A stretch of 64,000 nt of DNA from Ursus arctos (taxonomy: Eukaryota; Chordata; Mammalia; Carnivora; Ursidae): positions 23,704,501-23,768,500 of the forward strand of contig NW_026623050.1 in assembly GCF_023065955.2 (NCBI RefSeq). The letters run 5' to 3'. A program made the translations under genes and the position numbers. Below, one piece after another: positions 1 through 64,000 of this stretch (the first letter of the stretch is position 1; each line of letters starts with the position of its first letter). A model generated the notes under the pieces. It worked only from the letters and a program-made list of their open reading frames with translations. It was not told where the DNA came from and ran no database searches.

Positions 1-306
<306 letters not shown>

Positions 307-429
307 TTATTAGGATGCTTTATTTTCTCCTGGTGTAAAAAAAAAAAATAAAAAAAAATTTAAAAAGCCACTAAGTTCCCAAATAGTCCTTATATCAAAT
401 GCTGCAGAATGAGCAGAACAAAGATTTTG

Positions 430-852
430 TTATCAAAAGACCTGGATTCAGGGGCGCCTGGGTGGCACAGCGGTTAAGCGTCTGCCTTTGGCTCAGGGCA
501 TGATCCCGGCATTATGGGATCGAGCCCCACATCAGGCTCCTCCGCTATGAGCCTGCTTCTTCCTCTCCCACTCCCCCTGCTTGTGTTCCCTCTCTCGCTA
601 GCTGTCTCTATCTCTGTCGAATAAATAAATAAAATCTTTAAAAAAAAAAAAGACCTGGATTCAAATTCAGCTTTGCCACCTACAAACTAAGAGAAGTGAG
701 GAAAAGTTATATAGGTTCACTGTGTCACTTAAGCTGCTCTTCCCTCATCTGTAAAATGGGAGAAATTAAGACCCACTTCATAGAGTTGCTGTAAGGATTA
801 AATAAAATAACATATATAAAGTACCAAAGAGTATCTTGAGTATAACACAATA
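430..852 (+). repeat. MIR SINE, split by a Can-SINE
   Basis: The pattern 'acctggattcaaat', then 'tgtgtcac', then 'ctcatctgtaaaatggg', then 'gaggattaaa'-like sequence is that of an ancient MIR in plus orientation. The Can-SINE at 451-647 interrupts it near its start; MIR sequence resumes after the duplicated target site. Confidence 0.75.
451..647 (+). mobile_element. Can-SINE (young ursid-type), full length
   Basis: It begins ggggcgcctgggtggcac, has the tRNA-derived head, CT-rich body, (AAAT)n and a poly-A tail. The 16-bp target-site duplication (TSD) aaaagacctggattca is perfect at 435-450 and 648-663. Confidence 0.96.
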
Positions 853-866
853 AATGATCGATGGTC

Positions 867-1046
867 GGGCGCCTGGGTGGCTCAGTCGGCTAAGCAACTG
901 CCTTCAGGTCAGGTCATGATCCCAGGGTCCTGGGATCGAGTCCCACATTGGGCTCCCTGTTCAGCGGGGAGCCTGCTTCTCCCTCTGCCCCTCACCCCAC
1001 TCCTGCTCTCTTTCTCTCATGCTCTCTCTCAAATAAATAAAACCTT

Positions 1047-1086
<40 letters not shown>

Positions 1087-1297
1087 AGATTTTATTTATT
1101 TATTTGACAGAGATAGAGACAGCCAGCGAGAGAGGAAACACAAGCAGGGGGAGTGGGAGAGGAAGAAGCAGGCTCATAGCGGAGGAGCCTGATGTGGGGC
1201 TCGATCCCATAACGCCGGGATCACGCCCTGAGCCGAAGGCAGACGCTTAACCGCTGTGCCACCCAGGCGCCCCTCAAATAAATAAACCTTTTAAAAA
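867..1297 (+). mobile_element. Can-SINE (older 'ggctcag' type), interrupted
   Basis: The head and body lie at 867-1048; the tail resumes at 1274-1297 after a nested SINE. TSD aatgatcgatggtc at 853-866 recurs with one change at 1298-1311, so both parts belong to one insertion. Confidence 0.92.
1049..1273 (-). mobile_element. Can-SINE nested in the tail of another Can-SINE
   Basis: Minus-strand young-type SINE ending gccacccaggcgcccc. Its tail has expanded into (TTTA)n at about 1049-1084. The host SINE tail (ctcaaataaataaa..cctttt) is duplicated on both sides, at 1028-1048 and about 1273-1292. Confidence 0.93.
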
Positions 1298-1311
1298 AAT
1301 GATCAATGGTC

Positions 1312-3329
1312 TCCAGTAATTCCTTCAACCTTACTGCTCTGTAGAATTTAACAATAAAATAAGCAGAAACCTTCTGGACTTGTTTTGCAAATTGTATGAC
1401 AGAACTCAGAAGCAGAAGCAATATGTATCACACAATGGCTAGGTCACATTGGCCTAATTGCTCAAGCCATCTAAATTATTTTCCCCCCATAAACTTATCA
1501 CTGTCAATGTAATACTGGCCTTCCAGATTCAAAAGATAAGCTACATTTTGATGGCTGATCACTGATATTAACAAGGAAATGGACAAGATAGCCTAAATGT
1601 GATTACAGAACATTCTGTGGCCGGGACGACCTCATCCAGCCCCACGGCCTCCTTGGAGACATGAAGCTGTAGACCTTGTCTGCTCCCTGGATTTACTACC
1701 TAACACCAGAAACGGCTCTGACCACCCTGTGGCCTGCAGGACCTCTTCCACCTGGCACTTCTGCACTGGGATCCCTGTATGTTCAGCTACGTGCCAAGTC
1801 CTGGAGTTAGAGGCGGTTGGGAGCACCATGGTGGCTGCACTCGGGGAGCTCATGTCCACTGACGGACACCTAGATATTGACGGAAGTAGTAACGCATGCT
1901 TCAGCAACAGTTAATACGTAAACACATGTCAAATGGGTGTTCGGGAGTGCAGAAGACTTCTTTGTCCTAGGAAAGACAGAACCAACTTCCTGGAGAAAGT
2001 GCCATTTGAAGTGGATCTAAAATATTTTTCATTTGCCGGAAAAGACGAGACAAGGAGGGATAGTCGTTGTAATCTACACTCAGTAGGGCAACAATCTAAT
2101 ACATGTGAGATAATGGCAAACGATACATGATAAGATCCTCCCTTCCCTTCACGCCCTTCATGCATCTTCCTGGAGAGGTCGCCTGCTACACGAGTGTGCT
2201 AGCCGTCGACCTGAGTGAGACTCAGCTCCTGCCCCCTTCCTGGGAGCTCACTGCTTTGGGGAGTTTAGATAAAGGAGAGAAACATTTCTGAATAAGGGTG
2301 TCTAGAAAGGCCACGTGCTCAGACTACAAAGATAGGATGAGAAAGAGTCCTAAGGAGGTTCTTCAAGAGAAAGAGAAGGTGGAAGGAAACAAGATAAATA
2401 CTATTTTAAATTTCACTTGTAAAAATTGCTGAATGTCTTCTCTGTAGGAGACGTGGGTCCTTTATAAGAGCAATTCTAAGGGGCTCTGGGAAAAGCAGTT
2501 TTTAAAAACCAGCCAGGAAACCAGTGCCATGGGCTGACGCTCCAGAGAAGGGCTCTGGAAGGCTTGCTACCCATGCTGCCTTGCACAGGGACTCTTTATA
2601 TATTTGGCTTCTGCAGAACCACATGCAGCATCACTTCCACAAAACTACCCCTGACCTCACCACACCTTCTTCCTCTTGTGGCAAAGCAGAAAAAGAGAAA
2701 AAGCACTGGCTACAAGCATGACTCACTGGATCTCAATCAAATGTCCACAGTCTACTGCCAACCAGATAAAGATTCCTGGCAACTCCTCCCCTCCTCTGCC
2801 TTCCCTTCTTTTCTTGATTATTCTCTGGGCACTCACAAAAATTATTCTGCATAGAAAACTAAGGCCACAGAGTAACTAACCAGTAGGTATGTTTGGTTGT
2901 TTTTAATCCCGATAAATATCCACCTTCTTAAGAGGCCAAAAATGTTATTTTCTCTTTGAAAAACGTAAGCACGGTTTAATAAAACAGAAGGGTATTAACA
3001 AGCTGTTATTTACCTTCCGTGAAGGACAAGAAATGGAGGAGCTCTGTGTCACAGTGTACGTGTTGGTACTGATCCACAGGAACTGCCTTCTCAAGGTAAC
3101 CCAAGCTGGGGTTGGTATCCAGTCCAACTGTCTTCTCTGTCTCACTGCAGAGTGATCTATTACCGGCTGTCCCATTTCGGAGGCACTGTCCTCCTTCTAA
3201 TGGCAGTGATTCCTCATTAAAACAGGGCTCCTTGTGGATTTCACTGACTCTCAGGGTCTCAAATACCCCTCGACACCAGAGTCCCACGTGTGGGTCTCCA
3301 GACCTCTATCCATAAGAGGATAGGAACCA
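1312..3329. other. Unique intronic sequence, no feature seen
   Basis: About 2 kb with no recognisable repeat, coding exon or RNA gene. Open frames here (up to 96 codons) overlap one another on both strands and have no family resemblance. Confidence 0.6.
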
Positions 3330-3520
3330 ATAGTGACACCGAGCAGTTACTATAAGCAAAGCAATCAGCCATTTGACTTGCGGCGGCTGCTCCTTTTACT
3401 ATTGCAATCAACTCAATGAGAGAGGGGTTAAGATTCCCACGCTACGTAGAAGGAAACAGACTTCCCAACCAGTAAGCAGCAAATGCAAGATGTGAACCCA
3501 AGTCTCTATGATTACAAATT
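3330..3520 (-). repeat. MIR SINE fragment
   Basis: On the minus strand it shows the decayed MIR order: 'ggttcaca..' (from tgtgaacccaag), then the tail of a counting/AT-rich segment. Plus-strand signposts are 'gaaggaaacagact', 'cagtaagcagcaa' and 'gtgaacccaagtct'. Confidence 0.6.
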
Positions 3521-4975
3521 CATTCAAACATCATAGTTTCTTCACACTGCCTCCCTGGCGACTTTCCTGGATATTTCCACCTGTTAAGTTTAAGATGGCT
3601 ACAGAATGATAGACTGTCTCCCAAACCCAATACATCATTACAGAGACCTATAATCTTAGTTAATGACCACTTTCTCCTAGCATCAAAGACTAAAACACGG
3701 GAGTTATTTTTATTTTTTATTTGACGCATTTCCTATATCCAGCTGGTCACATGTATCTTTTCCCTCCTTCACCTCTCTGCCCCTCCTTCCCCGAGGAAAT
3801 AATATATGGGAACTCATTCAACCTTCACAATCATTCCCCATACTGTATATGATTATCTCTATTTTACTAATGAAAAAAACTGTTAATGGTCCAAGGTCTT
3901 CTAATTGTAACTTCTCTGTCTTTAATGACCCCCACCTTACTATTCCCTTCTCCTTCCTCTTCCCTCATATCACCCCCCCTAAAAAAAACAATTCAGATGA
4001 GGTAAAGGGAGGGAGGGAAAGTAGCTAGAAAGGGTGGGAATAATCAGAGTCTTTGGGGGAAAACTGACCTGCTTGGATTATCAAGGACAAGATCAGAATC
4101 CACCCCGTAGATAAATGAAAGCTAGGCCAGGGCTAGGCTGGGCCATTCTAGCACAGGGTGAGAACTTTGTCAGGGAAGCTAGGAACTGAACACAGATGCG
4201 CAGGCTCTCATCCTTTCTTGAAAGTTCCCCACAGTGAAACAGAAAACTGTTTTCTGTTTTTCTATAGGGGACAATCGAGTTTGATCATAACATGACTTTT
4301 CTAGAGGTCTTCCGTGGAACACAGCTGCGGACAGCCTGCAAGTGGGAACACAGTGGGAAATGGTTATCATTTTACAATCCTACACAATGTTCCCAGAAGC
4401 AGAGGCTGGACATGACCTTCAGACCACAAACTACTGTGCTACGACAGCAAGAATATGAACTGTATTTCTGACAAATAACCTTCACCCCTTTGCTTCTTCC
4501 TGCCCCTCCTGACTGAGAGGGTGGTGGCAGGACTGGCTGCCATGTGTGCTGGGACGAGGAAGGACGGTGACAGGGACTTCCCCATCTGTGTGAGAAGGGC
4601 CATGTTCTTCAGCTGGCAAAGGCCTGGCTTACCAGGCTATCCCCTCTTAACAAGAGTCAGCTTCCTTCTCTTCTGTGGGCTTCTTCTTGGGTAGGTAGCT
4701 CAACTTTTGTTTCCACACTAAAAATAGGGACATTTTAAACAAGTAGGGGTACTCAGTAATTACACGTTCAAAAGTCCTTAAAGAGCACGGCCTCACTGCA
4801 CAAAGGAAGGAATATAGCTGCTGATGTGCGAACTAGGAAATAAAAATGATCATAAAAAGCACAATAATGATGATGATAAATGTTATTCTTAGCCCTGACA
4901 GTTTCTACAAATTATGAGGGAGGGAGCTATTTCCCATTAATAAGGATTGAATGCAGACTTTCTTGGGTCCATATT
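3521..4975. other. Unique intronic sequence with a possible MIR trace
   Basis: Around 3805-3900 the string 'aactcattcaaccttcacaatc' followed by 'tctctattttactaatg' resembles a degenerate minus-strand MIR. The remainder shows nothing recognisable. Confidence 0.45.
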
Positions 4976-4983
4976 TGGCTTCT

Positions 4984-5196
4984 TCTTTTTTTCTTTTTTT
5001 AAGATTTTATTTATTTATTTATTTATTTATTTGAGAGCGCGCGTGCACACGAGCATGGGGGGTGGGGGAAGACCTCAAGCGGACTCCAGCTGAGCGAGCA
5101 GCCTGACACAGGGCTCGATCCCACGACCCTGAGATCACAACCTGAGCCCAAGTCAAGAGTCAGTTGCTGAAGCCACTGAGCCACCGCCGCGCCCCT
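4984..5196 (-). mobile_element. Can-SINE, older copy
   Basis: Tail (T)n-aagatttt-(ATTT)n, body, then 'gggctcgatcccacgaccctgagatca' cut by substitutions, ending in a degraded 'gagccaccgccgcgcccc'. Diverged TSD ccatatttggcttc / ccacatgtggtttc flanks it. Confidence 0.88.
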
Positions 5197-5209
5197 CCAC
5201 ATGTGGTTT

Positions 5210-5779
5210 CTAATGATGATTCAGTTTATTAAAAAGCAATCACACACAAGTTCTAGAAAGTGGAGTATACCCATGTCCACATAATGGTCTGGTTTGTTCC
5301 TCACATTTATGTGATGGCACCAAGACGCAGGAGTCCCTCACGCCGAGGAAGAAGCCCGCTCGCTGACTCTGATTTTAAAAGGTGGAGTGTCCCTCACTGG
5401 TGTGTGTTTACCAGGGTGGGGACCAGGAAGAGCAAAGGTGAGTGAGCACACAACGGTAGGGATTGTTCTCCACTGAAACCCTACCTTCCCTCAGCTCTGG
5501 GGGAGCCCTGGCCTGCCACAGCCGCGGTGCTGCAGACACTCTCACTAGTGTCTCAGCCAGCGTTTTTCTTCTTTGGTTCATCCAGGAGCGAGGAGGAGAC
5601 CATATACTGGGTAACTCCAGTCTTCAACGCCCTTCAGACACCCAGAAAAGGGAGGCTATGAAATGCGCTGTGTAAATACAATAGGCCTAGTGTTGGGCAG
5701 GGCCTGGCTGGGAGGGGGTGATCATAAATACCTTACCCTCTTCCAGGAAGAGTATACTGCACAGTATTTTTAGAGAGCA
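5210..5779. other. Unique intronic sequence, no feature seen
   Basis: No repeat or gene recognised. A 61-codon open frame at 5260-5445 rich in Arg/Ser has no detectable relatives by eye and no splice or codon signal. Confidence 0.5.
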
Positions 5780-6265
5780 TTGTGGAAATAGGTATCAAAA
5801 TTCTAATCATGCAGACCAATATATAGTTAAATAAAAATAAAAGTCACAGTCTTTGTTCCAGTAATTATTTTTAGGAATGTACCTTAAAATATACCAAGTG
5901 TGTATGCCATGATGTATGTACAAGCCTGCTCACTGTTGCAAAGTTTGTGTTGGGGAAAACTGGACACATGACTTGGGGCCGGATGAGAGTATGGCAGACC
6001 CTACAAAGAAGTCCCGGCAGTCGTTAAAAGGAATCTGTTTATGCTGACAGAGAAACATCTTCAAGACACCCAGTTTCATGAAAACAACAATCAATATGTG
6101 GACTGAAGCATAGAATGACTGCCGTTGTCTAAAGTTCTTAAAAGACACGTGTTTAATTGCTTTCTTGAAAAATACACAAGATTCCATAGGGAAGAAAGCC
6201 TGGGGTTTTGGGAGAAGGGTGGCTTCTACTTTCCATTTTAAACTTTTCTGCAGTTTACTTTTTTT
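5780..6265 (+). repeat. Old L1M/HAL1-type 3' region fragment
   Basis: The order 'ccagtaatta..aggaatgtacct', 'atgatgtatgtacaag', 'cactgttgcaaagt' and 'gtcgttaaaagga' matches the degenerate end of old L1 elements (the '..ttcattgcagcattg..' and '..cagccgttaaaaag..' segments) in plus orientation. It is heavily mutated, with no usable reading frame. Confidence 0.65.
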
Positions 6266-7079
6266 TTTTAACCATATAGGCATGTGTTAGTAAAATAACC
6301 AAATAAACAGAAATGTTGAAAAGGATGCCGATACATTCGAGAATTTTCTGGGGGTGATGCTGGGGTGTTGAAAGGGCCCATCCCAAAGCTGGGATCATCA
6401 TCGTAAGCCTGGTTCTGTGCCCCTTCCAGGTTCGAACAGTGGATTGGGAGATGTTGCCTGGATGACAAGATATCATCATGTCCGGGATGTTTAGCTGGTC
6501 CCCGAGCACAACAGGACAGCAGATCTGATTTCCAAAAATCTGGGACTAGAATACTCCCAATGTTTCAAGTGTATCACCCTAAAAAGGCAGATAAACCATA
6601 TTCTGAGTGTGAACAATGGACAATGGGTAATGCTCTGGCCTGCTGTTGCACGGGGCTTGTTTTTTAATGGGATTTTTCTGTCCTAGTGAGTCATAACAGG
6701 AAAGGAACAGAACTCTCTGTTGTACTTTAATCTTTTAATTGACAGTCTAGGATTTCTACCTTTTGAAGTTCTGCTATTTAACTGGAATGAAACACTTCTG
6801 TGGCACATGATGGGAGAAAAAAAAAATCAACCATAAATATTTGTTTCCTCTGAGCCCGGCACTGTAAACCCATACTGGGCTTGCAATGTCTTTCAACTTT
6901 ATGGAATTCAGACCCCCCACTATTTTGGTGATGCGAACATGTATGTTAGAAGCAGGCATGTGTGGGTATGTTGAACTGCAGTGAACAGAGTGCAAAGAAG
7001 TGTTTCTGGTAGAGTAGGGGGGTGGGGTGGGGGTGAGGCAGTCTGTAGCCAACAATTCCCTCAATCCTTGGGGTACACA
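6266..7079. other. Unique intronic sequence, no feature seen
   Basis: Nothing recognised apart from a short T run at 6260-6270 and a GT-rich patch near 7015-7035. Confidence 0.5.
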
Positions 7080-7240
7080 GAACTAACATTTACTGAACCC
7101 ATAAAGATGTGCTGATGTACTTTACATGATCTCATTTAATTCTCACGGCCCTGCAAGACATGAATATTATAATCCCTCTGTCACTATTTCACAAATGGTA
7201 AAGTGAGTCCTGGGATTATAATGTACCAAGTTGCCTCTGC
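7080..7240 (-). repeat. MIR SINE fragment
   Basis: 'taacatttactgaa', 'ctttacatgatctcatttaa', 'ttctcacggccctgcaagac' and 'atttcacaaatggtaaa' follow the minus-strand MIR order. Confidence 0.7.
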
Positions 7241-8571
7241 TTGGAAAGGCTGGGGAAGGGAAAGTACACTGGGGTTTGCACACACAGTGTGGGCAGCCCT
7301 CAAGGAATACAGAAGTGCTCATTAACTATCATTCATGTTAAGTATAGGTGACCTGACCAAAAGTTCCATATTTGTGTAACATTTCCACTAACACAATCTC
7401 AGTTAATCCCTGTGACAAAGGGCCAGGGCTGACTTCCTTGTCTTTATTCTTTCTGCTACACCAGAACTCACTTCCAACAGGATCGTCAAGGCCAAGTGTA
7501 GATAGATGTTGACTCCAGGATCCCTAGGGCCAGCAGCCTCCTAGCCAGTGTTGGCCCGACTCAATCTTCTGGAAGCAACTAGAGCAGACATAATTTATCA
7601 TCTAAACAGGGACACTCTGAGTGCAGAAGGGAGTGTTGTTAATAATAAAGCTGGAACGTGAGGCATGAACCCGGGCTGTCTCGGGTTGCATGGCTCTATC
7701 TGGGACCAACTTGATCTCAGAAAAGTCATGAGCAGCTTTCAAGGACAAGCCTTCCCAGCCAGGATCCTGTGCTACTTACCCGCAGGTCTCTCACAGATCA
7801 CTCCGTCTCTCAGACCTCTGAACGGCCTGCTCAACAGAAAGAGGTTCCTGCCATCACGCGACCCCCCAGGGGCTGCCATGAAGGTCCTGAAGATCGAGTA
7901 AGACTGCCAATGGCCCCAACCCCCAATGCCTCTCGGGGTAGAGTTGGTTTTATGCAATGACATAATCAGAGGGCAATGTGTGGACGGTACAAACCAGGCG
8001 GGCAACACTGAGTGGGGGGAGGGAAAAAAGTTTGTAAACAAATAATGAGAGATGGTGAAGTGCCCAAATTTTAACTGCATATGTGATATTTTTATATGAA
8101 GTGTCTGTGGGAAATATGGTTGTTAAAAGGTTACAGTTGTATTCTACATGTCCTTTCTGTATGGTTTTATTTTTCTACTGAGCATATATTTATAAAATGT
8201 GCACACACATATATACTGTTTTTTTTTCAGTGAAAAAAGATCAGATAAGGGACAGGAAAGTACTCTGTGAAGTGAAATGAAACACACACACAACACTATT
8301 TTCCATATTTGTTGTTAATCCGTGTCAGCTCAGGTCTCCAAATCTTATTGCCCATCCCGGGTTGCAGTTATGGTCTTTAAACAGCAAGGGACCCCCAGCA
8401 GGAAAAGAAGCAGCCTTTCTTTCACTTAGCCTGAAACGTTGCTCCCAAAGGACCATTTTTCTGTATCAAGGAACAGTGTAAATCGAAGATGTTATAAATG
8501 AACAGTTAACACAGTTCATCAATTCCAAGATGCATTTTCTTCATATCCTAATATTCTGTAATTAGGATGTC
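7241..8571. other. Unique intronic sequence, no feature seen
   Basis: No confident repeat. The AT-rich stretch at about 8085-8240 may be old L1 debris, but it is too degenerate to assign. Confidence 0.45.
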
Positions 8572-8673
8572 TTTTTTTTCTTTAAAGCAATCTCTACCCC
8601 CAACACGGGGCTCCAATCCACAACCCCAAATCAAGAGTCTCACGCTCCATGGAATGAGCCAGCCAGGCACCCC
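8572..8673 (-). mobile_element. Short Can-SINE (head-only form)
   Basis: A minus-strand short form with 'cacggggctc', 'aaatcaagagtc' and 'gagccagccaggcacccc'. A near TSD (aggatgtctttt / agatgtgtctttt) flanks it. Confidence 0.8.
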
Positions 8674-8737
8674 AAGATGTGTCTTTTATAATCAACATTG
8701 TGTTACAGCTTAATTGACAGTGGTTTTCGTTTTCTGT

Positions 8738-8760
8738 TTTTTTTTTTTTTTTTTTTTTTA
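8738..8760. repeat. Poly-T tract
   Basis: An uninterrupted run of about 20 T. No SINE or L1 body is recognisable beside it. Confidence 0.9.
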
Positions 8761-8834
8761 AGCAGAAAAATAAAATAATGTTGGCTCTTACAACCAGTAG
8801 TATCTTTGGGCTTGATGAATTATGGCACGTAACA

Positions 8835-8935
8835 ATTAGAAGTGGCCAGGCACCGTTCCGTGCACTTTACAAATATGAAGTCACTGTGTAATAGCAACAA
8901 GGATATGAAATGTTACAAAGATTTACATTATTCTG
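8835..8935 (-). repeat. MIR SINE fragment
   Basis: 'gccaggcaccgttccgtgca' followed by 'ctttacaaatatgaagtcac' is the typical minus-strand MIR start. Short and diverged. Confidence 0.5.
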
Positions 8936-9278
8936 GAAGCATCACACCATGTATCCATGTCACTTCAGGAACTGTGTAGTAGTTTTACTGGTGGGTTGAT
9001 GGCTGCCCAGTTCTAGAGGCTTCCCTGTGAAAATGTTTGCAGCACCAAGGTAATTTCCTCTCTGATTTGGAGGGGCATGTTCTGATTTGTATCTCTTTCA
9101 ACCTAAAAGTTCCTTCAGTGTTAAGACCATTTGAAACAGGAACATCTCCACTTCTCCCCCCTCCCAGATACATCCACCTTGGGGGATGACAGTGAGTTGT
9201 GACCTTTATTCACAGACGCTGTCTGTCCTCCAGGGTTTCCTAAACCCAGAGTCGTTTTTAACTACTTTCGCAACTTTT

Positions 9279-9462
9279 TAAAAAAATATTTTATTTATTT
9301 ATTTGTCAGAGAGAGAGAGGGAGAGCAGACAAGGGCACAAGCAGAGGGAATAGTAGGCAGAGGGAGAAACAGGTTCCCCACTGAGCACGGTCCCCAGGAC
9401 CGTGGGCTCATGACCTGAGCTGAAGGCAGAGGCTTAACTGACGGAGCCACCCAGGTGCCCCC
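9279..9462 (-). mobile_element. Can-SINE, older copy
   Basis: Tail ttaaaaaaatattttattt, purine-rich body, ending gagccacccaggtgcccc. TSD tttcgcaactttt (9266-9278) versus tttcacaactttt (9463-9475). Confidence 0.93.
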
Positions 9463-9784
9463 TTTCACAACTTTTCCATACGGTTCCTATGCTTCAGCTA
9501 TTTCTATGAACTGTCCTTTTAAAATTGACTAAATCCGAAACAATCATCTCCATAAAATCACCAGTTTGGTGCGTTAGCTTTATTTCTTCCGTGTGTGTTA
9601 AAATAATACTGAAGGCGTTCAATCTGAAATACACACCGTGGGGTTGTCCATCACGCTGTCACCGTCCACCTCGGTGCCATGCTTCATACGTGGGGGCCCA
9701 CTGCCATTCTCTCCTGGGCTCCCTCTCACTAATTTCAAGTCTAACGGTAGGGTACGTATGTATGGATGCATGTATTTATATTGA

Positions 9785-9870
9785 AGTTCGGTAGGCTACA
9801 CACCCAGCATGGGGCTTGAACTCACAACTCTGAGTCGGACGCTCTATTGACGGAGCCAGGCAGGCGCCCC
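9785..9870 (-). mobile_element. Short Can-SINE (head-only form)
   Basis: 'gtaggctacacacccagca', 'ggggcttgaactcacaac' and 'gccaggcaggcgcccc' identify a short minus-strand Can-SINE. Confidence 0.82.
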
Positions 9871-10344
9871 AAACCGTAGCGAATTTAAATGGCTTCTGTT
9901 CTACTTCCCAGCTGTATTGTTCTCTGTTGTGGAAAATCTTGCATGGGAAGACTAGATTCCCTTCTGGATAGTAGGTGAGAGCGTAGGCTTTGTTTTCACA
10001 AGCAGAAACTACACTGTATATTCGTGTTCCGAATCCTCTGCACTTTCCATCGGGGATTCCAAGACCTGTCCTCCAGTCTTCTCGCCTCAGAAAACCCTCC
10101 AAGCCACACGTGGGGCGTTTTAGTGGTCCCGCAGGGTGAGGACTTGTCTTGAGGCTACGGAGGTAGCTCTCTCTTGGGCTCCTGCAATTTGTTCTTTCTC
10201 TCTAGGGGAGCATGATCTAAGAGCTGGGAAGCTGGGAAGCGCTGTTCTTTCTTCTCCCTCTCCGTCTCTGGGAAATCTAGGATGGGGGCTCTCGCCCCTT
10301 TGGGAGAATTGTATTCTTCTCACGCAACGGCTAATTCTTATCAC
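9871..10344. other. Unique intronic sequence, no feature seen
   Basis: No repeat or exon recognised. Confidence 0.5.
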
Positions 10345-10515
10345 ATACAGCACTGCTTTGAACGTTTTATACATGATAATTTATTTGCTCCTCTTCACCT
10401 TACCAGGCAGGGAAACTGAAGCACAGAGAAGTTAAGTAACTGGTCCAGCTGTTTCAATCCCAGGCCATCAGGCTCTCAAATCTTTGTGTTTAACCATCAT
10501 ACCCACTGCCTCTCA
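10345..10515 (-). repeat. MIR SINE
   Basis: Well preserved minus-strand MIR: 'ggcagggaaactgaagcaca', 'gagaagttaagtaactggtc', then 'tttaaccatcatacccactg'. Confidence 0.82.
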
Positions 10516-11184
10516 TCGTACGGTAAGTGGCTGTTGCAAATGGCAGTCATTCTAAAGTTAAAAGTAATTGTGTTATTGCATGTTTACCGTCCACCCTGAA
10601 TCAGCCTCTTCCATCCGCACAACTTTACGGAGCAGACACTTTCATAATTAGTATGGAGGCTACCTTGTGCAAAGCCCAGCACCAAGGAGCCCACAGGGCA
10701 AGCGGCCCGCTCGAACAGGGCCCTGGCTGAGTCAGAGAACGCTCGGTGCCCTGGAATCGGCCTGGGGAGCACATCTGCTCCCTGCCGTGTCCCCATCAGG
10801 CAGGGCAGCGCCTGGTACCTGGTTGTGCTCCACCAGTACTAGTCAGGCGGATGAATTCCAGGCCTCTTCAGCTCATCTTAGGGCCAGGTGCACTCACTGT
10901 GGCAGCTGTCAAGGGGGGGAACGGGGTATCCGGGCCCAGAGTCCACCCCAAGGAAGAAAGACGTTTCCAAAGCTTTCCTATGGCCGCCAGCTTGGGAGAT
11001 CAAAGGGAAGAGATGTTGCCCCTGAAGACAAGTCTCCTTCTCTTAATTGTTCACTGTCATCCAGGCAGGTCAGGAAAACAGGCTACTCTCAACCAAAGGA
11101 TGAGGCCACTCCATGCCACAGCACGGAATCAATCAATTGTATGAAATCCCCCGATCAGACAAATGCTACTTTTAGTTCTGCCTC
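10516..11184. other. Unique intronic sequence
   Basis: Comparatively GC-rich, especially 10670-10960, without repeats. It contains the start of the longest open frame in the window (10667-11314, 215 codons). That frame runs straight into the Can-SINE at 11199 and so is not a gene. Confidence 0.5.
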
Positions 11185-11198
11185 TATGCATACATTTT

Positions 11199-11395
11199 TT
11201 TTTTTTTTTAAGATTTTATCTATCTATTTGACAGAGAGAGACAGCCAGCGAGAGAGGGAACACAAGCAGGGGGAGTGGGAGAGGAAGAAGCAGGCTCCCA
11301 GCAGAGGAGCCTGATGTGGGGCTCGATCCCAGAACGCCATGATCACGCCCTGAGCCGAAGGCAGACGCTCAACGACTGCGCCACCCAGGCGCCCC
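11199..11395 (-). mobile_element. Can-SINE A (left member of the SINE trio)
   Basis: Young-type minus-strand SINE. Diagnostic bases: 'ttatctatctatttgacag' in the tail, 'ctcccagcagagg' at 11296-11308, 'cgccatgatc' at 11336-11345 and 'cgctcaacgactg' in the head. Imperfect TSD tatgcatacatttt / tacgtatacatttt. Confidence 0.95.
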
Positions 11396-12666
11396 TGTAC
11401 GTATACATTTTAACAGAACAAATGATGGCGCGTCACACAGACGTCAGCCTCCGTCTTTGCTGCTGTGGCTCTGCCAGCTTGACAACATCCTCGAGCACTG
11501 ACCAGTCCCTTCGGGGGCCTCCCGGTCAACGCTCCTGTTTTCAAGTACAAAGGTTGGGGAGTGGAATTGCTCTTACTAATCCAGCCGTTGATTAGAATCA
11601 ACAGACTTGAGTTCAAGGACAAACTCTACCTCGGTGACCTTGGGCAAGGTCCGTTTCACGGAATTTTATTCTCCACAGTGAAGGCAATCTATTGGCTACC
11701 ATATACCTAAATGTGACTTAGGGTTTGGGTACCTCTACCGACAGGACTTTCATTAATAGATAAACCAAGAAAATAAAATCTTATCCGACTAACGTGTCCT
11801 AATTTGGAGTTTGAAAATTACAGTCAGTGAGGCAATGGTAGCTGTTTAGTAAATTTCTTTTTTTTTTTTTAAAGATTTTATTTATTTATTCGACAGAGAG
11901 AGAGACAGCCAGCGAGAGAGGGAACACAAGCAGGGGGAGTGGGAGAGGAAGAAGCAGGCTCATAGCGGAGGAGCCTGATGTGGGGCTCGATCCCAGAACG
12001 CCATGATCACGCCCTGAGCCGAAGGCAGACGCTCAACGACTGCGCCACCCAGGCGCCCCTGTACGTATACATTTTAACAGAACAAATGATGGCGCGTCAC
12101 ACAGACGTCAGCCTCCGTCTTTGCTGCTGTGGCTCTGCCAGCTTGACAACATCCTCGAGCACTGACCAGTCCCTTCGGGGGCCTCCCGGTCAACGCTCCT
12201 GTTTTCAAGTACAAAGGTTGGGGAGTGGAATTGCTCTTACTAATCCAGCCGTTGATTAGAATCAACAGACTTGAGTTCAAGGACAAACTCTACCTCGGTG
12301 ACCTTGGGCAAGGTCCGTTTCACGGAATTTTATTCTCCACAGTGAAGGCAATCTATTGGCTACCATATACCTAAATGTGACTTAGGGTTTGGGTACCTCT
12401 ACCGACAGGACTTTCATTAATAGATAAACCAAGAAAATAAAATCTTATCCGACTAACGTGTCCTAATTTGGAGTTTGAAAATTACAGTCAGTGAGGCAAT
12501 GGTAGCTGTTTAGTAAATTTCTTTTTTTTTTTTTAAAGATTTTATTTATTTATTCGACAGAGAGAGAGACAGCCAGCGAGAGAGGGAACACAAGCAGGGG
12601 GAGTGGGAGAGGAAGAAGCAGGCTCATAGCGGAGGAGCCTGATGTGGGGCTCGATCCCAGAACGCC
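11304..12666. repeat. Perfect 664-bp tandem duplication bounded by Can-SINEs
   Basis: Bases 11304-12002 match 11968-12666 with no difference that I could find, at a constant offset of 664. Each unit has about 465 bp of unique intron (11396-11860 and 12060-12524) plus parts of the flanking SINEs. A MIR-like stretch (about 11605-11690, repeated at 12269-12354) is carried along. See findings for the crossover evidence. Confidence 0.96.
11861..12059 (-). mobile_element. Can-SINE B (chimeric middle member)
   Basis: The left part (tail, 'attcgacagagagagagac', 'ctcatagcggagg') matches SINE C. The right part ('cgccatgatc', 'cgctcaacgactg') matches SINE A. Its left flank is SINE C's TSD and its right flank is SINE A's flank, so it has no matching TSD of its own. 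Confidence 0.95.
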
Positions 12667-12723
12667 GGGATCACGCCCTGAGCCGAAGGCAGACGCTTAA
12701 CCGCTGCGCCACCCAGGCGCCCC
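12525..12723 (-). mobile_element. Can-SINE C (right member of the SINE trio)
   Basis: Young-type minus-strand SINE with diagnostic 'ctcatagcggagg', 'cgccgggatc' and 'cgcttaaccgctg'. Perfect 18-bp TSD tgtttagtaaatttcttt at 12507-12524 and 12724-12741. Confidence 0.96.
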
Positions 12724-12741
12724 TGTTTAGTAAATTTCTTT

Positions 12742-14639
12742 AACTGGACTGAAACCAAAGTCATAATGCAGGCAGCCCAGCTAGAAATGCCAACACCAAT
12801 GGTTCTTGTTCCGATTATTCATGGAACTGGAAATAACAGGGAGGTAATCGAACAACTTCTTGACACATAAAATGAACTATTGCTCTGTACCAAGAAAGAA
12901 AAAAAAAACCTAATTTAAATGCTATTCTGCGAAAAAATAAATATGCAAAGACTCGCCAACAGACTATAGCGGAGTTGCAATCAACCTGATTAAAAATAGT
13001 CTCCCGGGAGTCAGTATCATTTACAGCATCTTTCTATACTGATTGCAAAACATGCATTATTTATGTCATGCCAAATGGTGGAGGTATGACAACCCAAGAT
13101 AATCAACTGATTGTATGTTTTAATATTATTTGATTCTGCAGGACAATGAACTGTTTGGGCACATCTGAATGAGACAATTCAATTTAAAAATTTTAAAAAA
13201 GGTCGACAGAATTCTTTTCTTACCTGGATTTTTTTTTAAGCCCATGCAGAAACACCAAAAGGGAATAAAGAGTAGGATTTTAAGTGGAGGTACAACAGGG
13301 AAGGTGTTGATCTGTCATTTCCTACTTAGGGGTGCTACTTCAGGATGTGCTAAGAGAAGGATCGGGAATGTGATCGGGGGTGTCCCAAGACACGGGCAGC
13401 CTTCGTCATGGATTAGCCATGGGAATACCGAGTCTAGAAGCAGAGCTCAGGGACGAGGGGCGTCCCCTGAGCACACAGTCAGTAGCCAACACTGAACAAG
13501 AAAGTACAGAGGTGAGAAATGCCGTCCACATCCCCTCCTCTATTTGGCATGGGCACATCCTGGCCTTCGCTTGCTTGATCCAGCCTGACCTGCAGCACCC
13601 AGATGCCATGTTCCTCTAGGAGCAAAATGTAGCCATAAGGCTTTGGGTCTAGGGGCTTTTTGGGTGTAAACAGGCATGTTTACCAGATTCAGAGAGATCT
13701 GGGGCTACTAAGAGACAAACTGCTAGGAGAGGACGGTTCTGTGGGCACATCTCAGGGGGGAAAGCCACCAGAGCAGCCACGAATCATCAACACTGCTGAT
13801 CAGTGTCACCAAGAACAGAGAAGGCTCAGAACAGCTCCGGGCGCGAAAATAAAACACGCGGTCCACCCTCTCACTCCTTTTCATCATGTGGCAGAGGACA
13901 CAGAGCCCACCCTGCCATTTCTTCTCAGGACCCACACGTTGGACTGCAGGAAAGGGCAAGTGCGGCTGGGCTGAAGGAATTCAGAAGGGCGTGGGGAGAA
14001 TCCTGTGTACACCTGATAATGCCATTCAAAGCCCCAGGGAGGACAGCAAAGCAGGCGTGGTCTCCTCCTGACCTGCCCTGTTCTCGGCTTATCTCTCAGA
14101 AGCCACACCCGGACCGGACTGCACTGGGCCAGCACCAGGACGTGGGTGTCTGCACGGCAAGGAGGAGCAGAGACAGATCTCATCCTGTATTTACGTGTCC
14201 CTTGCCTACAGAACTTCCAAGGGGCTTACCCCCCATCTGCTGCGACCCCCCCCCCTCCCCAGTTCAATAAGCAAGTTACGGGGATGAATTTGCAATCAAA
14301 CCAATTTGGGAGATGAGCACAGTTCCATTCTGTGCTTATCCAGGGCCCCGTTACTGCGTCCTTCTAGGTTTGGGGGAGGCCGCCCACAAGTAGACTTTGT
14401 CTTCCTCTGACCAGCTTAAATCCTGACTAAAGGCTCCACTGTAAACCAATACAGATTTTGAAAACTATAGAAACTGGGAAGGGAGGTAAAGAAAAGCAGG
14501 TGAAGAGAGAAAACCCTCTCTCTCTGAGGGGAAGAGATTCTAACTGAATAGAGATCTTAGTACCCCTACGACTAAAAAGATTTTTAAGGAAGTTAAGTGC
14601 TTCAAGCCTATTTAGTAAACACGGCATGGCAGGGATTCC
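12742..14639. other. Unique intronic sequence, no feature seen
   Basis: About 1.9 kb without recognisable repeats. Overlapping open frames of up to 155 codons around 13.8-14.27 kb occur on both strands of GC-richer sequence and show no family resemblance. Confidence 0.5.
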
Positions 14640-14810
14640 AAGCTCTAAGCCTCAGTTTCTTTTTCTGTAAAATGGGGGTAATAACAGTATCTACCACTCA
14701 GGGCTTTTGTGGGAATTAATGAAGGTCACACATGGAGAGTTCATTTTACACGGTCTGGCCCACCATAAGTGCGAACTTGTCCATAACAGTAAGTTGTCAA
14801 TAATAGCAAG
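14640..14810 (+). repeat. MIR SINE
   Basis: 'gcctcagtttctttttctg', 'taaaatgggggtaataac' and 'cccaccataagtgcg' give the plus-strand MIR order. Confidence 0.78.
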
Positions 14811-15239
14811 CGAACTGGGGACACTGGGAGCCAGGAATCATGCTCTGATTGGATATTTGATGTTTCAAGACAGAACTGGGACACCGTCTGATCGGGCTGA
14901 TAAGACGATAACAGCAGAGACAGGATTCAACAAAGAAATGCGGGACTTTTAAGGTTTCATGATGCGCCGGCGTTACATAATCTCACGATACGTGAGACAT
15001 TTGAACCCAGACGCAGAACAGGGATCTACGCAGGGATCCAGCAGAGCAGGAAAAGACAGCGGCTGCCAGGGAAGACGCGCATGGCACTGAAGAGGCTACC
15101 TACAAGGAATCCTATACGGAAGTAGGAAGGGCCATCTGAGTCACAGATTGATACCGTAGAGGAAAAAAGCAAGGTGTTCAAACCAACTGCAAAGGAAAAA
15201 GGGTAAGGATGGGGCAGAATGCTTCTGGATCTACATGTT

Positions 15240-15400
15240 GAATCCTAAAATCTTAGAGCTGGAAGGGGCGTCGCCGTTCCATTAGGCTCCAAGCTGACAC
15301 CCAGGGAAGTGACGTATGCCCATGGTGCCAGCTACTTAGTGATAGAACCAGCCCTGGAACTCAGGTCTTCTGACCCCTGCCCAGTACTTTGCAACTCTCT
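15240..15400 (-). repeat. Ancient MIR/L2-like mammalian repeat
   Basis: 'aatcttagagctggaagggg' then 'agggaagtgac..' and 'gaactcaggtcttctgaccc' resemble a widespread ancient mammalian repeat. I cannot name the family with certainty. Confidence 0.5.
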
Positions 15401-15505
15401 GCTGCCAGCCCCTCCTGAGCAAACCTGTAGCAAAGGTTTTTATCACCCACAGAGCTTCTGGAAAGAACAAGTAAGTCCAGGCATGTAAATATTTTAAATT
15501 TCTCA

Positions 15506-15686
15506 GGTGCCTGGGTGGCTCAGTCAATTAAGCGTCTGCCTTCGGCTCAGGCCATGATCCCAGCGTCCTGGGATGGAGTCTGGCATGGGCTCCCTGCTCA
15601 GCAGGGAGCCTGCTTCTCCCTCTCCCCTTGCTCCTCCCCCCGCTCATGCTCTGTGTCTCTCTGTCAAATAAAATCTTAAAAAAAAA
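15506..15686 (+). mobile_element. Can-SINE, older 'ggctcag' type
   Basis: Starts ggtgcctgggtggctcag, with a complete body and short tail. Perfect 12-bp TSD ttaaatttctca (15494-15505 and 15687-15698). Confidence 0.95.
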
Positions 15687-15698
15687 TTAAATTTCTCA

Positions 15699-16369
15699 AA
15701 TAAAAAACATTATCATTTGTGAACCTTGACCCTCTGGCAATCAGACTGCATGAGGGTGCTGGTGTTCGTCCAAATATTAAATATTTGAAGAGCTTAATTC
15801 CTTAGTTTTTAATGTTAAGATAAACAGAAATAGAAGTTTTAAATGTGCCTTCCCGGGGGGTTATCTTGCCTGCAAAAGTACACAGACCCTACACCTTAGG
15901 GATCACTTTCCTGGGACCCCTTGCCTTTCACCCAACATACAGGCCTCTATTTATGGGTGGTGGTGGAAGCAGGGGGCTGTTGGGGGCGGGGCAAAGTTCT
16001 GGCATTGGCTTAAAACTCGGAAGCTAGTAGGTAAAGGCAAACTCCAGAATATGGGGGGAAAGGTCAGCAGAAATTGGAAAGCTATAATCTAACTAGAGAT
16101 CTCTGGCTGCAGAATTCCATGGTGCTCCTGCCTCCCAGTAGTAACTTTCTGCTGCCGTAATCACTAAAATTGGAAACAAAACACAAGCTAACCAAGTCTG
16201 ATGTGATTACGGGCCATGGGTGGGTCCCACCAGTTTAAAGTTCACAACTCCAGAAAGTCCAAGAAATGCCATTGCTCTCTGTATTCTGCAAAATGTAATA
16301 TAGCATCGAAGGGGCAACCCCTGCCATCAAGAGGGGGGATGCACAATGGTTAGGGAACCGGGAATGGGC
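15699..16369. other. Unique intronic sequence, no feature seen
   Basis: Nothing recognisable. Confidence 0.5.
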
Positions 16370-16480
16370 ACTGCTTTCCTTGAGTACCTACTATGTATCA
16401 AAAGCTATGTTAGGTGCTTTGTTTCCCTTGGCCTCAAAAGAATCAGGGACGTTCTCTGATCCCCATGTAACATGAAAAAC
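16370..16480 (-). repeat. MIR/L2-like fragment
   Basis: 'ttgagtacctactatgtatc' followed by 'agctatgttaggtgcttt' is the '..cctactatgtgccaggc..' consensus, diverged. Confidence 0.5.
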
Positions 16481-18300
16481 TTGGCCAGAGACAGTCACAG
16501 AGTCCAGATCTGTCCTTGGGTTTGGTGGGTTTAGAAACCCACAGCAGCTTCCTTCGAGGCTATAGCAGAAGACAAAAGAAGTAGATTCTCCACTCTGGAA
16601 ACTCCCCCAAGGCTGACACGTCGTCTGACAGCAAGGTGTCCTGTATGGCCCCCGAAGCTGCCTTTAGGTCCCACAGGGCAAGTCGGATGAAGGACCGCCT
16701 TGGCAATGGGGCAGAGATGGCCACTCTGCACACAGGGGCATTTCAGGCACACTGGTAGGACTGACTCGTGGAAGGATAATGGGTGCGGTGAGAAGCCTCA
16801 CTGAGCTGGAAGGCAGAGGTTTGGAGCTAACTGTACCCGTGCCTCTTCCCGTCCCCTTCCCGGTGCTCCTCACAGCCAGCTTCCAAGACGAGCCCCACAC
16901 CCTGGCCTTCAGCAAGTGCCGGCTTCTCATTCAACGTTCTTTTGGGAAGAGATGATGGTTTTCCTTTGTGGCAAAGGTGCCTCTTACCACAATGAAGACA
17001 CTTGAATATATTCAAAATAACCTCACAGAAATTCTCACTCCGACAAAACAGGCAAAACAGACGTGAATTGCCGAAACAGTTCCTGCTAGGGGCCGGCTGC
17101 GGGAACCTGATCCATAGCTTTCCGGGTACAAGGGCAAGGCCACCTCCAGCCCCGCAAAGTCAAGAGCAAGCAGTAAACTCTGGTCTCCCTTATAGTATGG
17201 ACAGGAATGGGAGTCAAGGGGGCTGGGACCGACACCCAAATGATCCCCAAAGCAGTTCTGAGAAATCACTTAAGACGAGGAATTAGGACAAAGTGAGAGT
17301 TGCTCTCTGTGTTAGGCAGAGCGTGCCCACCCGGTTATGGAGAAAACAGTGTGCTCCATTTGGGTCAGGGCAGTGAAAAGACAATAGGTATCAATATCAC
17401 CACCTCACAAAGAGGGTTGCACTCAAAAACTGCCAGCAAGGCCACAAATGGATTTGCAAACACATTTGCATGGTTTCTGGTTGCAAAAATGCTGAGAGCA
17501 TTCGACCACACTCTGCTCCCAAGTGCACAGAAGTCCCTTTGGACCTGAGTCCCAGACCCAAAATATGAGGACAAGTAGCACCAGCAGTCCTGATATGCTC
17601 TCCCTGGCTGTGACCCCTCTTCCTGGGAGTTGGGTCAAAAGCACAGCATTACTTACTAAACAAATAACCAACACCCAGAGACCCTTGACATGACCACACA
17701 TCAATTAAGGTTCATTGGCATCAAAAGCAAAAAGTTTTCACCATTTGTTTGATGGAATTTGGCTTTAAGATGCAGAAGGAGCTGCTACTCTTGCATTTAC
17801 AAGAAAAATCTCATTTTGACTTTTCTTTTTAATTCAGTGGAGCAAGAGTACAAAGGTTAGGAAAGAGAAATAGCTTGAAATCCTGAGAAAGATAAAAGGA
17901 AAATGATTTAAATTAAACATGCGGGAAACATTAAAGAAGAGAAACTCATAAAACAACCCTAGATATCTAAATATACAACATAAGAAAAGTTTGTTTGATC
18001 ATAGAGCACGCGTGTGAATAAATAAAATCAAATACTATAAATGCTCTCCAGGAAAAAAAAATTAAATAAGAAAAAAGTTTCCTTCTGACTTCCATTCTAA
18101 GGAAACCACAATTCACAATTCTTTTGCTTGGTACAACTACAGTTCACAGGCTAACTGGCTATATTCAGCTTTGAAAAACCTATGCCACATTCTCTAGTTA
18201 AAAAAAAAAAAAGTAAGTGAACCAATCATTGACTGTTGGTGGGTAAATTTTGTTTGGTGGGTGGGTTTATTCTGAGGGGCTGTGAATAAAGGCAAGGGTG
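16481..18300. other. Unique intronic sequence, no feature seen
   Basis: About 1.8 kb without identifiable repeats or exons. It becomes AT-rich after about 17.7 kb. Confidence 0.5.
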
Positions 18301-18378
18301 ATTTATTTTATTTTATTTTATTTTATTTTATTTTATTTTATTTTATTTTATCTTGTATTATCTTAGTTTATTTTTTTA
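18301..18378 (+). repeat. (TTTTA)n microsatellite
   Basis: About ten uninterrupted pentanucleotide units to 18350, then degenerate units. No SINE or L1 body borders it, so its origin is unclear. Confidence 0.93.
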
Positions 18379-19444
18379 TTTTGGTCATTTAAAATTTTTA
18401 CCCTTACCAAAAAAAAAATTGTGGTAGTTTTACAGGGTTCAGCTTTGAAGAGTGTTTTGGATATTTTTAAACGTACTCCCTGGTGTTCCCCTGGTCTCCA
18501 AACCAAAATTCTGTGCCACCTTTTCTTAAAGGTATTTTTTTCTGTAGCACTTTCTGGCTAAGAGTGAGTTTGTACACTTTCTGGCTGTAGAGCCGTTGTA
18601 ATTATTATTGAAACTGACATGAAATGCACTTCAACGGGCAAGCATGCGAGCTGTGAAATTAAAAGTGTTTTTGGGAGGAAGAAAAGTAAAGTTGGGCACC
18701 AGGATGGGCAAGCATGGGCAATGCTACAAATGGTGATGGGAGGCCTAAAACAATGTGTCGGTCCTTTCTATTCTGTTTTGCCCCATTGTGTTTTGAATAG
18801 ACTGAATCACTGCCCAGCTTTGGGGCCCGGCCTCTGAAAGGCCCCATTGTAAGGGATATGCTTTCCCCCAGCAGAGTTAAGGTTGCTGTAGTAACCTTCA
18901 CTATGAATTTCCTCCCCAGTGTGATGAAAATCTCAACTGAATTGTGACATTACTATAGTTACAAACAAGACCGCAAAATGAGCCTGGGCCTACCCATTTA
19001 GGGGGTCTTTTCTTATCTGAACCTGACCCATGATCCCTGCGCAACTCATCCACAGAGCCAAAGAAGGGCCTGAATTTCTAGAAGCCAGAGCTTGAGAAGT
19101 GAACCTACAGAGTAGAAGGGAGGGTCTCTCCCACTGGCATGCAAGTAGTAGGAAAACGGGAGTTTGCAGACCACGGCAGGGGCCTCACAGTTCACGAACT
19201 ACTGCCACCATAGAGCTGGTTGGGTTAGGAGAGCCACTTTTCTGTTGCTGAGCAGGGAGGCCTGGTGGCCAAGGTCCACATGCCAGAAGCAAAGAGTAAG
19301 TCTGCACTTTGTTTGGAGAAAACAGTTCAGTATTCGGCAGGGCTCCTTTTATTCCGCCATGACGAAGAGGAAGAAAGCAATCACCTCGATTTACCAGACG
19401 GCACAGTAAACTAGAGCGAATCCCCCGTCCGGTGAACTCTATAG
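18379..19444. other. Unique intronic sequence, no feature seen
   Basis: Nothing recognisable beyond short A/T runs. Confidence 0.5.
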
Positions 19445-19660
19445 GTGGCTGGCTATGTATCAAGCAACTTCTAAGCTATTTCCATGTATTAACGCATTTA
19501 CCTGTCCCAACAAACTATAAAGTCAGCATTATTTTTAATCCCCCTTCTAAGGACGAGAAAGACCAAGCATAAAGAAGTTACATCACTTGCCCCAGGTCAA
19601 CACCAGTGAGCAGATATTCTCCTTCCAGAATCTATACTCAAAATCCCTTCTTACTGAACT
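19445..19660 (-). repeat. MIR SINE
   Basis: 'ctatttccatgtattaacgc', 'tctaaggacgagaaagacc', 'agaagttacatcacttgccc' and 'aggtcaacaccagtgagcag' follow the full minus-strand MIR order. Confidence 0.75.
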
Positions 19661-19854
19661 TTTCCACAAGAGGCACTGGGTGTTCAGATCCGGAGCTCTG
19701 GGGCTTAGGAGCGAGAAATGGGCCGGGAACATCAATTTGAGAGCCCTCCATCGCCTCCTAAAAAGTTGTTGCTGTAGATAGGCATGGATTGTGCAGAACA
19801 GGGAGCAAACAGAAGATAAGAAAACCAAGGATGGGAAGCACTTCATCCATCTGT

Positions 19855-20060
19855 TCGTTCATTCATTCATTCCAACGGTTATATGCCTCCCAGGAGCCAA
19901 CCACTGCTCTAGGTGCTGGGCTAACACTTGCAGACTATGCAGACGAGGCTCCGCTTTCATCACCCATATCTTCACTGGTGAGGCAGAGAACAGTTAGGAT
20001 AGAGAGGAAAAAGAAAAGCAGCCAAGTGAGGCCAGAAGGCCAAGGCTGAGTGCTTGGCAC
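19855..20060 (-). repeat. L2-like 3'-end fragment
   Basis: 'ttcattcattcattccaacg' then 'actgctctaggtgctgggct' resembles the minus-strand end of L2-type LINEs. Confidence 0.55.
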
Positions 20061-21309
20061 TGGACACAGGAAACAGGCAGCCAAGATGGAATCCCCATCA
20101 GAGGGTGCAGCCCAGGTCACACTGAAAAACTGTCTTCTTTCCAGAGGAAACAGGCCCAAACTCCCGTAGTCAGATCCCCATCCAATAAGAGAAATAACGC
20201 CACCTCTAATCTGTATATTGCTTCCAGTGTCTCGCTACTTAGCTGTTTATCGTCCCATGGGAGTCCTAAAGCAACTCCGAGAGGCACGCAAGGAGCAGGT
20301 ATAATGATCCCCCATTTTACAGCCTGGATCGGCTGGCAAAATTGCCCTGGTACTTCAGAGGACCCCAGAGGAGTGCTGGAGATTTGGGGAGGACAGGAGA
20401 GCAAATTTCTGGTTGGGCTCATCAGATCCCTCTGTTGATCTGTCTAGCATGATAATGGCTATGTCACTCCTGGCGGGATATTATTAAGCTGGGCTGTGAG
20501 TCTCTCTGTGTGCTGCATCTCGCCTACTTAGAAATAGAAGAGGGGGCAGGAGGAGGGAACCAGAACCAGCAGCAGAGCTAGACTGCGTTAAACCTAGAGA
20601 CGGGGAAAACAAACAGCTCTTGAAAAACACCATTTCTCAGCTTGCTTGAAGGTAGCAACCCCAGCCTCCAAGCCTCTCAGCTTGGGAATACGCCACTGTA
20701 AAGAAAGGGCGAAATTATCAAGGCACAGAAAAGCAGGAGATGTCAGGCTGTGGATGAAGGCCCTGCTCCATGCCAACTTCTAAGTAAAACGAGGAATTAC
20801 AGTAACTCAGCCCACAGCGATTTCCCGTTTTAACCGATGTTTCCTGTTTTCTATGCCGGGCATCATAAGGATATTCAGAACCAGACCCAGAGTTCACAGG
20901 CCGTCCCTTCACTGGGCTACATTCTTTTCTGTTCACTCATCGCAGTATGTGCAACATGACAACCCCAAACAGATCTGTTTTCCTACTGACCTCAATTTGC
21001 GACCACCATTGCTGCTGCTGAAAGAATACTTGGTTCTGGGGGCCGAGATGGGGAGAACAGCCATCCCTCCCAGCAGCTCCCCAGGCCTGTTGCCTCGAGG
21101 TAGAATTGGCACCTGCCGGCCGGTGTCTCCGCAGGAATCGTCCACAACTGGCTGGGAGGATTTGGTTTAAGGAGTCAGGAGGAGAGGCAGAAAGGGGACA
21201 AAAATCTCTTTCCAGCGCTTTTGGCTGATTGCTGACCCATCCCAGCATAGAGGAGACAAGTGATTTTCTGTTCATTGTCTTTGTTTATGATAGTAGAATA
21301 AGAAAAGTA
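20061..21309. other. Unique intronic sequence, possible MIR trace
   Basis: A weak MIR-like stretch lies around 20290-20330 ('gatcccccattttacagc'). Otherwise nothing is recognised. Confidence 0.45.
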
Positions 21310-22375
21310 TGTTTTTTTTAAAGCCATTTTTTAAAAATAGTTTCACCAATTCAGAAAAGCTACAAAAAATATACAAAGGAGTTACCAATTTGTAACATTT
21401 TGCCACACTTTCTTCCTTTCTCTCTGTCCCTCTCTCTCCTGCCCCATATATGTAGACTTTTTTATATAAGCCAGTTGGAAATAGGTTGTATACATCATGC
21501 CCTCTTGCTCCTTACACGTCAGTATATGTTTCCTAAGAATGAAGCATGAGAGACTATGGACTATGAAAAACAAACTGAGGGCTTCGGGGGGGGGGGGGGG
21601 GAATGGGATAGACCAGTGATGGGTAGTAAGGAGGGCACGTATTGCATGGTGCACTGGGTGTTATACGCAACTAATGAATCATCGAACTTTACATCAGAAA
21701 CCGGGGATGTACTGTATGGTGACTAACATAATATAATAAAAAAACATTAAAATTAAAAAAAAAAGAAGGGACTTTTCTTATATAACCAAAGTAAACAATC
21801 TCAGGAAATGGAACACTGATACCATAGACGCCATGCTTTTTATATAAGTCAATATTCCAATTTCATCAATTAGCCCAATAACGTCCTTGGGCAAGATTTT
21901 CTTTTGCTTGGTGCCAGATCGTCATGTATTGCAATTAGTTTTCATATTTCTTTAGTCTCCTTTCATTTCTAACAGCTCTTCAACTTTCCTTCGTCCTTTA
22001 TAATCCTTTATAATGTTGACATTTTAAAGAATTCACGCCAGTTATTTTATAGAATTTCCCTCGGTTTGGGTTTGTCAGATATTTCCTCATAATTAGACGC
22101 AGCTTTTGCCTTTCTTTTTTTTTTTTTTTTTTTTTGGCTAGACTTCTAGTCCAGTGATTTTGCGTCCTTCTCAGGGTATCATGTCTGGAGGTACACGATG
22201 TTTGTTGACGTATGGGGGTGATATTCATTTCTGTCACTTGGCTAAGTACTGTCCCATTTCCCCACCGCATAACTTCTATTTTTTCCCGTTGTAGCAGCTA
22301 AGCAGTTTGTGGAAAGAGACTTGAAGGCTATGTAAATATCCTCTTCCTTATCAAACTCTGACAACCGGCTTTGAT
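21310..22375 (-). mobile_element. Old L1M-type LINE 3' end, interrupted
   Basis: On the minus strand this follows the 3' end of old mammalian L1M elements. Plus-strand landmarks are 'taacattttgccacact', 'gttggaaataggttgtatac', 'cagtatatgtttcctaagaa', 'ccaataacgtccttgg', 'gggtttgtcagatatttcct' and 'ccttctcagggtatcatgtc'. The L1 3' terminus lies at about 21310. A young L1 fragment interrupts it at 21541-21766, and a poly-T run has expanded inside it at 22114-22135. Non-coding relic. Confidence 0.82.
21541..21766 (+). mobile_element. Young carnivore L1 3' end (5'-truncated)
   Basis: 'gcatgagagactatggacta', a run of 16 G at 21586-21601, 'gaccagtgatgggtagtaag', 'cgtattgcatggtgcactgg' and 'atggtgactaacataatata' followed by poly-A are the last ~225 bp of carnivore L1. 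It retains only 3' UTR, with no coding sequence. The L1M host continues on both sides. Confidence 0.9.
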
Positions 22376-23980
22376 GGAATTAGCATTTTAAACTCACTTC
22401 TTTGGCATTCAGGGAGAATGCATTACTCTCAGACACTGGGTGTTTCAGGCAGACAGGGGCTATGGAGAAGCTATGGGGACTTCTCGGGGACATGGGAGCT
22501 GGTTTCCTCACACCTGCCGGCTTCCAGAGAGGCAGAGGTCGCTGCGTGGCCATGCTTCTCATCTGTGACAGAGTTCCATCCACCTCCACAGGGCGTGAAA
22601 TAATGCATTCCTAGAAGCTGAACTAAAAACCAGAAGTATGAGTCAAGGTGATTCTTAATGGCCCAAGATGGCACCACAGGAAGAGGTGTACGAGGAAACC
22701 AGGTCTGCCCATATGCCCTGTTACGTGAGCGATGTTCATCTCTGACTTCCTTTGTCAGTGGGCCTAGGAGACTCCTCTCCACCCTCAAATCAGCCTTCCT
22801 CCCCTTAGCTCCAATGCTGTTGAATGAACATCTCTCTACTTAGATGGTCAACTTGGAGGAAGTTCTTTTGGACCAGAAAGCTCAAAGCCAGGTAGGGACA
22901 AGTGGGCTGGGGGTAAAGAATGATGTTCGTGAAAAGGATGAAGTCCAACCAGTCAGTTCAAAGAAGCTGCCAACAATTGTTCTTGCGCCACAAACAGGGA
23001 TGACCTTTATGTCCAACCTTAGATTCCAGACATTCTTGTTCCCACAAGGGAATCTGCTACCACCTGGGATAGTCCTTAAACATTTTCTTTTTGTTGATAA
23101 TGATTGTGTGGAAATATTACCTCAGAGGACGTTATTATACAAAAGCCACCAGTAGATGGCCGCTTCCACAACCAGAGCGGCCGGAACAGGACCTCGGATG
23201 AAGCCCAAACAGTCTGAAGGGCAAATTGTCACAGAAATAAAGACCAGTGAACTTATCTGGAGACCAAAGATTCTCCTTGCTGTCAGTATGACAGCCACAT
23301 GTGTCAGAAGCCTGGAGCCCATCTCTAAAAGGGATCTGTCGGTTAGTGATTTTAATAATTATGGCTGAACCAACACTGGAAAATTAAGCCTTACGCTTTC
23401 TAGATAAAAAGTTTCTATCTAAGCTTCATTTGTCTTCTCCTAGCTAGACTCATGAGACATAAAGTATTGGTAGCGAACTCTGAAATTCTGAAGGATTCAT
23501 AAACATAAACAGGAGTTGGCAACAATAATAAGAATTTCAAGGATGGTATTCTTCTCATTACAACCATACTCTGTGGTCTTTTTCCTCAACCACATCCTAT
23601 GTTTTTTACTGATTCAGTCACTTAACCCAGGCAATAATACCTGTGCGGGGTACCGTGCCAGCCCCGGGGATATAATGATTTTTTTAAGAGATATAAAGGT
23701 TTACAAATTAATGACTCAAGTCTACAGTTGCAGTTCGAGTGGGAAGAGTGAATCCTGTTGACGTAAGACTCAGTTCTTTCCTCACATAAAAATACTGAAT
23801 GAGCTGGTGACTACCAGGAAGAAGAATGTCCAATGCAGTTCACACCTCGCTGCGAAATACTACCCTGGCTGCCAAGTAAGCTGAGAAGACATGAATTCAC
23901 ACAAACCTTCGATCTTGATCTTCGTTGACAAGTGAATTCTAACCTGAATGACCTCATTTTAAGAACTCTGTAGCTGATTT
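22376..23980. other. Unique intronic sequence, no feature seen
   Basis: Open frames here (up to 105 codons) overlap on both strands. Nothing recognised. Confidence 0.5.
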
Positions 23981-24172
23981 CTTTTTAAAGATTTTACTTG
24001 TTTATTTGAGAGAGAGAGAGACAGAGATAGCAACAGAGAGCACAGGCCAGGAGAGGGAGAAGCAGGCTCCCCGCTGAGCAAGGAGCCTGATGTAGGGCTC
24101 GATCCCACGACCCTGAGATCATGACCTGAGCCGAAGGCAGACACTTAACCAACTGAGCCACCCAAGCGCCCC
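23981..24172 (-). mobile_element. Can-SINE, older copy without clear TSD
   Basis: Tail tttttaaagattttacttg, GA-rich body, ending gagccacccaagcgcccc. I could not find matching flanks, which fits an old copy or a lost TSD. Confidence 0.9.
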
Positions 24173-25010
24173 AGTTAGAAACACCAGCCCAAGCTCTGTC
24201 AGACAATGATTAGCTTGAACTGTCATGCAGTCCATTTAAATTAAGTTGGTTAGGTTTTCCCCTAAAATTGTGCGGGTTTTTTTTTTTTTTTTTTACTTCA
24301 AACATTATTTTTTTTAAAATCTCGATGCCTAACTATGAGACTCAGAAATTTGGTGTGAGGTATGCTATACCATCTCCCATCTGGCAAGAGGTTTTAAATA
24401 TCCTAACTGGAATCCCTAAAGCTTTAATGTGATGTAAGATCTTGGTCGGATATAGTTTGTCACCACTGAGAAGCTGAAAAGGCATTTGAGCAACTGTTTA
24501 CTACAGACCAGTTAGCTACTCCATAATTTATCACCAGGTAAAGCACTAAGTGTTCCATGCTTTGGGTTCCCTTGAATCTCTTCTAGAGGAGAATCTAGGG
24601 CGGCTCCTCCCGGCCAGTAGGTCCAGCAAGGCCAGTCCTTGGAGCAAGGCTGAGAGTAGACTGGAGCCAGTCCGGCAGGACCAGTGTTTGTTCCCAGGGC
24701 TCTGCCTGACTGGCCCACGCTGAAGGTTGTCCCCTTTCTGACATCTTTATTGGCAAAAGATATTACCAAGCATTCAGAAGCATTTAACAGAATCTACCAC
24801 CATTCTTAGCCACCCATCCTTCCCACCCACCCCCTCACTCTCAGACTTAATCAAGAGAGGAAGTGACTCTACCCCCGATGCTGTCATAATTTTTGAAATC
24901 TGGAAGTCGGTCCCATGATGTGAAAGGAAGTTATATGCTAGAGGCAGACAACGAGCTCCTACACCGCTCTAGAAACCTGTGACTGCCTTCGAGTTATTTT
25001 CCAGGGTTCT

Positions 25011-25041
<31 letters not shown>

Positions 25042-25609
25042 TTCCCCAAATACCCCTCTTTGGTTGGAGGTACGGTTACCAAGAATTTTGTCAGGCTTTC
25101 TTGAAGGGCTCATGGACTAGCTCTAAGACTATTCAAATGATAAAATCATGACAACTAAAGTAAGAGAAAAAAAACCAAACTTTGAGTGAGCTTATTTTAT
25201 ACTTTTTTTCCTTTTTCATTTCAGCAGTAAAAGCACATGAACCCTCAGAATTTGTTTACAATGCCTCCCTAGTTAATGGCCTACATCTGTTAATGAACCA
25301 CAGCCTGGGAAGCATCCTCTGGAGGAAAATCTGGACTCCAAATTAGAACGTATATTTACGTCTAAGCACTTTAAAATGGATAAACTTCCCATTACTATTA
25401 TGACAACTTGTCACCAGAGCTCACCTTCTCCTTCCTCTGAACTGTCCTCATTCCCAGGAAATCTACCCCATCTGTTGCAAATCTAAAAACTAGCCTTCCT
25501 TCCCGATTCACAATTGAGAAGTTTCTCTGGGATGCTGGGAGGAATAAAGCAACTAACAGCCACTCTGAGTACCTGAGTCAACCTTATTATGGCCAAGTCC
25601 GTAGCCTGC
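24173..25609. other. Unique intronic sequence with poly-T and poly-A tracts
   Basis: Contains a T run at 24277-24293 and 27 A at 25015-25041. The sequence before the A run is not a recognisable SINE, L1 or gene copy. Confidence 0.55.
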
Positions 25610-25730
25610 CATGACCCGGAAAAGAGCAAAGGCCCAGGACTGGTGCCTGAAGAGCGACTCTAATTTTGTCTTCTGCCACTTACTAACTGGGTGGGCTGGG
25701 GATTCACTTAAGCTCCCTTGATTCCAACAT
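25610..25730 (+). repeat. MIR SINE fragment
   Basis: 'tgtcttctgccacttactaa', 'ctgggtgggctggggattc' and 'acttaagctcccttgattcc' match the plus-strand MIR core, decayed. Confidence 0.6.
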
Positions 25731-26509
25731 CTCGGGGTTGCTGGTGAGAGACCAATGAGGACCAAGGGCAGGAAAGTCCTTTGCAAACCTTACGGTGCCA
25801 TAAAAATGAGTTCTTTTGGTAACACCAAGAGAGAAGGAGGATACAACTTAATTTGCTAGTTTCTCCTAATGTATGCCCTTACATTAATTTGTGATATACT
25901 TCGCGGAACTTACCTTCCTCCGTCCTCAAACGTGTTTCCAAAAAAAATGCAAGAACACCTAAATGAAAGTAAGCATGTGCCCTGCATTGCTGAAGGCAAG
26001 GCCTCCACTGCAGGTACTGAGAGAGGATGGGATCCGGCGAAAACTCCAGCCAAGTCCTGGGCGGGATGAGCGTCAGATACAGGAAAAGGTGAAAACAGTG
26101 CACCATGACGCTCACAGAAACCAGAAGGCCGATAGGGAGACCAGTTAGCTACCAAAGGAAGACGTGGGCACATGTCCAGATACCTAAAGCACCTTCTTAG
26201 ATATGTGGAGGGAACAGTCAACCCAAAACAGAATTTCTATACAATCCACAGAAATGCACCTGTCATCTTGCTGCGGCACCATGCCGTGAAGGAATGCTGA
26301 CAAGGTAAGGGAGAAGGGGCAGCATGCCGGGGTGGAGCAGGCCAGACCCCCTTCGCTGGGTGACCACAGCAGCTGCTCAAGGCCACTTGGTCTCCCTTCC
26401 TCATCCATGAAAAGGGTGTCACAGGGCCAGTAAGAGAAATGTGCTATACCTGGGACCCATCTCCACTGTTGGGTTTGGCCTGCTGTCTTGACATGAATTA
26501 GACGTAAAT
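25731..26509. other. Unique intronic sequence, no feature seen
   Basis: Nothing recognised. Confidence 0.5.
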
Positions 26510-26645
26510 ACAACCGATTCTCTGACGAGCCCCTGAGTGCCCTGTGGGCAGGGACATCTGTCCCTTTTTCTCGGAATTCCCAGTCTACCCAGCTCAGTGT
26601 TTGGCACTCCTCCGGGCTTAATCAATTTTATTAAACTTATAATCA
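26510..26645 (+). repeat. L2-like 3'-end fragment
   Basis: 'gtgggcagggacatctgtcc' then 'agctcagtgtttggcactcc' resembles the end of L2 elements ('gagggcagggac' ... 'cagtgcctggcac'). Confidence 0.55.
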
Positions 26646-27399
26646 AAAGGTGAAGCGTAAATGCATTATGAACTGAATATAAAGGCCTATAAATATGTAA
26701 AGGTCAGGTTTGAAGGCAAACAAAAGACTCCTGCCAATTTAAAATCTAAAAATGGTATTTGGAAGGTAAAGACTGGTTAGGGAGTCTCTCTTCTGCCCAA
26801 GAGACAGTGACATTGTGACCAAGGCACCCATGAATTTGGTCTGCTAGGCTAGGGCACCTCGAGGGCAGAGAAAGGAAACTCTCTCAGGTATTGTCTGGGG
26901 AGACGTCCCCAAACTACCTACCATGTTAATGGATTCCCACATAAAACAAAATGTGACGCCCTGGCTGGTTTTTCTAGAACCCATCCAGCTTGACAGGGAA
27001 GTTCCAGGCTGCAGAGAAAGCCTTCAGTTTCAGACCCCAGTCAAACCTAAATCTGACTGATAGAATCACCCGCCAACTTGGTAAAATCTATTGTCTGAGA
27101 TACAAAAGCAGGAGGCCCTGGGGCCTTCTGGGTTTCTGCTTGGAATGAGAACCGCAGCACCCCAGCTCGGTTCATGTCTCCAAGCAGCAGCACCGAGGTG
27201 GAAACATCTCCTCTCACGTGGCCCTCTACGTCGTTCAAAAGGGTGGTCAGCAAAACAAAGTCGGTGCTCAGCGGTCGTTATCCTGACCCTCTCCTAGTAA
27301 CCCAGCAACACCAGGAACCTCATGGCTCCTTTCCTGAACACGGGGCACCTCACAGCCAGGTTTTCACATACGTATCCTATGGGAACGATGCCTGAGTGG
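26646..27399. other. Unique intronic sequence, no feature seen
   Basis: Nothing recognised. Confidence 0.45.
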
Positions 27400-27535
27400 G
27401 CTATCAGGCAGCCATCCCTACCTGCATTTTCAGAATGAGGAAACGGGTGGTCAGAGACTTGGCCAGGATCACACATAAAGCAAAAGGCAGAGCTGGATTC
27501 TCACTCCGCTGCTTCAGGTCACTTCTCTTCCTCTC
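27400..27535 (-). repeat. MIR SINE fragment
   Basis: 'attttcagaatgaggaaacg', 'ggccaggatcacacataaag' and 'caaaaggcagagctggattc' give the minus-strand MIR order. Confidence 0.78.
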
Positions 27536-28013
27536 GCCACAAAACTGGGGTGACAGTGACCCTGGGAAATAACTGGAGCTGAAACAGGTCTTGGTTCTAG
27601 AGTTTTCCTTTAGACTTCGGAAGCCCCCCGTTAAACCTCACAGAGGCTCTTGGGGAAAAGTGCTATCTTCTCATTATTTAGGTATGACACTATGTAAGTC
27701 ATAAGGTGACGGTTTGCCTTTTGCGTTCTCCATTCAAATGAAATGAAACTTTCCTCTCAAGAAGGCTCTGTTGAAACTGCTCTGGTTTGGGTAGAAATGC
27801 CCAGGAGTCAGGCTCTTGCTTCAAATTTCCCTCCCAAGTCCAGAAAAGTGGGGACATTAATGCAAACGTACATCCTGGTATAAATTAGGCTATAAATTGA
27901 GCTATTCATTGACCTCAGCTCAAAGAAAATCTTAGAAACATAGGATTTACCATTATTTCCCCTGTCCCAATCAAAACTGAGTGCCTTAGATTTATCACGT
28001 GCATCGTAATTCT

Positions 28014-28146
28014 TTTTTGTTTTTTTAAGTAGGCTCCACGCCCAGAGCAGAGCCCAACATGGCACTTGAACTCATGACCCTGAGATCAAGACCTGAGCTG
28101 AAATCAAGAGTCAGATGCTTCACGGACTGAGCCGCTCAGGCGCCCC
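28014..28146 (-). mobile_element. Short Can-SINE
   Basis: 'ttaagtaggctccacgccc', 'tgaccctgagatcaagacc' and 'gagccgctcaggcgcccc'. TSD acgtgcatcgtaattct / aagtgcaccgtaattct flanks it. Confidence 0.92.
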
Positions 28147-28159
28147 AAGTGCACCGTAA

Positions 28160-28345
28160 TTCTAAAAAGCACTTTCATATCTATTCTTTCATATACTCTT
28201 CACAACCTTGTAAAGTTGGTATCACCATCCCCAATTCACAGATCAGGAAACCGAAGCTTTTAGAGGTTAAGAAACTGGTCCAACGTGGCAGTGAGGTCCC
28301 CTCTACGTGAACCCAGATGTTCTGAATTTACAGGCAGGATTACCC
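28160..28345 (-). repeat. MIR SINE
   Basis: 'acaaccttgtaaagttggta', 'cacagatcaggaaaccgaag' and 'aggttaagaaactggtccaa' are minus-strand MIR. It directly follows the SINE target site. Confidence 0.82.
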
Positions 28346-30195
28346 CTTCCACGATACCACATGTCGATGTCTTCCAGCCAAAGACCACCAGGAACACACT
28401 TCTGGCTCCACGGCTGCATTCATTATTCATCACAGTCAGGGAGAGCGGGCACAACGGGGACCCATGGACCTCCTCGGTTAAGAAGGTATTAGAATCTATT
28501 ACAGGATCTGGGCTGCTCTAGATGGGGCGCCCTCAGAAAGTGGGGCAATTCTATGATTGTGTATCTCAATAAATGTTATCTGTAGGGAGGGGACTAGAGC
28601 ACAGAGAGCGGTAAAATGGTACAGCAGCAGTGGCCACTCCTATTAGCCAGGCTGGGGAGGGGGCGGGGTTTGATGGTATATTATGGGTTTAAAGGAACCT
28701 GTCTTAGTCTGTGTTTAGACAAAATTACACAGTGCCTTGTTTGGTCTCACTTGACCATGGTTTAAGAGGGAACTTGTCTGAGGCTAGTGTTGTGTGCACT
28801 TGCCCACGTCCAACAGGAGGCCAACATGGCCCAGCTGTGAGTGTCAGGCCAGCTTCTAACAACACCGAGCCTTAGCTGTGTCCGGCCGGAGGATGTCAGG
28901 GCTTGCTTTGTTTCTTTCTCCAAGAACTTCCTCTCAGCAACCTTTACCTCGAACAGAAAGTCAAGGAAGATCATTCGCAAATGATTTAATTTAAATGAAA
29001 TCTTTACATTGTGAAACCGAACATACAATCAGCATTAAACTGCCCCCAGAAACTCCCTAAGGCTTGAGTCACACTCTTCTTGCATGGGCTTGCCTCTTCT
29101 TCCATTCAGATGCCCTCCCCTCTGAACAATTAATTGGTTCACGGGCAGAGAGGGTTGAACTGTGGCAGCACCTGCGAGCTGTCCCCCAACATCTGTGCTT
29201 CTTTTCCTTTAGTGACACAATCTCTGGCCTTTAGCTGGGCGCATGGCTGCTCAGAATAAGGAATTCATTCCCAGATTCTTGTGCCGCTAGGAGTGGCCGG
29301 GGACGTAAGTGGAAGGAGTGGGTGCAAGCTCTAGGGGATATCACAAAGTGGGGGGGGGGGCATGACCTCCTTACTCCGTGCAAAATTGGCAGGTGGGAGC
29401 CAAAGCTCCACGTGAGCCGATGAGGACCAGTGCCATACCCTCGGGTGGCAGAGCGGAAAACAGAGGTAGCCTGCACCCCGGGCAACTGCAGGGTTCCCTG
29501 CACTGCCTACATCCAGAATGTGGAGAAAGAAACACACACACCAGAGTAACAACCAAAAAAACCTCACTCAGGTCAACTATACTCCAATAATAAATTAATA
29601 AATCAAAAATATTAACTCACTCGTAATCTGCTGCCTAATCTCAGGTGGAAATTTTTTCCATTTAAATGAGGTAAAATTAAATTTAATCCCAGAAGTTCTT
29701 CTCTAGCTCCAGGCTTACACAAATCTTCCCCTACCTGAATCCTTTTGCTTTGTGTTCGTCGCCACCTCTCCCCAGTAATGCACAAAACAGGTAAAAATCT
29801 GTTTCTAACCTTGCTGTATATTGCTGTGCTCACTCTTTCACGAGTATATTTATGTTTTATCTAATCACATGTTTCTAAGTTTTACCTTTTTGTCTCACTC
29901 TTTCCCAATAAAACAGAGCCCACTAATGGGGCATCAGGATACTGAGTAGTTGTCTGTTTTAATGAGCCTTTAAGGACTCTATAATGTATTCATATTTTAA
30001 TTTCTACTACTTCATCTACTCATTTCTCATCCTCATGTGAGATAGTCACGTTCGTGGATGGACGAAAACATACACCTCAGCTAAACTGCAAATTGCTAGG
30101 GGATTGCTCCCTGGGTTGGCAAAACCTCAAATGTTAAATTTGTGAGTGCCAAGAGTTTAAATACATAAAATGCCTTTATTTGTAAAAGGCCTCAA
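28346..30195. other. Unique intronic sequence, no feature seen
   Basis: About 1.85 kb; 29565-29600 ('tcaactatactccaataat') resembles the end of an L1 tail but is too short to call. A G run lies at about 29350-29360. Confidence 0.45.
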
Positions 30196-30400
30196 AGGAC
30201 TTTGTTCACCGTTGAGTCATCATATCCCCTGCATTTGTAAAACCATTTGCAATTCGTTTACAAAGTGCTTTCATACTTATCATCTCATAGTCCTTGTAGT
30301 CAGGCTGGATATTAGTAATTTCTGTGTTACAGACAAGGAGCTAGAAGCTCAGAGATGGTGAATCACTTGCTCACGGTGCCATTCATCTAAAAAAAAATCC
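30196..30400 (-). repeat. MIR SINE
   Basis: 'cttatcatctcatagtcctt', 'tgtgttacagacaaggagct' and 'agatggtgaatcacttgctc' are minus-strand MIR signposts. Confidence 0.7.
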
Positions 30401-31265
30401 TTGTAAATGGCCCTTGGGTTATTTTCCTGGTTTCCCCATTCTGAGCAATACTGCAGTAAGCCTTCTCACACCTGTATTTCTGCCCTTGGGCTAACATTTC
30501 TGGGGGACGAAGGCTGAAGTGGAACCTCTAGTCTGGGACGTGAGGACGGGATATTGAGCAGGGAGAGGGGGCACTGGGAAAGCATTCCTGGTGGGAAATG
30601 AAGTCGAGGAGGCAGGCCTGACTAGGTCATCATTCCCAGTTTCACTGAGCTGGAAATGTGGGCCACTGCTTTCTAACTTCCGAGTGGAACTAAGTCCAAA
30701 TGGACGTCACTCAGAGGAGCTGCAGGATGACCTGGACAGCGGCCCCTCTCCAGGGTCTCAGGTAGCACTGAACAGGTCGCCAGCTGTTGCATCGACACCC
30801 AGGTCCCGGATGATGCGGTTCTGCAGAGTTGTTCTCTATTGCAGAAGGGGACACAGGGGCCCCAGCTGATAGACCACAGCCGCTGAGTAGCTGGCACCAG
30901 CCAGTGTGGGCAAGGGACAGAACGAGCCCCAGGTTCTGCCTCTCAAACTCGATCTCCATTGATCCCAATCATAATTCTGCCATTTCCTTCTCATCTTCAC
31001 TCTCACAGTTTGCTACATACACTCCAAGATCCCTAATCCAGCCCTTTGGGTGAGTACACAACTGATAATGATTCCGACGAGTTTAAAGCAAATTCTCTGC
31101 AGGAATCTGTTTATAATTTATTTCTCTTGATTTATTTATGTTTTATTTCCAGAGGGACAGAATGGCAGAAAGAGCTCTGGCCCTCAGATCAGAAAGCCTG
31201 GAAGAAGACAGAGAAGGAAGACTGCAGAGGAAGGGAAAGGCAACCACCAACTCTGGGCCGTCACT
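30401..31265. other. Unique intronic sequence, no feature seen
   Basis: Nothing recognised. Confidence 0.45.
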
Positions 31266-31395
31266 TTACACACGCTGGTATTTACCCTAACAATAATCCT
31301 GTAAGGATGGCCTTGTTGGTCCATTACTGATGAGAAAAGGGAGCTTGGAGAAGTTAAGAGTCTTGTCCACCCCCGACAAACAACAACAGGATTTG
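31266..31395 (-). repeat. MIR SINE fragment
   Basis: 'accctaacaataatcctgta', 'attactgatgagaaaaggga' and 'gagaagttaagagtcttgtc' follow minus-strand MIR. Confidence 0.7.
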
Positions 31396-32330
31396 TGTCC
31401 TGCAAGGAATTTTCCATTGTTCTAAGGTTGTGAAAACCAAATGAGACAATGGATGCAAAAACTAGCTCCTGCAGGATGTGAGAATATTATGATGGTAATG
31501 CCAGGACCCTGCAACTTATGTTTTCAAAGAAGGTCTGAGTCTCCCTGGAGGTCAGCCAGTGGCCCTGTTGGGCCGGATGATAACTGAGAATGGATTTGAA
31601 CAAAGAGCCTGTGGGGCTTAACTTAGCAGGTTAGTAGTGGCCATTCCCCCAGACAACCACACCACATTTGTAAGAACCTTCTCAGGAGATTGTGAGCCAA
31701 AATTTGTATCTTTTGTCCCCTTTTCCTTTAAAAATCTCTATTCCTATAGATTTCCAAGATTTCTCTTTACTTTCTTCCATATTATTTCCTTTTTATTACT
31801 TTCCTTCCCAGGATAATGAAGTATAATTGCAGTTAACTGGGGAAGGACAAAAAAAGAGAAGCTTCTCTATAAAGCCTTGTTTATCTTCAAGACACAAATA
31901 CATATACGTGCATAACATATAGTTATTATATACCAAATATACACATAAACACACACACACATTTTTCAGTAGGCTAAGAATTACCCTTGAGTTCTTCCTC
32001 CCCCCACACCCCATCCTATTAGTTCTACCTCGGACATGTTCCTCCACTCTACCCCCCCTCTATTCTTAAGTCACTGCCTTACTTAGGGTCTCATTATTTC
32101 TCACCTGCCGTAGCATCCTAACTGGTCTTGGGGTTAGTGCCCCACCTCCTGCTGCCTGGTCCTCCATGTCCTTCCTTCATAATTACTTAAGTGAGCTGCC
32201 ATATTACTCAAGGTGGAGGGAGCTTCCTAACTCCTGATGGGCACATTCCCCAGGCGAGCTGACTAGCTGGATATAGCAGCAAGCCCATCGCTATCTTAAG
32301 CCCTAAGATAATAAGATGTAGCAAAGTAAG
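31396..32330. other. Unique intronic sequence, no feature seen
   Basis: AT-rich, with a short CA run near 31950. No element assigned. Confidence 0.45.
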
Positions 32331-32758
32331 TGTCGGTTATGGGTTGAACTGTGTCCTCCTCCAAAAAAAGATATGCTGCTCCAGTACTTGTGAATTTGAC
32401 CTTATTTGGAAATAGGGTCTTTGTAGATGTAATAAAGTTAAAATGAGGTCAGTAGGGTGGGCCTCAATCCAGTATGACTGATGTCCTTATAAGAATGAGA
32501 CAGGCATGCAGAGAGGCCATGTGATGACAGAGGCAGAGATGGGAGTGATGCATCTAGAAACCAAGAATTGCACAACACCAGAAGCCAAGAGAAAGACATG
32601 GAACGGATTCTCCCCTTGAGTCTTCAGAGAGTGCATGGTCCCACTGAAAGCTTGATTTTAGATTCTAGCCTCCAGAATTGTAAGTGAATCAATTTCTCTT
32701 GTATTAAGCCCTCTAGTTTGTGGTCATTTGTTAAGGTAGCCGTAGGAAACTAACACAG
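32331..32758 (+). mobile_element. MLT1-type LTR (ERVL-MaLR), solitary
   Basis: 'atgggttgaactgtgtcctc', 'gaccttatttggaaataggg', 'gactgatgtccttataagaa', 'ggccatgtgatgacagaggc', 'ctagcctccagaattgtaag' and the end 'taggaaactaacaca' follow a mammalian MLT1-group LTR from TG to CA. No internal retroviral region is attached, so it is a solo LTR with no coding capacity. The subfamily is uncertain. Confidence 0.8.
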
Positions 32759-32936
32759 GATCTTTAAAAAGGCGGGAAGAGTTGACCATCAAGACAGAAC
32801 CTTCGAGTCAAAGCTCCTTCCTAAGTTTGCCTCTGCTACTTACCTACTCTCTAAGAAGACAGTGGCCTCCAGAATTATGGTTCTAAAGAACACATTTGAT
32901 GATATCATTCCTTTTTTAAAAAAGCCTCCATTTTCA

Positions 32937-33177
32937 GGGGTGCCTGGATGGCTCAGTCAGTTGAATGTCTGACTCTCGGTTTAGGTTCAGGTCATGATCT
33001 CAGAGTCCTAGGATGGAGCCCTGCATCAGGCTCTCTGCTCACCACTGAGTCGGCTTGAGGATTCTCTTTCTCTCTCTCTCTCCCTCTGCCCCTCCCCCCA
33101 CTCGAGCGCTGGCACACACGCACACTCTCTCTCTTTCTCAACTAAATAAATAAAACTTTTTTAAAAATAATAAAAAT
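32937..33177 (+). mobile_element. Can-SINE, older, with CT-rich expansion
   Basis: Begins ggggtgcctggatggctcag; the body has an extended (CT)n and CACACG stretch. TSD 'aaaagcctccattttc' before it and 'aaaagcctcccatttt' after it. Confidence 0.92.
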
Positions 33178-33330
33178 AAAAAGCCTCCCATTTTCTATAA
33201 GACAAAGTCCAATCCCCTAATATGCCATGTAAGGCCTTCACAGTCTGGTCTCAAACTGCCTTTCTAACATAAATGCTATCTTTCTGCCCCCTCCCCACCT
33301 CCCTCCCTACATGCCGACCCCCAGTCATCA
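33178..33330. repeat. Ancient L2-like repeat, possible
   Basis: 'ataagacaaagtccaatccc' then 'taaggccttcacagtctggt' resembles an old mammalian LINE relic that the preceding SINE split. Family uncertain. Confidence 0.4.
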
Positions 33331-34058
33331 CACTGCCCTGGAGGCAGTGACTGATTCTCATGCACGGTGGACAACAGGCATGGTGAAAGCAACCGGCCAG
33401 GGTGGCCCTGAGAGTGGGCCTAGATATCCACCATACTGAGCAAACCCACGGCGCTCTTTCTCTAGAAGACCAAAAGCTGGGCAATGCTGAATCAGGCAGA
33501 AGGATCTGTGGCTTTGGGTACCGAAGGCACAGGCATAATTTGGTGCCTAAGTATTAAGCAATACCACTTGATGGTACACGACGCCTCATTCTATTTCCTC
33601 TCTGAATTCACTTTGAACCTTCATCGGTCAATAAATTAGTGAGTTATCTACAATGTACTGAGTGAGCCCTGTACTCAGCGCAAGGACACACAGAAGAGGG
33701 TACGAGGCGTGTCAAGTCCACTAATCCAATCAGTCTGGTCTAGTTGGGGAAAGGACGAACACGCAAGGTGCATATGACACTAGGCAGCAGATTCAGTTCT
33801 GGGGCTCCACTTAAAAACTGGAAGAGTTCAGAGAACAGAAGTTACCGGAGTGGACTGGAACAGTTCAGAAAGAGTAGGTGGAGGGAATGGAAATGGAGGT
33901 GGGCCTGGCAGATGCAGAGGACTTAGCTGGCCTGCGGGAGGAGGGAGACTTTGCAGGGACAAGACAAATGATGGCAGAGAAGAGGAGGAGGAGACATCAC
34001 GGCTCCTGGGGAAACCTAGCTTTCAAAGCACCATTCTTGATTAGTCTAGTTCACAAAG
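33331..34058. other. Unique intronic sequence, no feature seen
   Basis: Purine-rich at 33750-34000; open frames there reflect that composition. Confidence 0.45.
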
Positions 34059-34240
34059 GGGGCCTCCGGATCAGCAAAAGCAGCAGCCCCTGGAAATGGG
34101 ACAGAAACGCAAAGTCTTGGCCCCGCCCCCAACCTAGTGAATGAGATGCTCTCGGCACAGGGGTGCCCGCCCCCCCAGTCTGTGTTTCTACACATTCTGC
34201 AGGTGATTCCAGTGCAGGTTAAAGTTTTTGAGAGGCACGG
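34059..34240 (+). mobile_element. MER5A-like hAT-Charlie DNA transposon relic
   Basis: 'ggcctccggatcagcaaaag', 'cttggccccgcccccaacct', 'cagtctgtgtttctacacat' and 'caggtgattccagtgcaggt' follow the MER5A order. Non-autonomous fossil. Confidence 0.78.
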
Positions 34241-35735
34241 CTCTCAGGAGAAGGCATGTTATAAATAAACTTACAATATCTATTCCTACAGAGGAAACTT
34301 AAATCGTCTCCTACTTTTATTTCATTTCCTTTAGTTTTTGATAGAACCTAAATGGCCGAGCAGCAAACAGGTGCCCAGCACAAGGCAGAGACAGCTGTGT
34401 GCACACGTGAGTACGTGTGTGCCCAAAGACCAACATCAGTCATCTGACTGCCAGGAAGTAACTGCTGAACACACATCTGAGAAAGATCTGGAAAAATCAG
34501 TTATTTAAGGCCGCAGCACTGCTCTGATGTCACAGTCCTATGGGACAAGAAATTTTATACACTAAAGATAAAGACAGTGGTTAAATGTGGTTACCCAGGC
34601 CCCAGGAATAATAATAGGAGGACAGATGCAACTACTTCCCTTGTCGCCCCTCATCTTTCTGCGGTCATCTGGTGGCTAGTTCTCCTATCTCCACACCCCA
34701 GAGATAAGAACCCCACCCTCTTTCGCGTTCGAAGCTTCTGTCTGGGAGCACCGCCGACAATCCCTACTCCCACCACTCCTGCCAAAGGAAGGCAGGTTGG
34801 GTTTATTTTGATTTGTGTTGGGCCTGCAGCTCCTCCTTAAGTAAACTAGGACTCCGCGTCTGGCCAATGCATTCAAGAAGAGAAAAATAGAAGGAATCAA
34901 CGTGAATGGTAGGGAGGGAAGGAGGGGGAAGTTCCCTGGAAGTCTAAAAGTAGGAACCAAGGATGGTATTTTTGGCTTGGGACTTTCTGTACCACATGAA
35001 ATTATGAGAATGACTTAATTGTTCCTGTGCGTTCGAAACCCGAGAGAGAGCATGATGGCCGGTTACACCCAGACGGACTGCAGCGGGAGTTAGACAGGGT
35101 GGCCTCCTGCCAGGTAACCCTGCTCTGCAAACATGACTGACTGGCTGCCTCGGTGGTGTTTTCAGGGCCAGGGCGAGGCTGACGATGGCTGGCTTTGCTC
35201 CCCGCCGCCTCGCACTCCCCAAAGGAGACAGGGTGCTATGTCACAGATGGCTCCCATTTGGGGGGCTAAGCAGAGGGGCTGCGGGTAGGCTCCGGAAAGC
35301 CGGGGTTCTAGTCTTTTCTCTGTGTAGTGGCTATATGCACTCAGGCAGCAATTTAACTTTTCTCTGTCTCCTCACCTACTGGAAGAGAAGATACGCCGTA
35401 TGTGCCTGGGCTGTCCTACAGAATGGAGGTAGGAACACAAGGAAAAAGACACAAAGGACATCCTTTGGAAAATTTTATACTGTTGGGAGTAATTCCTTGA
35501 CTCTCGCTTTCACCTAGTATCTTTTGCACCCCTCTTGTTATGGCGGACGCCTCCTGGGCTGCCTGCCCTGCTTCCCTTTCCGCAGGAGGTGGCGGTCATG
35601 GGTGCTAATGGCTCGCCACCAGGCCACAGGAGAAGACCCCTGACCCAAGCCAGACACATCAGATTATCATTCCCAGGAGTCTGTAATAGGCTTAGCGGCT
35701 GAGTTCTTGGTGGCTTAGGCTCATCACGCTACCCT
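34241..35735. other. Unique intronic sequence, relatively CpG-bearing at 35.0-35.3 kb
   Basis: No repeat recognised. The stretch at about 35030-35310 has more CpG than its surroundings but is too weak to call a CpG island. Confidence 0.45.
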
Positions 35736-35941
35736 AGTGGTTCCTATCAGGGGCACTTTTACTCCCCTGGGGGGCATCTGGCGATGTCAATTTTTGGCTG
35801 TCACAATGAGGAGGGGCTACTATTGACATCTTGTGGGTAGAGACCAGGGACGCTGCTAAACATCCGCCAAGGCACAGGACAGCCCCTCATAACAAACAGT
35901 TATCTGGCCCCAAATGTCAGTAGTATCAAACATGAGAAACC
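35736..35941 (-). mobile_element. MER20-like hAT-Charlie DNA transposon relic
   Basis: Plus-strand 'agtggttcctatcaggggca', 'gatgtcaatttttggctgtc', 'ggtagagaccagggacgctg' and 'ctaaacatccgccaaggcac' match MER20, nearly end to end. Confidence 0.85.
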
Positions 35942-36171
35942 CCGTCCGGGAGAAGTGGTTGCAAGGCAAACAGCTCCCGGGGCCCGGCGGATACACAAGG
36001 GACGATCCAGGCAGTGGGAAGTGGGCTGACTGGCAGTGGGGGTGCTGTGGAAGACAGCAGCCCCTGTGCAGCTCCAGCCAGGTGTTACCACAGGGCAATG
36101 GGGACTTAAGCTTGTTAGTTCTGAGTTTTCTAGACAAGTTGGAAAATTGGATTTTCATGTGAAATATGATT

Positions 36172-36279
36172 TTTTAAAATTTGCTGTTTTAAGTGAGCTC
36201 TACACCCAATGTGGGGCCTGAACTCATGACCCCAAGATCAAGAGTCGCATGCTCTACCGACTGAGCCAGCCAGGTGCCC
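36172..36279 (-). mobile_element. Short Can-SINE
   Basis: 'ttaagtgagctctacaccc', 'aactcatgaccccaagatc' and 'gagccagccaggtgccc'. Loose TSD 'atgattttttaaa' / 'ctgatttttaaa'. Confidence 0.88.
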
Positions 36280-36639
36280 TGAATCTGATTTTTAAATGCC
36301 GGCTCAGATATCTTGAAACATACGGGCCAAAAAAATACATTTCCAGGCCTCATGGAGGCTGGGGTGTCACCAGTTTACAACCTCTGATGGAGAGAGAAGA
36401 GCCAAAGTCTCCTTCACCTGAGCCCCCAGGAGCTTTCGAGCTCTTCCCTCCACCACTTCCTCGGATTTGCGAGGCAGCCCAGGAGGTCCCTTGCGCCCCA
36501 AAGCCTTCTCTAGCGCACACCCCTGCCATTCTCTCTCCCACTCACTGCTTCAGCGACACCTTGGACCTGGGGGATGTGCCATCCCCTCGCAAATTAGAAT
36601 TCAATCTCTCAGGGTTGGAAGAGACCCTGGAAAAGGTCT
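36280..36639. other. Unique intronic sequence, no feature seen
   Basis: A 130-codon frame (36249-36641) starts inside the short SINE and has no family resemblance. Confidence 0.45.
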
Positions 36640-36775
36640 AGTCCTGACCTGCCAGGAAAAATATTTGACATATTACTTAACCCCTCTGAGCCTCAGTTTC
36701 CTCATTTGTAAAACTTGGGTAAGAATAACAATAGTTCTTCAGGCCGTTAGGAAGATTGAATGCGTTCATCTGTCA
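36640..36775 (+). repeat. MIR SINE
   Basis: 'cttaacccctctgagcctca', 'gtttcctcatttgtaaaac' and 'aataacaatagttcttcagg' are the plus-strand MIR core. Confidence 0.8.
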
Positions 36776-38110
36776 CCTCACCCTCCCTCTCGAGTCCTTA
36801 GCCTTTGGAAATAAGGCTCCAAGGCCACTGCTGCTGTTAATAAAAATAAGAAAACCAGCACACTTAGATCAAGATTAATGTTAGTATTTGTTTGAGGCTT
36901 AGCCTAAAAACTCACACCGGGTGGAACTTGAACATTAAATCACTTTCCCAGGGCGAAAAAGCCATGTCTCATCAGTTACTAAGACACATTTTTGGAACAC
37001 TTTACAGACGCCAAAGAATATTTTGTGTGTTGATATACGGTGGGCCAACCAGTACCAGGGTGATCTGGCTTATGGTGGTTCTGAGAAGGGCACGAACAGC
37101 AGGAGACACAGCGAGCAGGGAGCGGGCAACCGTCAAGCCATCCAACCACCGCTCGCAAAAAAAGAAAAAAGTATACAAGAAATTCTCGGGCCAGAGCACA
37201 ACAATCTCTCACCATCTTAAGAATGTAGTGAATTCAGGTTTATGGCAAATCGAACCTGTCACAAGGGCTGTGGCATTCTCTGCGGCAGCCAAGCCATGCT
37301 GGCCTGAATTCTCGCCAAGGCTACTTGACCCTCATAAAAATCCTTGACAGTGGAGTGGGTGCCATTTTTTCCCTCTGCCTTTGAAAAGCTTCCTTGACAA
37401 CACCCATTACAAAGAGCATAGGGTCTGCTCTCCAGACTGGAGGCCAAAATGCTAATTAACTAATACCCAAGTCTGCCAAAAAATTTGTGGGTAGTACTCT
37501 CTCCTTCTAGCAGTATTATAGAGAGAAAAGAGAGAAAGGGAATGGAAATGAAGAAAATCCAGAAAGAATTCTGATATTAAGCTCAAACGATCACATGTGT
37601 TTTCTCACATCTGTCCTTCCTGCTTTACTTCTGATCACTTTGCCAATATAAGCTGGTCTTTCAATGACAGAATCATTTCCTCACATATGGATAGGACACT
37701 GGTTCTGTTGCTTTCCATTGGCCAACTTCACAGAGGATTTATGTGAGTCTTCTGGGTTCATTAGCAATGCTGTTTCATTATTTCTATGAAAGCACTGTGC
37801 TATGTAAGGAAGATATCACACAAAGCAAATAATGCATACTAAAAATTGAAACTATACTAGGAAAATAGATCTGGATTCAGTCCGAGTACTGGTGAAAGCT
37901 GATATTATTAAGATAGTGCTCATAAATGCTCACAACCAACCTCCCAGAGCTGTAGCAGTAGCACAGCCCCCACAATAACCCCTAGAGCCCGAGAATATTC
38001 TGGAGCATTAAGCTGCATTCTTGCGAGGAGTGGTTTCCCTCCTGGGCAGGGAAGAAGGTGCATGTGATGTTTTCCAATTTAGGAATGCAAAGGGGGCATT
38101 ATACTTTCCA
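36776..38110. other. Unique intronic sequence, no feature seen
   Basis: Nothing recognised. Confidence 0.5.
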
Positions 38111-38290
38111 ATCTTGCTCTATCCATCCATCCATTCAATAAATACCTACTGCGTGCCTATTATGTGCCTGACACTTTGCTACGAGTTGGCTGATGGAGAT
38201 GAACACCACACGTATTCTGCCGGCCCTCATACAGCTTACAGCCCAGTGAGCCAAAGAGACACGGTAACGAGCAATTCCAACAGTTTGCTA
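38111..38290 (-). repeat. L2-like fragment
   Basis: 'ccatccatccattcaataaa', 'tattatgtgcctgacacttt' and 'ggccctcatacagcttacag' match the end of L2-type LINEs in minus orientation. Confidence 0.62.
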
Positions 38291-38619
38291 AGAGTCATGT
38301 ATGGTAAGACAGGCCCTTCCTTCTCTTTCTCCTCCCCAAAGAAACTTGGAACAAGGGACTGCAAGAGTTTAATCTGATGTGAGTCATAGAAACAGTCAAC
38401 TCACCATCACCAAGGCAAACCAACAGAAGAAATAACTTGAGAAGAGAGCAGTGACAGAGACCTTCATCAGGAAGGGGAGGCAGACGTGAGGGACAGACTT
38501 TGGAGATCAGACTGGCTTGCTGGGAGCCTGGAGTCCAAGGAAAAGCAATGAGAGCAGTGCCAGGAAAGAGAGCTCGTGGGGCATCAGGGAAGGTGTGGGA
38601 CAGTTACAGTCAGGGACTT

Positions 38620-38815
38620 TTCCAAACCTTGTACACCGGCTAACAAATCCAACCATTATGATAACCCCATGAAACAGGTACTATTATCATCGCTCCCATT
38701 CTACAAACGAGGGAGCTGAGATAAAGAGAGTATAAAATCTGTCCATGCTTGTTAGTAAGTCATGGCGCCAGGATTCAAGCATACCTAGCCTGGGCTCTAG
38801 AACCTTTATTTTATA
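38620..38815 (-). repeat. MIR SINE
   Basis: 'ataaccccatgaaacaggta', 'cccattctacaaacgaggga' and 'gcgccaggattcaagcatac' give minus-strand MIR. Confidence 0.8.
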
Positions 38816-39059
38816 CTAAACACATGTCAAAGATTTTGGGCATGCCTTAGTGGAAAATGAGGGGGTCACAGAGGATTTTTAAGCAAGGTACCATGTAATT
38901 AAAACAATGATTTCAGAATTCACATAGTCACTGAACGCAGAGTGAACTGGAGGAGAAAGGGGGAGGCAACTGGCATTTAACGAATGCCTCAGGTGCGCCC
39001 AGACCTCTTCAGACATGATCTTATAATTCTACCTCAGGATCCAACGAGCACTTCGGATA

Positions 39060-39130
39060 CTGGAACTTTTTACTGATTTTTTTTTTTTTTTTTTTTTACT
39101 GATTTTGGATTTTACTGATACTGGAACTTC
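39060..39130. repeat. Poly-T tract with flanking short duplicates
   Basis: About 23 T at 39077-39097, bordered by repeated 'actgatttt' and two copies of 'actggaactt' in direct orientation. It looks like a small slippage-driven local duplication. Confidence 0.75.
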
Positions 39131-39491
39131 AAAATTGTCTGTAACTTGCGCATTCACGCCTGTATGTGGTGGAACCAGATTCTGAACGCAAGTGAGGCTA
39201 CCGTTAGAGTCCCTGCTATTCCTACCACACTGTCCTAGAAATGCTGGAGGCAAGGAAGCTGGGCAGCATGTTTTTAAAATTGTCACGATGAGTGGTCATG
39301 AGAATTAGAGGAAGGGGTGCTTGGGAGACTTGATCACTCTCTGGACACTGAAGTCAAGGGAAAGACTGAGGCAAAAAAAAAAAACCCAAAAGAAACAACA
39401 TCAGGATTGCAAAATTATTTTTCTTGAGTTTGGAAGGCAGGAAGTAGTAGGAGCAGCCTACCAGAATGGTGACTAAGAGTAGCAGCATTTA

Positions 39492-39679
39492 GGGGCACCT
39501 GGGTGGCTCGGTCAGTTAAGCCTCTACCTTCTGCTCAGGTCCTGATCCCGGCGTCCGGGGATTGAGTCCCGCATCGGGCTCCCTGCTCAGCAGGGGGCCT
39601 ATTTCTCCCTCTCCCACTCCCCCTGCTTGTGCACGCTCTCCGTCAAATAAATAAATAAAATCTTAAAACAACAAAAAGA
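39492..39679 (+). mobile_element. Can-SINE, 'ggctcgg' type
   Basis: Begins ggggcacctgggtggctcgg with a full body and tail. Near TSD 'agagtagcagcattt' / 'agagcactagcattt'. Confidence 0.93.
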
Positions 39680-39684
39680 AGAGC

Positions 39685-39875
39685 ACTAGCATTTCTTGAG
39701 CACTTACTTATTTGCCAGGCATTGTACTAAGGGCATTACACGTGCCAACTAACTTCTCACAAAACTCCTCATTATCCACGTTTTCACGATGAGGCAACTG
39801 AGTAAGTTACCCGAGATCGCATGGAGAGCAAACCGCAGAGCTGAATTTAAGCTGAACTGACATGTGTAGCTTCAC
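39685..39875 (-). repeat. MIR SINE, well preserved
   Basis: 'ttcttgagcacttacttatt', 'tgccaggcattgtactaagg', 'acgatgaggcaactgagtaa' and 'cgcagagctgaatttaagct' give nearly the whole minus-strand MIR. Confidence 0.83.
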
Positions 39876-40888
39876 GTCTTCTAGAAGCTGGACATTTCCT
39901 ATACGTCTCGGAGGAAACAGGAGACACGATAATGGGTTAAAGATTTGCATGGCTGGGGAATTCCAGAGAAGCAGAACCAGCATAAATGGCTAAATGCCAC
40001 AAAAAAATAAATTTTAGCTCAAACATGAAGTTTCTGTGGTAACCTGTATTTATTCTAATTTCAAAAGGAAATGGATTATACAAAATTCTTTTTAGAAAGA
40101 AAAATGAAAGAAACAACAATTGCCTTCACATTTCTAATGAGTTTAGCCGTTCAAAAATAAACAGGCTCCCTTCTGAGACACCAGCTCTTAATCACTGGAA
40201 ATATTCAAGAATGCTGTCAGAAACTGTCAGAAAGATTTCTGGACAAGGCGAAGCGGTCACGTAACACCGAGCTTGAGAGCTCTCAAATGGAGGATACGTC
40301 CTGCCTTTTTTTTCCTTCACTGGTCACTTCTCAATGTTACCCTTCTTACAGGATGATGTTACCAGACTCTACAGAGAAAGGGTGTCCTTTCTGTCACCTC
40401 AAGTTATAAAGAAAGTGCCACTGGAGAGCTGTACCTCGACCTACAACCTTCTTTGACAGTGTTGACCTTATAAGCTATTTCCTAGTTTTGCAAAATGAAA
40501 TTAAAAGGAAAAAGCAGCCCACAGCAAATTTTTTAGATATAAAAGCCCTAACCTTTTCTGGTTAAACAATCCAGACCATGTGAAAATACAGTCAAGTGTT
40601 TTTCAGGTTCAAAGTGCTCACGCTGAAAGTCAAGCAAGAGCAATTACCTGAAAGGAAATGGTCCTGCTTACCTGGCTATTCTAAACAGACAAGTAACTGT
40701 CAGATGGAAAGTGAAATCTGATTGAGTCCTGACACAGATTTTATTCTAAGAAGCCAATGGAGGTGGAAAGGAGGGACACATCATTTTGTTTTTGCATTTT
40801 AACATATCTGAAATCAGACTCTACATTATAATCCGTGACATGTCTCCATTTAGTTAATAGCATTTTTCTTTCTTAAAGGTACATAAAT
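39876..40888. other. Unique intronic sequence, no feature seen
   Basis: Nothing recognised. Confidence 0.5.
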
Positions 40889-41070
40889 GGGCACCTGGGT
40901 GGCTCAGGTAAGCGTCTGCCTTCGGCTCACATCAGGATCCCAGGGTGCTGGGATCGAGTCCCATGTTGGGCTCCCTGCTCAGCGGGGAGCCTGCTTCTGC
41001 TGCACCCCCTGCTTGTGCTGTCTCTCTGTGTCAAATAAGTAAATAAATTCTTTAAAAAAAATTTTTTTTT
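40889..41070 (+). mobile_element. Can-SINE with shortened head
   Basis: Begins gggcacctgggtggctcagg but lacks a few bases after 'ggctcag'. Approximate TSD 'ttaaaggtacataaatg' / 'ttaaaggacataaaaaatg'. Confidence 0.92.
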
Positions 41071-41265
41071 AAAGGACATAAAAAATGGTGCTTCTTAAAA
41101 ATCAATGGCAATAGAAACTGGAAATAAGGTTGACAGAAAGTAAACATCAGTTTCTTAAAAACATAAATAAGCCAATGGAGTCTTAGTCTTGATGAAATAC
41201 AGTAATTTCTGAACATGATGCATAAAGAAACAATTTCCACACAAGAATTAAAATTCAGACTTAAG

Positions 41266-41368
41266 TGGTAGAGTGTGCAACTCTTGATCTCGGGGTTGTG
41301 AGTTCAAGCCCCACATTGGGTGTAGAGATTATTTACAATTAAATCTTAAAAAATAAATAAAATAAATA
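41266..41368 (+). mobile_element. Short Can-SINE
   Basis: 'ttgatctcggggttgtgag' and 'ttgggtgtagagattattt' then (AAAT)n. Perfect 14-bp TSD aattcagacttaag at 41252-41265 and 41369-41382. Confidence 0.93.
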
Positions 41369-41742
41369 AATTCAGACTTAAGAATTAAGGACACTACGGA
41401 GAATGGGTGTGTGCATTTGTCTGATGAGTGCAGGGGCACTGGTGTGTGCTGCAGGGACCCACCGTGCTGTGCGGCAGGCAGGGCAGGGTGCTCAAGTTTA
41501 AGGAAAAGCAGCAGGCTTGGGATCTGGCTGGCCCATAAGAGCATCTGGGGAGCTACCACCTTCTATTATTATAAAGCATTTGGGGCTCTGGACTTCTTCG
41601 TTCAGAGCTACAAAGACTCTTCACATGCCCTCTGTGACTTCTCTGGTCCTAGGAGCCAAACTGGCTGCCTGGAGACAGAGGAAGCCTCAAAAAGCAGGAT
41701 GAAAACAGAATCCTAGAGATATCTGTAGTTCAGGACCTAAGT

Positions 41743-41759
41743 GGGGGGGGGGGGGGGGG
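41743..41759 (+). repeat. G17 homopolymer
   Basis: Seventeen consecutive G with no mobile element beside it. Its length in a real genome is likely to vary. Confidence 0.85.
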
Positions 41760-42043
41760 AATCTCCTCCTGCCCCAGCTGTATATTTGAATGAAGTGAGG
41801 CATTCTTCCATGCGCCCTCAGTCCCAGACAGCAGGACCCACGTTGGCCACAAATCATAAATAGGAAAAGAAAGCTCAGCCCGAAGAAGGAAGGGTAACTA
41901 GATTTTCTGAGGTCAAAGAGTGTGGCATGAAGTCAGACAAGTACACACCCATGGGGACAACCAGGCAGAACATGGCATCTGCTAGGACACCCCGAGTTAA
42001 CTCTGCTATACAGTGTCCTCCGTCTGAGAAGACACCAAAGTGC

Positions 42044-42075
42044 CATGGATTTGATCATGGCTGATCAAATCCATG
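42044..42075. other. Perfect inverted repeat (14-bp arms, 4-nt loop)
   Basis: Left arm catggatttgatca and right arm tgatcaaatccatg are exact reverse complements around tggc. No repeat element explains it. Confidence 0.9.
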
Positions 42076-43069
42076 AAATCCTGAATTACATAAAACAGAA
42101 TAGTTTGGTTTTTAATTAAAAAAAAAAAAGAACATTAGCAAATCAGGCTGTCTCAGGAACTGAGCAGGTTTGGGGGGGGTGATGGGGTGCTGGTGACTCT
42201 GGGTTGCTTCAAGAGGGGAACCGGTGGGGAAGAAGCATCCCAGAGACAGAGCAACCCAAGTTTAAGGTGTAAAATGGGGTCTTATGTCCTACAGACGTTA
42301 AATGACTCCTCGGAGCCTTACTTCTCACAGGGAGTAATGAAGCACAGAGAAGAATCCAGGTTATCTCAATTGCAAGTTGCAACTTTAAAATGATAGTTGG
42401 ATTTGTTTTTATTTTTAAGCATTTTAAGGCTTTTTGGAAAGAAATGACTTTAGTCTGGGGAACTATATTCCCTTTCAGCAGGGTTTCACCATCTAAACTA
42501 ATTCAATTTTCCTTTTCTATTAGGAAAAAATTTTTTTGCCTAATCCCATAATCAGGAATTTTGTAGAAATGATCACAGCTTGACGAAAGGCCTTACGTTC
42601 CTGTCCGGGTCCCAGGCAGCAGGGTGTGTGGTCAGCTGACCAGCTCCACCAGGAACTGCTGGTTGGGATGATTTACGTATTCAACCCAGGGTCTTCTGGG
42701 GCTTGACAATGCAATCCTGTAATAGGTCCTTTAAAACGTTAAGTACTGAAATGTATGGCCAATCGCTTCGTTAGCTTTTTTTTTCCCCCCTGGGAAGGCC
42801 TAGTAATAGGTGTTTTTAAAAACTAACCTAGCATTTCCTCCTTATGTCTTTAAATTCATTCAGTTCGTTAAAATCAAGCCAGCATTTCTTTCTGAAACTG
42901 ATCAATCCAGACCAGAGGAAAGCCGCTGAGTGTGGGAACAGGAGTAACGTTCATGGCACCTATCATGACCTGGTGTTAGGGCAAGTCTTCGGACTCTCAG
43001 TCTGTGGCCTTGGCTTTCTCACCTGTCACATGAGGGACACGGATTGACCTCCACAGCCCCTTCCAGTGC
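42076..43069. other. Unique intronic sequence, no feature seen
   Basis: A possible MIR/L2 trace at 42980-43040; nothing else. Confidence 0.4.
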
Positions 43070-43089
43070 TGACCTGTGACCTGTGACCT
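43070..43089 (+). promoter_or_regulatory. Three TGACCT half-sites in DR1 spacing
   Basis: TGACCT occurs at 43070-43075, 43077-43082 and 43084-43089, each separated by one G. On the minus strand this is AGGTCA direct repeats with 1-bp spacing, the layout bound by RXR/PPAR, HNF4 and COUP-TF receptors (established knowledge). Function is inferred only; a simple tandem 7-mer could produce the same pattern. Confidence 0.45.
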
Positions 43090-44115
43090 GCGACCAGGGC
43101 TATCCAGGGAATCACATCGTGGAGGCAGTGAGTGTCTTCTCATAGCACAAAACGCAACAATGGGACCATCCACAGAAATGGGCAAAGGAAAGGCACTGCA
43201 CACTCTTCATGGTTTGGATACTCGGAGACCGAACTCTGGGCGAGCTCAGGGGTTCAGTTCCTCTTTGGGTACATTCTTTATTATCACGTGCTTACAAAAA
43301 AATAATAATAATAATAGTAAAAAAAAAAACCCAACAGCTATATATTTCTCTCCATACACAAGTAATTCTCACTTCCTCTAGAAAACTGCACCAAATTAGG
43401 TGGGTGGTCAGCCTGTACCTACCTTTCATTTTAAAGTCACAAGATGTTTCTCAATGTCACATCAACTGGGGATCCCTGTTGGCTTATAACTAACGGTTTC
43501 AGCCTAAATGGTGCCTACACACATGGATTTACATTTGCGTGATCTTATTATTCTGTTTTTGTCTATGGACCTTCCTTTGGTGTTAAAATATGCATTGTAA
43601 CTTGCATATTTTATAGCTATGCTTTAATTAAAGATGATGTAATCACTACACAGATTCCTCCCTTGGTCAACACAGTAGAAAGGACACTGGAAAATGCCTC
43701 ATGGGGGAGGTATTTTCCTACTGGACTTTTCAATCACACAACTCTATGGCGGAGTTTCCAGTCCTTGTGGGGGACGAGACATTCCCTCTCGTCCCTATGT
43801 ACCCATCCCAAGGGCTGCCCCAGGTCCCCACCGGGCACTGCAAAGACTCAATTCCTGCTTCTCTTTCCCTACACCTGTGTCATTTCGTAAACATTTTCAG
43901 GAAATCTAGTCTTGAGTATTAGCTTATATGCTGGCAGATAAGTATTATACAAATGCATACATTTATTTACTTTAAAAACAGCAGCACTCTGTGGAAAATG
44001 CAGGAGGGCAAATGTGGAAACAGAGAGACCATTAGGATATCCTACACCATTCTAGGTGAGAAATGGTGGTCGCTGAATTAGCATGGCAGCTACGGAGAGG
44101 TGGAAAGCTGTCAGA
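43090..44115. other. Unique intronic sequence, short AAT repeat
   Basis: A small (AAT)n plus A run lies at about 43298-43330. Otherwise nothing is recognised. Confidence 0.5.
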
Positions 44116-44124
44116 TTCCATTAT

Positions 44125-44241
44125 CATCGTTTTTGGTTTTTTTTAAGCCCCAATGTGGGGCTCGAACTCACAGCCCTGAGGTCAAGGCCTGAGCTGAGAT
44201 CAAGAGTTGGATGCTTAACGGAGTAGGCCACCCAGGCGCCC
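44125..44241 (-). mobile_element. Short Can-SINE
   Basis: 'aagccccaatgtggggctcg', 'gagctgagatcaagagttgg' and 'ggccacccaggcgccc'. TSD ttccattat at 44116-44124 and 44242-44250. Confidence 0.92.
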
Positions 44242-44250
44242 TTCCATTAT

Positions 44251-45369
44251 AAGTAGAAATGACAAGACATTCTGGCTGCGATGTGGGGGGTGAGGGAAAG
44301 AATGAAGTCACGGAAAGGCTAGGTTGGGCTGCCATTTCCAGACACATCCTGGGCAAGGCTGAGACTCCCCATCAGTGGGCAAAGGAATGTTAGCCACATG
44401 GACCCCCTGTTCCTCCTGCCTCTCCAGCACTATGGGAGCTGTCTTGAGAGAGAGGGTGATGGACCCAGGAGCACAGGCAGGAGGTGTGGGGGCTCACCCC
44501 TTGCTGAAAGGAGGAAGCGGAGAATAGAAAGCCTCACAGAGGTTTCCACCTCCGAAGAGCCGAAGCTGCCTCATGGGCCTGAGATGGCGGGGCTGCTACC
44601 AGCAAGAGCAGCTATGGTGCTGACAGTTCCTGATTCCTTTGCACTAGACCCAACGGGCATGGGGCCAGGTGTCAAAGGTATCAACAGAGAAAGTCCGAGA
44701 AAGAGAAAGCTCACCCCTGGGGATTAACTGGGCAGCAGAAGGCCTAGCAGAGTTTGGCCCTTGCTCAAGCCAAAAATAGGAGGTGGGAACAGACCAGTGT
44801 ACTTTCTTAGAGCACTGGGAAGTGGCTCTTCCTTGGATCTGTGCTACTCCCGGAGTGGAATGCAAGACAGACCCTGCAGGAGGAGAGAGAACTTGATCCA
44901 TTTCCAGGCTCAAACTAGACGTTGAACCAAAGGGGTGCAGGGAACATGTCAGGACAAGCATTTTATAGCCTCTGTGAACCCCTAGACATGTTGGTGGTGG
45001 TGATGGTATCTCTCCAAATCATATGGCACCAAGTAGTACTAGTAGCATTTTATAAAGACAAACTGTGGCAACTTAAAGGACATACACAGTGCCAGCTACT
45101 CATAAATGAGCCTCATCAAAACACAGACGTTTTGAGCAACACGGAAAGGAAATGTGGCCACTTGTGACAAACCTTCTCAACATGGCTGCTCCCCGGGGAG
45201 AGGAGTCCATCAGACTCCACATATTGAGCAAACCTGCAGTAGGCTCTGGCGTGGAGCACACAGCACCCCAGGGTTAGGCAGTTAGGGCGTGTGAGAATCC
45301 AAGAAATGGGAAAAGCAGTCGGTACCAGGGTCACTTATGTCCACATATTCCAGAGAAAACTAAGGCAAA
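44251..45369. other. Unique intronic sequence, no feature seen
   Basis: Open frames up to 109 codons lack any family resemblance. Confidence 0.5.
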
Positions 45370-45510
45370 GAGATAATACCCACTTAAACTCTGTGAGCGG
45401 GCACAACGGTGCCAATTACAGGTGAGGAAAGTAGCTCAGAACTTTACACAGAGCTAACCAGGGCAGATCAGGATTTGAACCCAGCACTCCGTTAACACCA
45501 CAGCTTCATA
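45370..45510 (-). repeat. MIR SINE fragment
   Basis: 'aattacaggtgaggaaagta' and 'gatcaggatttgaacccagc' are minus-strand MIR landmarks. Confidence 0.72.
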
Positions 45511-45525
45511 AAGACGACTGTCATT

Positions 45526-45718
45526 GGGGCGCCTGGGTGGCTCAGTCGCTTAAGTGTCTGCCTTCGGCTCAGGTCATGATCCCAGGGTCCTGGGATCAAG
45601 CCCTGCATTGGGCTCCCTCCAGGGAGCGTGCTCTTCCCTCTCCCTCTGCATCTCCCCCTGCTTGTGCTCTCTCTCTCTCTCTGTCAAATAAATAAATAAA
45701 TAAATCTTTAAAAAAAAA
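45526..45718 (+). mobile_element. Can-SINE, 'ggctcag' type
   Basis: Begins ggggcgcctgggtggctcag, with (CT)n and (AAAT)n tail. TSD aagacgactgtcatt before and aagatgattgtcatc after. Confidence 0.95.
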
Positions 45719-45849
45719 AAGATGATTGTCATCAGCAGAAGTTAAGGAGAGGGACTCAAAATAGAACTTGAGTCTAAGGGTAACATAAGCAATAATAAGT
45801 ATGAGAATAATATTAGTAATGACAATTGTAACTGTTACTGAGTGGTGAG

Positions 45850-46080
45850 TATTAATTAATTTATCGAATATTTATTGAGCTCCTATTATGTGCCATGCAC
45901 TGTTATAGACAGTGGGAATACAGCTTCCCCATGGAGCTTACATTTTCACGGAGGACATCCCGTGCTAGGTCCCATGAGTTACTCCCCACTCAGGGAAGGA
46001 CTCAGAGGAGTTAAGCAACTTGCCTAATGAGCCATAGCTAGGAAGTGGTGTGGAGCCAGGGCCAGAACTCCCCACAATCA
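45850..46080 (-). repeat. L2/MIR-like composite
   Basis: 'tatttattgagctcctatta', 'tgtgccatgcactgttatag' and 'ccccatggagcttacatttt' resemble L2. 'gaggagttaagcaacttgcc' further on resembles MIR. The boundary between them is unclear. Confidence 0.6.
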
Positions 46081-47436
46081 CATGTCCAGTCCGGTTCATG
46101 AGACACCCCAAAAACGACCCTCAGTGTGCACCGTTGGGAGGAAAATGGACCAAAGGCTCAGAATATAAACATGTGGGGCAGCTCCAAACCAAAAAAGATT
46201 TTTGACATCTGTTCAAAAGAGCTGCAAGAACATTTTAAAGAACATCCTAGGACCTCTGCAAAGAGGGGAGCAGGGAGCCCACCCAAACGTTCCCACAGTT
46301 CAGCGTTCCTTCCAAGTTCATGGCATCATATGACTCGATATGGAAACCGCCAGCTGTCAAATACTGGGCAGGGCTACTTCCTGTATAACCTCAGCTTTTT
46401 TATTCTCTCTTAAGGCCTTTCAAAGAGCAAACCACAGCCATTCCCACTTCCCAGAACCCTCTGCTGATTACAGCGAGATCAAATCCCCCGTGGACAGGGA
46501 GGACTGGTATTTCAAACATGAAACACTGGAACGCAGATTAATAATTTACCAATGACTCTAAACAAATATTGTTCATGGGGGGAAAAACCCTTCCCTTTTA
46601 GATGGAAAATCAGATTACCTCAGTACTTTAAAAAGCAAACTGCAAAATAACCTTCTTAGAATTCAATATTTATTAATGCTGATGGTTCATTTTTTAAGAA
46701 TTAATCATTCCCAGCTTCAGTATTCTGCTTCAACATAAAGCTCACTTTATTCTGCACGTGGATTCCTGCACTCTCTACCCAAATAAATTAATACATATTC
46801 CAGAGTCTGGGGCCACGATCAATGAAAAACCACAGTAAATTCCTGAGCAGTAACAGATATTCCACATGGCTTGAAATGGTTGGAGGAGAATTTTCTTAAG
46901 GTTAGGAATCAAAGCACTGTAACTGAAGATCTTAGAAATCAAGCAGCAATGGCTTCTCAAGGTATCTGATGTTGACTTCAAGGATCATTTCAGGTAAGTT
47001 TCCTCTCCTAGTCTCTCCTTGCTCTCTCTGTCTCTGTCTGTCTGTCTCTCTTTCTCAATTTCCAGCTCGAAGAGTGGTATAGAGTTGGCATTAGGTCAGT
47101 GGCATTAATCTAAAATGACAGTGCAATGTGAAAAATGGCAGACTACACACGGAGAAAAGTAAAGACTTGAGAAACTATTTGAGAAAAAGTAAATACTTGA
47201 GAAAAGGAAATATTCCCAAAGTCCGTCGCCAGGCCTTAGCCTAATCCAATCTATAGGTACGTCGTATAAAGAAGAACTGAAAACTGTGACCACACAATCT
47301 TCTGTAGGTCAATTCCTAAGCAAACTGAAAAATCTATCTTTGATTCAACTTTAGGATATTTATTAATTAATACCCCAAATTAATTAAATGTATTCCATTT
47401 ACTATCCTTCCAGCTGTCCTATCTTCGTGGGAATGA
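46081..47436. other. Unique intronic sequence, no feature seen
   Basis: A short (TCTG/TCTC) stretch lies at 47027-47055. Nothing else is recognised. Confidence 0.5.
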
Positions 47437-47660
47437 TGTAGAACAGGGATCAGCAGGCTACAGTCCGTAGGCCAAATCTGGCCCACTGCTTGTTTTTGTA
47501 AGTAAAGTTTTATTGGAACACAGCCACGCCCATTCATTTATGCATTCTCTGTGGCTCTTTTCATGTACAATGGCGGCGTTGAGGAGTTGCAACAGAGACC
47601 GTATGGTCTACTGAACTATTTCCCAGATGACCGTTTACAGAAGTTCGCTGACTTGATGTA
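47437..47660 (+). mobile_element. hAT-Charlie (MER1-group) DNA transposon relic
   Basis: 'gtaggccaaatctggcccac', 'tgtaagtaaagttttattgg', 'aacacagccacgcccattca' and 'gagttgcaacagagaccgta' are the core of a common mammalian hAT fossil ending near 'cagaagttcgctgac'. The exact family name is not certain. Confidence 0.78.
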
Positions 47661-48077
47661 GAAGAACAAATTGAGGAAAATCACAAACGGTATTAGAGCG
47701 GTAATGCACAGTCCATAGTTGGCTCACTGTATCGTGAAAGCACTGTGTGGAGACTGAGCTATCTGGAGAAGTGACAAGCCTTTTTCAAATGGCAATCTAT
47801 ACTTGAAAGAAGCACAATCTTGAGCTAAGGGGAAGAGCACTGATATGTGGAACATATCATGGGATATGGTAATATCATGTCCCATATCAACGTATCAGGG
47901 AATCAGGTCAGCAAGATGTCGGAGGAGAAACACTTTAGAACCAAGTGATTGCTCCCTATTTTAGGATGAGATGGAGGAGGTAGAACAATATATACGAATG
48001 GCAGGAAAAAGATGGGACAGGCTCCCTTTGCTATAGATTGCAATCAATCTATCATCAATGTCAGCCCCAAATTGTTT

Positions 48078-48428
48078 GGTGGTTTTGTTTTTTTAAGTAG
48101 GCTCCACACTGGCGTAGGGCCCAACATGGGGCTTGAACTAACAACCCCGTGATCAAGATCTGAGCTGAGATCAAGAATCAGATGCTTGGGGCGCCTGGGT
48201 GGCACAGCGGTTAAGCGTCTGCGTTCAGCTCAGGGCGTGATCCCAGTGTTCTGGGATCGAGTCCCACATCAGGCTCTTCCGCTATGAGCCTGCTTCTTCC
48301 TCTCCCACTCCCCCTGCTTGTGTTCCGTCTCTCGCTGGCTGTCTCTATCTCTGTCAAAAAAATAAGTAAAATCTTTAAAAAAAAAAAAAAGAATCAGATG
48401 CTTAACTGACTGAGCTGCCCAGGCACCC
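48078..48428 (-). mobile_element. Short Can-SINE hosting a second SINE
   Basis: The outer element runs 48078-48187, then 48404-48428 after the nested insertion. TSD cagccccaaattgttt is perfect at 48062-48077 and 48429-48444. Confidence 0.94.
48188..48388 (+). mobile_element. Young Can-SINE nested in a short Can-SINE
   Basis: Starts ggggcgcctgggtggcac; perfect 15-bp TSD aagaatcagatgctt at 48173-48187 and 48389-48403. It landed in the head of an older opposite-strand SINE. Confidence 0.96.
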
Positions 48429-48444
48429 CAGCCCCAAATTGTTT

Positions 48445-48954
48445 CCTAATGGGAAATTGTAAGGGCACATCAATCTCCTACCTCCAAAAATACTGAGCTG
48501 GAAAAATAAATTTGTATCCCAAATTATCAGTACCTCTTATCTTCCACGATTTGAAATTTATGTAGGTTAACAGTCGGGAGCACATCTCACAAAAACCATA
48601 AATCATCCTGTTAGAGCTACAGCAACCAGTCGTTTTTCACCTTGATGAGAGTTATTTTAATCAGACTGCTTTTCTCTTTCCCTGTAGCAAGTTCTGGCTT
48701 TACAATTCTATAATTCCACAGTTTGATTTCACGACCTGCAGTTCTGTTTTATTACTGAAGGATAGGGTGATGTGCAAAAGAGATGGAAGAAATGGACTAA
48801 TTTAAAGTAAGGATAAAATGTAGGGCTAATCGGAGTAAAATGAAGGCTGAGAGCTCTCTTTCTTAGCCTAGAACCTAGGCCCCTCGATAAAAATTGACAT
48901 ATGAGGACAAAGTAATTTAAAAGCAAAAAGTACTCTACAATTTAGCAGTACTTT
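48445..48954. other. Unique intronic sequence, no feature seen
   Basis: AT-rich; nothing recognised. Confidence 0.5.
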
Positions 48955-49110
48955 AGCTTTTATCTTCTTCACCGTTTTGCGCCCTCGGGCTAGCCTGTGA
49001 CTGGAAGTAGACATTATTTCCATTTTGCACACGAGGAACTGTGTTCTCAGAGGAGTGAAATCAGCTGCTCAAAGTCACGGGTTAAGATTCAAGGTCTTCT
49101 CATTGTTGCT
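48955..49110 (-). repeat. MIR SINE fragment
   Basis: 'attatttccattttgcacac', 'gaggaactgtgttctcagag' and 'ctgctcaaagtcacgggtta' are minus-strand MIR. Confidence 0.75.
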
Positions 49111-49691
49111 AACTTTGCTTGTGAGACGAAGTGCCCGATGGGATCACCATGTCAGTTTAAGGGAAATGAATTTGGGCTTTTCTACAGCTCCTACAGACAC
49201 GTTTGCCTACTCAAAATCAAAAGTAAGCCCAATAGTTCCAAGTTATGACTCATAGACCAGAGTAATTGACCCACGGCTTCCATTTTTTGGTCATCACTAG
49301 GGAAGGAGATACTCATCCTCATTAGGATACAGATTACCCTGAACGACACCAGGAGTCTATAGTTACAGGTATTTCTAGTTGTAGTATTTCCTGTCTTATA
49401 AATCCACAAGAGCGTTGTCATTGACCTGTCTCATGCTAAAGCCACAAAAACTAAATTTCCCCATCACTTAGGTCACCTTTATATGACTACTTAACAGAAG
49501 AGATTTCAGGAATTGGTTTTCTTGGTGTTCTACTGGACGCAGCCAATTAGATTGTCAAGACTGGCTCCATATTGTTTTTTAATCAGGTGTTTCCCATTAT
49601 GTAGAAAAACTTAATAGCATCCCCTCCCACAACTGTACCCCCTATACCTCAAAAAAGGAGTTGAGCTGGGAAGAGATATAAGTCCCCAAAT

Positions 49692-49747
<56 letters not shown>

Positions 49748-49956
49748 TTTTTTAAGATTTTATTTATTTGTTTGAGAGAGAGTGAGTGAGACAGAGAGCA
49801 CAAGCTGGCGGGGGGCGGGGGGGATTGGGACAGGCAGAGGGAGAAGCACACTCCCCAGTGAGCAAGGAGCCCAATGCAGGGCTCAATCCCAGGACCCCAG
49901 GATCATGACCTGAGCCACAGGCAGATGCTTAAATGACTGAGCCACCCAGGCGCCCC
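49692..49956 (-). mobile_element. Can-SINE with (TTTC)n microsatellite tail
   Basis: The SINE body is at 49746-49956, ending gagccacccaggcgcccc. Its tail has become about 13 units of TTTC at 49692-49745. Likely TSD 'ccaaattctttct' / 'ccacttctttcct'. Confidence 0.92.
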
Positions 49957-50231
49957 ACTTCTTTCCTTTACATGAGGAATTGATGGTCTTATTTATCAGG
50001 ACTGGCATATATAGTAATCTCATGAGCTGACTGTTGCTTAATAAACACAACCTAATAAGCATGATCTACTAAGAAATGTCACATTTCTTCTAAGTTCTGA
50101 AATGCTATATTCCTACTCTGGGTCTTGCTTGCCAACTTTCTGCTGTAACTATCCAGCTTCATTGCCATCTACTTCTAATATAGCCCATCCACTTACCAAC
50201 CTTTGTACACATCCTAAGACTTCCTGCCACC

Positions 50232-50369
50232 AGGCAGGGGAGCTAGGGAAGGGGGTGCCTGGCTGTCTCAGTCAACAGAGCATGGGACTCTTGATCTCAG
50301 GGTTGTAAGTTCAAGCCCCACGTTGGGTGTAGAGATTACTTAAAAATAAAAATCTTTAAAAAAAAAAAA
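50232..50369 (+). mobile_element. Short Can-SINE with extra 5' bases
   Basis: The SINE proper starts ggggtgcctggctgtctcag at 50252. The TSD (aagacttcctgccacc at 50216-50231, aagacttcctgctacc at 50370-50385) implies the insert begins about 20 bp earlier. Confidence 0.88.
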
Positions 50370-50527
50370 AAGACTTCCTGCTACCACCAACACCCCACCA
50401 CACACAGGAGACCTATTTCCCATCGGTGGTATATTCTTCCTCTGAGCAAACTAATTCCCCCACTTCCTTCTAGATCTACTCCCTTCCTGCCTTGATTTCA
50501 GCCTCTTTTCTTTTCTTTATTCCTATA

Positions 50528-50528
<1 letters not shown>

Positions 50529-50572
<44 letters not shown>

Positions 50573-50695
50573 GTCTTAAAAGTCTCTACACACAGCGTGG
50601 ACCCTAAAGCGGTGCTTGAACTCATGACCCTGAGATCAAGACCCGAGCTGAGATCAAGAGTCCAACGCTTAACCGACTAAGCCACTCAGGTGCCC
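50529..50695 (-). mobile_element. Short Can-SINE with (TG)n microsatellite tail
   Basis: (TG)n at 50529-50569 (about 20 units) precedes the SINE body, which ends aagccactcaggtgcccc. TSD cctataatgt / cctagaatgt encloses both, so the dinucleotide array grew within the insertion. Confidence 0.88.
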
Positions 50696-51084
50696 CCTAG
50701 AATGTTTATAGTTAGAAGCTGAAGCACAAGAATGAGTTCAATAAATGCCTTTCAAGCTTCTAGCGCATATCTAAGTAAACCTTCGGGATAGCATGTCTCC
50801 TTCATAGGAAAGAGTTAACTTTTTCTCCCTATGAAACCCCCTTGAAATATGCCCAGGTAACGGGGAAGAGTATGAAAGGTAAGAGACTTCCTGACTGAAC
50901 AGACTGATTACATTAATCAGTTAACTATGTGGTGCAGGATATAAAAGAAATATAAAAAATCTCTTATCCTCAAATTTTCTGTGAGCTTACAGGCAGTTTT
51001 TAGTTACTTGGAATTACCCTCTAATAATTCCAAAATGTTACCCTATTTTCATAACTCTCCACTCATTAATACCCTTGGTGAGCA

Positions 51085-51245
51085 TGTACATAGATAACTC
51101 CTTTCTGGAAGCCAGTTATGGCGTTCCTCTCAAAATGTCATAGGCATATACCCAGTGAATCAACAATCCTGTTGCACAGAGTCTACCTAATGGAATACTA
51201 GCAGGAGTGTTTAACAAAAATGAAAATAACCTAAATATCCACCAA
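51085..51245 (+). repeat. Old L1M fragment
   Basis: 'tggaagccagttatggcgtt', 'cataggcatatacccagtga' and 'aataacctaaatatccacca' match the distal part of old L1 elements, plus orientation, heavily decayed. Confidence 0.68.
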
Positions 51246-51544
51246 TATTGGGTATCTCTGAGTAGCAGAGAACAGCAGCGACCAGGGAGCAAAGTGGTGG
51301 TTGATGGTAACACTCCAGATCCAGCACGAGAGGTGTAGGCTAAGGGTGGGGAAAGAACCACTTCATTCCACCAACCACGTCAACAAACAGCAACCACGTA
51401 AAGACTGGAGTCAAGCAGATTTTCCCTCCTCTTGGTCTTTGAAAAACAACCAACCAAACAACCAAACAAACAAAACCCACACAAAATGCAATTAATTATG
51501 GGAATTGCTTATTTTTGCAGCTGCTCCCAGGAACTCCTCTTCTA

Positions 51545-51690
51545 CCTGGTTTTTCATTCACTCACTCACTTAATAAATTCAACAAACTGAGCCGCAGCTC
51601 TATGCCAGGCATTGCGCTAAGGACTGGAGAGACAGCAGTGAACGAGACAAGAGCTTCTGCTTCCCTGGGGCCCGGAGGCTTGTGAGACCG
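51545..51690 (-). repeat. L2-like fragment
   Basis: 'cattcactcactcacttaat', 'ctatgccaggcattgcgcta' and 'agacagcagtgaacgagaca' resemble the L2 end in minus orientation. Confidence 0.6.
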
Positions 51691-52582
51691 TAAGACCAAA
51701 ACGGAAGATGAGGCCCAGGGGACCTGAACATATCCCCATGATCTTCTGTTAGTTCTTACTCAGTCTTAGGATGGACAATATAATTTCAAATTAAAATAAG
51801 TTATTCATGTCTCACACGCACTCAACAATTGAATGCTTTGATCTTTGACACATGGCCATTTGGGACAAATTCCGAGAGGACTACAGGAAACTGCTACTGT
51901 CATCTTTTTCCACTCTGGTAACAGCAACACCCCCCCCCCCCCCACTGGTGACAAAGTGGCAGAAACTGCTACAGGGCCAAAGCAGAGTCAGACGGTACCA
52001 ATAAAACCACCACCAACTTCACCCAAATATTCTCCAAAGCCTGTGAGGTCTCCATAAGCTGATTACACAGAAATCACTTGGCAGGGCTCACCAGCCCCTT
52101 CCCGTCACACTGCTGGGGCTTTGGGTTCAGTTGGTAAAGTCAAAAATAGTAGGGGATCAGAGAAAAACTTGCCAACTCTCCAACACCGATGATGAGAATT
52201 ATTTACTTATCAGATTGGCATAAATGTCTCCATTTGCTCCATTCACCTGGATGTGTCCTTTATGGGTACACGTTCAGAAACCTGGAAGCAAATTAGTAAG
52301 CAGACAAAGGAAGCTTATTCGCAAAAGACACATCCAGCAATCCCTCCTCGCTGTGAATATTGCTGAATAAATGTGTTAACAGTCTTTAGATCTCTTATAA
52401 GAAGAATGTAACACAATCAAAGACTGTATCAAAGAGAATATTCACACCGTGAGGGCTCCACCTGTGAAAGGGAAAAACAACGGCATTCGCGTGGGACCCG
52501 AGCTTACCCCGAGTAATCTTTACTCATTCCTTGCAGAGCTCATGGCTTTATACTTTCATTATCAAAGTACAAATTTGATGTT
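51691..52582. other. Unique intronic sequence, C-run
   Basis: A run of about 14 C lies at 51931-51945. No element or exon is recognised. Confidence 0.5.
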
Positions 52583-52600
52583 AAAATTTTAAAAAGAAGA

Positions 52601-52795
52601 GGGGCGCCTGGGTGGCACAGCGGTTAAGCGTCTGCCTTCGGCTCAGGGCGTGATCTCGGCGTTATGGGATCGAGCCCCACATCAGGCTCCTCAATTATGA
52701 GCCTGCTTCTTCCTCTCCCACTCCCCCTGCTTGTGTTCCCTCTCTCGCTGGCTGTCTCTATCTCTGTTGAATAAATAAATAAAATCTTTTAAAAA
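52601..52795 (+). mobile_element. Young Can-SINE, full length
   Basis: Young ursid-type head and body. Perfect 18-bp TSD aaaattttaaaaagaaga at 52583-52600 and 52796-52813. Confidence 0.96.
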
Positions 52796-52813
52796 AAAAT
52801 TTTAAAAAGAAGA

Positions 52814-55123
52814 AAAGAACAAGACTTGGCACGACTTGGTGGGTATATGTACTATTCTCGGCATGTACTAAAAGGTGGACTCTCATCAAAGAGTTTGTTA
52901 AAATTGCTCGAAACCACTTTCAGACACTTCGCTGGCAAGCACAGGCTGCTGCAGGATGAGCTGTGGTCCGCCAAATACCATCAGGGTACAAGATTGTAGG
53001 GATTTTGAAAGAAAAGCAAGCGATGATTCAGTGGCCACATCAAGAGTGCATGTTTTTCGCATCAACAGATCTGGGCTGAATATGAATAATGAAAAGCCCC
53101 ACTTGGTGGGGCATCAAGAGCTGCTTTTTACTGTGGGCTCGTGCACATGCCACATGATGATCGGGGCTGGAAAAGTAGAAGAGGCCTGAGCAGGCTCTCT
53201 TCCAGATCTCTCTGAAGTTCACACCTGCTTTTCCCAGCTCCTTGCAGGCTAGGACAGACGTGCACTTAGAGGGGTTCTACTCGGTGCTCCAGAGAACAGC
53301 CACTGCTAAGCAGCCCGAGTATTTATTTACCAATAAACTCCGGCAGGGAGGATGGGGAGAGACCAAAAACCCAATAAACTGACTCCCCTTGAGGATGGTG
53401 CAAAGGAACCGTCACCGCTTGAGCGTGTGATCGCTCTAGTTTATATAAAGGATGTTACAAGTGTCGTCTAGAATATATGCGGTGCCACTTGCACATGTGA
53501 TGACCTCCTGGTTGTGTGATGTGCGGCTCTCTCTGGTGACGCCGAAGGACCAGGCCCTCGGTGATCCCTATTTGCTACTCCTCTTCCCAGGGACACCCAG
53601 CAAAAACCCAAAGCAAAAGAAAATCTCGGAAGCTTTCTCACGGATTAAAAAAAAAAAATTCAATGTTTATTTATGTCCTTTAAAATGCAGATCTCAGAAT
53701 GCTGTGACAAATGTTTTTTTATTTCTAAAATATGTGTTTTTAATAGGACTTGAGTTTTGGACACATGTTGGACCATCTGGAAAATTCTCTGGTACCTCCA
53801 GCAATTCATACATCACACCCCTAAGAACCCCTAGTTTTAGTTTTAAAGCAAATCAATGCTTACATAATACTGCCATACAATTATTGAATTATTTACAATT
53901 TACAACACACTTCCAGATAGCTTTACTTGATCTGATCCTTATAACAACTCGAGGTGATTTATTAACTATGAATATTATGAACAAACCAAAGATACTGCTC
54001 TAAAATTACAAGAGCCAGGACTCCTCCGGTATAAATTTCCACTGAATAGTTTTTGAGTACGACCAAATCCAATTTACCATAGATGTGAAAATAACGCACC
54101 TAAGGCAAGCAATTAGGATGAAACGAACTTTGTTTGGCAAAGGGGTGGTGTTATCCCTGTCTACAAATGGTGAGCTTGAGGATGATTTTTCTAACCGCGA
54201 ACATCCGTCAGATATAACTTTTATAACGTAAAGCACATGGTTTTATTCTGTTCCACTATTTCACATTTGGCAGAAATTAGAACATGCAAACTTCCATAGC
54301 CTGAAATATCTTGCTCATAAAGTTCGTAAAGGACAAGGTAAAACCTAAGCCAGAAACATCTTCACTTAAGTAATAAGGCAAATAAATCACTTACACACCC
54401 TCCCTACATTCCCCCTCCGTGATGTGGCTAATGTGGTTAAATTAAGCCACTTTTTTCCTCCTACTCAACTGAGAAATGTCACCCAACAGTGTAAATTAAT
54501 CAAACTAAATCCTTCTGAAGGAAGTCAAGCTTTGCGGTATTTGCAGATTCAGCTCCTAGGTGTAACTCAAGTGGGCCCATGGCAACAATTGCACTGGGAG
54601 GCAAAGAAAACGCAATGAAGTTTGAAAAAAAAATTAATAGATGGCTTAGGAATTTGGTAGCCTCTTTCATTTCTATCCAAATTTCTGTTTTCATCAACAG
54701 GACTCCCCCCCCCCCTTTAAATAATAGTAGCCACATAAACTAGGTCAGTGTTAAAAACTTCCCTTTTGCTTCAAAAGAGGAGTTGAAATGTCTTACTCGG
54801 CACACGGTCCCGTTCCCGACTCCCAGACTGGTGCCAAGCGAACTTTCTATTTCAACCTGCTGGTCAGAGGATTGTACCATGAATCCTTGAAGGCACATCG
54901 CCTGCTGAATTATGAAGTGGGAAGTTGTACACAAAGAGTTGTTTCCTCCGTGGTTTCTGAGCTAAGCCTGCTCCACGAGGGGCTGAGACAACTCTGGTCA
55001 AGTCGCACCCCACTCCCAGCCAGGCCCATCGCCATGGGCTCTCAGGAGGGTTGGGGCCAGTGACCACCGAGAAGACAGTGAGGGAGTCTCGACCCTTTCT
55101 AACCTGTAACCACCACAACACTC
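52814..55123. other. Unique intronic sequence
   Basis: About 2.3 kb. A 183-codon open frame at 53452-54003 is AT-rich, unstructured and without family resemblance. Possible MIR debris at 53885-53970. No gene supported. Confidence 0.5.
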
Positions 55124-55150
55124 AAAAAAAAAAAAAAAAAAAAAAAAAAA
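55124..55150 (+). repeat. A27 homopolymer
   Basis: The sequence before it is not a recognisable SINE, L1 or processed gene copy. No clear TSD. Confidence 0.88.
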
Positions 55151-55834
55151 CAACTCATGTCTACTTAATTCAGCAGCAGAATATAATGTGAAAATAGGAA
55201 GATGAGAAGAGGAATTTCATGTCTTGAGTATACAGAATCTTTTTCCTTTTGCAGAGGAAACTCTTCATTCACTAGCTGTCAGAACCCAAGGGTTAAACAT
55301 TTGTCTTTAACTTTGGCTTTTATCTTCATGCCAGAAAACAGGATTGGCTAATGACTTTTTATATTCCCTGTGATAAGGGATGACTGAGGAAATGCAGGGA
55401 AATGCAAAGAGACAGGTACCAGGAATAGGACATTATTAATTAATTGTTAATAAGGGGACGTTATTCACTTAGGGAATGAATAGGTATTTAGCCTGTGGAC
55501 TTAGAATAGATAGCACATTCACTAATCACCAGAATCCCCAAGGCTTTCCAGATGTTACTCATGGTATAGATGTACACCTAAATTAAAGTGTGACTTTCAA
55601 GCTTCCTCTGCTTTCATATAAAACTTCCTTTAAAGCCACAGCAAGAATCCTGGGGCAGACAGACCAAGTTTTATCCAGCAACGACACTGTTTATTTTCTG
55701 GAAGTCTTTTAAATGTAGCTAAAACACATGGAGTTAGTACTTCCTAATACATTTGAGTATCACTTTATAGTTTGTAAAATATTTTTATATAATTAGTCCT
55801 CAGAATTATTTGATTCCTGGAATCAGTCTTTTTT
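55151..55834. other. Unique intronic sequence, no feature seen
   Basis: AT-rich; nothing recognised. Confidence 0.5.
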
Positions 55835-55848
55835 CCTACTGAGATTCT

Positions 55849-56033
55849 TTTTTCTTTTTCAAGATTTGCTTATTTATTTGACAAACCGGGGGGGGGGAGG
55901 GAAAGGGGGAGAGAGAATCTCAAGCAGACTCCCCACTGAGTGCAGAGCCAATGTGGGGCTCGATCCCAGGACCCTGAGATCATGACCTGAGCCAAAAGCG
56001 CATGCTTAACTGACTGAGCCACCCTAATGGCCC
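55849..56033 (-). mobile_element. Can-SINE, older copy
   Basis: Tail caagatttgcttatttattt, G-rich body, degraded end 'gagccaccctaatggccc'. TSD cctactgagattct at 55835-55848 and 56037-56050. Confidence 0.92.
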
Positions 56034-56373
56034 TTCCCTACTGAGATTCTAAAGCAAAGTCTGACTCCCACTTCTGAATCCCTCATTCTGCTAAGTACAG
56101 TTAAAACATTTTTCTCTTCTTTTCACTGTGCTTTCTTGACCTTTAGGAAGAAGAGACGCATCACTGAACAGCTGGCCCCTATCAGGGTTCTGCTCAGAAG
56201 AAGGTGTGTCCTGTTACTGCTTCTTTTGGTCCACTTTTTGCCCCTTCTGCAAGTCATGGGACATACAGCCACCAAGAATCTTCAGAATGATGACCTGATG
56301 GTCCAAGTGCTCTAGTAATGAAGAAACGGAACTAGGCAGAGTATGCTAGGACATCTGAGGAGGAATGAACCAG

Positions 56374-56491
56374 GGATGCCCAGGAGGCTCAGTTGGTTTA
56401 GTGCCCAACTCTAGATCTCAGCTCAGGTCTTGATTTCAGGATTGTGAGTTCAAGCCCTGTGTTGTGCACCACACTGGGCGTGGAGCCTACT

Positions 56492-56539
<48 letters not shown>

Positions 56540-56550
56540 ATGATAAAGAT
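56374..56550 (+). mobile_element. Short Can-SINE with (AAAT)n tail
   Basis: 'ggatgcccaggaggctcag', 'ggattgtgagttcaagccc' and about 12 units of AAAT. TSD ggaatgaaccag at 56362-56373 and 56551-56562. Confidence 0.92.
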
Positions 56551-56569
56551 GGAATGAACCAGAATACCC

Positions 56570-57600
56570 TTCATATTCAGATAAATGAGATCCTTATCTT
56601 AATTCTGTGGGTAGTGACGTGATATCCATTAGACTATCAGAATAAAATATGGGGAAAAAACGATTAATATTTTCAAAAGACAATGTTATGGAAAAGGTCC
56701 CATCTAAACTAGGAACAAAAGTCATAAAATACCAGTAATAAACTTAATAACGAATGTGAAAGAGCTATGTAAGAAAAGCACAAAGATTTATTGGAGGTCC
56801 CATAAGAGCTGAGGAAGACAGACACTATGTTTGTGGATAAAAAGGCTCCATTATAGAAATGCTCACCTCAAACTGTTCCAGAGAGTTCATGCAACTCCAA
56901 TTTCAGTTCTAAAGAGATTTTGTTTTGAAACTTTGACATGATGATCCTAAATTTTATCTGGAAGAGTGAATGAAGGTGAACCGCCAAGAACTCATTTACG
57001 AAGGAATATAATTAGGGAGGTCCTGGCCAAACAAATATAAAAACACATTCTAAAACTAGAGGAATTGCACAGCATGATATTGGGGGTTGGCTCAAGAATA
57101 GAGAAAAGGATCAGTGGACTAGAAAAGGCCAGAAACAGAATACAGATGTGAATATAACAGAGGATAAAGGTGGCACTTCAGAGCAGAGGATGAAGAATGC
57201 ATTCTTCAATAATTTTTTTTTCAGATTTTATTTATTTGACAGACAGATTTTATCTATTTGACAGCAAGAGAGGGAACACCAGCAGGGGGAGTGGGAGAGG
57301 GAGAAGCAGGCTTCCCGCCGAGCAGGGAGCCCGACTTGGGGCTCGATCCCAGGACCCTGGGATCACGACCTGAGCCCAAGGCAGACGCTTAATGACTGAG
57401 TCACCCAGGCACCCCTTTAATAAATTACTTTTAGAACCATTATTTAAATATCCATTTGGAAAAAGTTCTAGGGGGTGTGGTCTCTCACACCAGAAAAGTA
57501 AATTTTAGATTGATATAAGGAGCTGAACTTTCAAGAGAAAATATATGTATGATTGTATAACTTTGGGGTAAGAAAAACAATCTAGGAAAGACCCCCCGCC
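56570..57600 (+). mobile_element. Old L1M ORF2 relic, split by a SINE
   Basis: 'aaaataccagtaataaactt', 'atgcaactccaatttcagtt', 'cctaaattttatctggaaga' and 'gctcaagaatagagaaaagg' follow the distal ORF2 region of an ancient L1, in plus orientation. Stops and indels are frequent and it is clearly dead. The SINE at 57219-57415 interrupts it. Confidence 0.75.
57219..57415 (-). mobile_element. Can-SINE with internal 22-bp duplication
   Basis: The tail motif 'cagattttat..ttgaca' occurs twice in tandem at about 57231-57265. Ends gagtcacccaggcacccc. Loose TSD 'cttcaataattt' / 'ctttaataaatt'. Confidence 0.92.
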
Positions 57601-57673
57601 CTGCCTCCCAAAAAAAGACCCAGTGCTTATGACACAACACCCACCCTGTTTTCAGTTCCACAGACCTGCAGAG

Positions 57674-57785
57674 CAGTGGTTCTCAAGCTCTCAGGAGTCA
57701 CCCAGAACGCTTGTGAAGAACAGATGCCTGAACCTCACCCCAAGCCTACTGAAAACCACCTCCGCAGGTGGACTGAGATGCTGCC
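57674..57785 (+). mobile_element. MER5A-like hAT relic
   Basis: 'cagtggttctcaagctctca', 'gtcacccagaacgcttgtga' and 'gaacctcaccccaagcctac' match the MER5A start including its terminal CAGTGGTTCTC. Confidence 0.7.
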
Positions 57786-58145
57786 ATGGTTTGGAGGCTC
57801 TGCTCGAGGGTACAACACCACAGCGGGCCGGGGCCGAGGGCTGCTCGAGCCATGCCGCCGCTGAAGCCTCAAGGGCTGCTCACGGATTGGTTCCTCTTTT
57901 ATAACGGCCCCTGGGAGCTAGTTTCCCTTTTCCAGAAGTCAGATGCATTAAACAAATATACTCCCTGTCCCCTCCCCCATTCCCTCACAAAAAAAACCAA
58001 AAAAAAACCAACCACAACAACCCCCAAATCTCCTAAGTTCAGTGGCTCGCGGCGGCATGGCAGACGTATTTCCTGGCTGATCTGCATTTGACGGTGCACC
58101 CAACTATGGCACAGTCAACACTCTCCAGTATTACTACCAACCCCG

Positions 58146-58300
58146 AATCTCAACCCTGGCTGCTTTCAGGAATCACCCCGGAAATGGTGAAAGATAATAC
58201 AGTTGAGTCCCACCCCAGGAGCTCTGATTTTCGACTGGTCTAGGATGGAGTCCAGTGACTGACATTTTTAAAAGGTCCACGGGTGCCTCTAAGCGAGATG
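58146..58300 (+). mobile_element. MER5/MER58-like hAT relic
   Basis: 'tctcaaccctggctgctttc', 'gagtcccaccccaggagctc' and 'gtgactgacatttttaaaag' resemble non-autonomous hAT-Charlie elements. Confidence 0.6.
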
Positions 58301-58661
58301 GAGACTGCTGGCTGGTGTCGGGAACAAGCCCTTGAACTCCAGGGGGCCGCATCTCAGTGAGACATGGAATCCTGAGTGTCCTACCAGAAGACAGACCAGG
58401 ATGCATGAGGGAAGGTGCCATGGACATATGGAAGAGGAAGGGGTCTGAGAAGGCTTGTTGGAGGGGATGGGATCTTCTTGAGCACAGATAAGACTTGGGG
58501 AATGGGGGGGGGGGCACCCAGGCAGAGGAGGGAGAAAAAAGGATCATTAGAAACCTTATTTTGGTTAGTAATTAATTATTTTATTTTCCTCCCATAACTT
58601 CTCCGGTGAACACCTAAGCATGGATATATATGTATATATGCCTCTTATAGTATTTCTACTT
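58301..58661. other. Unique intronic sequence, no feature seen
   Basis: A G run lies near 58505-58514. Nothing else is recognised. Confidence 0.45.
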
Positions 58662-58677
58662 CCAACTGCAATTTTCT

Positions 58678-58880
58678 TTTTTTTTTTTTTTTTTAAAGAT
58701 TTTATTTATTTATGTGACAGAGAGACAGCCAGCGAGAGAGGGAACACAAGCAGGGGGAGTGAGAGAGGAAGAAGCAGGCTCCCAGCGGAGGAGCCCGATG
58801 TGGGGCTCGATCCCAGAACGCCGGGATCACGCCCTGAGCCGAAGGCAGACGCTTTAACGACTGCGCTACCCAGGCGCCCC
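58678..58880 (-). mobile_element. Young Can-SINE, full length
   Basis: Young type; perfect 16-bp TSD ccaactgcaattttct at 58662-58677 and 58881-58896. Confidence 0.96.
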
Positions 58881-58896
58881 CCAACTGCAATTTTCT

Positions 58897-60419
58897 AACA
58901 GAAGATTTTGTCAAGTTTATGAAAAGGATATAATCATGGGTTTAGCATGCTTCTAGACAAGCCTGTCCTTCCTCCAGCGCCGGAAGAAGGCAGAAAAAGG
59001 TGTCTTTCCCCACTTCCAGCAATGCACTTCGAACAATCTACCATATACAAAAGGCTGAACTGAACTCGCTCTATTCAGAAAATTCAAATGCAATAAGCCT
59101 TCTTTAAATTACCCAGCCAATTATGGAGGAGGGTGATGAGAAATTTTGCCAAGAATTTTTCAAATAGGCAAGCCACCCTGCCCAAATTCAATGAATTCAT
59201 TACTAATTCATTTCATTCTGCGATTTCTCTTCTCTGCCATTCATCCCTCCCCAAACTAGTAAGATGTGAACATTTGAAGCCGAGCAGGTCAAGCAGAGCT
59301 GTGTCTGTTTTCTTGAAACATTTCTAACCCTACTCAATTGATTCCAATTTTCATGTATTTCCTTGTTGGAAAAATCCTTATGTAATAACTGTATTAGGAA
59401 GAGTTGCCTCCAGCCTTGGGGGAAGGGGAGGGGGGCGGCGGGTGGAGGCAGGAGAGCCAGAAAGGAGGGGCATATAGTACAGAGCTTCAACTGTGATAGC
59501 GTTGTGATACTGTGCATGTCACCATGATTGTATTCAAAGCATTTTATAATGTTCATATTACTACTCAATGCAGCACCACTAGAAAAGAGAAGGCAAAGAA
59601 AGAAAGAAAGAAATTGAAGCACAGAGTTAAATAATTTGTTCTGCTTAGTTCCAGGAAACGTAAGGGGGAGAAACCTCTTTTATCACCAGGCTGCCTCCCA
59701 CTCAGAGTAGAACAGATCCACTCCCGCTGCCTCGGGTGGCTCCTGACGCACGTTCGCACGAGAAGGACACACTGAGTCACGACAGCATAGACTTTCATTC
59801 ACTACGATTGTACTTGCATGAGTGCAGAAAGGCGAGTTCTGTGGATGGAGCAGAATGAGAAGGAGGGACATAAAATTCAGATGGACAAAGCTTATAGCAT
59901 CCATCATTTCAACAAAGCGTAGATGACACAAAGAGAAACCAGATGAGGCGGGCCCCGCCCCAGGGACCACGTGCATTCTTGAGGGGAGGGGTGCTTCACC
60001 CACAAGCAAGCATCACACCCAGCCCAGGTGCCTTGAAAGAACTGCCAATGACCTGGCAACAAGGCAGGGAAATGTGCACAGGCCAAAGGGAAAGATGATA
60101 AATTCTTTAGAGTATAAAGAAACGTAAATCATTTCTGACCTCGAGGGACTTATACTCTATACAGTGTGACTCACACACAGACAGACAGCATTGCAAGTAC
60201 CAAATATAACTAAGTACCAAATAAGTAAGTCCATGATAAGGGCTATGATTTGAAGAAGGAATGAACTCAGTGAGCTAAACCAAAGGTTTCCAGGAAACGA
60301 GCCTTTATATGGGCCTCAGAGGATTCGGATAAATGGCAAGAACGGAAAGGGAGGCCAGTTATGAAGAATGGCCTGACCAAGGAGTGAATTCTAGCCCGAC
60401 TCTAAAGCATGGACATGAG
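58897..60419. other. Unique intronic sequence, no feature seen
   Basis: About 1.5 kb. Open frames up to 139 codons are composition artefacts, with none resembling a family. Confidence 0.5.
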
Positions 60420-60770
60420 AATCTGTTCATTCATTCATTTGTTCAGTCAGTCAATATTTATTGAGAGCCTGTTGTATGCTGGGGCGCCTGGGTGGCTCAG
60501 TCCGTGAGGCACCTGCTTTCAGTTCAGCTCAGGATCTCAGGGTCTTGGGATCGAGCCCTCCATTGGGCTCCCTGCTCAGTGGGGAGCCTGCTTCTCCCCC
60601 TCTCTCTGCCTGCAGCTCCCCCTGCTTGTGCTCACTCTCGCTCTCTGTCAAATAAGTAAAATCTTAAAAAAAGAGAGAGAGGGAACCTATTGTGTGCAGA
60701 CACTATGCTAGGAGCTAACAGCAGGGACAAGGCATTCAGGCTGCCCCATGGGAGTTTACATATTCCAGAA
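60420..60770 (-). repeat. L2-like fragment split by a SINE
   Basis: 'gttcattcattcatttgttc' and 'tcaatatttattgagagcct' before the SINE continue as 'ctatgctaggagctaacagc' and 'ccatgggagtttacatattc' after it. Confidence 0.65.
60481..60681 (+). mobile_element. Can-SINE, 'ggctcag' type
   Basis: Begins ggggcgcctgggtggctcag. TSD 'gagcctgttgtatgc' before and 'gaacctattgtgtgc' after. Confidence 0.95.
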
Positions 60771-61684
60771 GGCCTACTGGAAAATAAGAGTTGGACAGGG
60801 GCAGCCTGGAAGAGATTTGAGACAGTACCACATTTTGGCCTTTAGCCTGTTTTCTGTAAGAGCTGAGAGTTTTTGAGTAAGAGTGACAGGTGCAAAGCTG
60901 TTATTACCAGGAAAATGACTGTGGCCATGCTGTTTCTGTGAATTACAGGGGGAAGACAGTGAAGATCACTTAGGAAACTCTTGTGCTGGTCCCAGCATAA
61001 GACAATGCAGATTCAAAGCAGGGTGACAGCTGGGAAAAGGGAGGACACACGCAAGGGACTTGGAAATCAGCAGGAATCTGGAAGGGAGAAGGACAGACAA
61101 GAACCCAAATGTCTCCGGTCTAGATGTCTTGGGAAATACTAAAAGGTAAACCAATGAGGAAGAGAAGGTAAAGGACACCTCCTCTATCCTCAAGACTGGA
61201 ATGTTTTGAAGGCCAGGCTCTTTTCAATGACTTTCTCTATTTTTGTGCTGTTGATATTACCACTCTGGATCTCCTTCTCTCTCTCCAGCCTGACAAAATC
61301 TGTTCTTGGGCAGCTTAGAAGGTTTGACAGAGTAGTTTACAGTGAGGTGCTATATTAACCGACCAACACGCTACCAAGAACAGTGCAGCAGCTCAGAGGG
61401 ACCAGTGACGGTAAAGCTTGGCATGGACAGTTGCCATGGAGGAGCCATTCTGGGCAGAGGGCTTTGCAAGCATGGTGTAGACAGCCACCAATTGCACGCA
61501 TCTGACTCCAGAATGGCCTCGGACAGAACCTTCCATCCGTCCCACTCCTAAACATTGCCCTTCCATTTTTGCTTCAGCAAGATAACTGGAGAGTATGGAG
61601 TGGTTGCATCCTGTCCTTGTAAGATGATATCTTGGAGGACAACCACCAGACTTCCTCTGGGGACATGTTTCATGGTGTGTTACC
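60771..61684. other. Unique intronic sequence, no feature seen
   Basis: Nothing recognised. Confidence 0.5.
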
Positions 61685-61761
61685 TTGCTTGGACCACAGG
61701 GTTCCTAGTGCTTTCAATCACCTGCGGGCTTTTAAATTGCAGATTCAGAATCAGCAGATCT
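61685..61761. mobile_element. MER5A-like relic, left half
   Basis: 'caatcacctgcgggctttta' and 'cagattcagaatcagcagat' are one part of a MER5A copy. Its other part is found, inverted, at 62493-62582. Confidence 0.78.
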
Positions 61762-61958
61762 GGGGCGCCTGGGTGGCACAGCGGTTAAGCGTCTGCCTTC
61801 GGCTCAGGGCGTGATCCCGGCGTTCTGGGATCGAGCCCCATATCCGGCTCACCACTCAGCCGGGAGGCTGCTTCTCCCTCTCCCTCTGCCCTTCTGCCTC
61901 TCCCCGGCGCTCCCACTGTCTCCCTCTTTCTCAAGTAAATAAATAAAATCTCTTTAAA
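61762..61958 (+). mobile_element. Hybrid Can-SINE at left inversion edge
   Basis: The head (ggggcgcctgggtggcac through 'gggatcgagcccca') is young type; the tail ('ctgcttctccctctccctct') is older type. Its flanks do not match each other: agaatcagcagatct on the left, aaatgctttctttc on the right. Confidence 0.92.
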
Positions 61959-62249
61959 AAATGCTTTCTTTCCTACAAACTGGAGGATGGAAATTTCAGA
62001 GCTGGGAAATCATGTAGGAGATCTTGATGTTATGATCCCGTATTTGTCTGAATGATTTATGCTATTTTTGGACGTGTTTGTAATTATGCAAGGTTACATG
62101 ATGATAAAAGTTTTCAGTAGCTTCTCTAGTTTCTGAAGGTATTTGGTGCTTTGCATTCTCAGTAACTCCCTCTGGAGACCTTCCTTTTTGTTGTGGGAGT
62201 ACGCGTCTGTAAATTTAACAGTTTTTCACAGCATCCAAGAGAAGAGAAG

Positions 62250-62420
62250 AGAAATCTGTTATTGGAATGAATAATTACTGAGGATCCGTTCTGTATTGTC
62301 CCACTTTGTACCTGCTTTGAGGTAGGTGTTCGTTTTCTTCCTACAGACGGGGAAACAGAACACACGGGGTAGGTAACCTGCTTGGGGTCACCCATCTGAA
62401 AAGTGGCAGAGGAGGGATTT
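62250..62420 (-). repeat. MIR SINE inside the inverted segment
   Basis: 'ctacagacggggaaacagaa', 'gtaacctgcttggggtcacc' and 'gtggcagaggagggatttac' are minus-strand MIR. Confidence 0.78.
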
Positions 62421-62492
62421 ACATTGAGGGTCACCTGAAGGGAAGTTCTGTTGTGAGAGGAGCTGTCTGTTCCTGGACACGTGCGGATCACG

Positions 62493-62582
62493 GCTGGGGT
62501 CCACGGGCCAGCAGCATAGGCACCTCTTCGGATGTTCTGGGAACTGCAGAACCTCAGGCCCCACCCCAGATCTGCTGATTCT
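62493..62582. mobile_element. MER5A-like relic, right half (inverted)
   Basis: 'ccacgggccagcagcatagg' and 'aggccccaccccagatctgc' complete the MER5A copy of 61685-61761 when the intervening segment is reversed. Confidence 0.78.
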
Positions 62583-62687
62583 TTTTTTTTTTTTAAGATT
62601 TTATTTATTTATTCGACAGAGATAGAGACAGCCAGCGAGAGAGGGAACACAAGCAGGGGGAGTGGGAGAGGAAGAAGCAGGTGCCCC
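62583..62687 (-). mobile_element. Internally deleted hybrid Can-SINE at right inversion edge
   Basis: Minus-strand young-type tail and body fused at 'cctg' to only the first ~10 bases (ggggcacctg) of an older-type head, so about 100 bp of head is missing. Flanks mismatch: agatctgctgattct on the left, gaaagaaagcattt on the right. Confidence 0.92.
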
Positions 62688-62702
62688 AGAAAGAAAGCAT
62701 TT

Positions 62703-63744
62703 CAAGAGGCCAGTATACCCGATTTAACCAACCTCAGTGTATTTAAGCTTCTTCAACCCACCCTTCCGAGAGTCTTCCCCTTCCCAAAGTCCAATTCCAC
62801 CCTGCACTGAGAATTATTGTCCTAGTGCATTGCAAAGTTTTTTGATCCAAAATGTGTCATTTACGTGAAACTTAAAAAATGCATTTACTACATGAGCCAG
62901 ATAGTCTCATATTTGGAGTTCTTTGTCATAGGTGAAGAAACAAACCTTCTCTACATTTCTACATTTTGAAAAGCAAACCACAGCTCTGTAAAGGCACAGT
63001 TTGTCAGGCTAAATATCAACATTCCTTTGCATGCATTAATCTTTTAACCCCAAAAACTCAAGTATGGGAGCCAAGTGAACATAGCTGCATTAAGATCAGG
63101 CTCCAGAATAATCTACTGCTTGTTGTATAGACACAGTGCCTATGATTTCTTTCTTAAATCCGTCCCTTTCACTTTCTCTATCCCACACCCAGAAAAACTC
63201 CAATTTAGGGAAGGCCACACCTATCACTAAGAGCTAACCAACCTTTCAAAAAAAACATCAGGAGCAAACGTTAAGAGCCATTCAAAACCAAAGGAAATGC
63301 CAAGACACTCAAAAAAAAGTTCTACTCTCAATGCAAATGAAGCTACCGGAATTGGTGGGGAGCAGAATAAACAAAACAATTAAGCCATTAGCATGTCTCC
63401 TTGGAGATAAACTGGCCTTTGGAGGAGGGCAAAACCAGATCCCACTGGGGCAGGTGAGTGGTTAGTACACTAAGGTGAAAAAAAAAAAAAGGCAGTAAAT
63501 TCTCCACTTTAAACCTGAACAGATAGAAACTCGATCAGGTAATAATTTTACATTCTGATGGTCCACATAGCTGAACGAGGAAAACCTTCTTATCCTATCT
63601 TTTATATCACCCAAAACAGTCACAGTTCACACCTGATTTGGAATGGTCCCCTTTGGAGTTGGGAACTTCTCCCCAGAGAGCCTGGGTGATTTTTGTTTCC
63701 ATGTCTGCTTGGAAAGGGCAGCACTCCCCCTTAAAGGGGCAAGT
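62703..63744. other. Unique intronic sequence, no feature seen
   Basis: Nothing recognised; A runs at 63478-63491. Confidence 0.5.
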
Positions 63745-63815
63745 TGGGACTGGCTGTGTGGCCTTGGGCAATCCCGTAACCTCTTTGCGTGAAGGTTGTA
63801 ATAAAGAGAGTGAGA
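63745..63815 (+). repeat. MIR SINE fragment
   Basis: 'tggctgtgtggccttgggca' then 'cgtaacctctttgcgtgaag' is the plus-strand MIR core. Confidence 0.7.
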
Positions 63816-64000
63816 GTCGGATGTAGAGGCCATTCCAGCCCACCAGCTTCCCTCTGCCGTCTCTGCCTTCCAGGAGCTGAGCTGAAGTTGCTAATATCCT
63901 GTTCTATTAAAAGAAAACTCAAAAGGAAGCTCAAAACTCAAAAGGTTTTATCTGAGGGGCCTATTTTTATCTTTGAAAAACATTTCCAGTTTACAATCAG

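Follow-up and report, generated by a model that had tools for sequence, protein, structure and literature searches.

Inversions generated by recombination between retrotransposons facing in opposite directions have been described since 2008 as retrotransposon recombination-mediated inversions (RRMI). In the sections of Lee et al. 2008 (PMC2603318) that concern us here, RRMI is reported at 49 loci of 252 human–chimpanzee inversions, the mediating elements being Alu (Alu-RMI) or L1 (L1-RMI). Sizes start at 166 bp and the Alu-mediated inversions mostly stay below 1 kb; the elements at the breakpoints are chimeric, and mismatch of target-site duplications (TSDs) counts among three tests used there to establish the ancestral state (same sections of PMC2603318). 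Deletions are reported there at 12 of the 49 loci according to the text, the bracketed numbers of Table 1 totalling 10.

The nearest carnivore case that we found is the feline LYST duplication (PMC6952417). As far as the consulted part of that report goes, it resembles the present locus in having a carnivore SINE (SINEC_Fc) at its central breakpoint, and non-allelic homologous recombination is put forward there as a possible mechanism, but the rearrangement is a tandem duplication of ~20 kb rather than an inversion. Microinversions (PMC8755829) likewise occur between inverted repeats, and template switching and MMBIR are discussed for them; they differ in measuring 17–33 nt, and the abstract is silent on SINEs and TSDs. 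According to the relevant part of Peng et al. 2018 (PMC6230240), SINEC1_AMe ranks among the Can-SINE types of panda and polar bear with the highest abundance and activity; the terms inversion, recombination and chimeric do not occur in the available text of that paper. The available text of PMC13103737, PMC12458276, PMC4524476, PMC9757699 and PMC10426128 holds no relevant passage on SINE-mediated inversion. Among the matches listed from the open-access literature, no Can-SINE-mediated inversion was recognised by title or start of abstract, which is weak evidence of absence.

The locus examined here lies in a 64-kb stretch of Ursus arctos DNA (the window) and is very probably an RRMI, in this case with Can-SINEs; it shows the RRMI features that one genome can test. 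Compared with the loci in the sections of PMC2603318 cited above, it shares opposite elements at the breakpoints, chimeras, TSDs whose mismatch disappears in the ancestral state, a size below 1 kb and a deletion, which is present in some of them. It differs from them in that the elements are Can-SINEs and not Alu or L1, the species is neither human nor chimpanzee, a single genome is considered and one junction is microhomologous. The non-reciprocal right junction is the one new, instructive detail of a locus that is otherwise ordinary in kind.

Target-site duplications shared between two opposite SINEs

Recombination between a young and an older Can-SINE facing in opposite directions has very probably flipped 624 bp of unique sequence (Table 1). 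The inversion reading is supported because flipping the segment back restores two normal TSDs, type-matched SINE parts and one MER5A relic all at once. Both elements are putative Can-SINEs and align with 19 other SINE copies of the window.

Table 1. Features of the inverted locus (positions within the window; strand as read in the window)
Feature	Position	Strand	Remarks
MER5A left part, outside inversion	61716-61761	+	presumed from assumed consensus; weak alone
TSD1 copy retained beside left SINE	61747-61761	+	AGAATCAGCAGATCT, 15 bp
Left hybrid Can-SINE	61762-61958	+	young-type 5' part followed by older-type 3' part
Left junction interval	61825-61850	+	26 bp; last strongly young letter 61824; older-type four-base insertion from 61851
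Probable inverted unique segment	61959-62582	-	624 bp; basis TSD swap and MER5A
TSD2 copy probably moved to left SINE by inversion	61959-61972	+	AAATGCTTTCTTTC, 14 bp
MER5A right part, inside inversion	62495-62582	-	presumed from assumed consensus
TSD1 copy probably moved to right SINE by inversion	62568-62582	-	AGAATCAGCAGATCT
Right hybrid Can-SINE	62583-62687	-	ten 5' bases and young-type 3' part; ~95 bp absent between CCTG repeats
Right junction, CCTG microhomology	62678-62681	-	joins SINE positions 7 and 102
TSD2 copy retained beside right SINE	62689-62702	-	AAATGCTTTCTTTC

The retrotransposons at the two breakpoints have opposite orientations (left plus, right minus), and each is bordered by halves of two different duplications. 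When each element is read in its own orientation, TSD1 precedes and TSD2 follows the left one, whereas TSD2 precedes and TSD1 follows the right one. Both pairs are 100% identical across the two SINEs, as found by a repeat search and on re-reading of the letters. The search returned perfect inverted pairs exactly at the SINE edges, 61747-61765/62564-62582 and 61959-61972/62689-62702; the first measures 19 bp and exceeds the 15-bp TSD by four, since GGGG opens both the SINE and the continuation of the MER5A relic. A single extra base, 62688, stands between TSD2 and the right SINE. The flanks described in an earlier note on this DNA, two split inverted pairs of 15 and 14 bp, were thus reproduced exactly, and its statement that neither SINE has a TSD of its own was borne out by an exact-match test.

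When 61959-62582 is flipped in silico, AGAATCAGCAGATCT flanks the young SINE and GAAAGAAAGCATTT (plus strand) flanks the older one, so that TSDs mismatched as found are matched in the ancestral state, itself an in silico reconstruction. The same operation pairs the young 5' part with the young 3' part and the older with the older. The restored insertion sites, TTC/AGAA and TTG/AAAT, resemble what we take to be the consensus target of the L1 endonuclease.

While the TSD swap is the main evidence, supporting evidence is provided by the rejoining of a relic that we take to be MER5A. Local alignment to the consensus that we assume for this element scores 97 for the un-inverted sequence versus 34 as found (the control being the left flank plus the first 150 bases beyond the left SINE), with a maximum of 34 in 200 shuffles. 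Scored alone, the flipped right half reaches 70 and the left half 34, and BLAST with the same assumed consensus places the right half at 62495-62581 (E 2e-11). The joining of the halves on flipping, as proposed in the earlier note, is therefore upheld by these scores; its start of the relic at 61685 is not, the alignment beginning at ~61716. A second MER5A-like copy occurs at 34049-34227 (-) and is strongly diverged (70% to the assumed consensus). As a reference independent of that consensus it gave a score of 30 versus a shuffle maximum of 31; it is too diverged to lend support either way.

The specificity of the swap was assessed over 21 SINE copies of the window, delimited from BLAST matches with the tail-only matches at 33126 and 5019 left out; the window probably holds further SINE fragments too weak to pass the BLAST threshold, one being a minus-strand 5' end near 44227 that came up only as a 14-mer. 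An own exact TSD of at least 11 bp is present in 8 of the 19 other copies and absent from 11, nine of these being of the older type. A missing TSD is thus not rare in itself, and the distinctive feature is the reciprocal cross-match. When 5' flanks are compared with the 3' flanks of other copies, matches of at least 14 bp occur in only 3 of 420 ordered pairs: left to right (16 bp), right to left (14 bp) and 12723 to 12059 (19 bp), the last because of a tandem duplication described below. Three weaker cross-matches of 9–11 bp look like chance. In 61400-63000 there are 10 exact 14-mer inverted pairs, part of which stem from SINE tails, versus a total of 2 over 500 mononucleotide shuffles.

These results bear on the view that no inversion took place, either because independent insertions happened to have matching flanks or because the SINE interiors underwent gene conversion, a view to which we give almost no credence. 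Two exact matches of 14–15 bp stand right at the SINE edges, and conversion within SINE interiors would not be expected to shift unique DNA, TSD copies or the MER5A relic. Chance matches and independent insertions were rejected on TSD identity, the test of 420 pairs and the shuffles.

Another close pair of young SINEs in opposite orientation, at 451 (+) and 1273 (-), has own exact TSDs of 16 and 14 bp, the 14-bp one being A+T-rich. This pair is a natural un-inverted control.

Hybrid composition of the SINEs and structure of the junctions

Both SINEs were aligned with eight young-type and eleven older-type copies, all from the window, and the two types differ at 35 listed diagnostic columns. 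Scored on leave-one-out diagnostic columns, the left SINE is young at 8 of 8 columns 5' of the split and at 0 of 23 columns 3' of it, the split column having been picked after the switch interval was seen. All eight young letters lie at columns up to 61844, and the four-base insertion that begins at 61851 is of the older type, with letters of its own. Young letters occupy at least 5 of 7 columns (5' part) and at least 19 of 22 (3' part) in the eight young copies, and at most 3 of 8 and 10 of 25, respectively, in the eleven older ones, among which copy 57415 is mildly mixed (2/8 and 10/25). By the diagnostic columns, no switch like that of the left SINE occurs among the 19 other copies.

In the 3' part of the right SINE all 14 of the 14 diagnostic columns carry young letters, and from CCTGCTTCTTCC onward this part follows the young consensus except for one tail substitution and a shorter A run. 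Its 5' part consists of the ten bases GGGGCACCTG only, the A of which recurs in three of the 11 older copies and in none of the eight young ones; from the flank and this one letter we infer that the 5' part is of older origin. The chimeric elements typical of RRMI are thus clear on the left and, on the right, are indicated by the young 3' part together with the probable older 5' origin. Of the proposal in the earlier note that both SINEs are hybrids, the left element and the young 3' part of the right one stand on letter counts, and the older 5' origin of the right one comes from flank and letter.

The two junctions differ in structure. The left one is in register, and its 26-bp interval holds no fixed difference between the SINE types. 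At the right one, the CCTG at SINE position 7 is joined to the CCTG at position 102, with ~95 bp missing relative to the young consensus, a shortening that the earlier note does not mention; the longest gap run among the 19 other copies is 18 columns, and the 100-column gap run of the right SINE in the alignment includes misaligned first bases. In-register joining, which reciprocal non-allelic homologous recombination would leave at both junctions and at the same element position, is seen on the left and not on the right. Since the right junction is a CCTG microhomology with loss, the present product is not that of a clean reciprocal crossover, although the exchange could have been reciprocal if a deletion obscured this afterwards.

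We propose that a young Can-SINE (+) had inserted into the MER5A relic, which would have made TSD1, while an older-type Can-SINE (-) with TSD2 would have sat ~620 bp to its right. Recombination would then have joined these two elements in register, at a point within 61825-61850, flipping the 624 bp in between and exchanging the 3' ends of the SINEs along with the inner copy of each TSD. CCTG would have served as the point of joining at the other end, where ~95 bp of SINE are absent by comparison with a full-length element. We presume that the flip arose through homology-driven repair or through template switching between the paired SINEs. The inversion of ~620 bp put forward in the earlier note thus receives support from the TSD swap, the left hybrid SINE and MER5A, with a segment of 624 bp; its 'recombination or template switching' names the right pair of mechanisms, narrowed here by the in-register left junction and the CCTG right junction.

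We lean towards the loss of ~95 bp belonging to the same event as the inversion, because gap runs in the 19 other copies do not exceed 18 columns. A two-step course is less probable, though by no means far-fetched: a clean reciprocal crossover would first have produced two full-length hybrid SINEs, of which the right one later lost ~95 bp by slippage between CCTG repeats. The young consensus does have CCTG both at position 7 and at position 102, and a direct-repeat deletion between them yields the exact product, but the 19 other copies offer no comparable internal loss, so that two separate events would have to have struck one element by coincidence. We also considered, and rejected, the possibility that the older SINE was already internally deleted when the inversion took place. 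An in-register exchange would in that case be expected to leave young bases 90–101 in the right SINE, where they are absent, and the left SINE keeps the older-type bases of this stretch.

FoSTeS and MMBIR are replication-based models of template switching, and a process of this type, compatible with the single event that we prefer, is a tentative option. On this view, the polymerase would have departed from the young SINE, used the opposite strand as template for the middle after pairing with the older SINE, and come back at CCTG. A longer in-register junction combined with a 4-bp junction with loss suits such models, and in the part of Potapova et al. 2022 (PMC8755829) considered here the microinversions for which they are discussed are flanked by inverted repeats. 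However, 624 bp far exceeds the length of those microinversions, and break repair with end joining gives an identical product, from which sequence alone cannot separate template switching.

A contig falsely flipped between the two SINEs is a most improbable source of the arrangement. The right SINE is only ~105 bp long and has a specific microhomology junction, so that one short read could cover it; had repeats been falsely joined, a full-length SINE would be expected there; and the two SINE types are distinguishable at the 35 listed columns.

Genomic setting and age

The coding exon at 121-285 (-) is preceded by a splice-acceptor-like CAG and matches the N-terminus of what we take to be MYO1E, the query being an assumed N-terminal sequence (residues 2–55, 85% identity, E 9e-27). 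Because this N-terminal exon lies on the minus strand, MYO1E runs on that strand and the inversion is situated ~61 kb 5' of the exon. Exon 1 of MYO1E was not found in the 64-kb window, and a location of the inversion in intron 1 is plausible. We regard the inversion as most likely a neutral scar of non-coding sequence. A 28-mer taken from the inverted stretch had 0 matches in bacterial, archaeal and viral contig collections.

The ~168 young-derived bases contain 1 to 3 differences. At an assumed 1-2e-9 per site per year, this places the insertion of the young SINE at roughly 3–18 My, an estimate too weak to use. The inversion is younger than that insertion.

A tandem duplication between SINEs and its possible implications

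The window also contains a tandem duplication at 11196-12726 with a period of 664 bp, in which 11196-12062 and 11858-12726 are 98.4% identical, with zero differences over the unique stretch between SINEs. This identity suggests either a very recent event or an assembly duplicate. The duplication is missing from the Tandem Repeats Finder output, in which the longest period was 500. It is bordered by three minus-strand SINEs, of which the middle one, 12059, shares its 5' flank and 5' letters with copy 11395 and its 3' flank and 3' letters with copy 12723; for this reason it looks like a chimera of SINE–SINE recombination. Its switch falls in 11968-12002 (SINE positions 58–92) and overlaps that of the inversion at 61825-61850 (positions 64–89), at a resolution limited by where the SINE types differ. 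Both intervals lie near what is presumably the B box of the inner promoter of the Can-SINE.

The overlap of the switch intervals, and the presence of both an inversion and a duplication in one 64-kb window, form the basis for a speculative and rather improbable reading, in which Can-SINEs might hold a recombination-prone stretch near their presumed inner promoter and genomes rich in young Can-SINEs could hide many sub-kilobase flips. If it were true, undetected SINE–SINE flips would be revealed by TSD swapping alone, without an outgroup.

The inversion described here can be genotyped by PCR. With one genome alone, swapped TSDs together with hybrid SINEs can expose an inversion as well as the state that preceded it, and the approach based on TSD swapping would permit a genome-wide count of SINE-mediated flips in carnivores.
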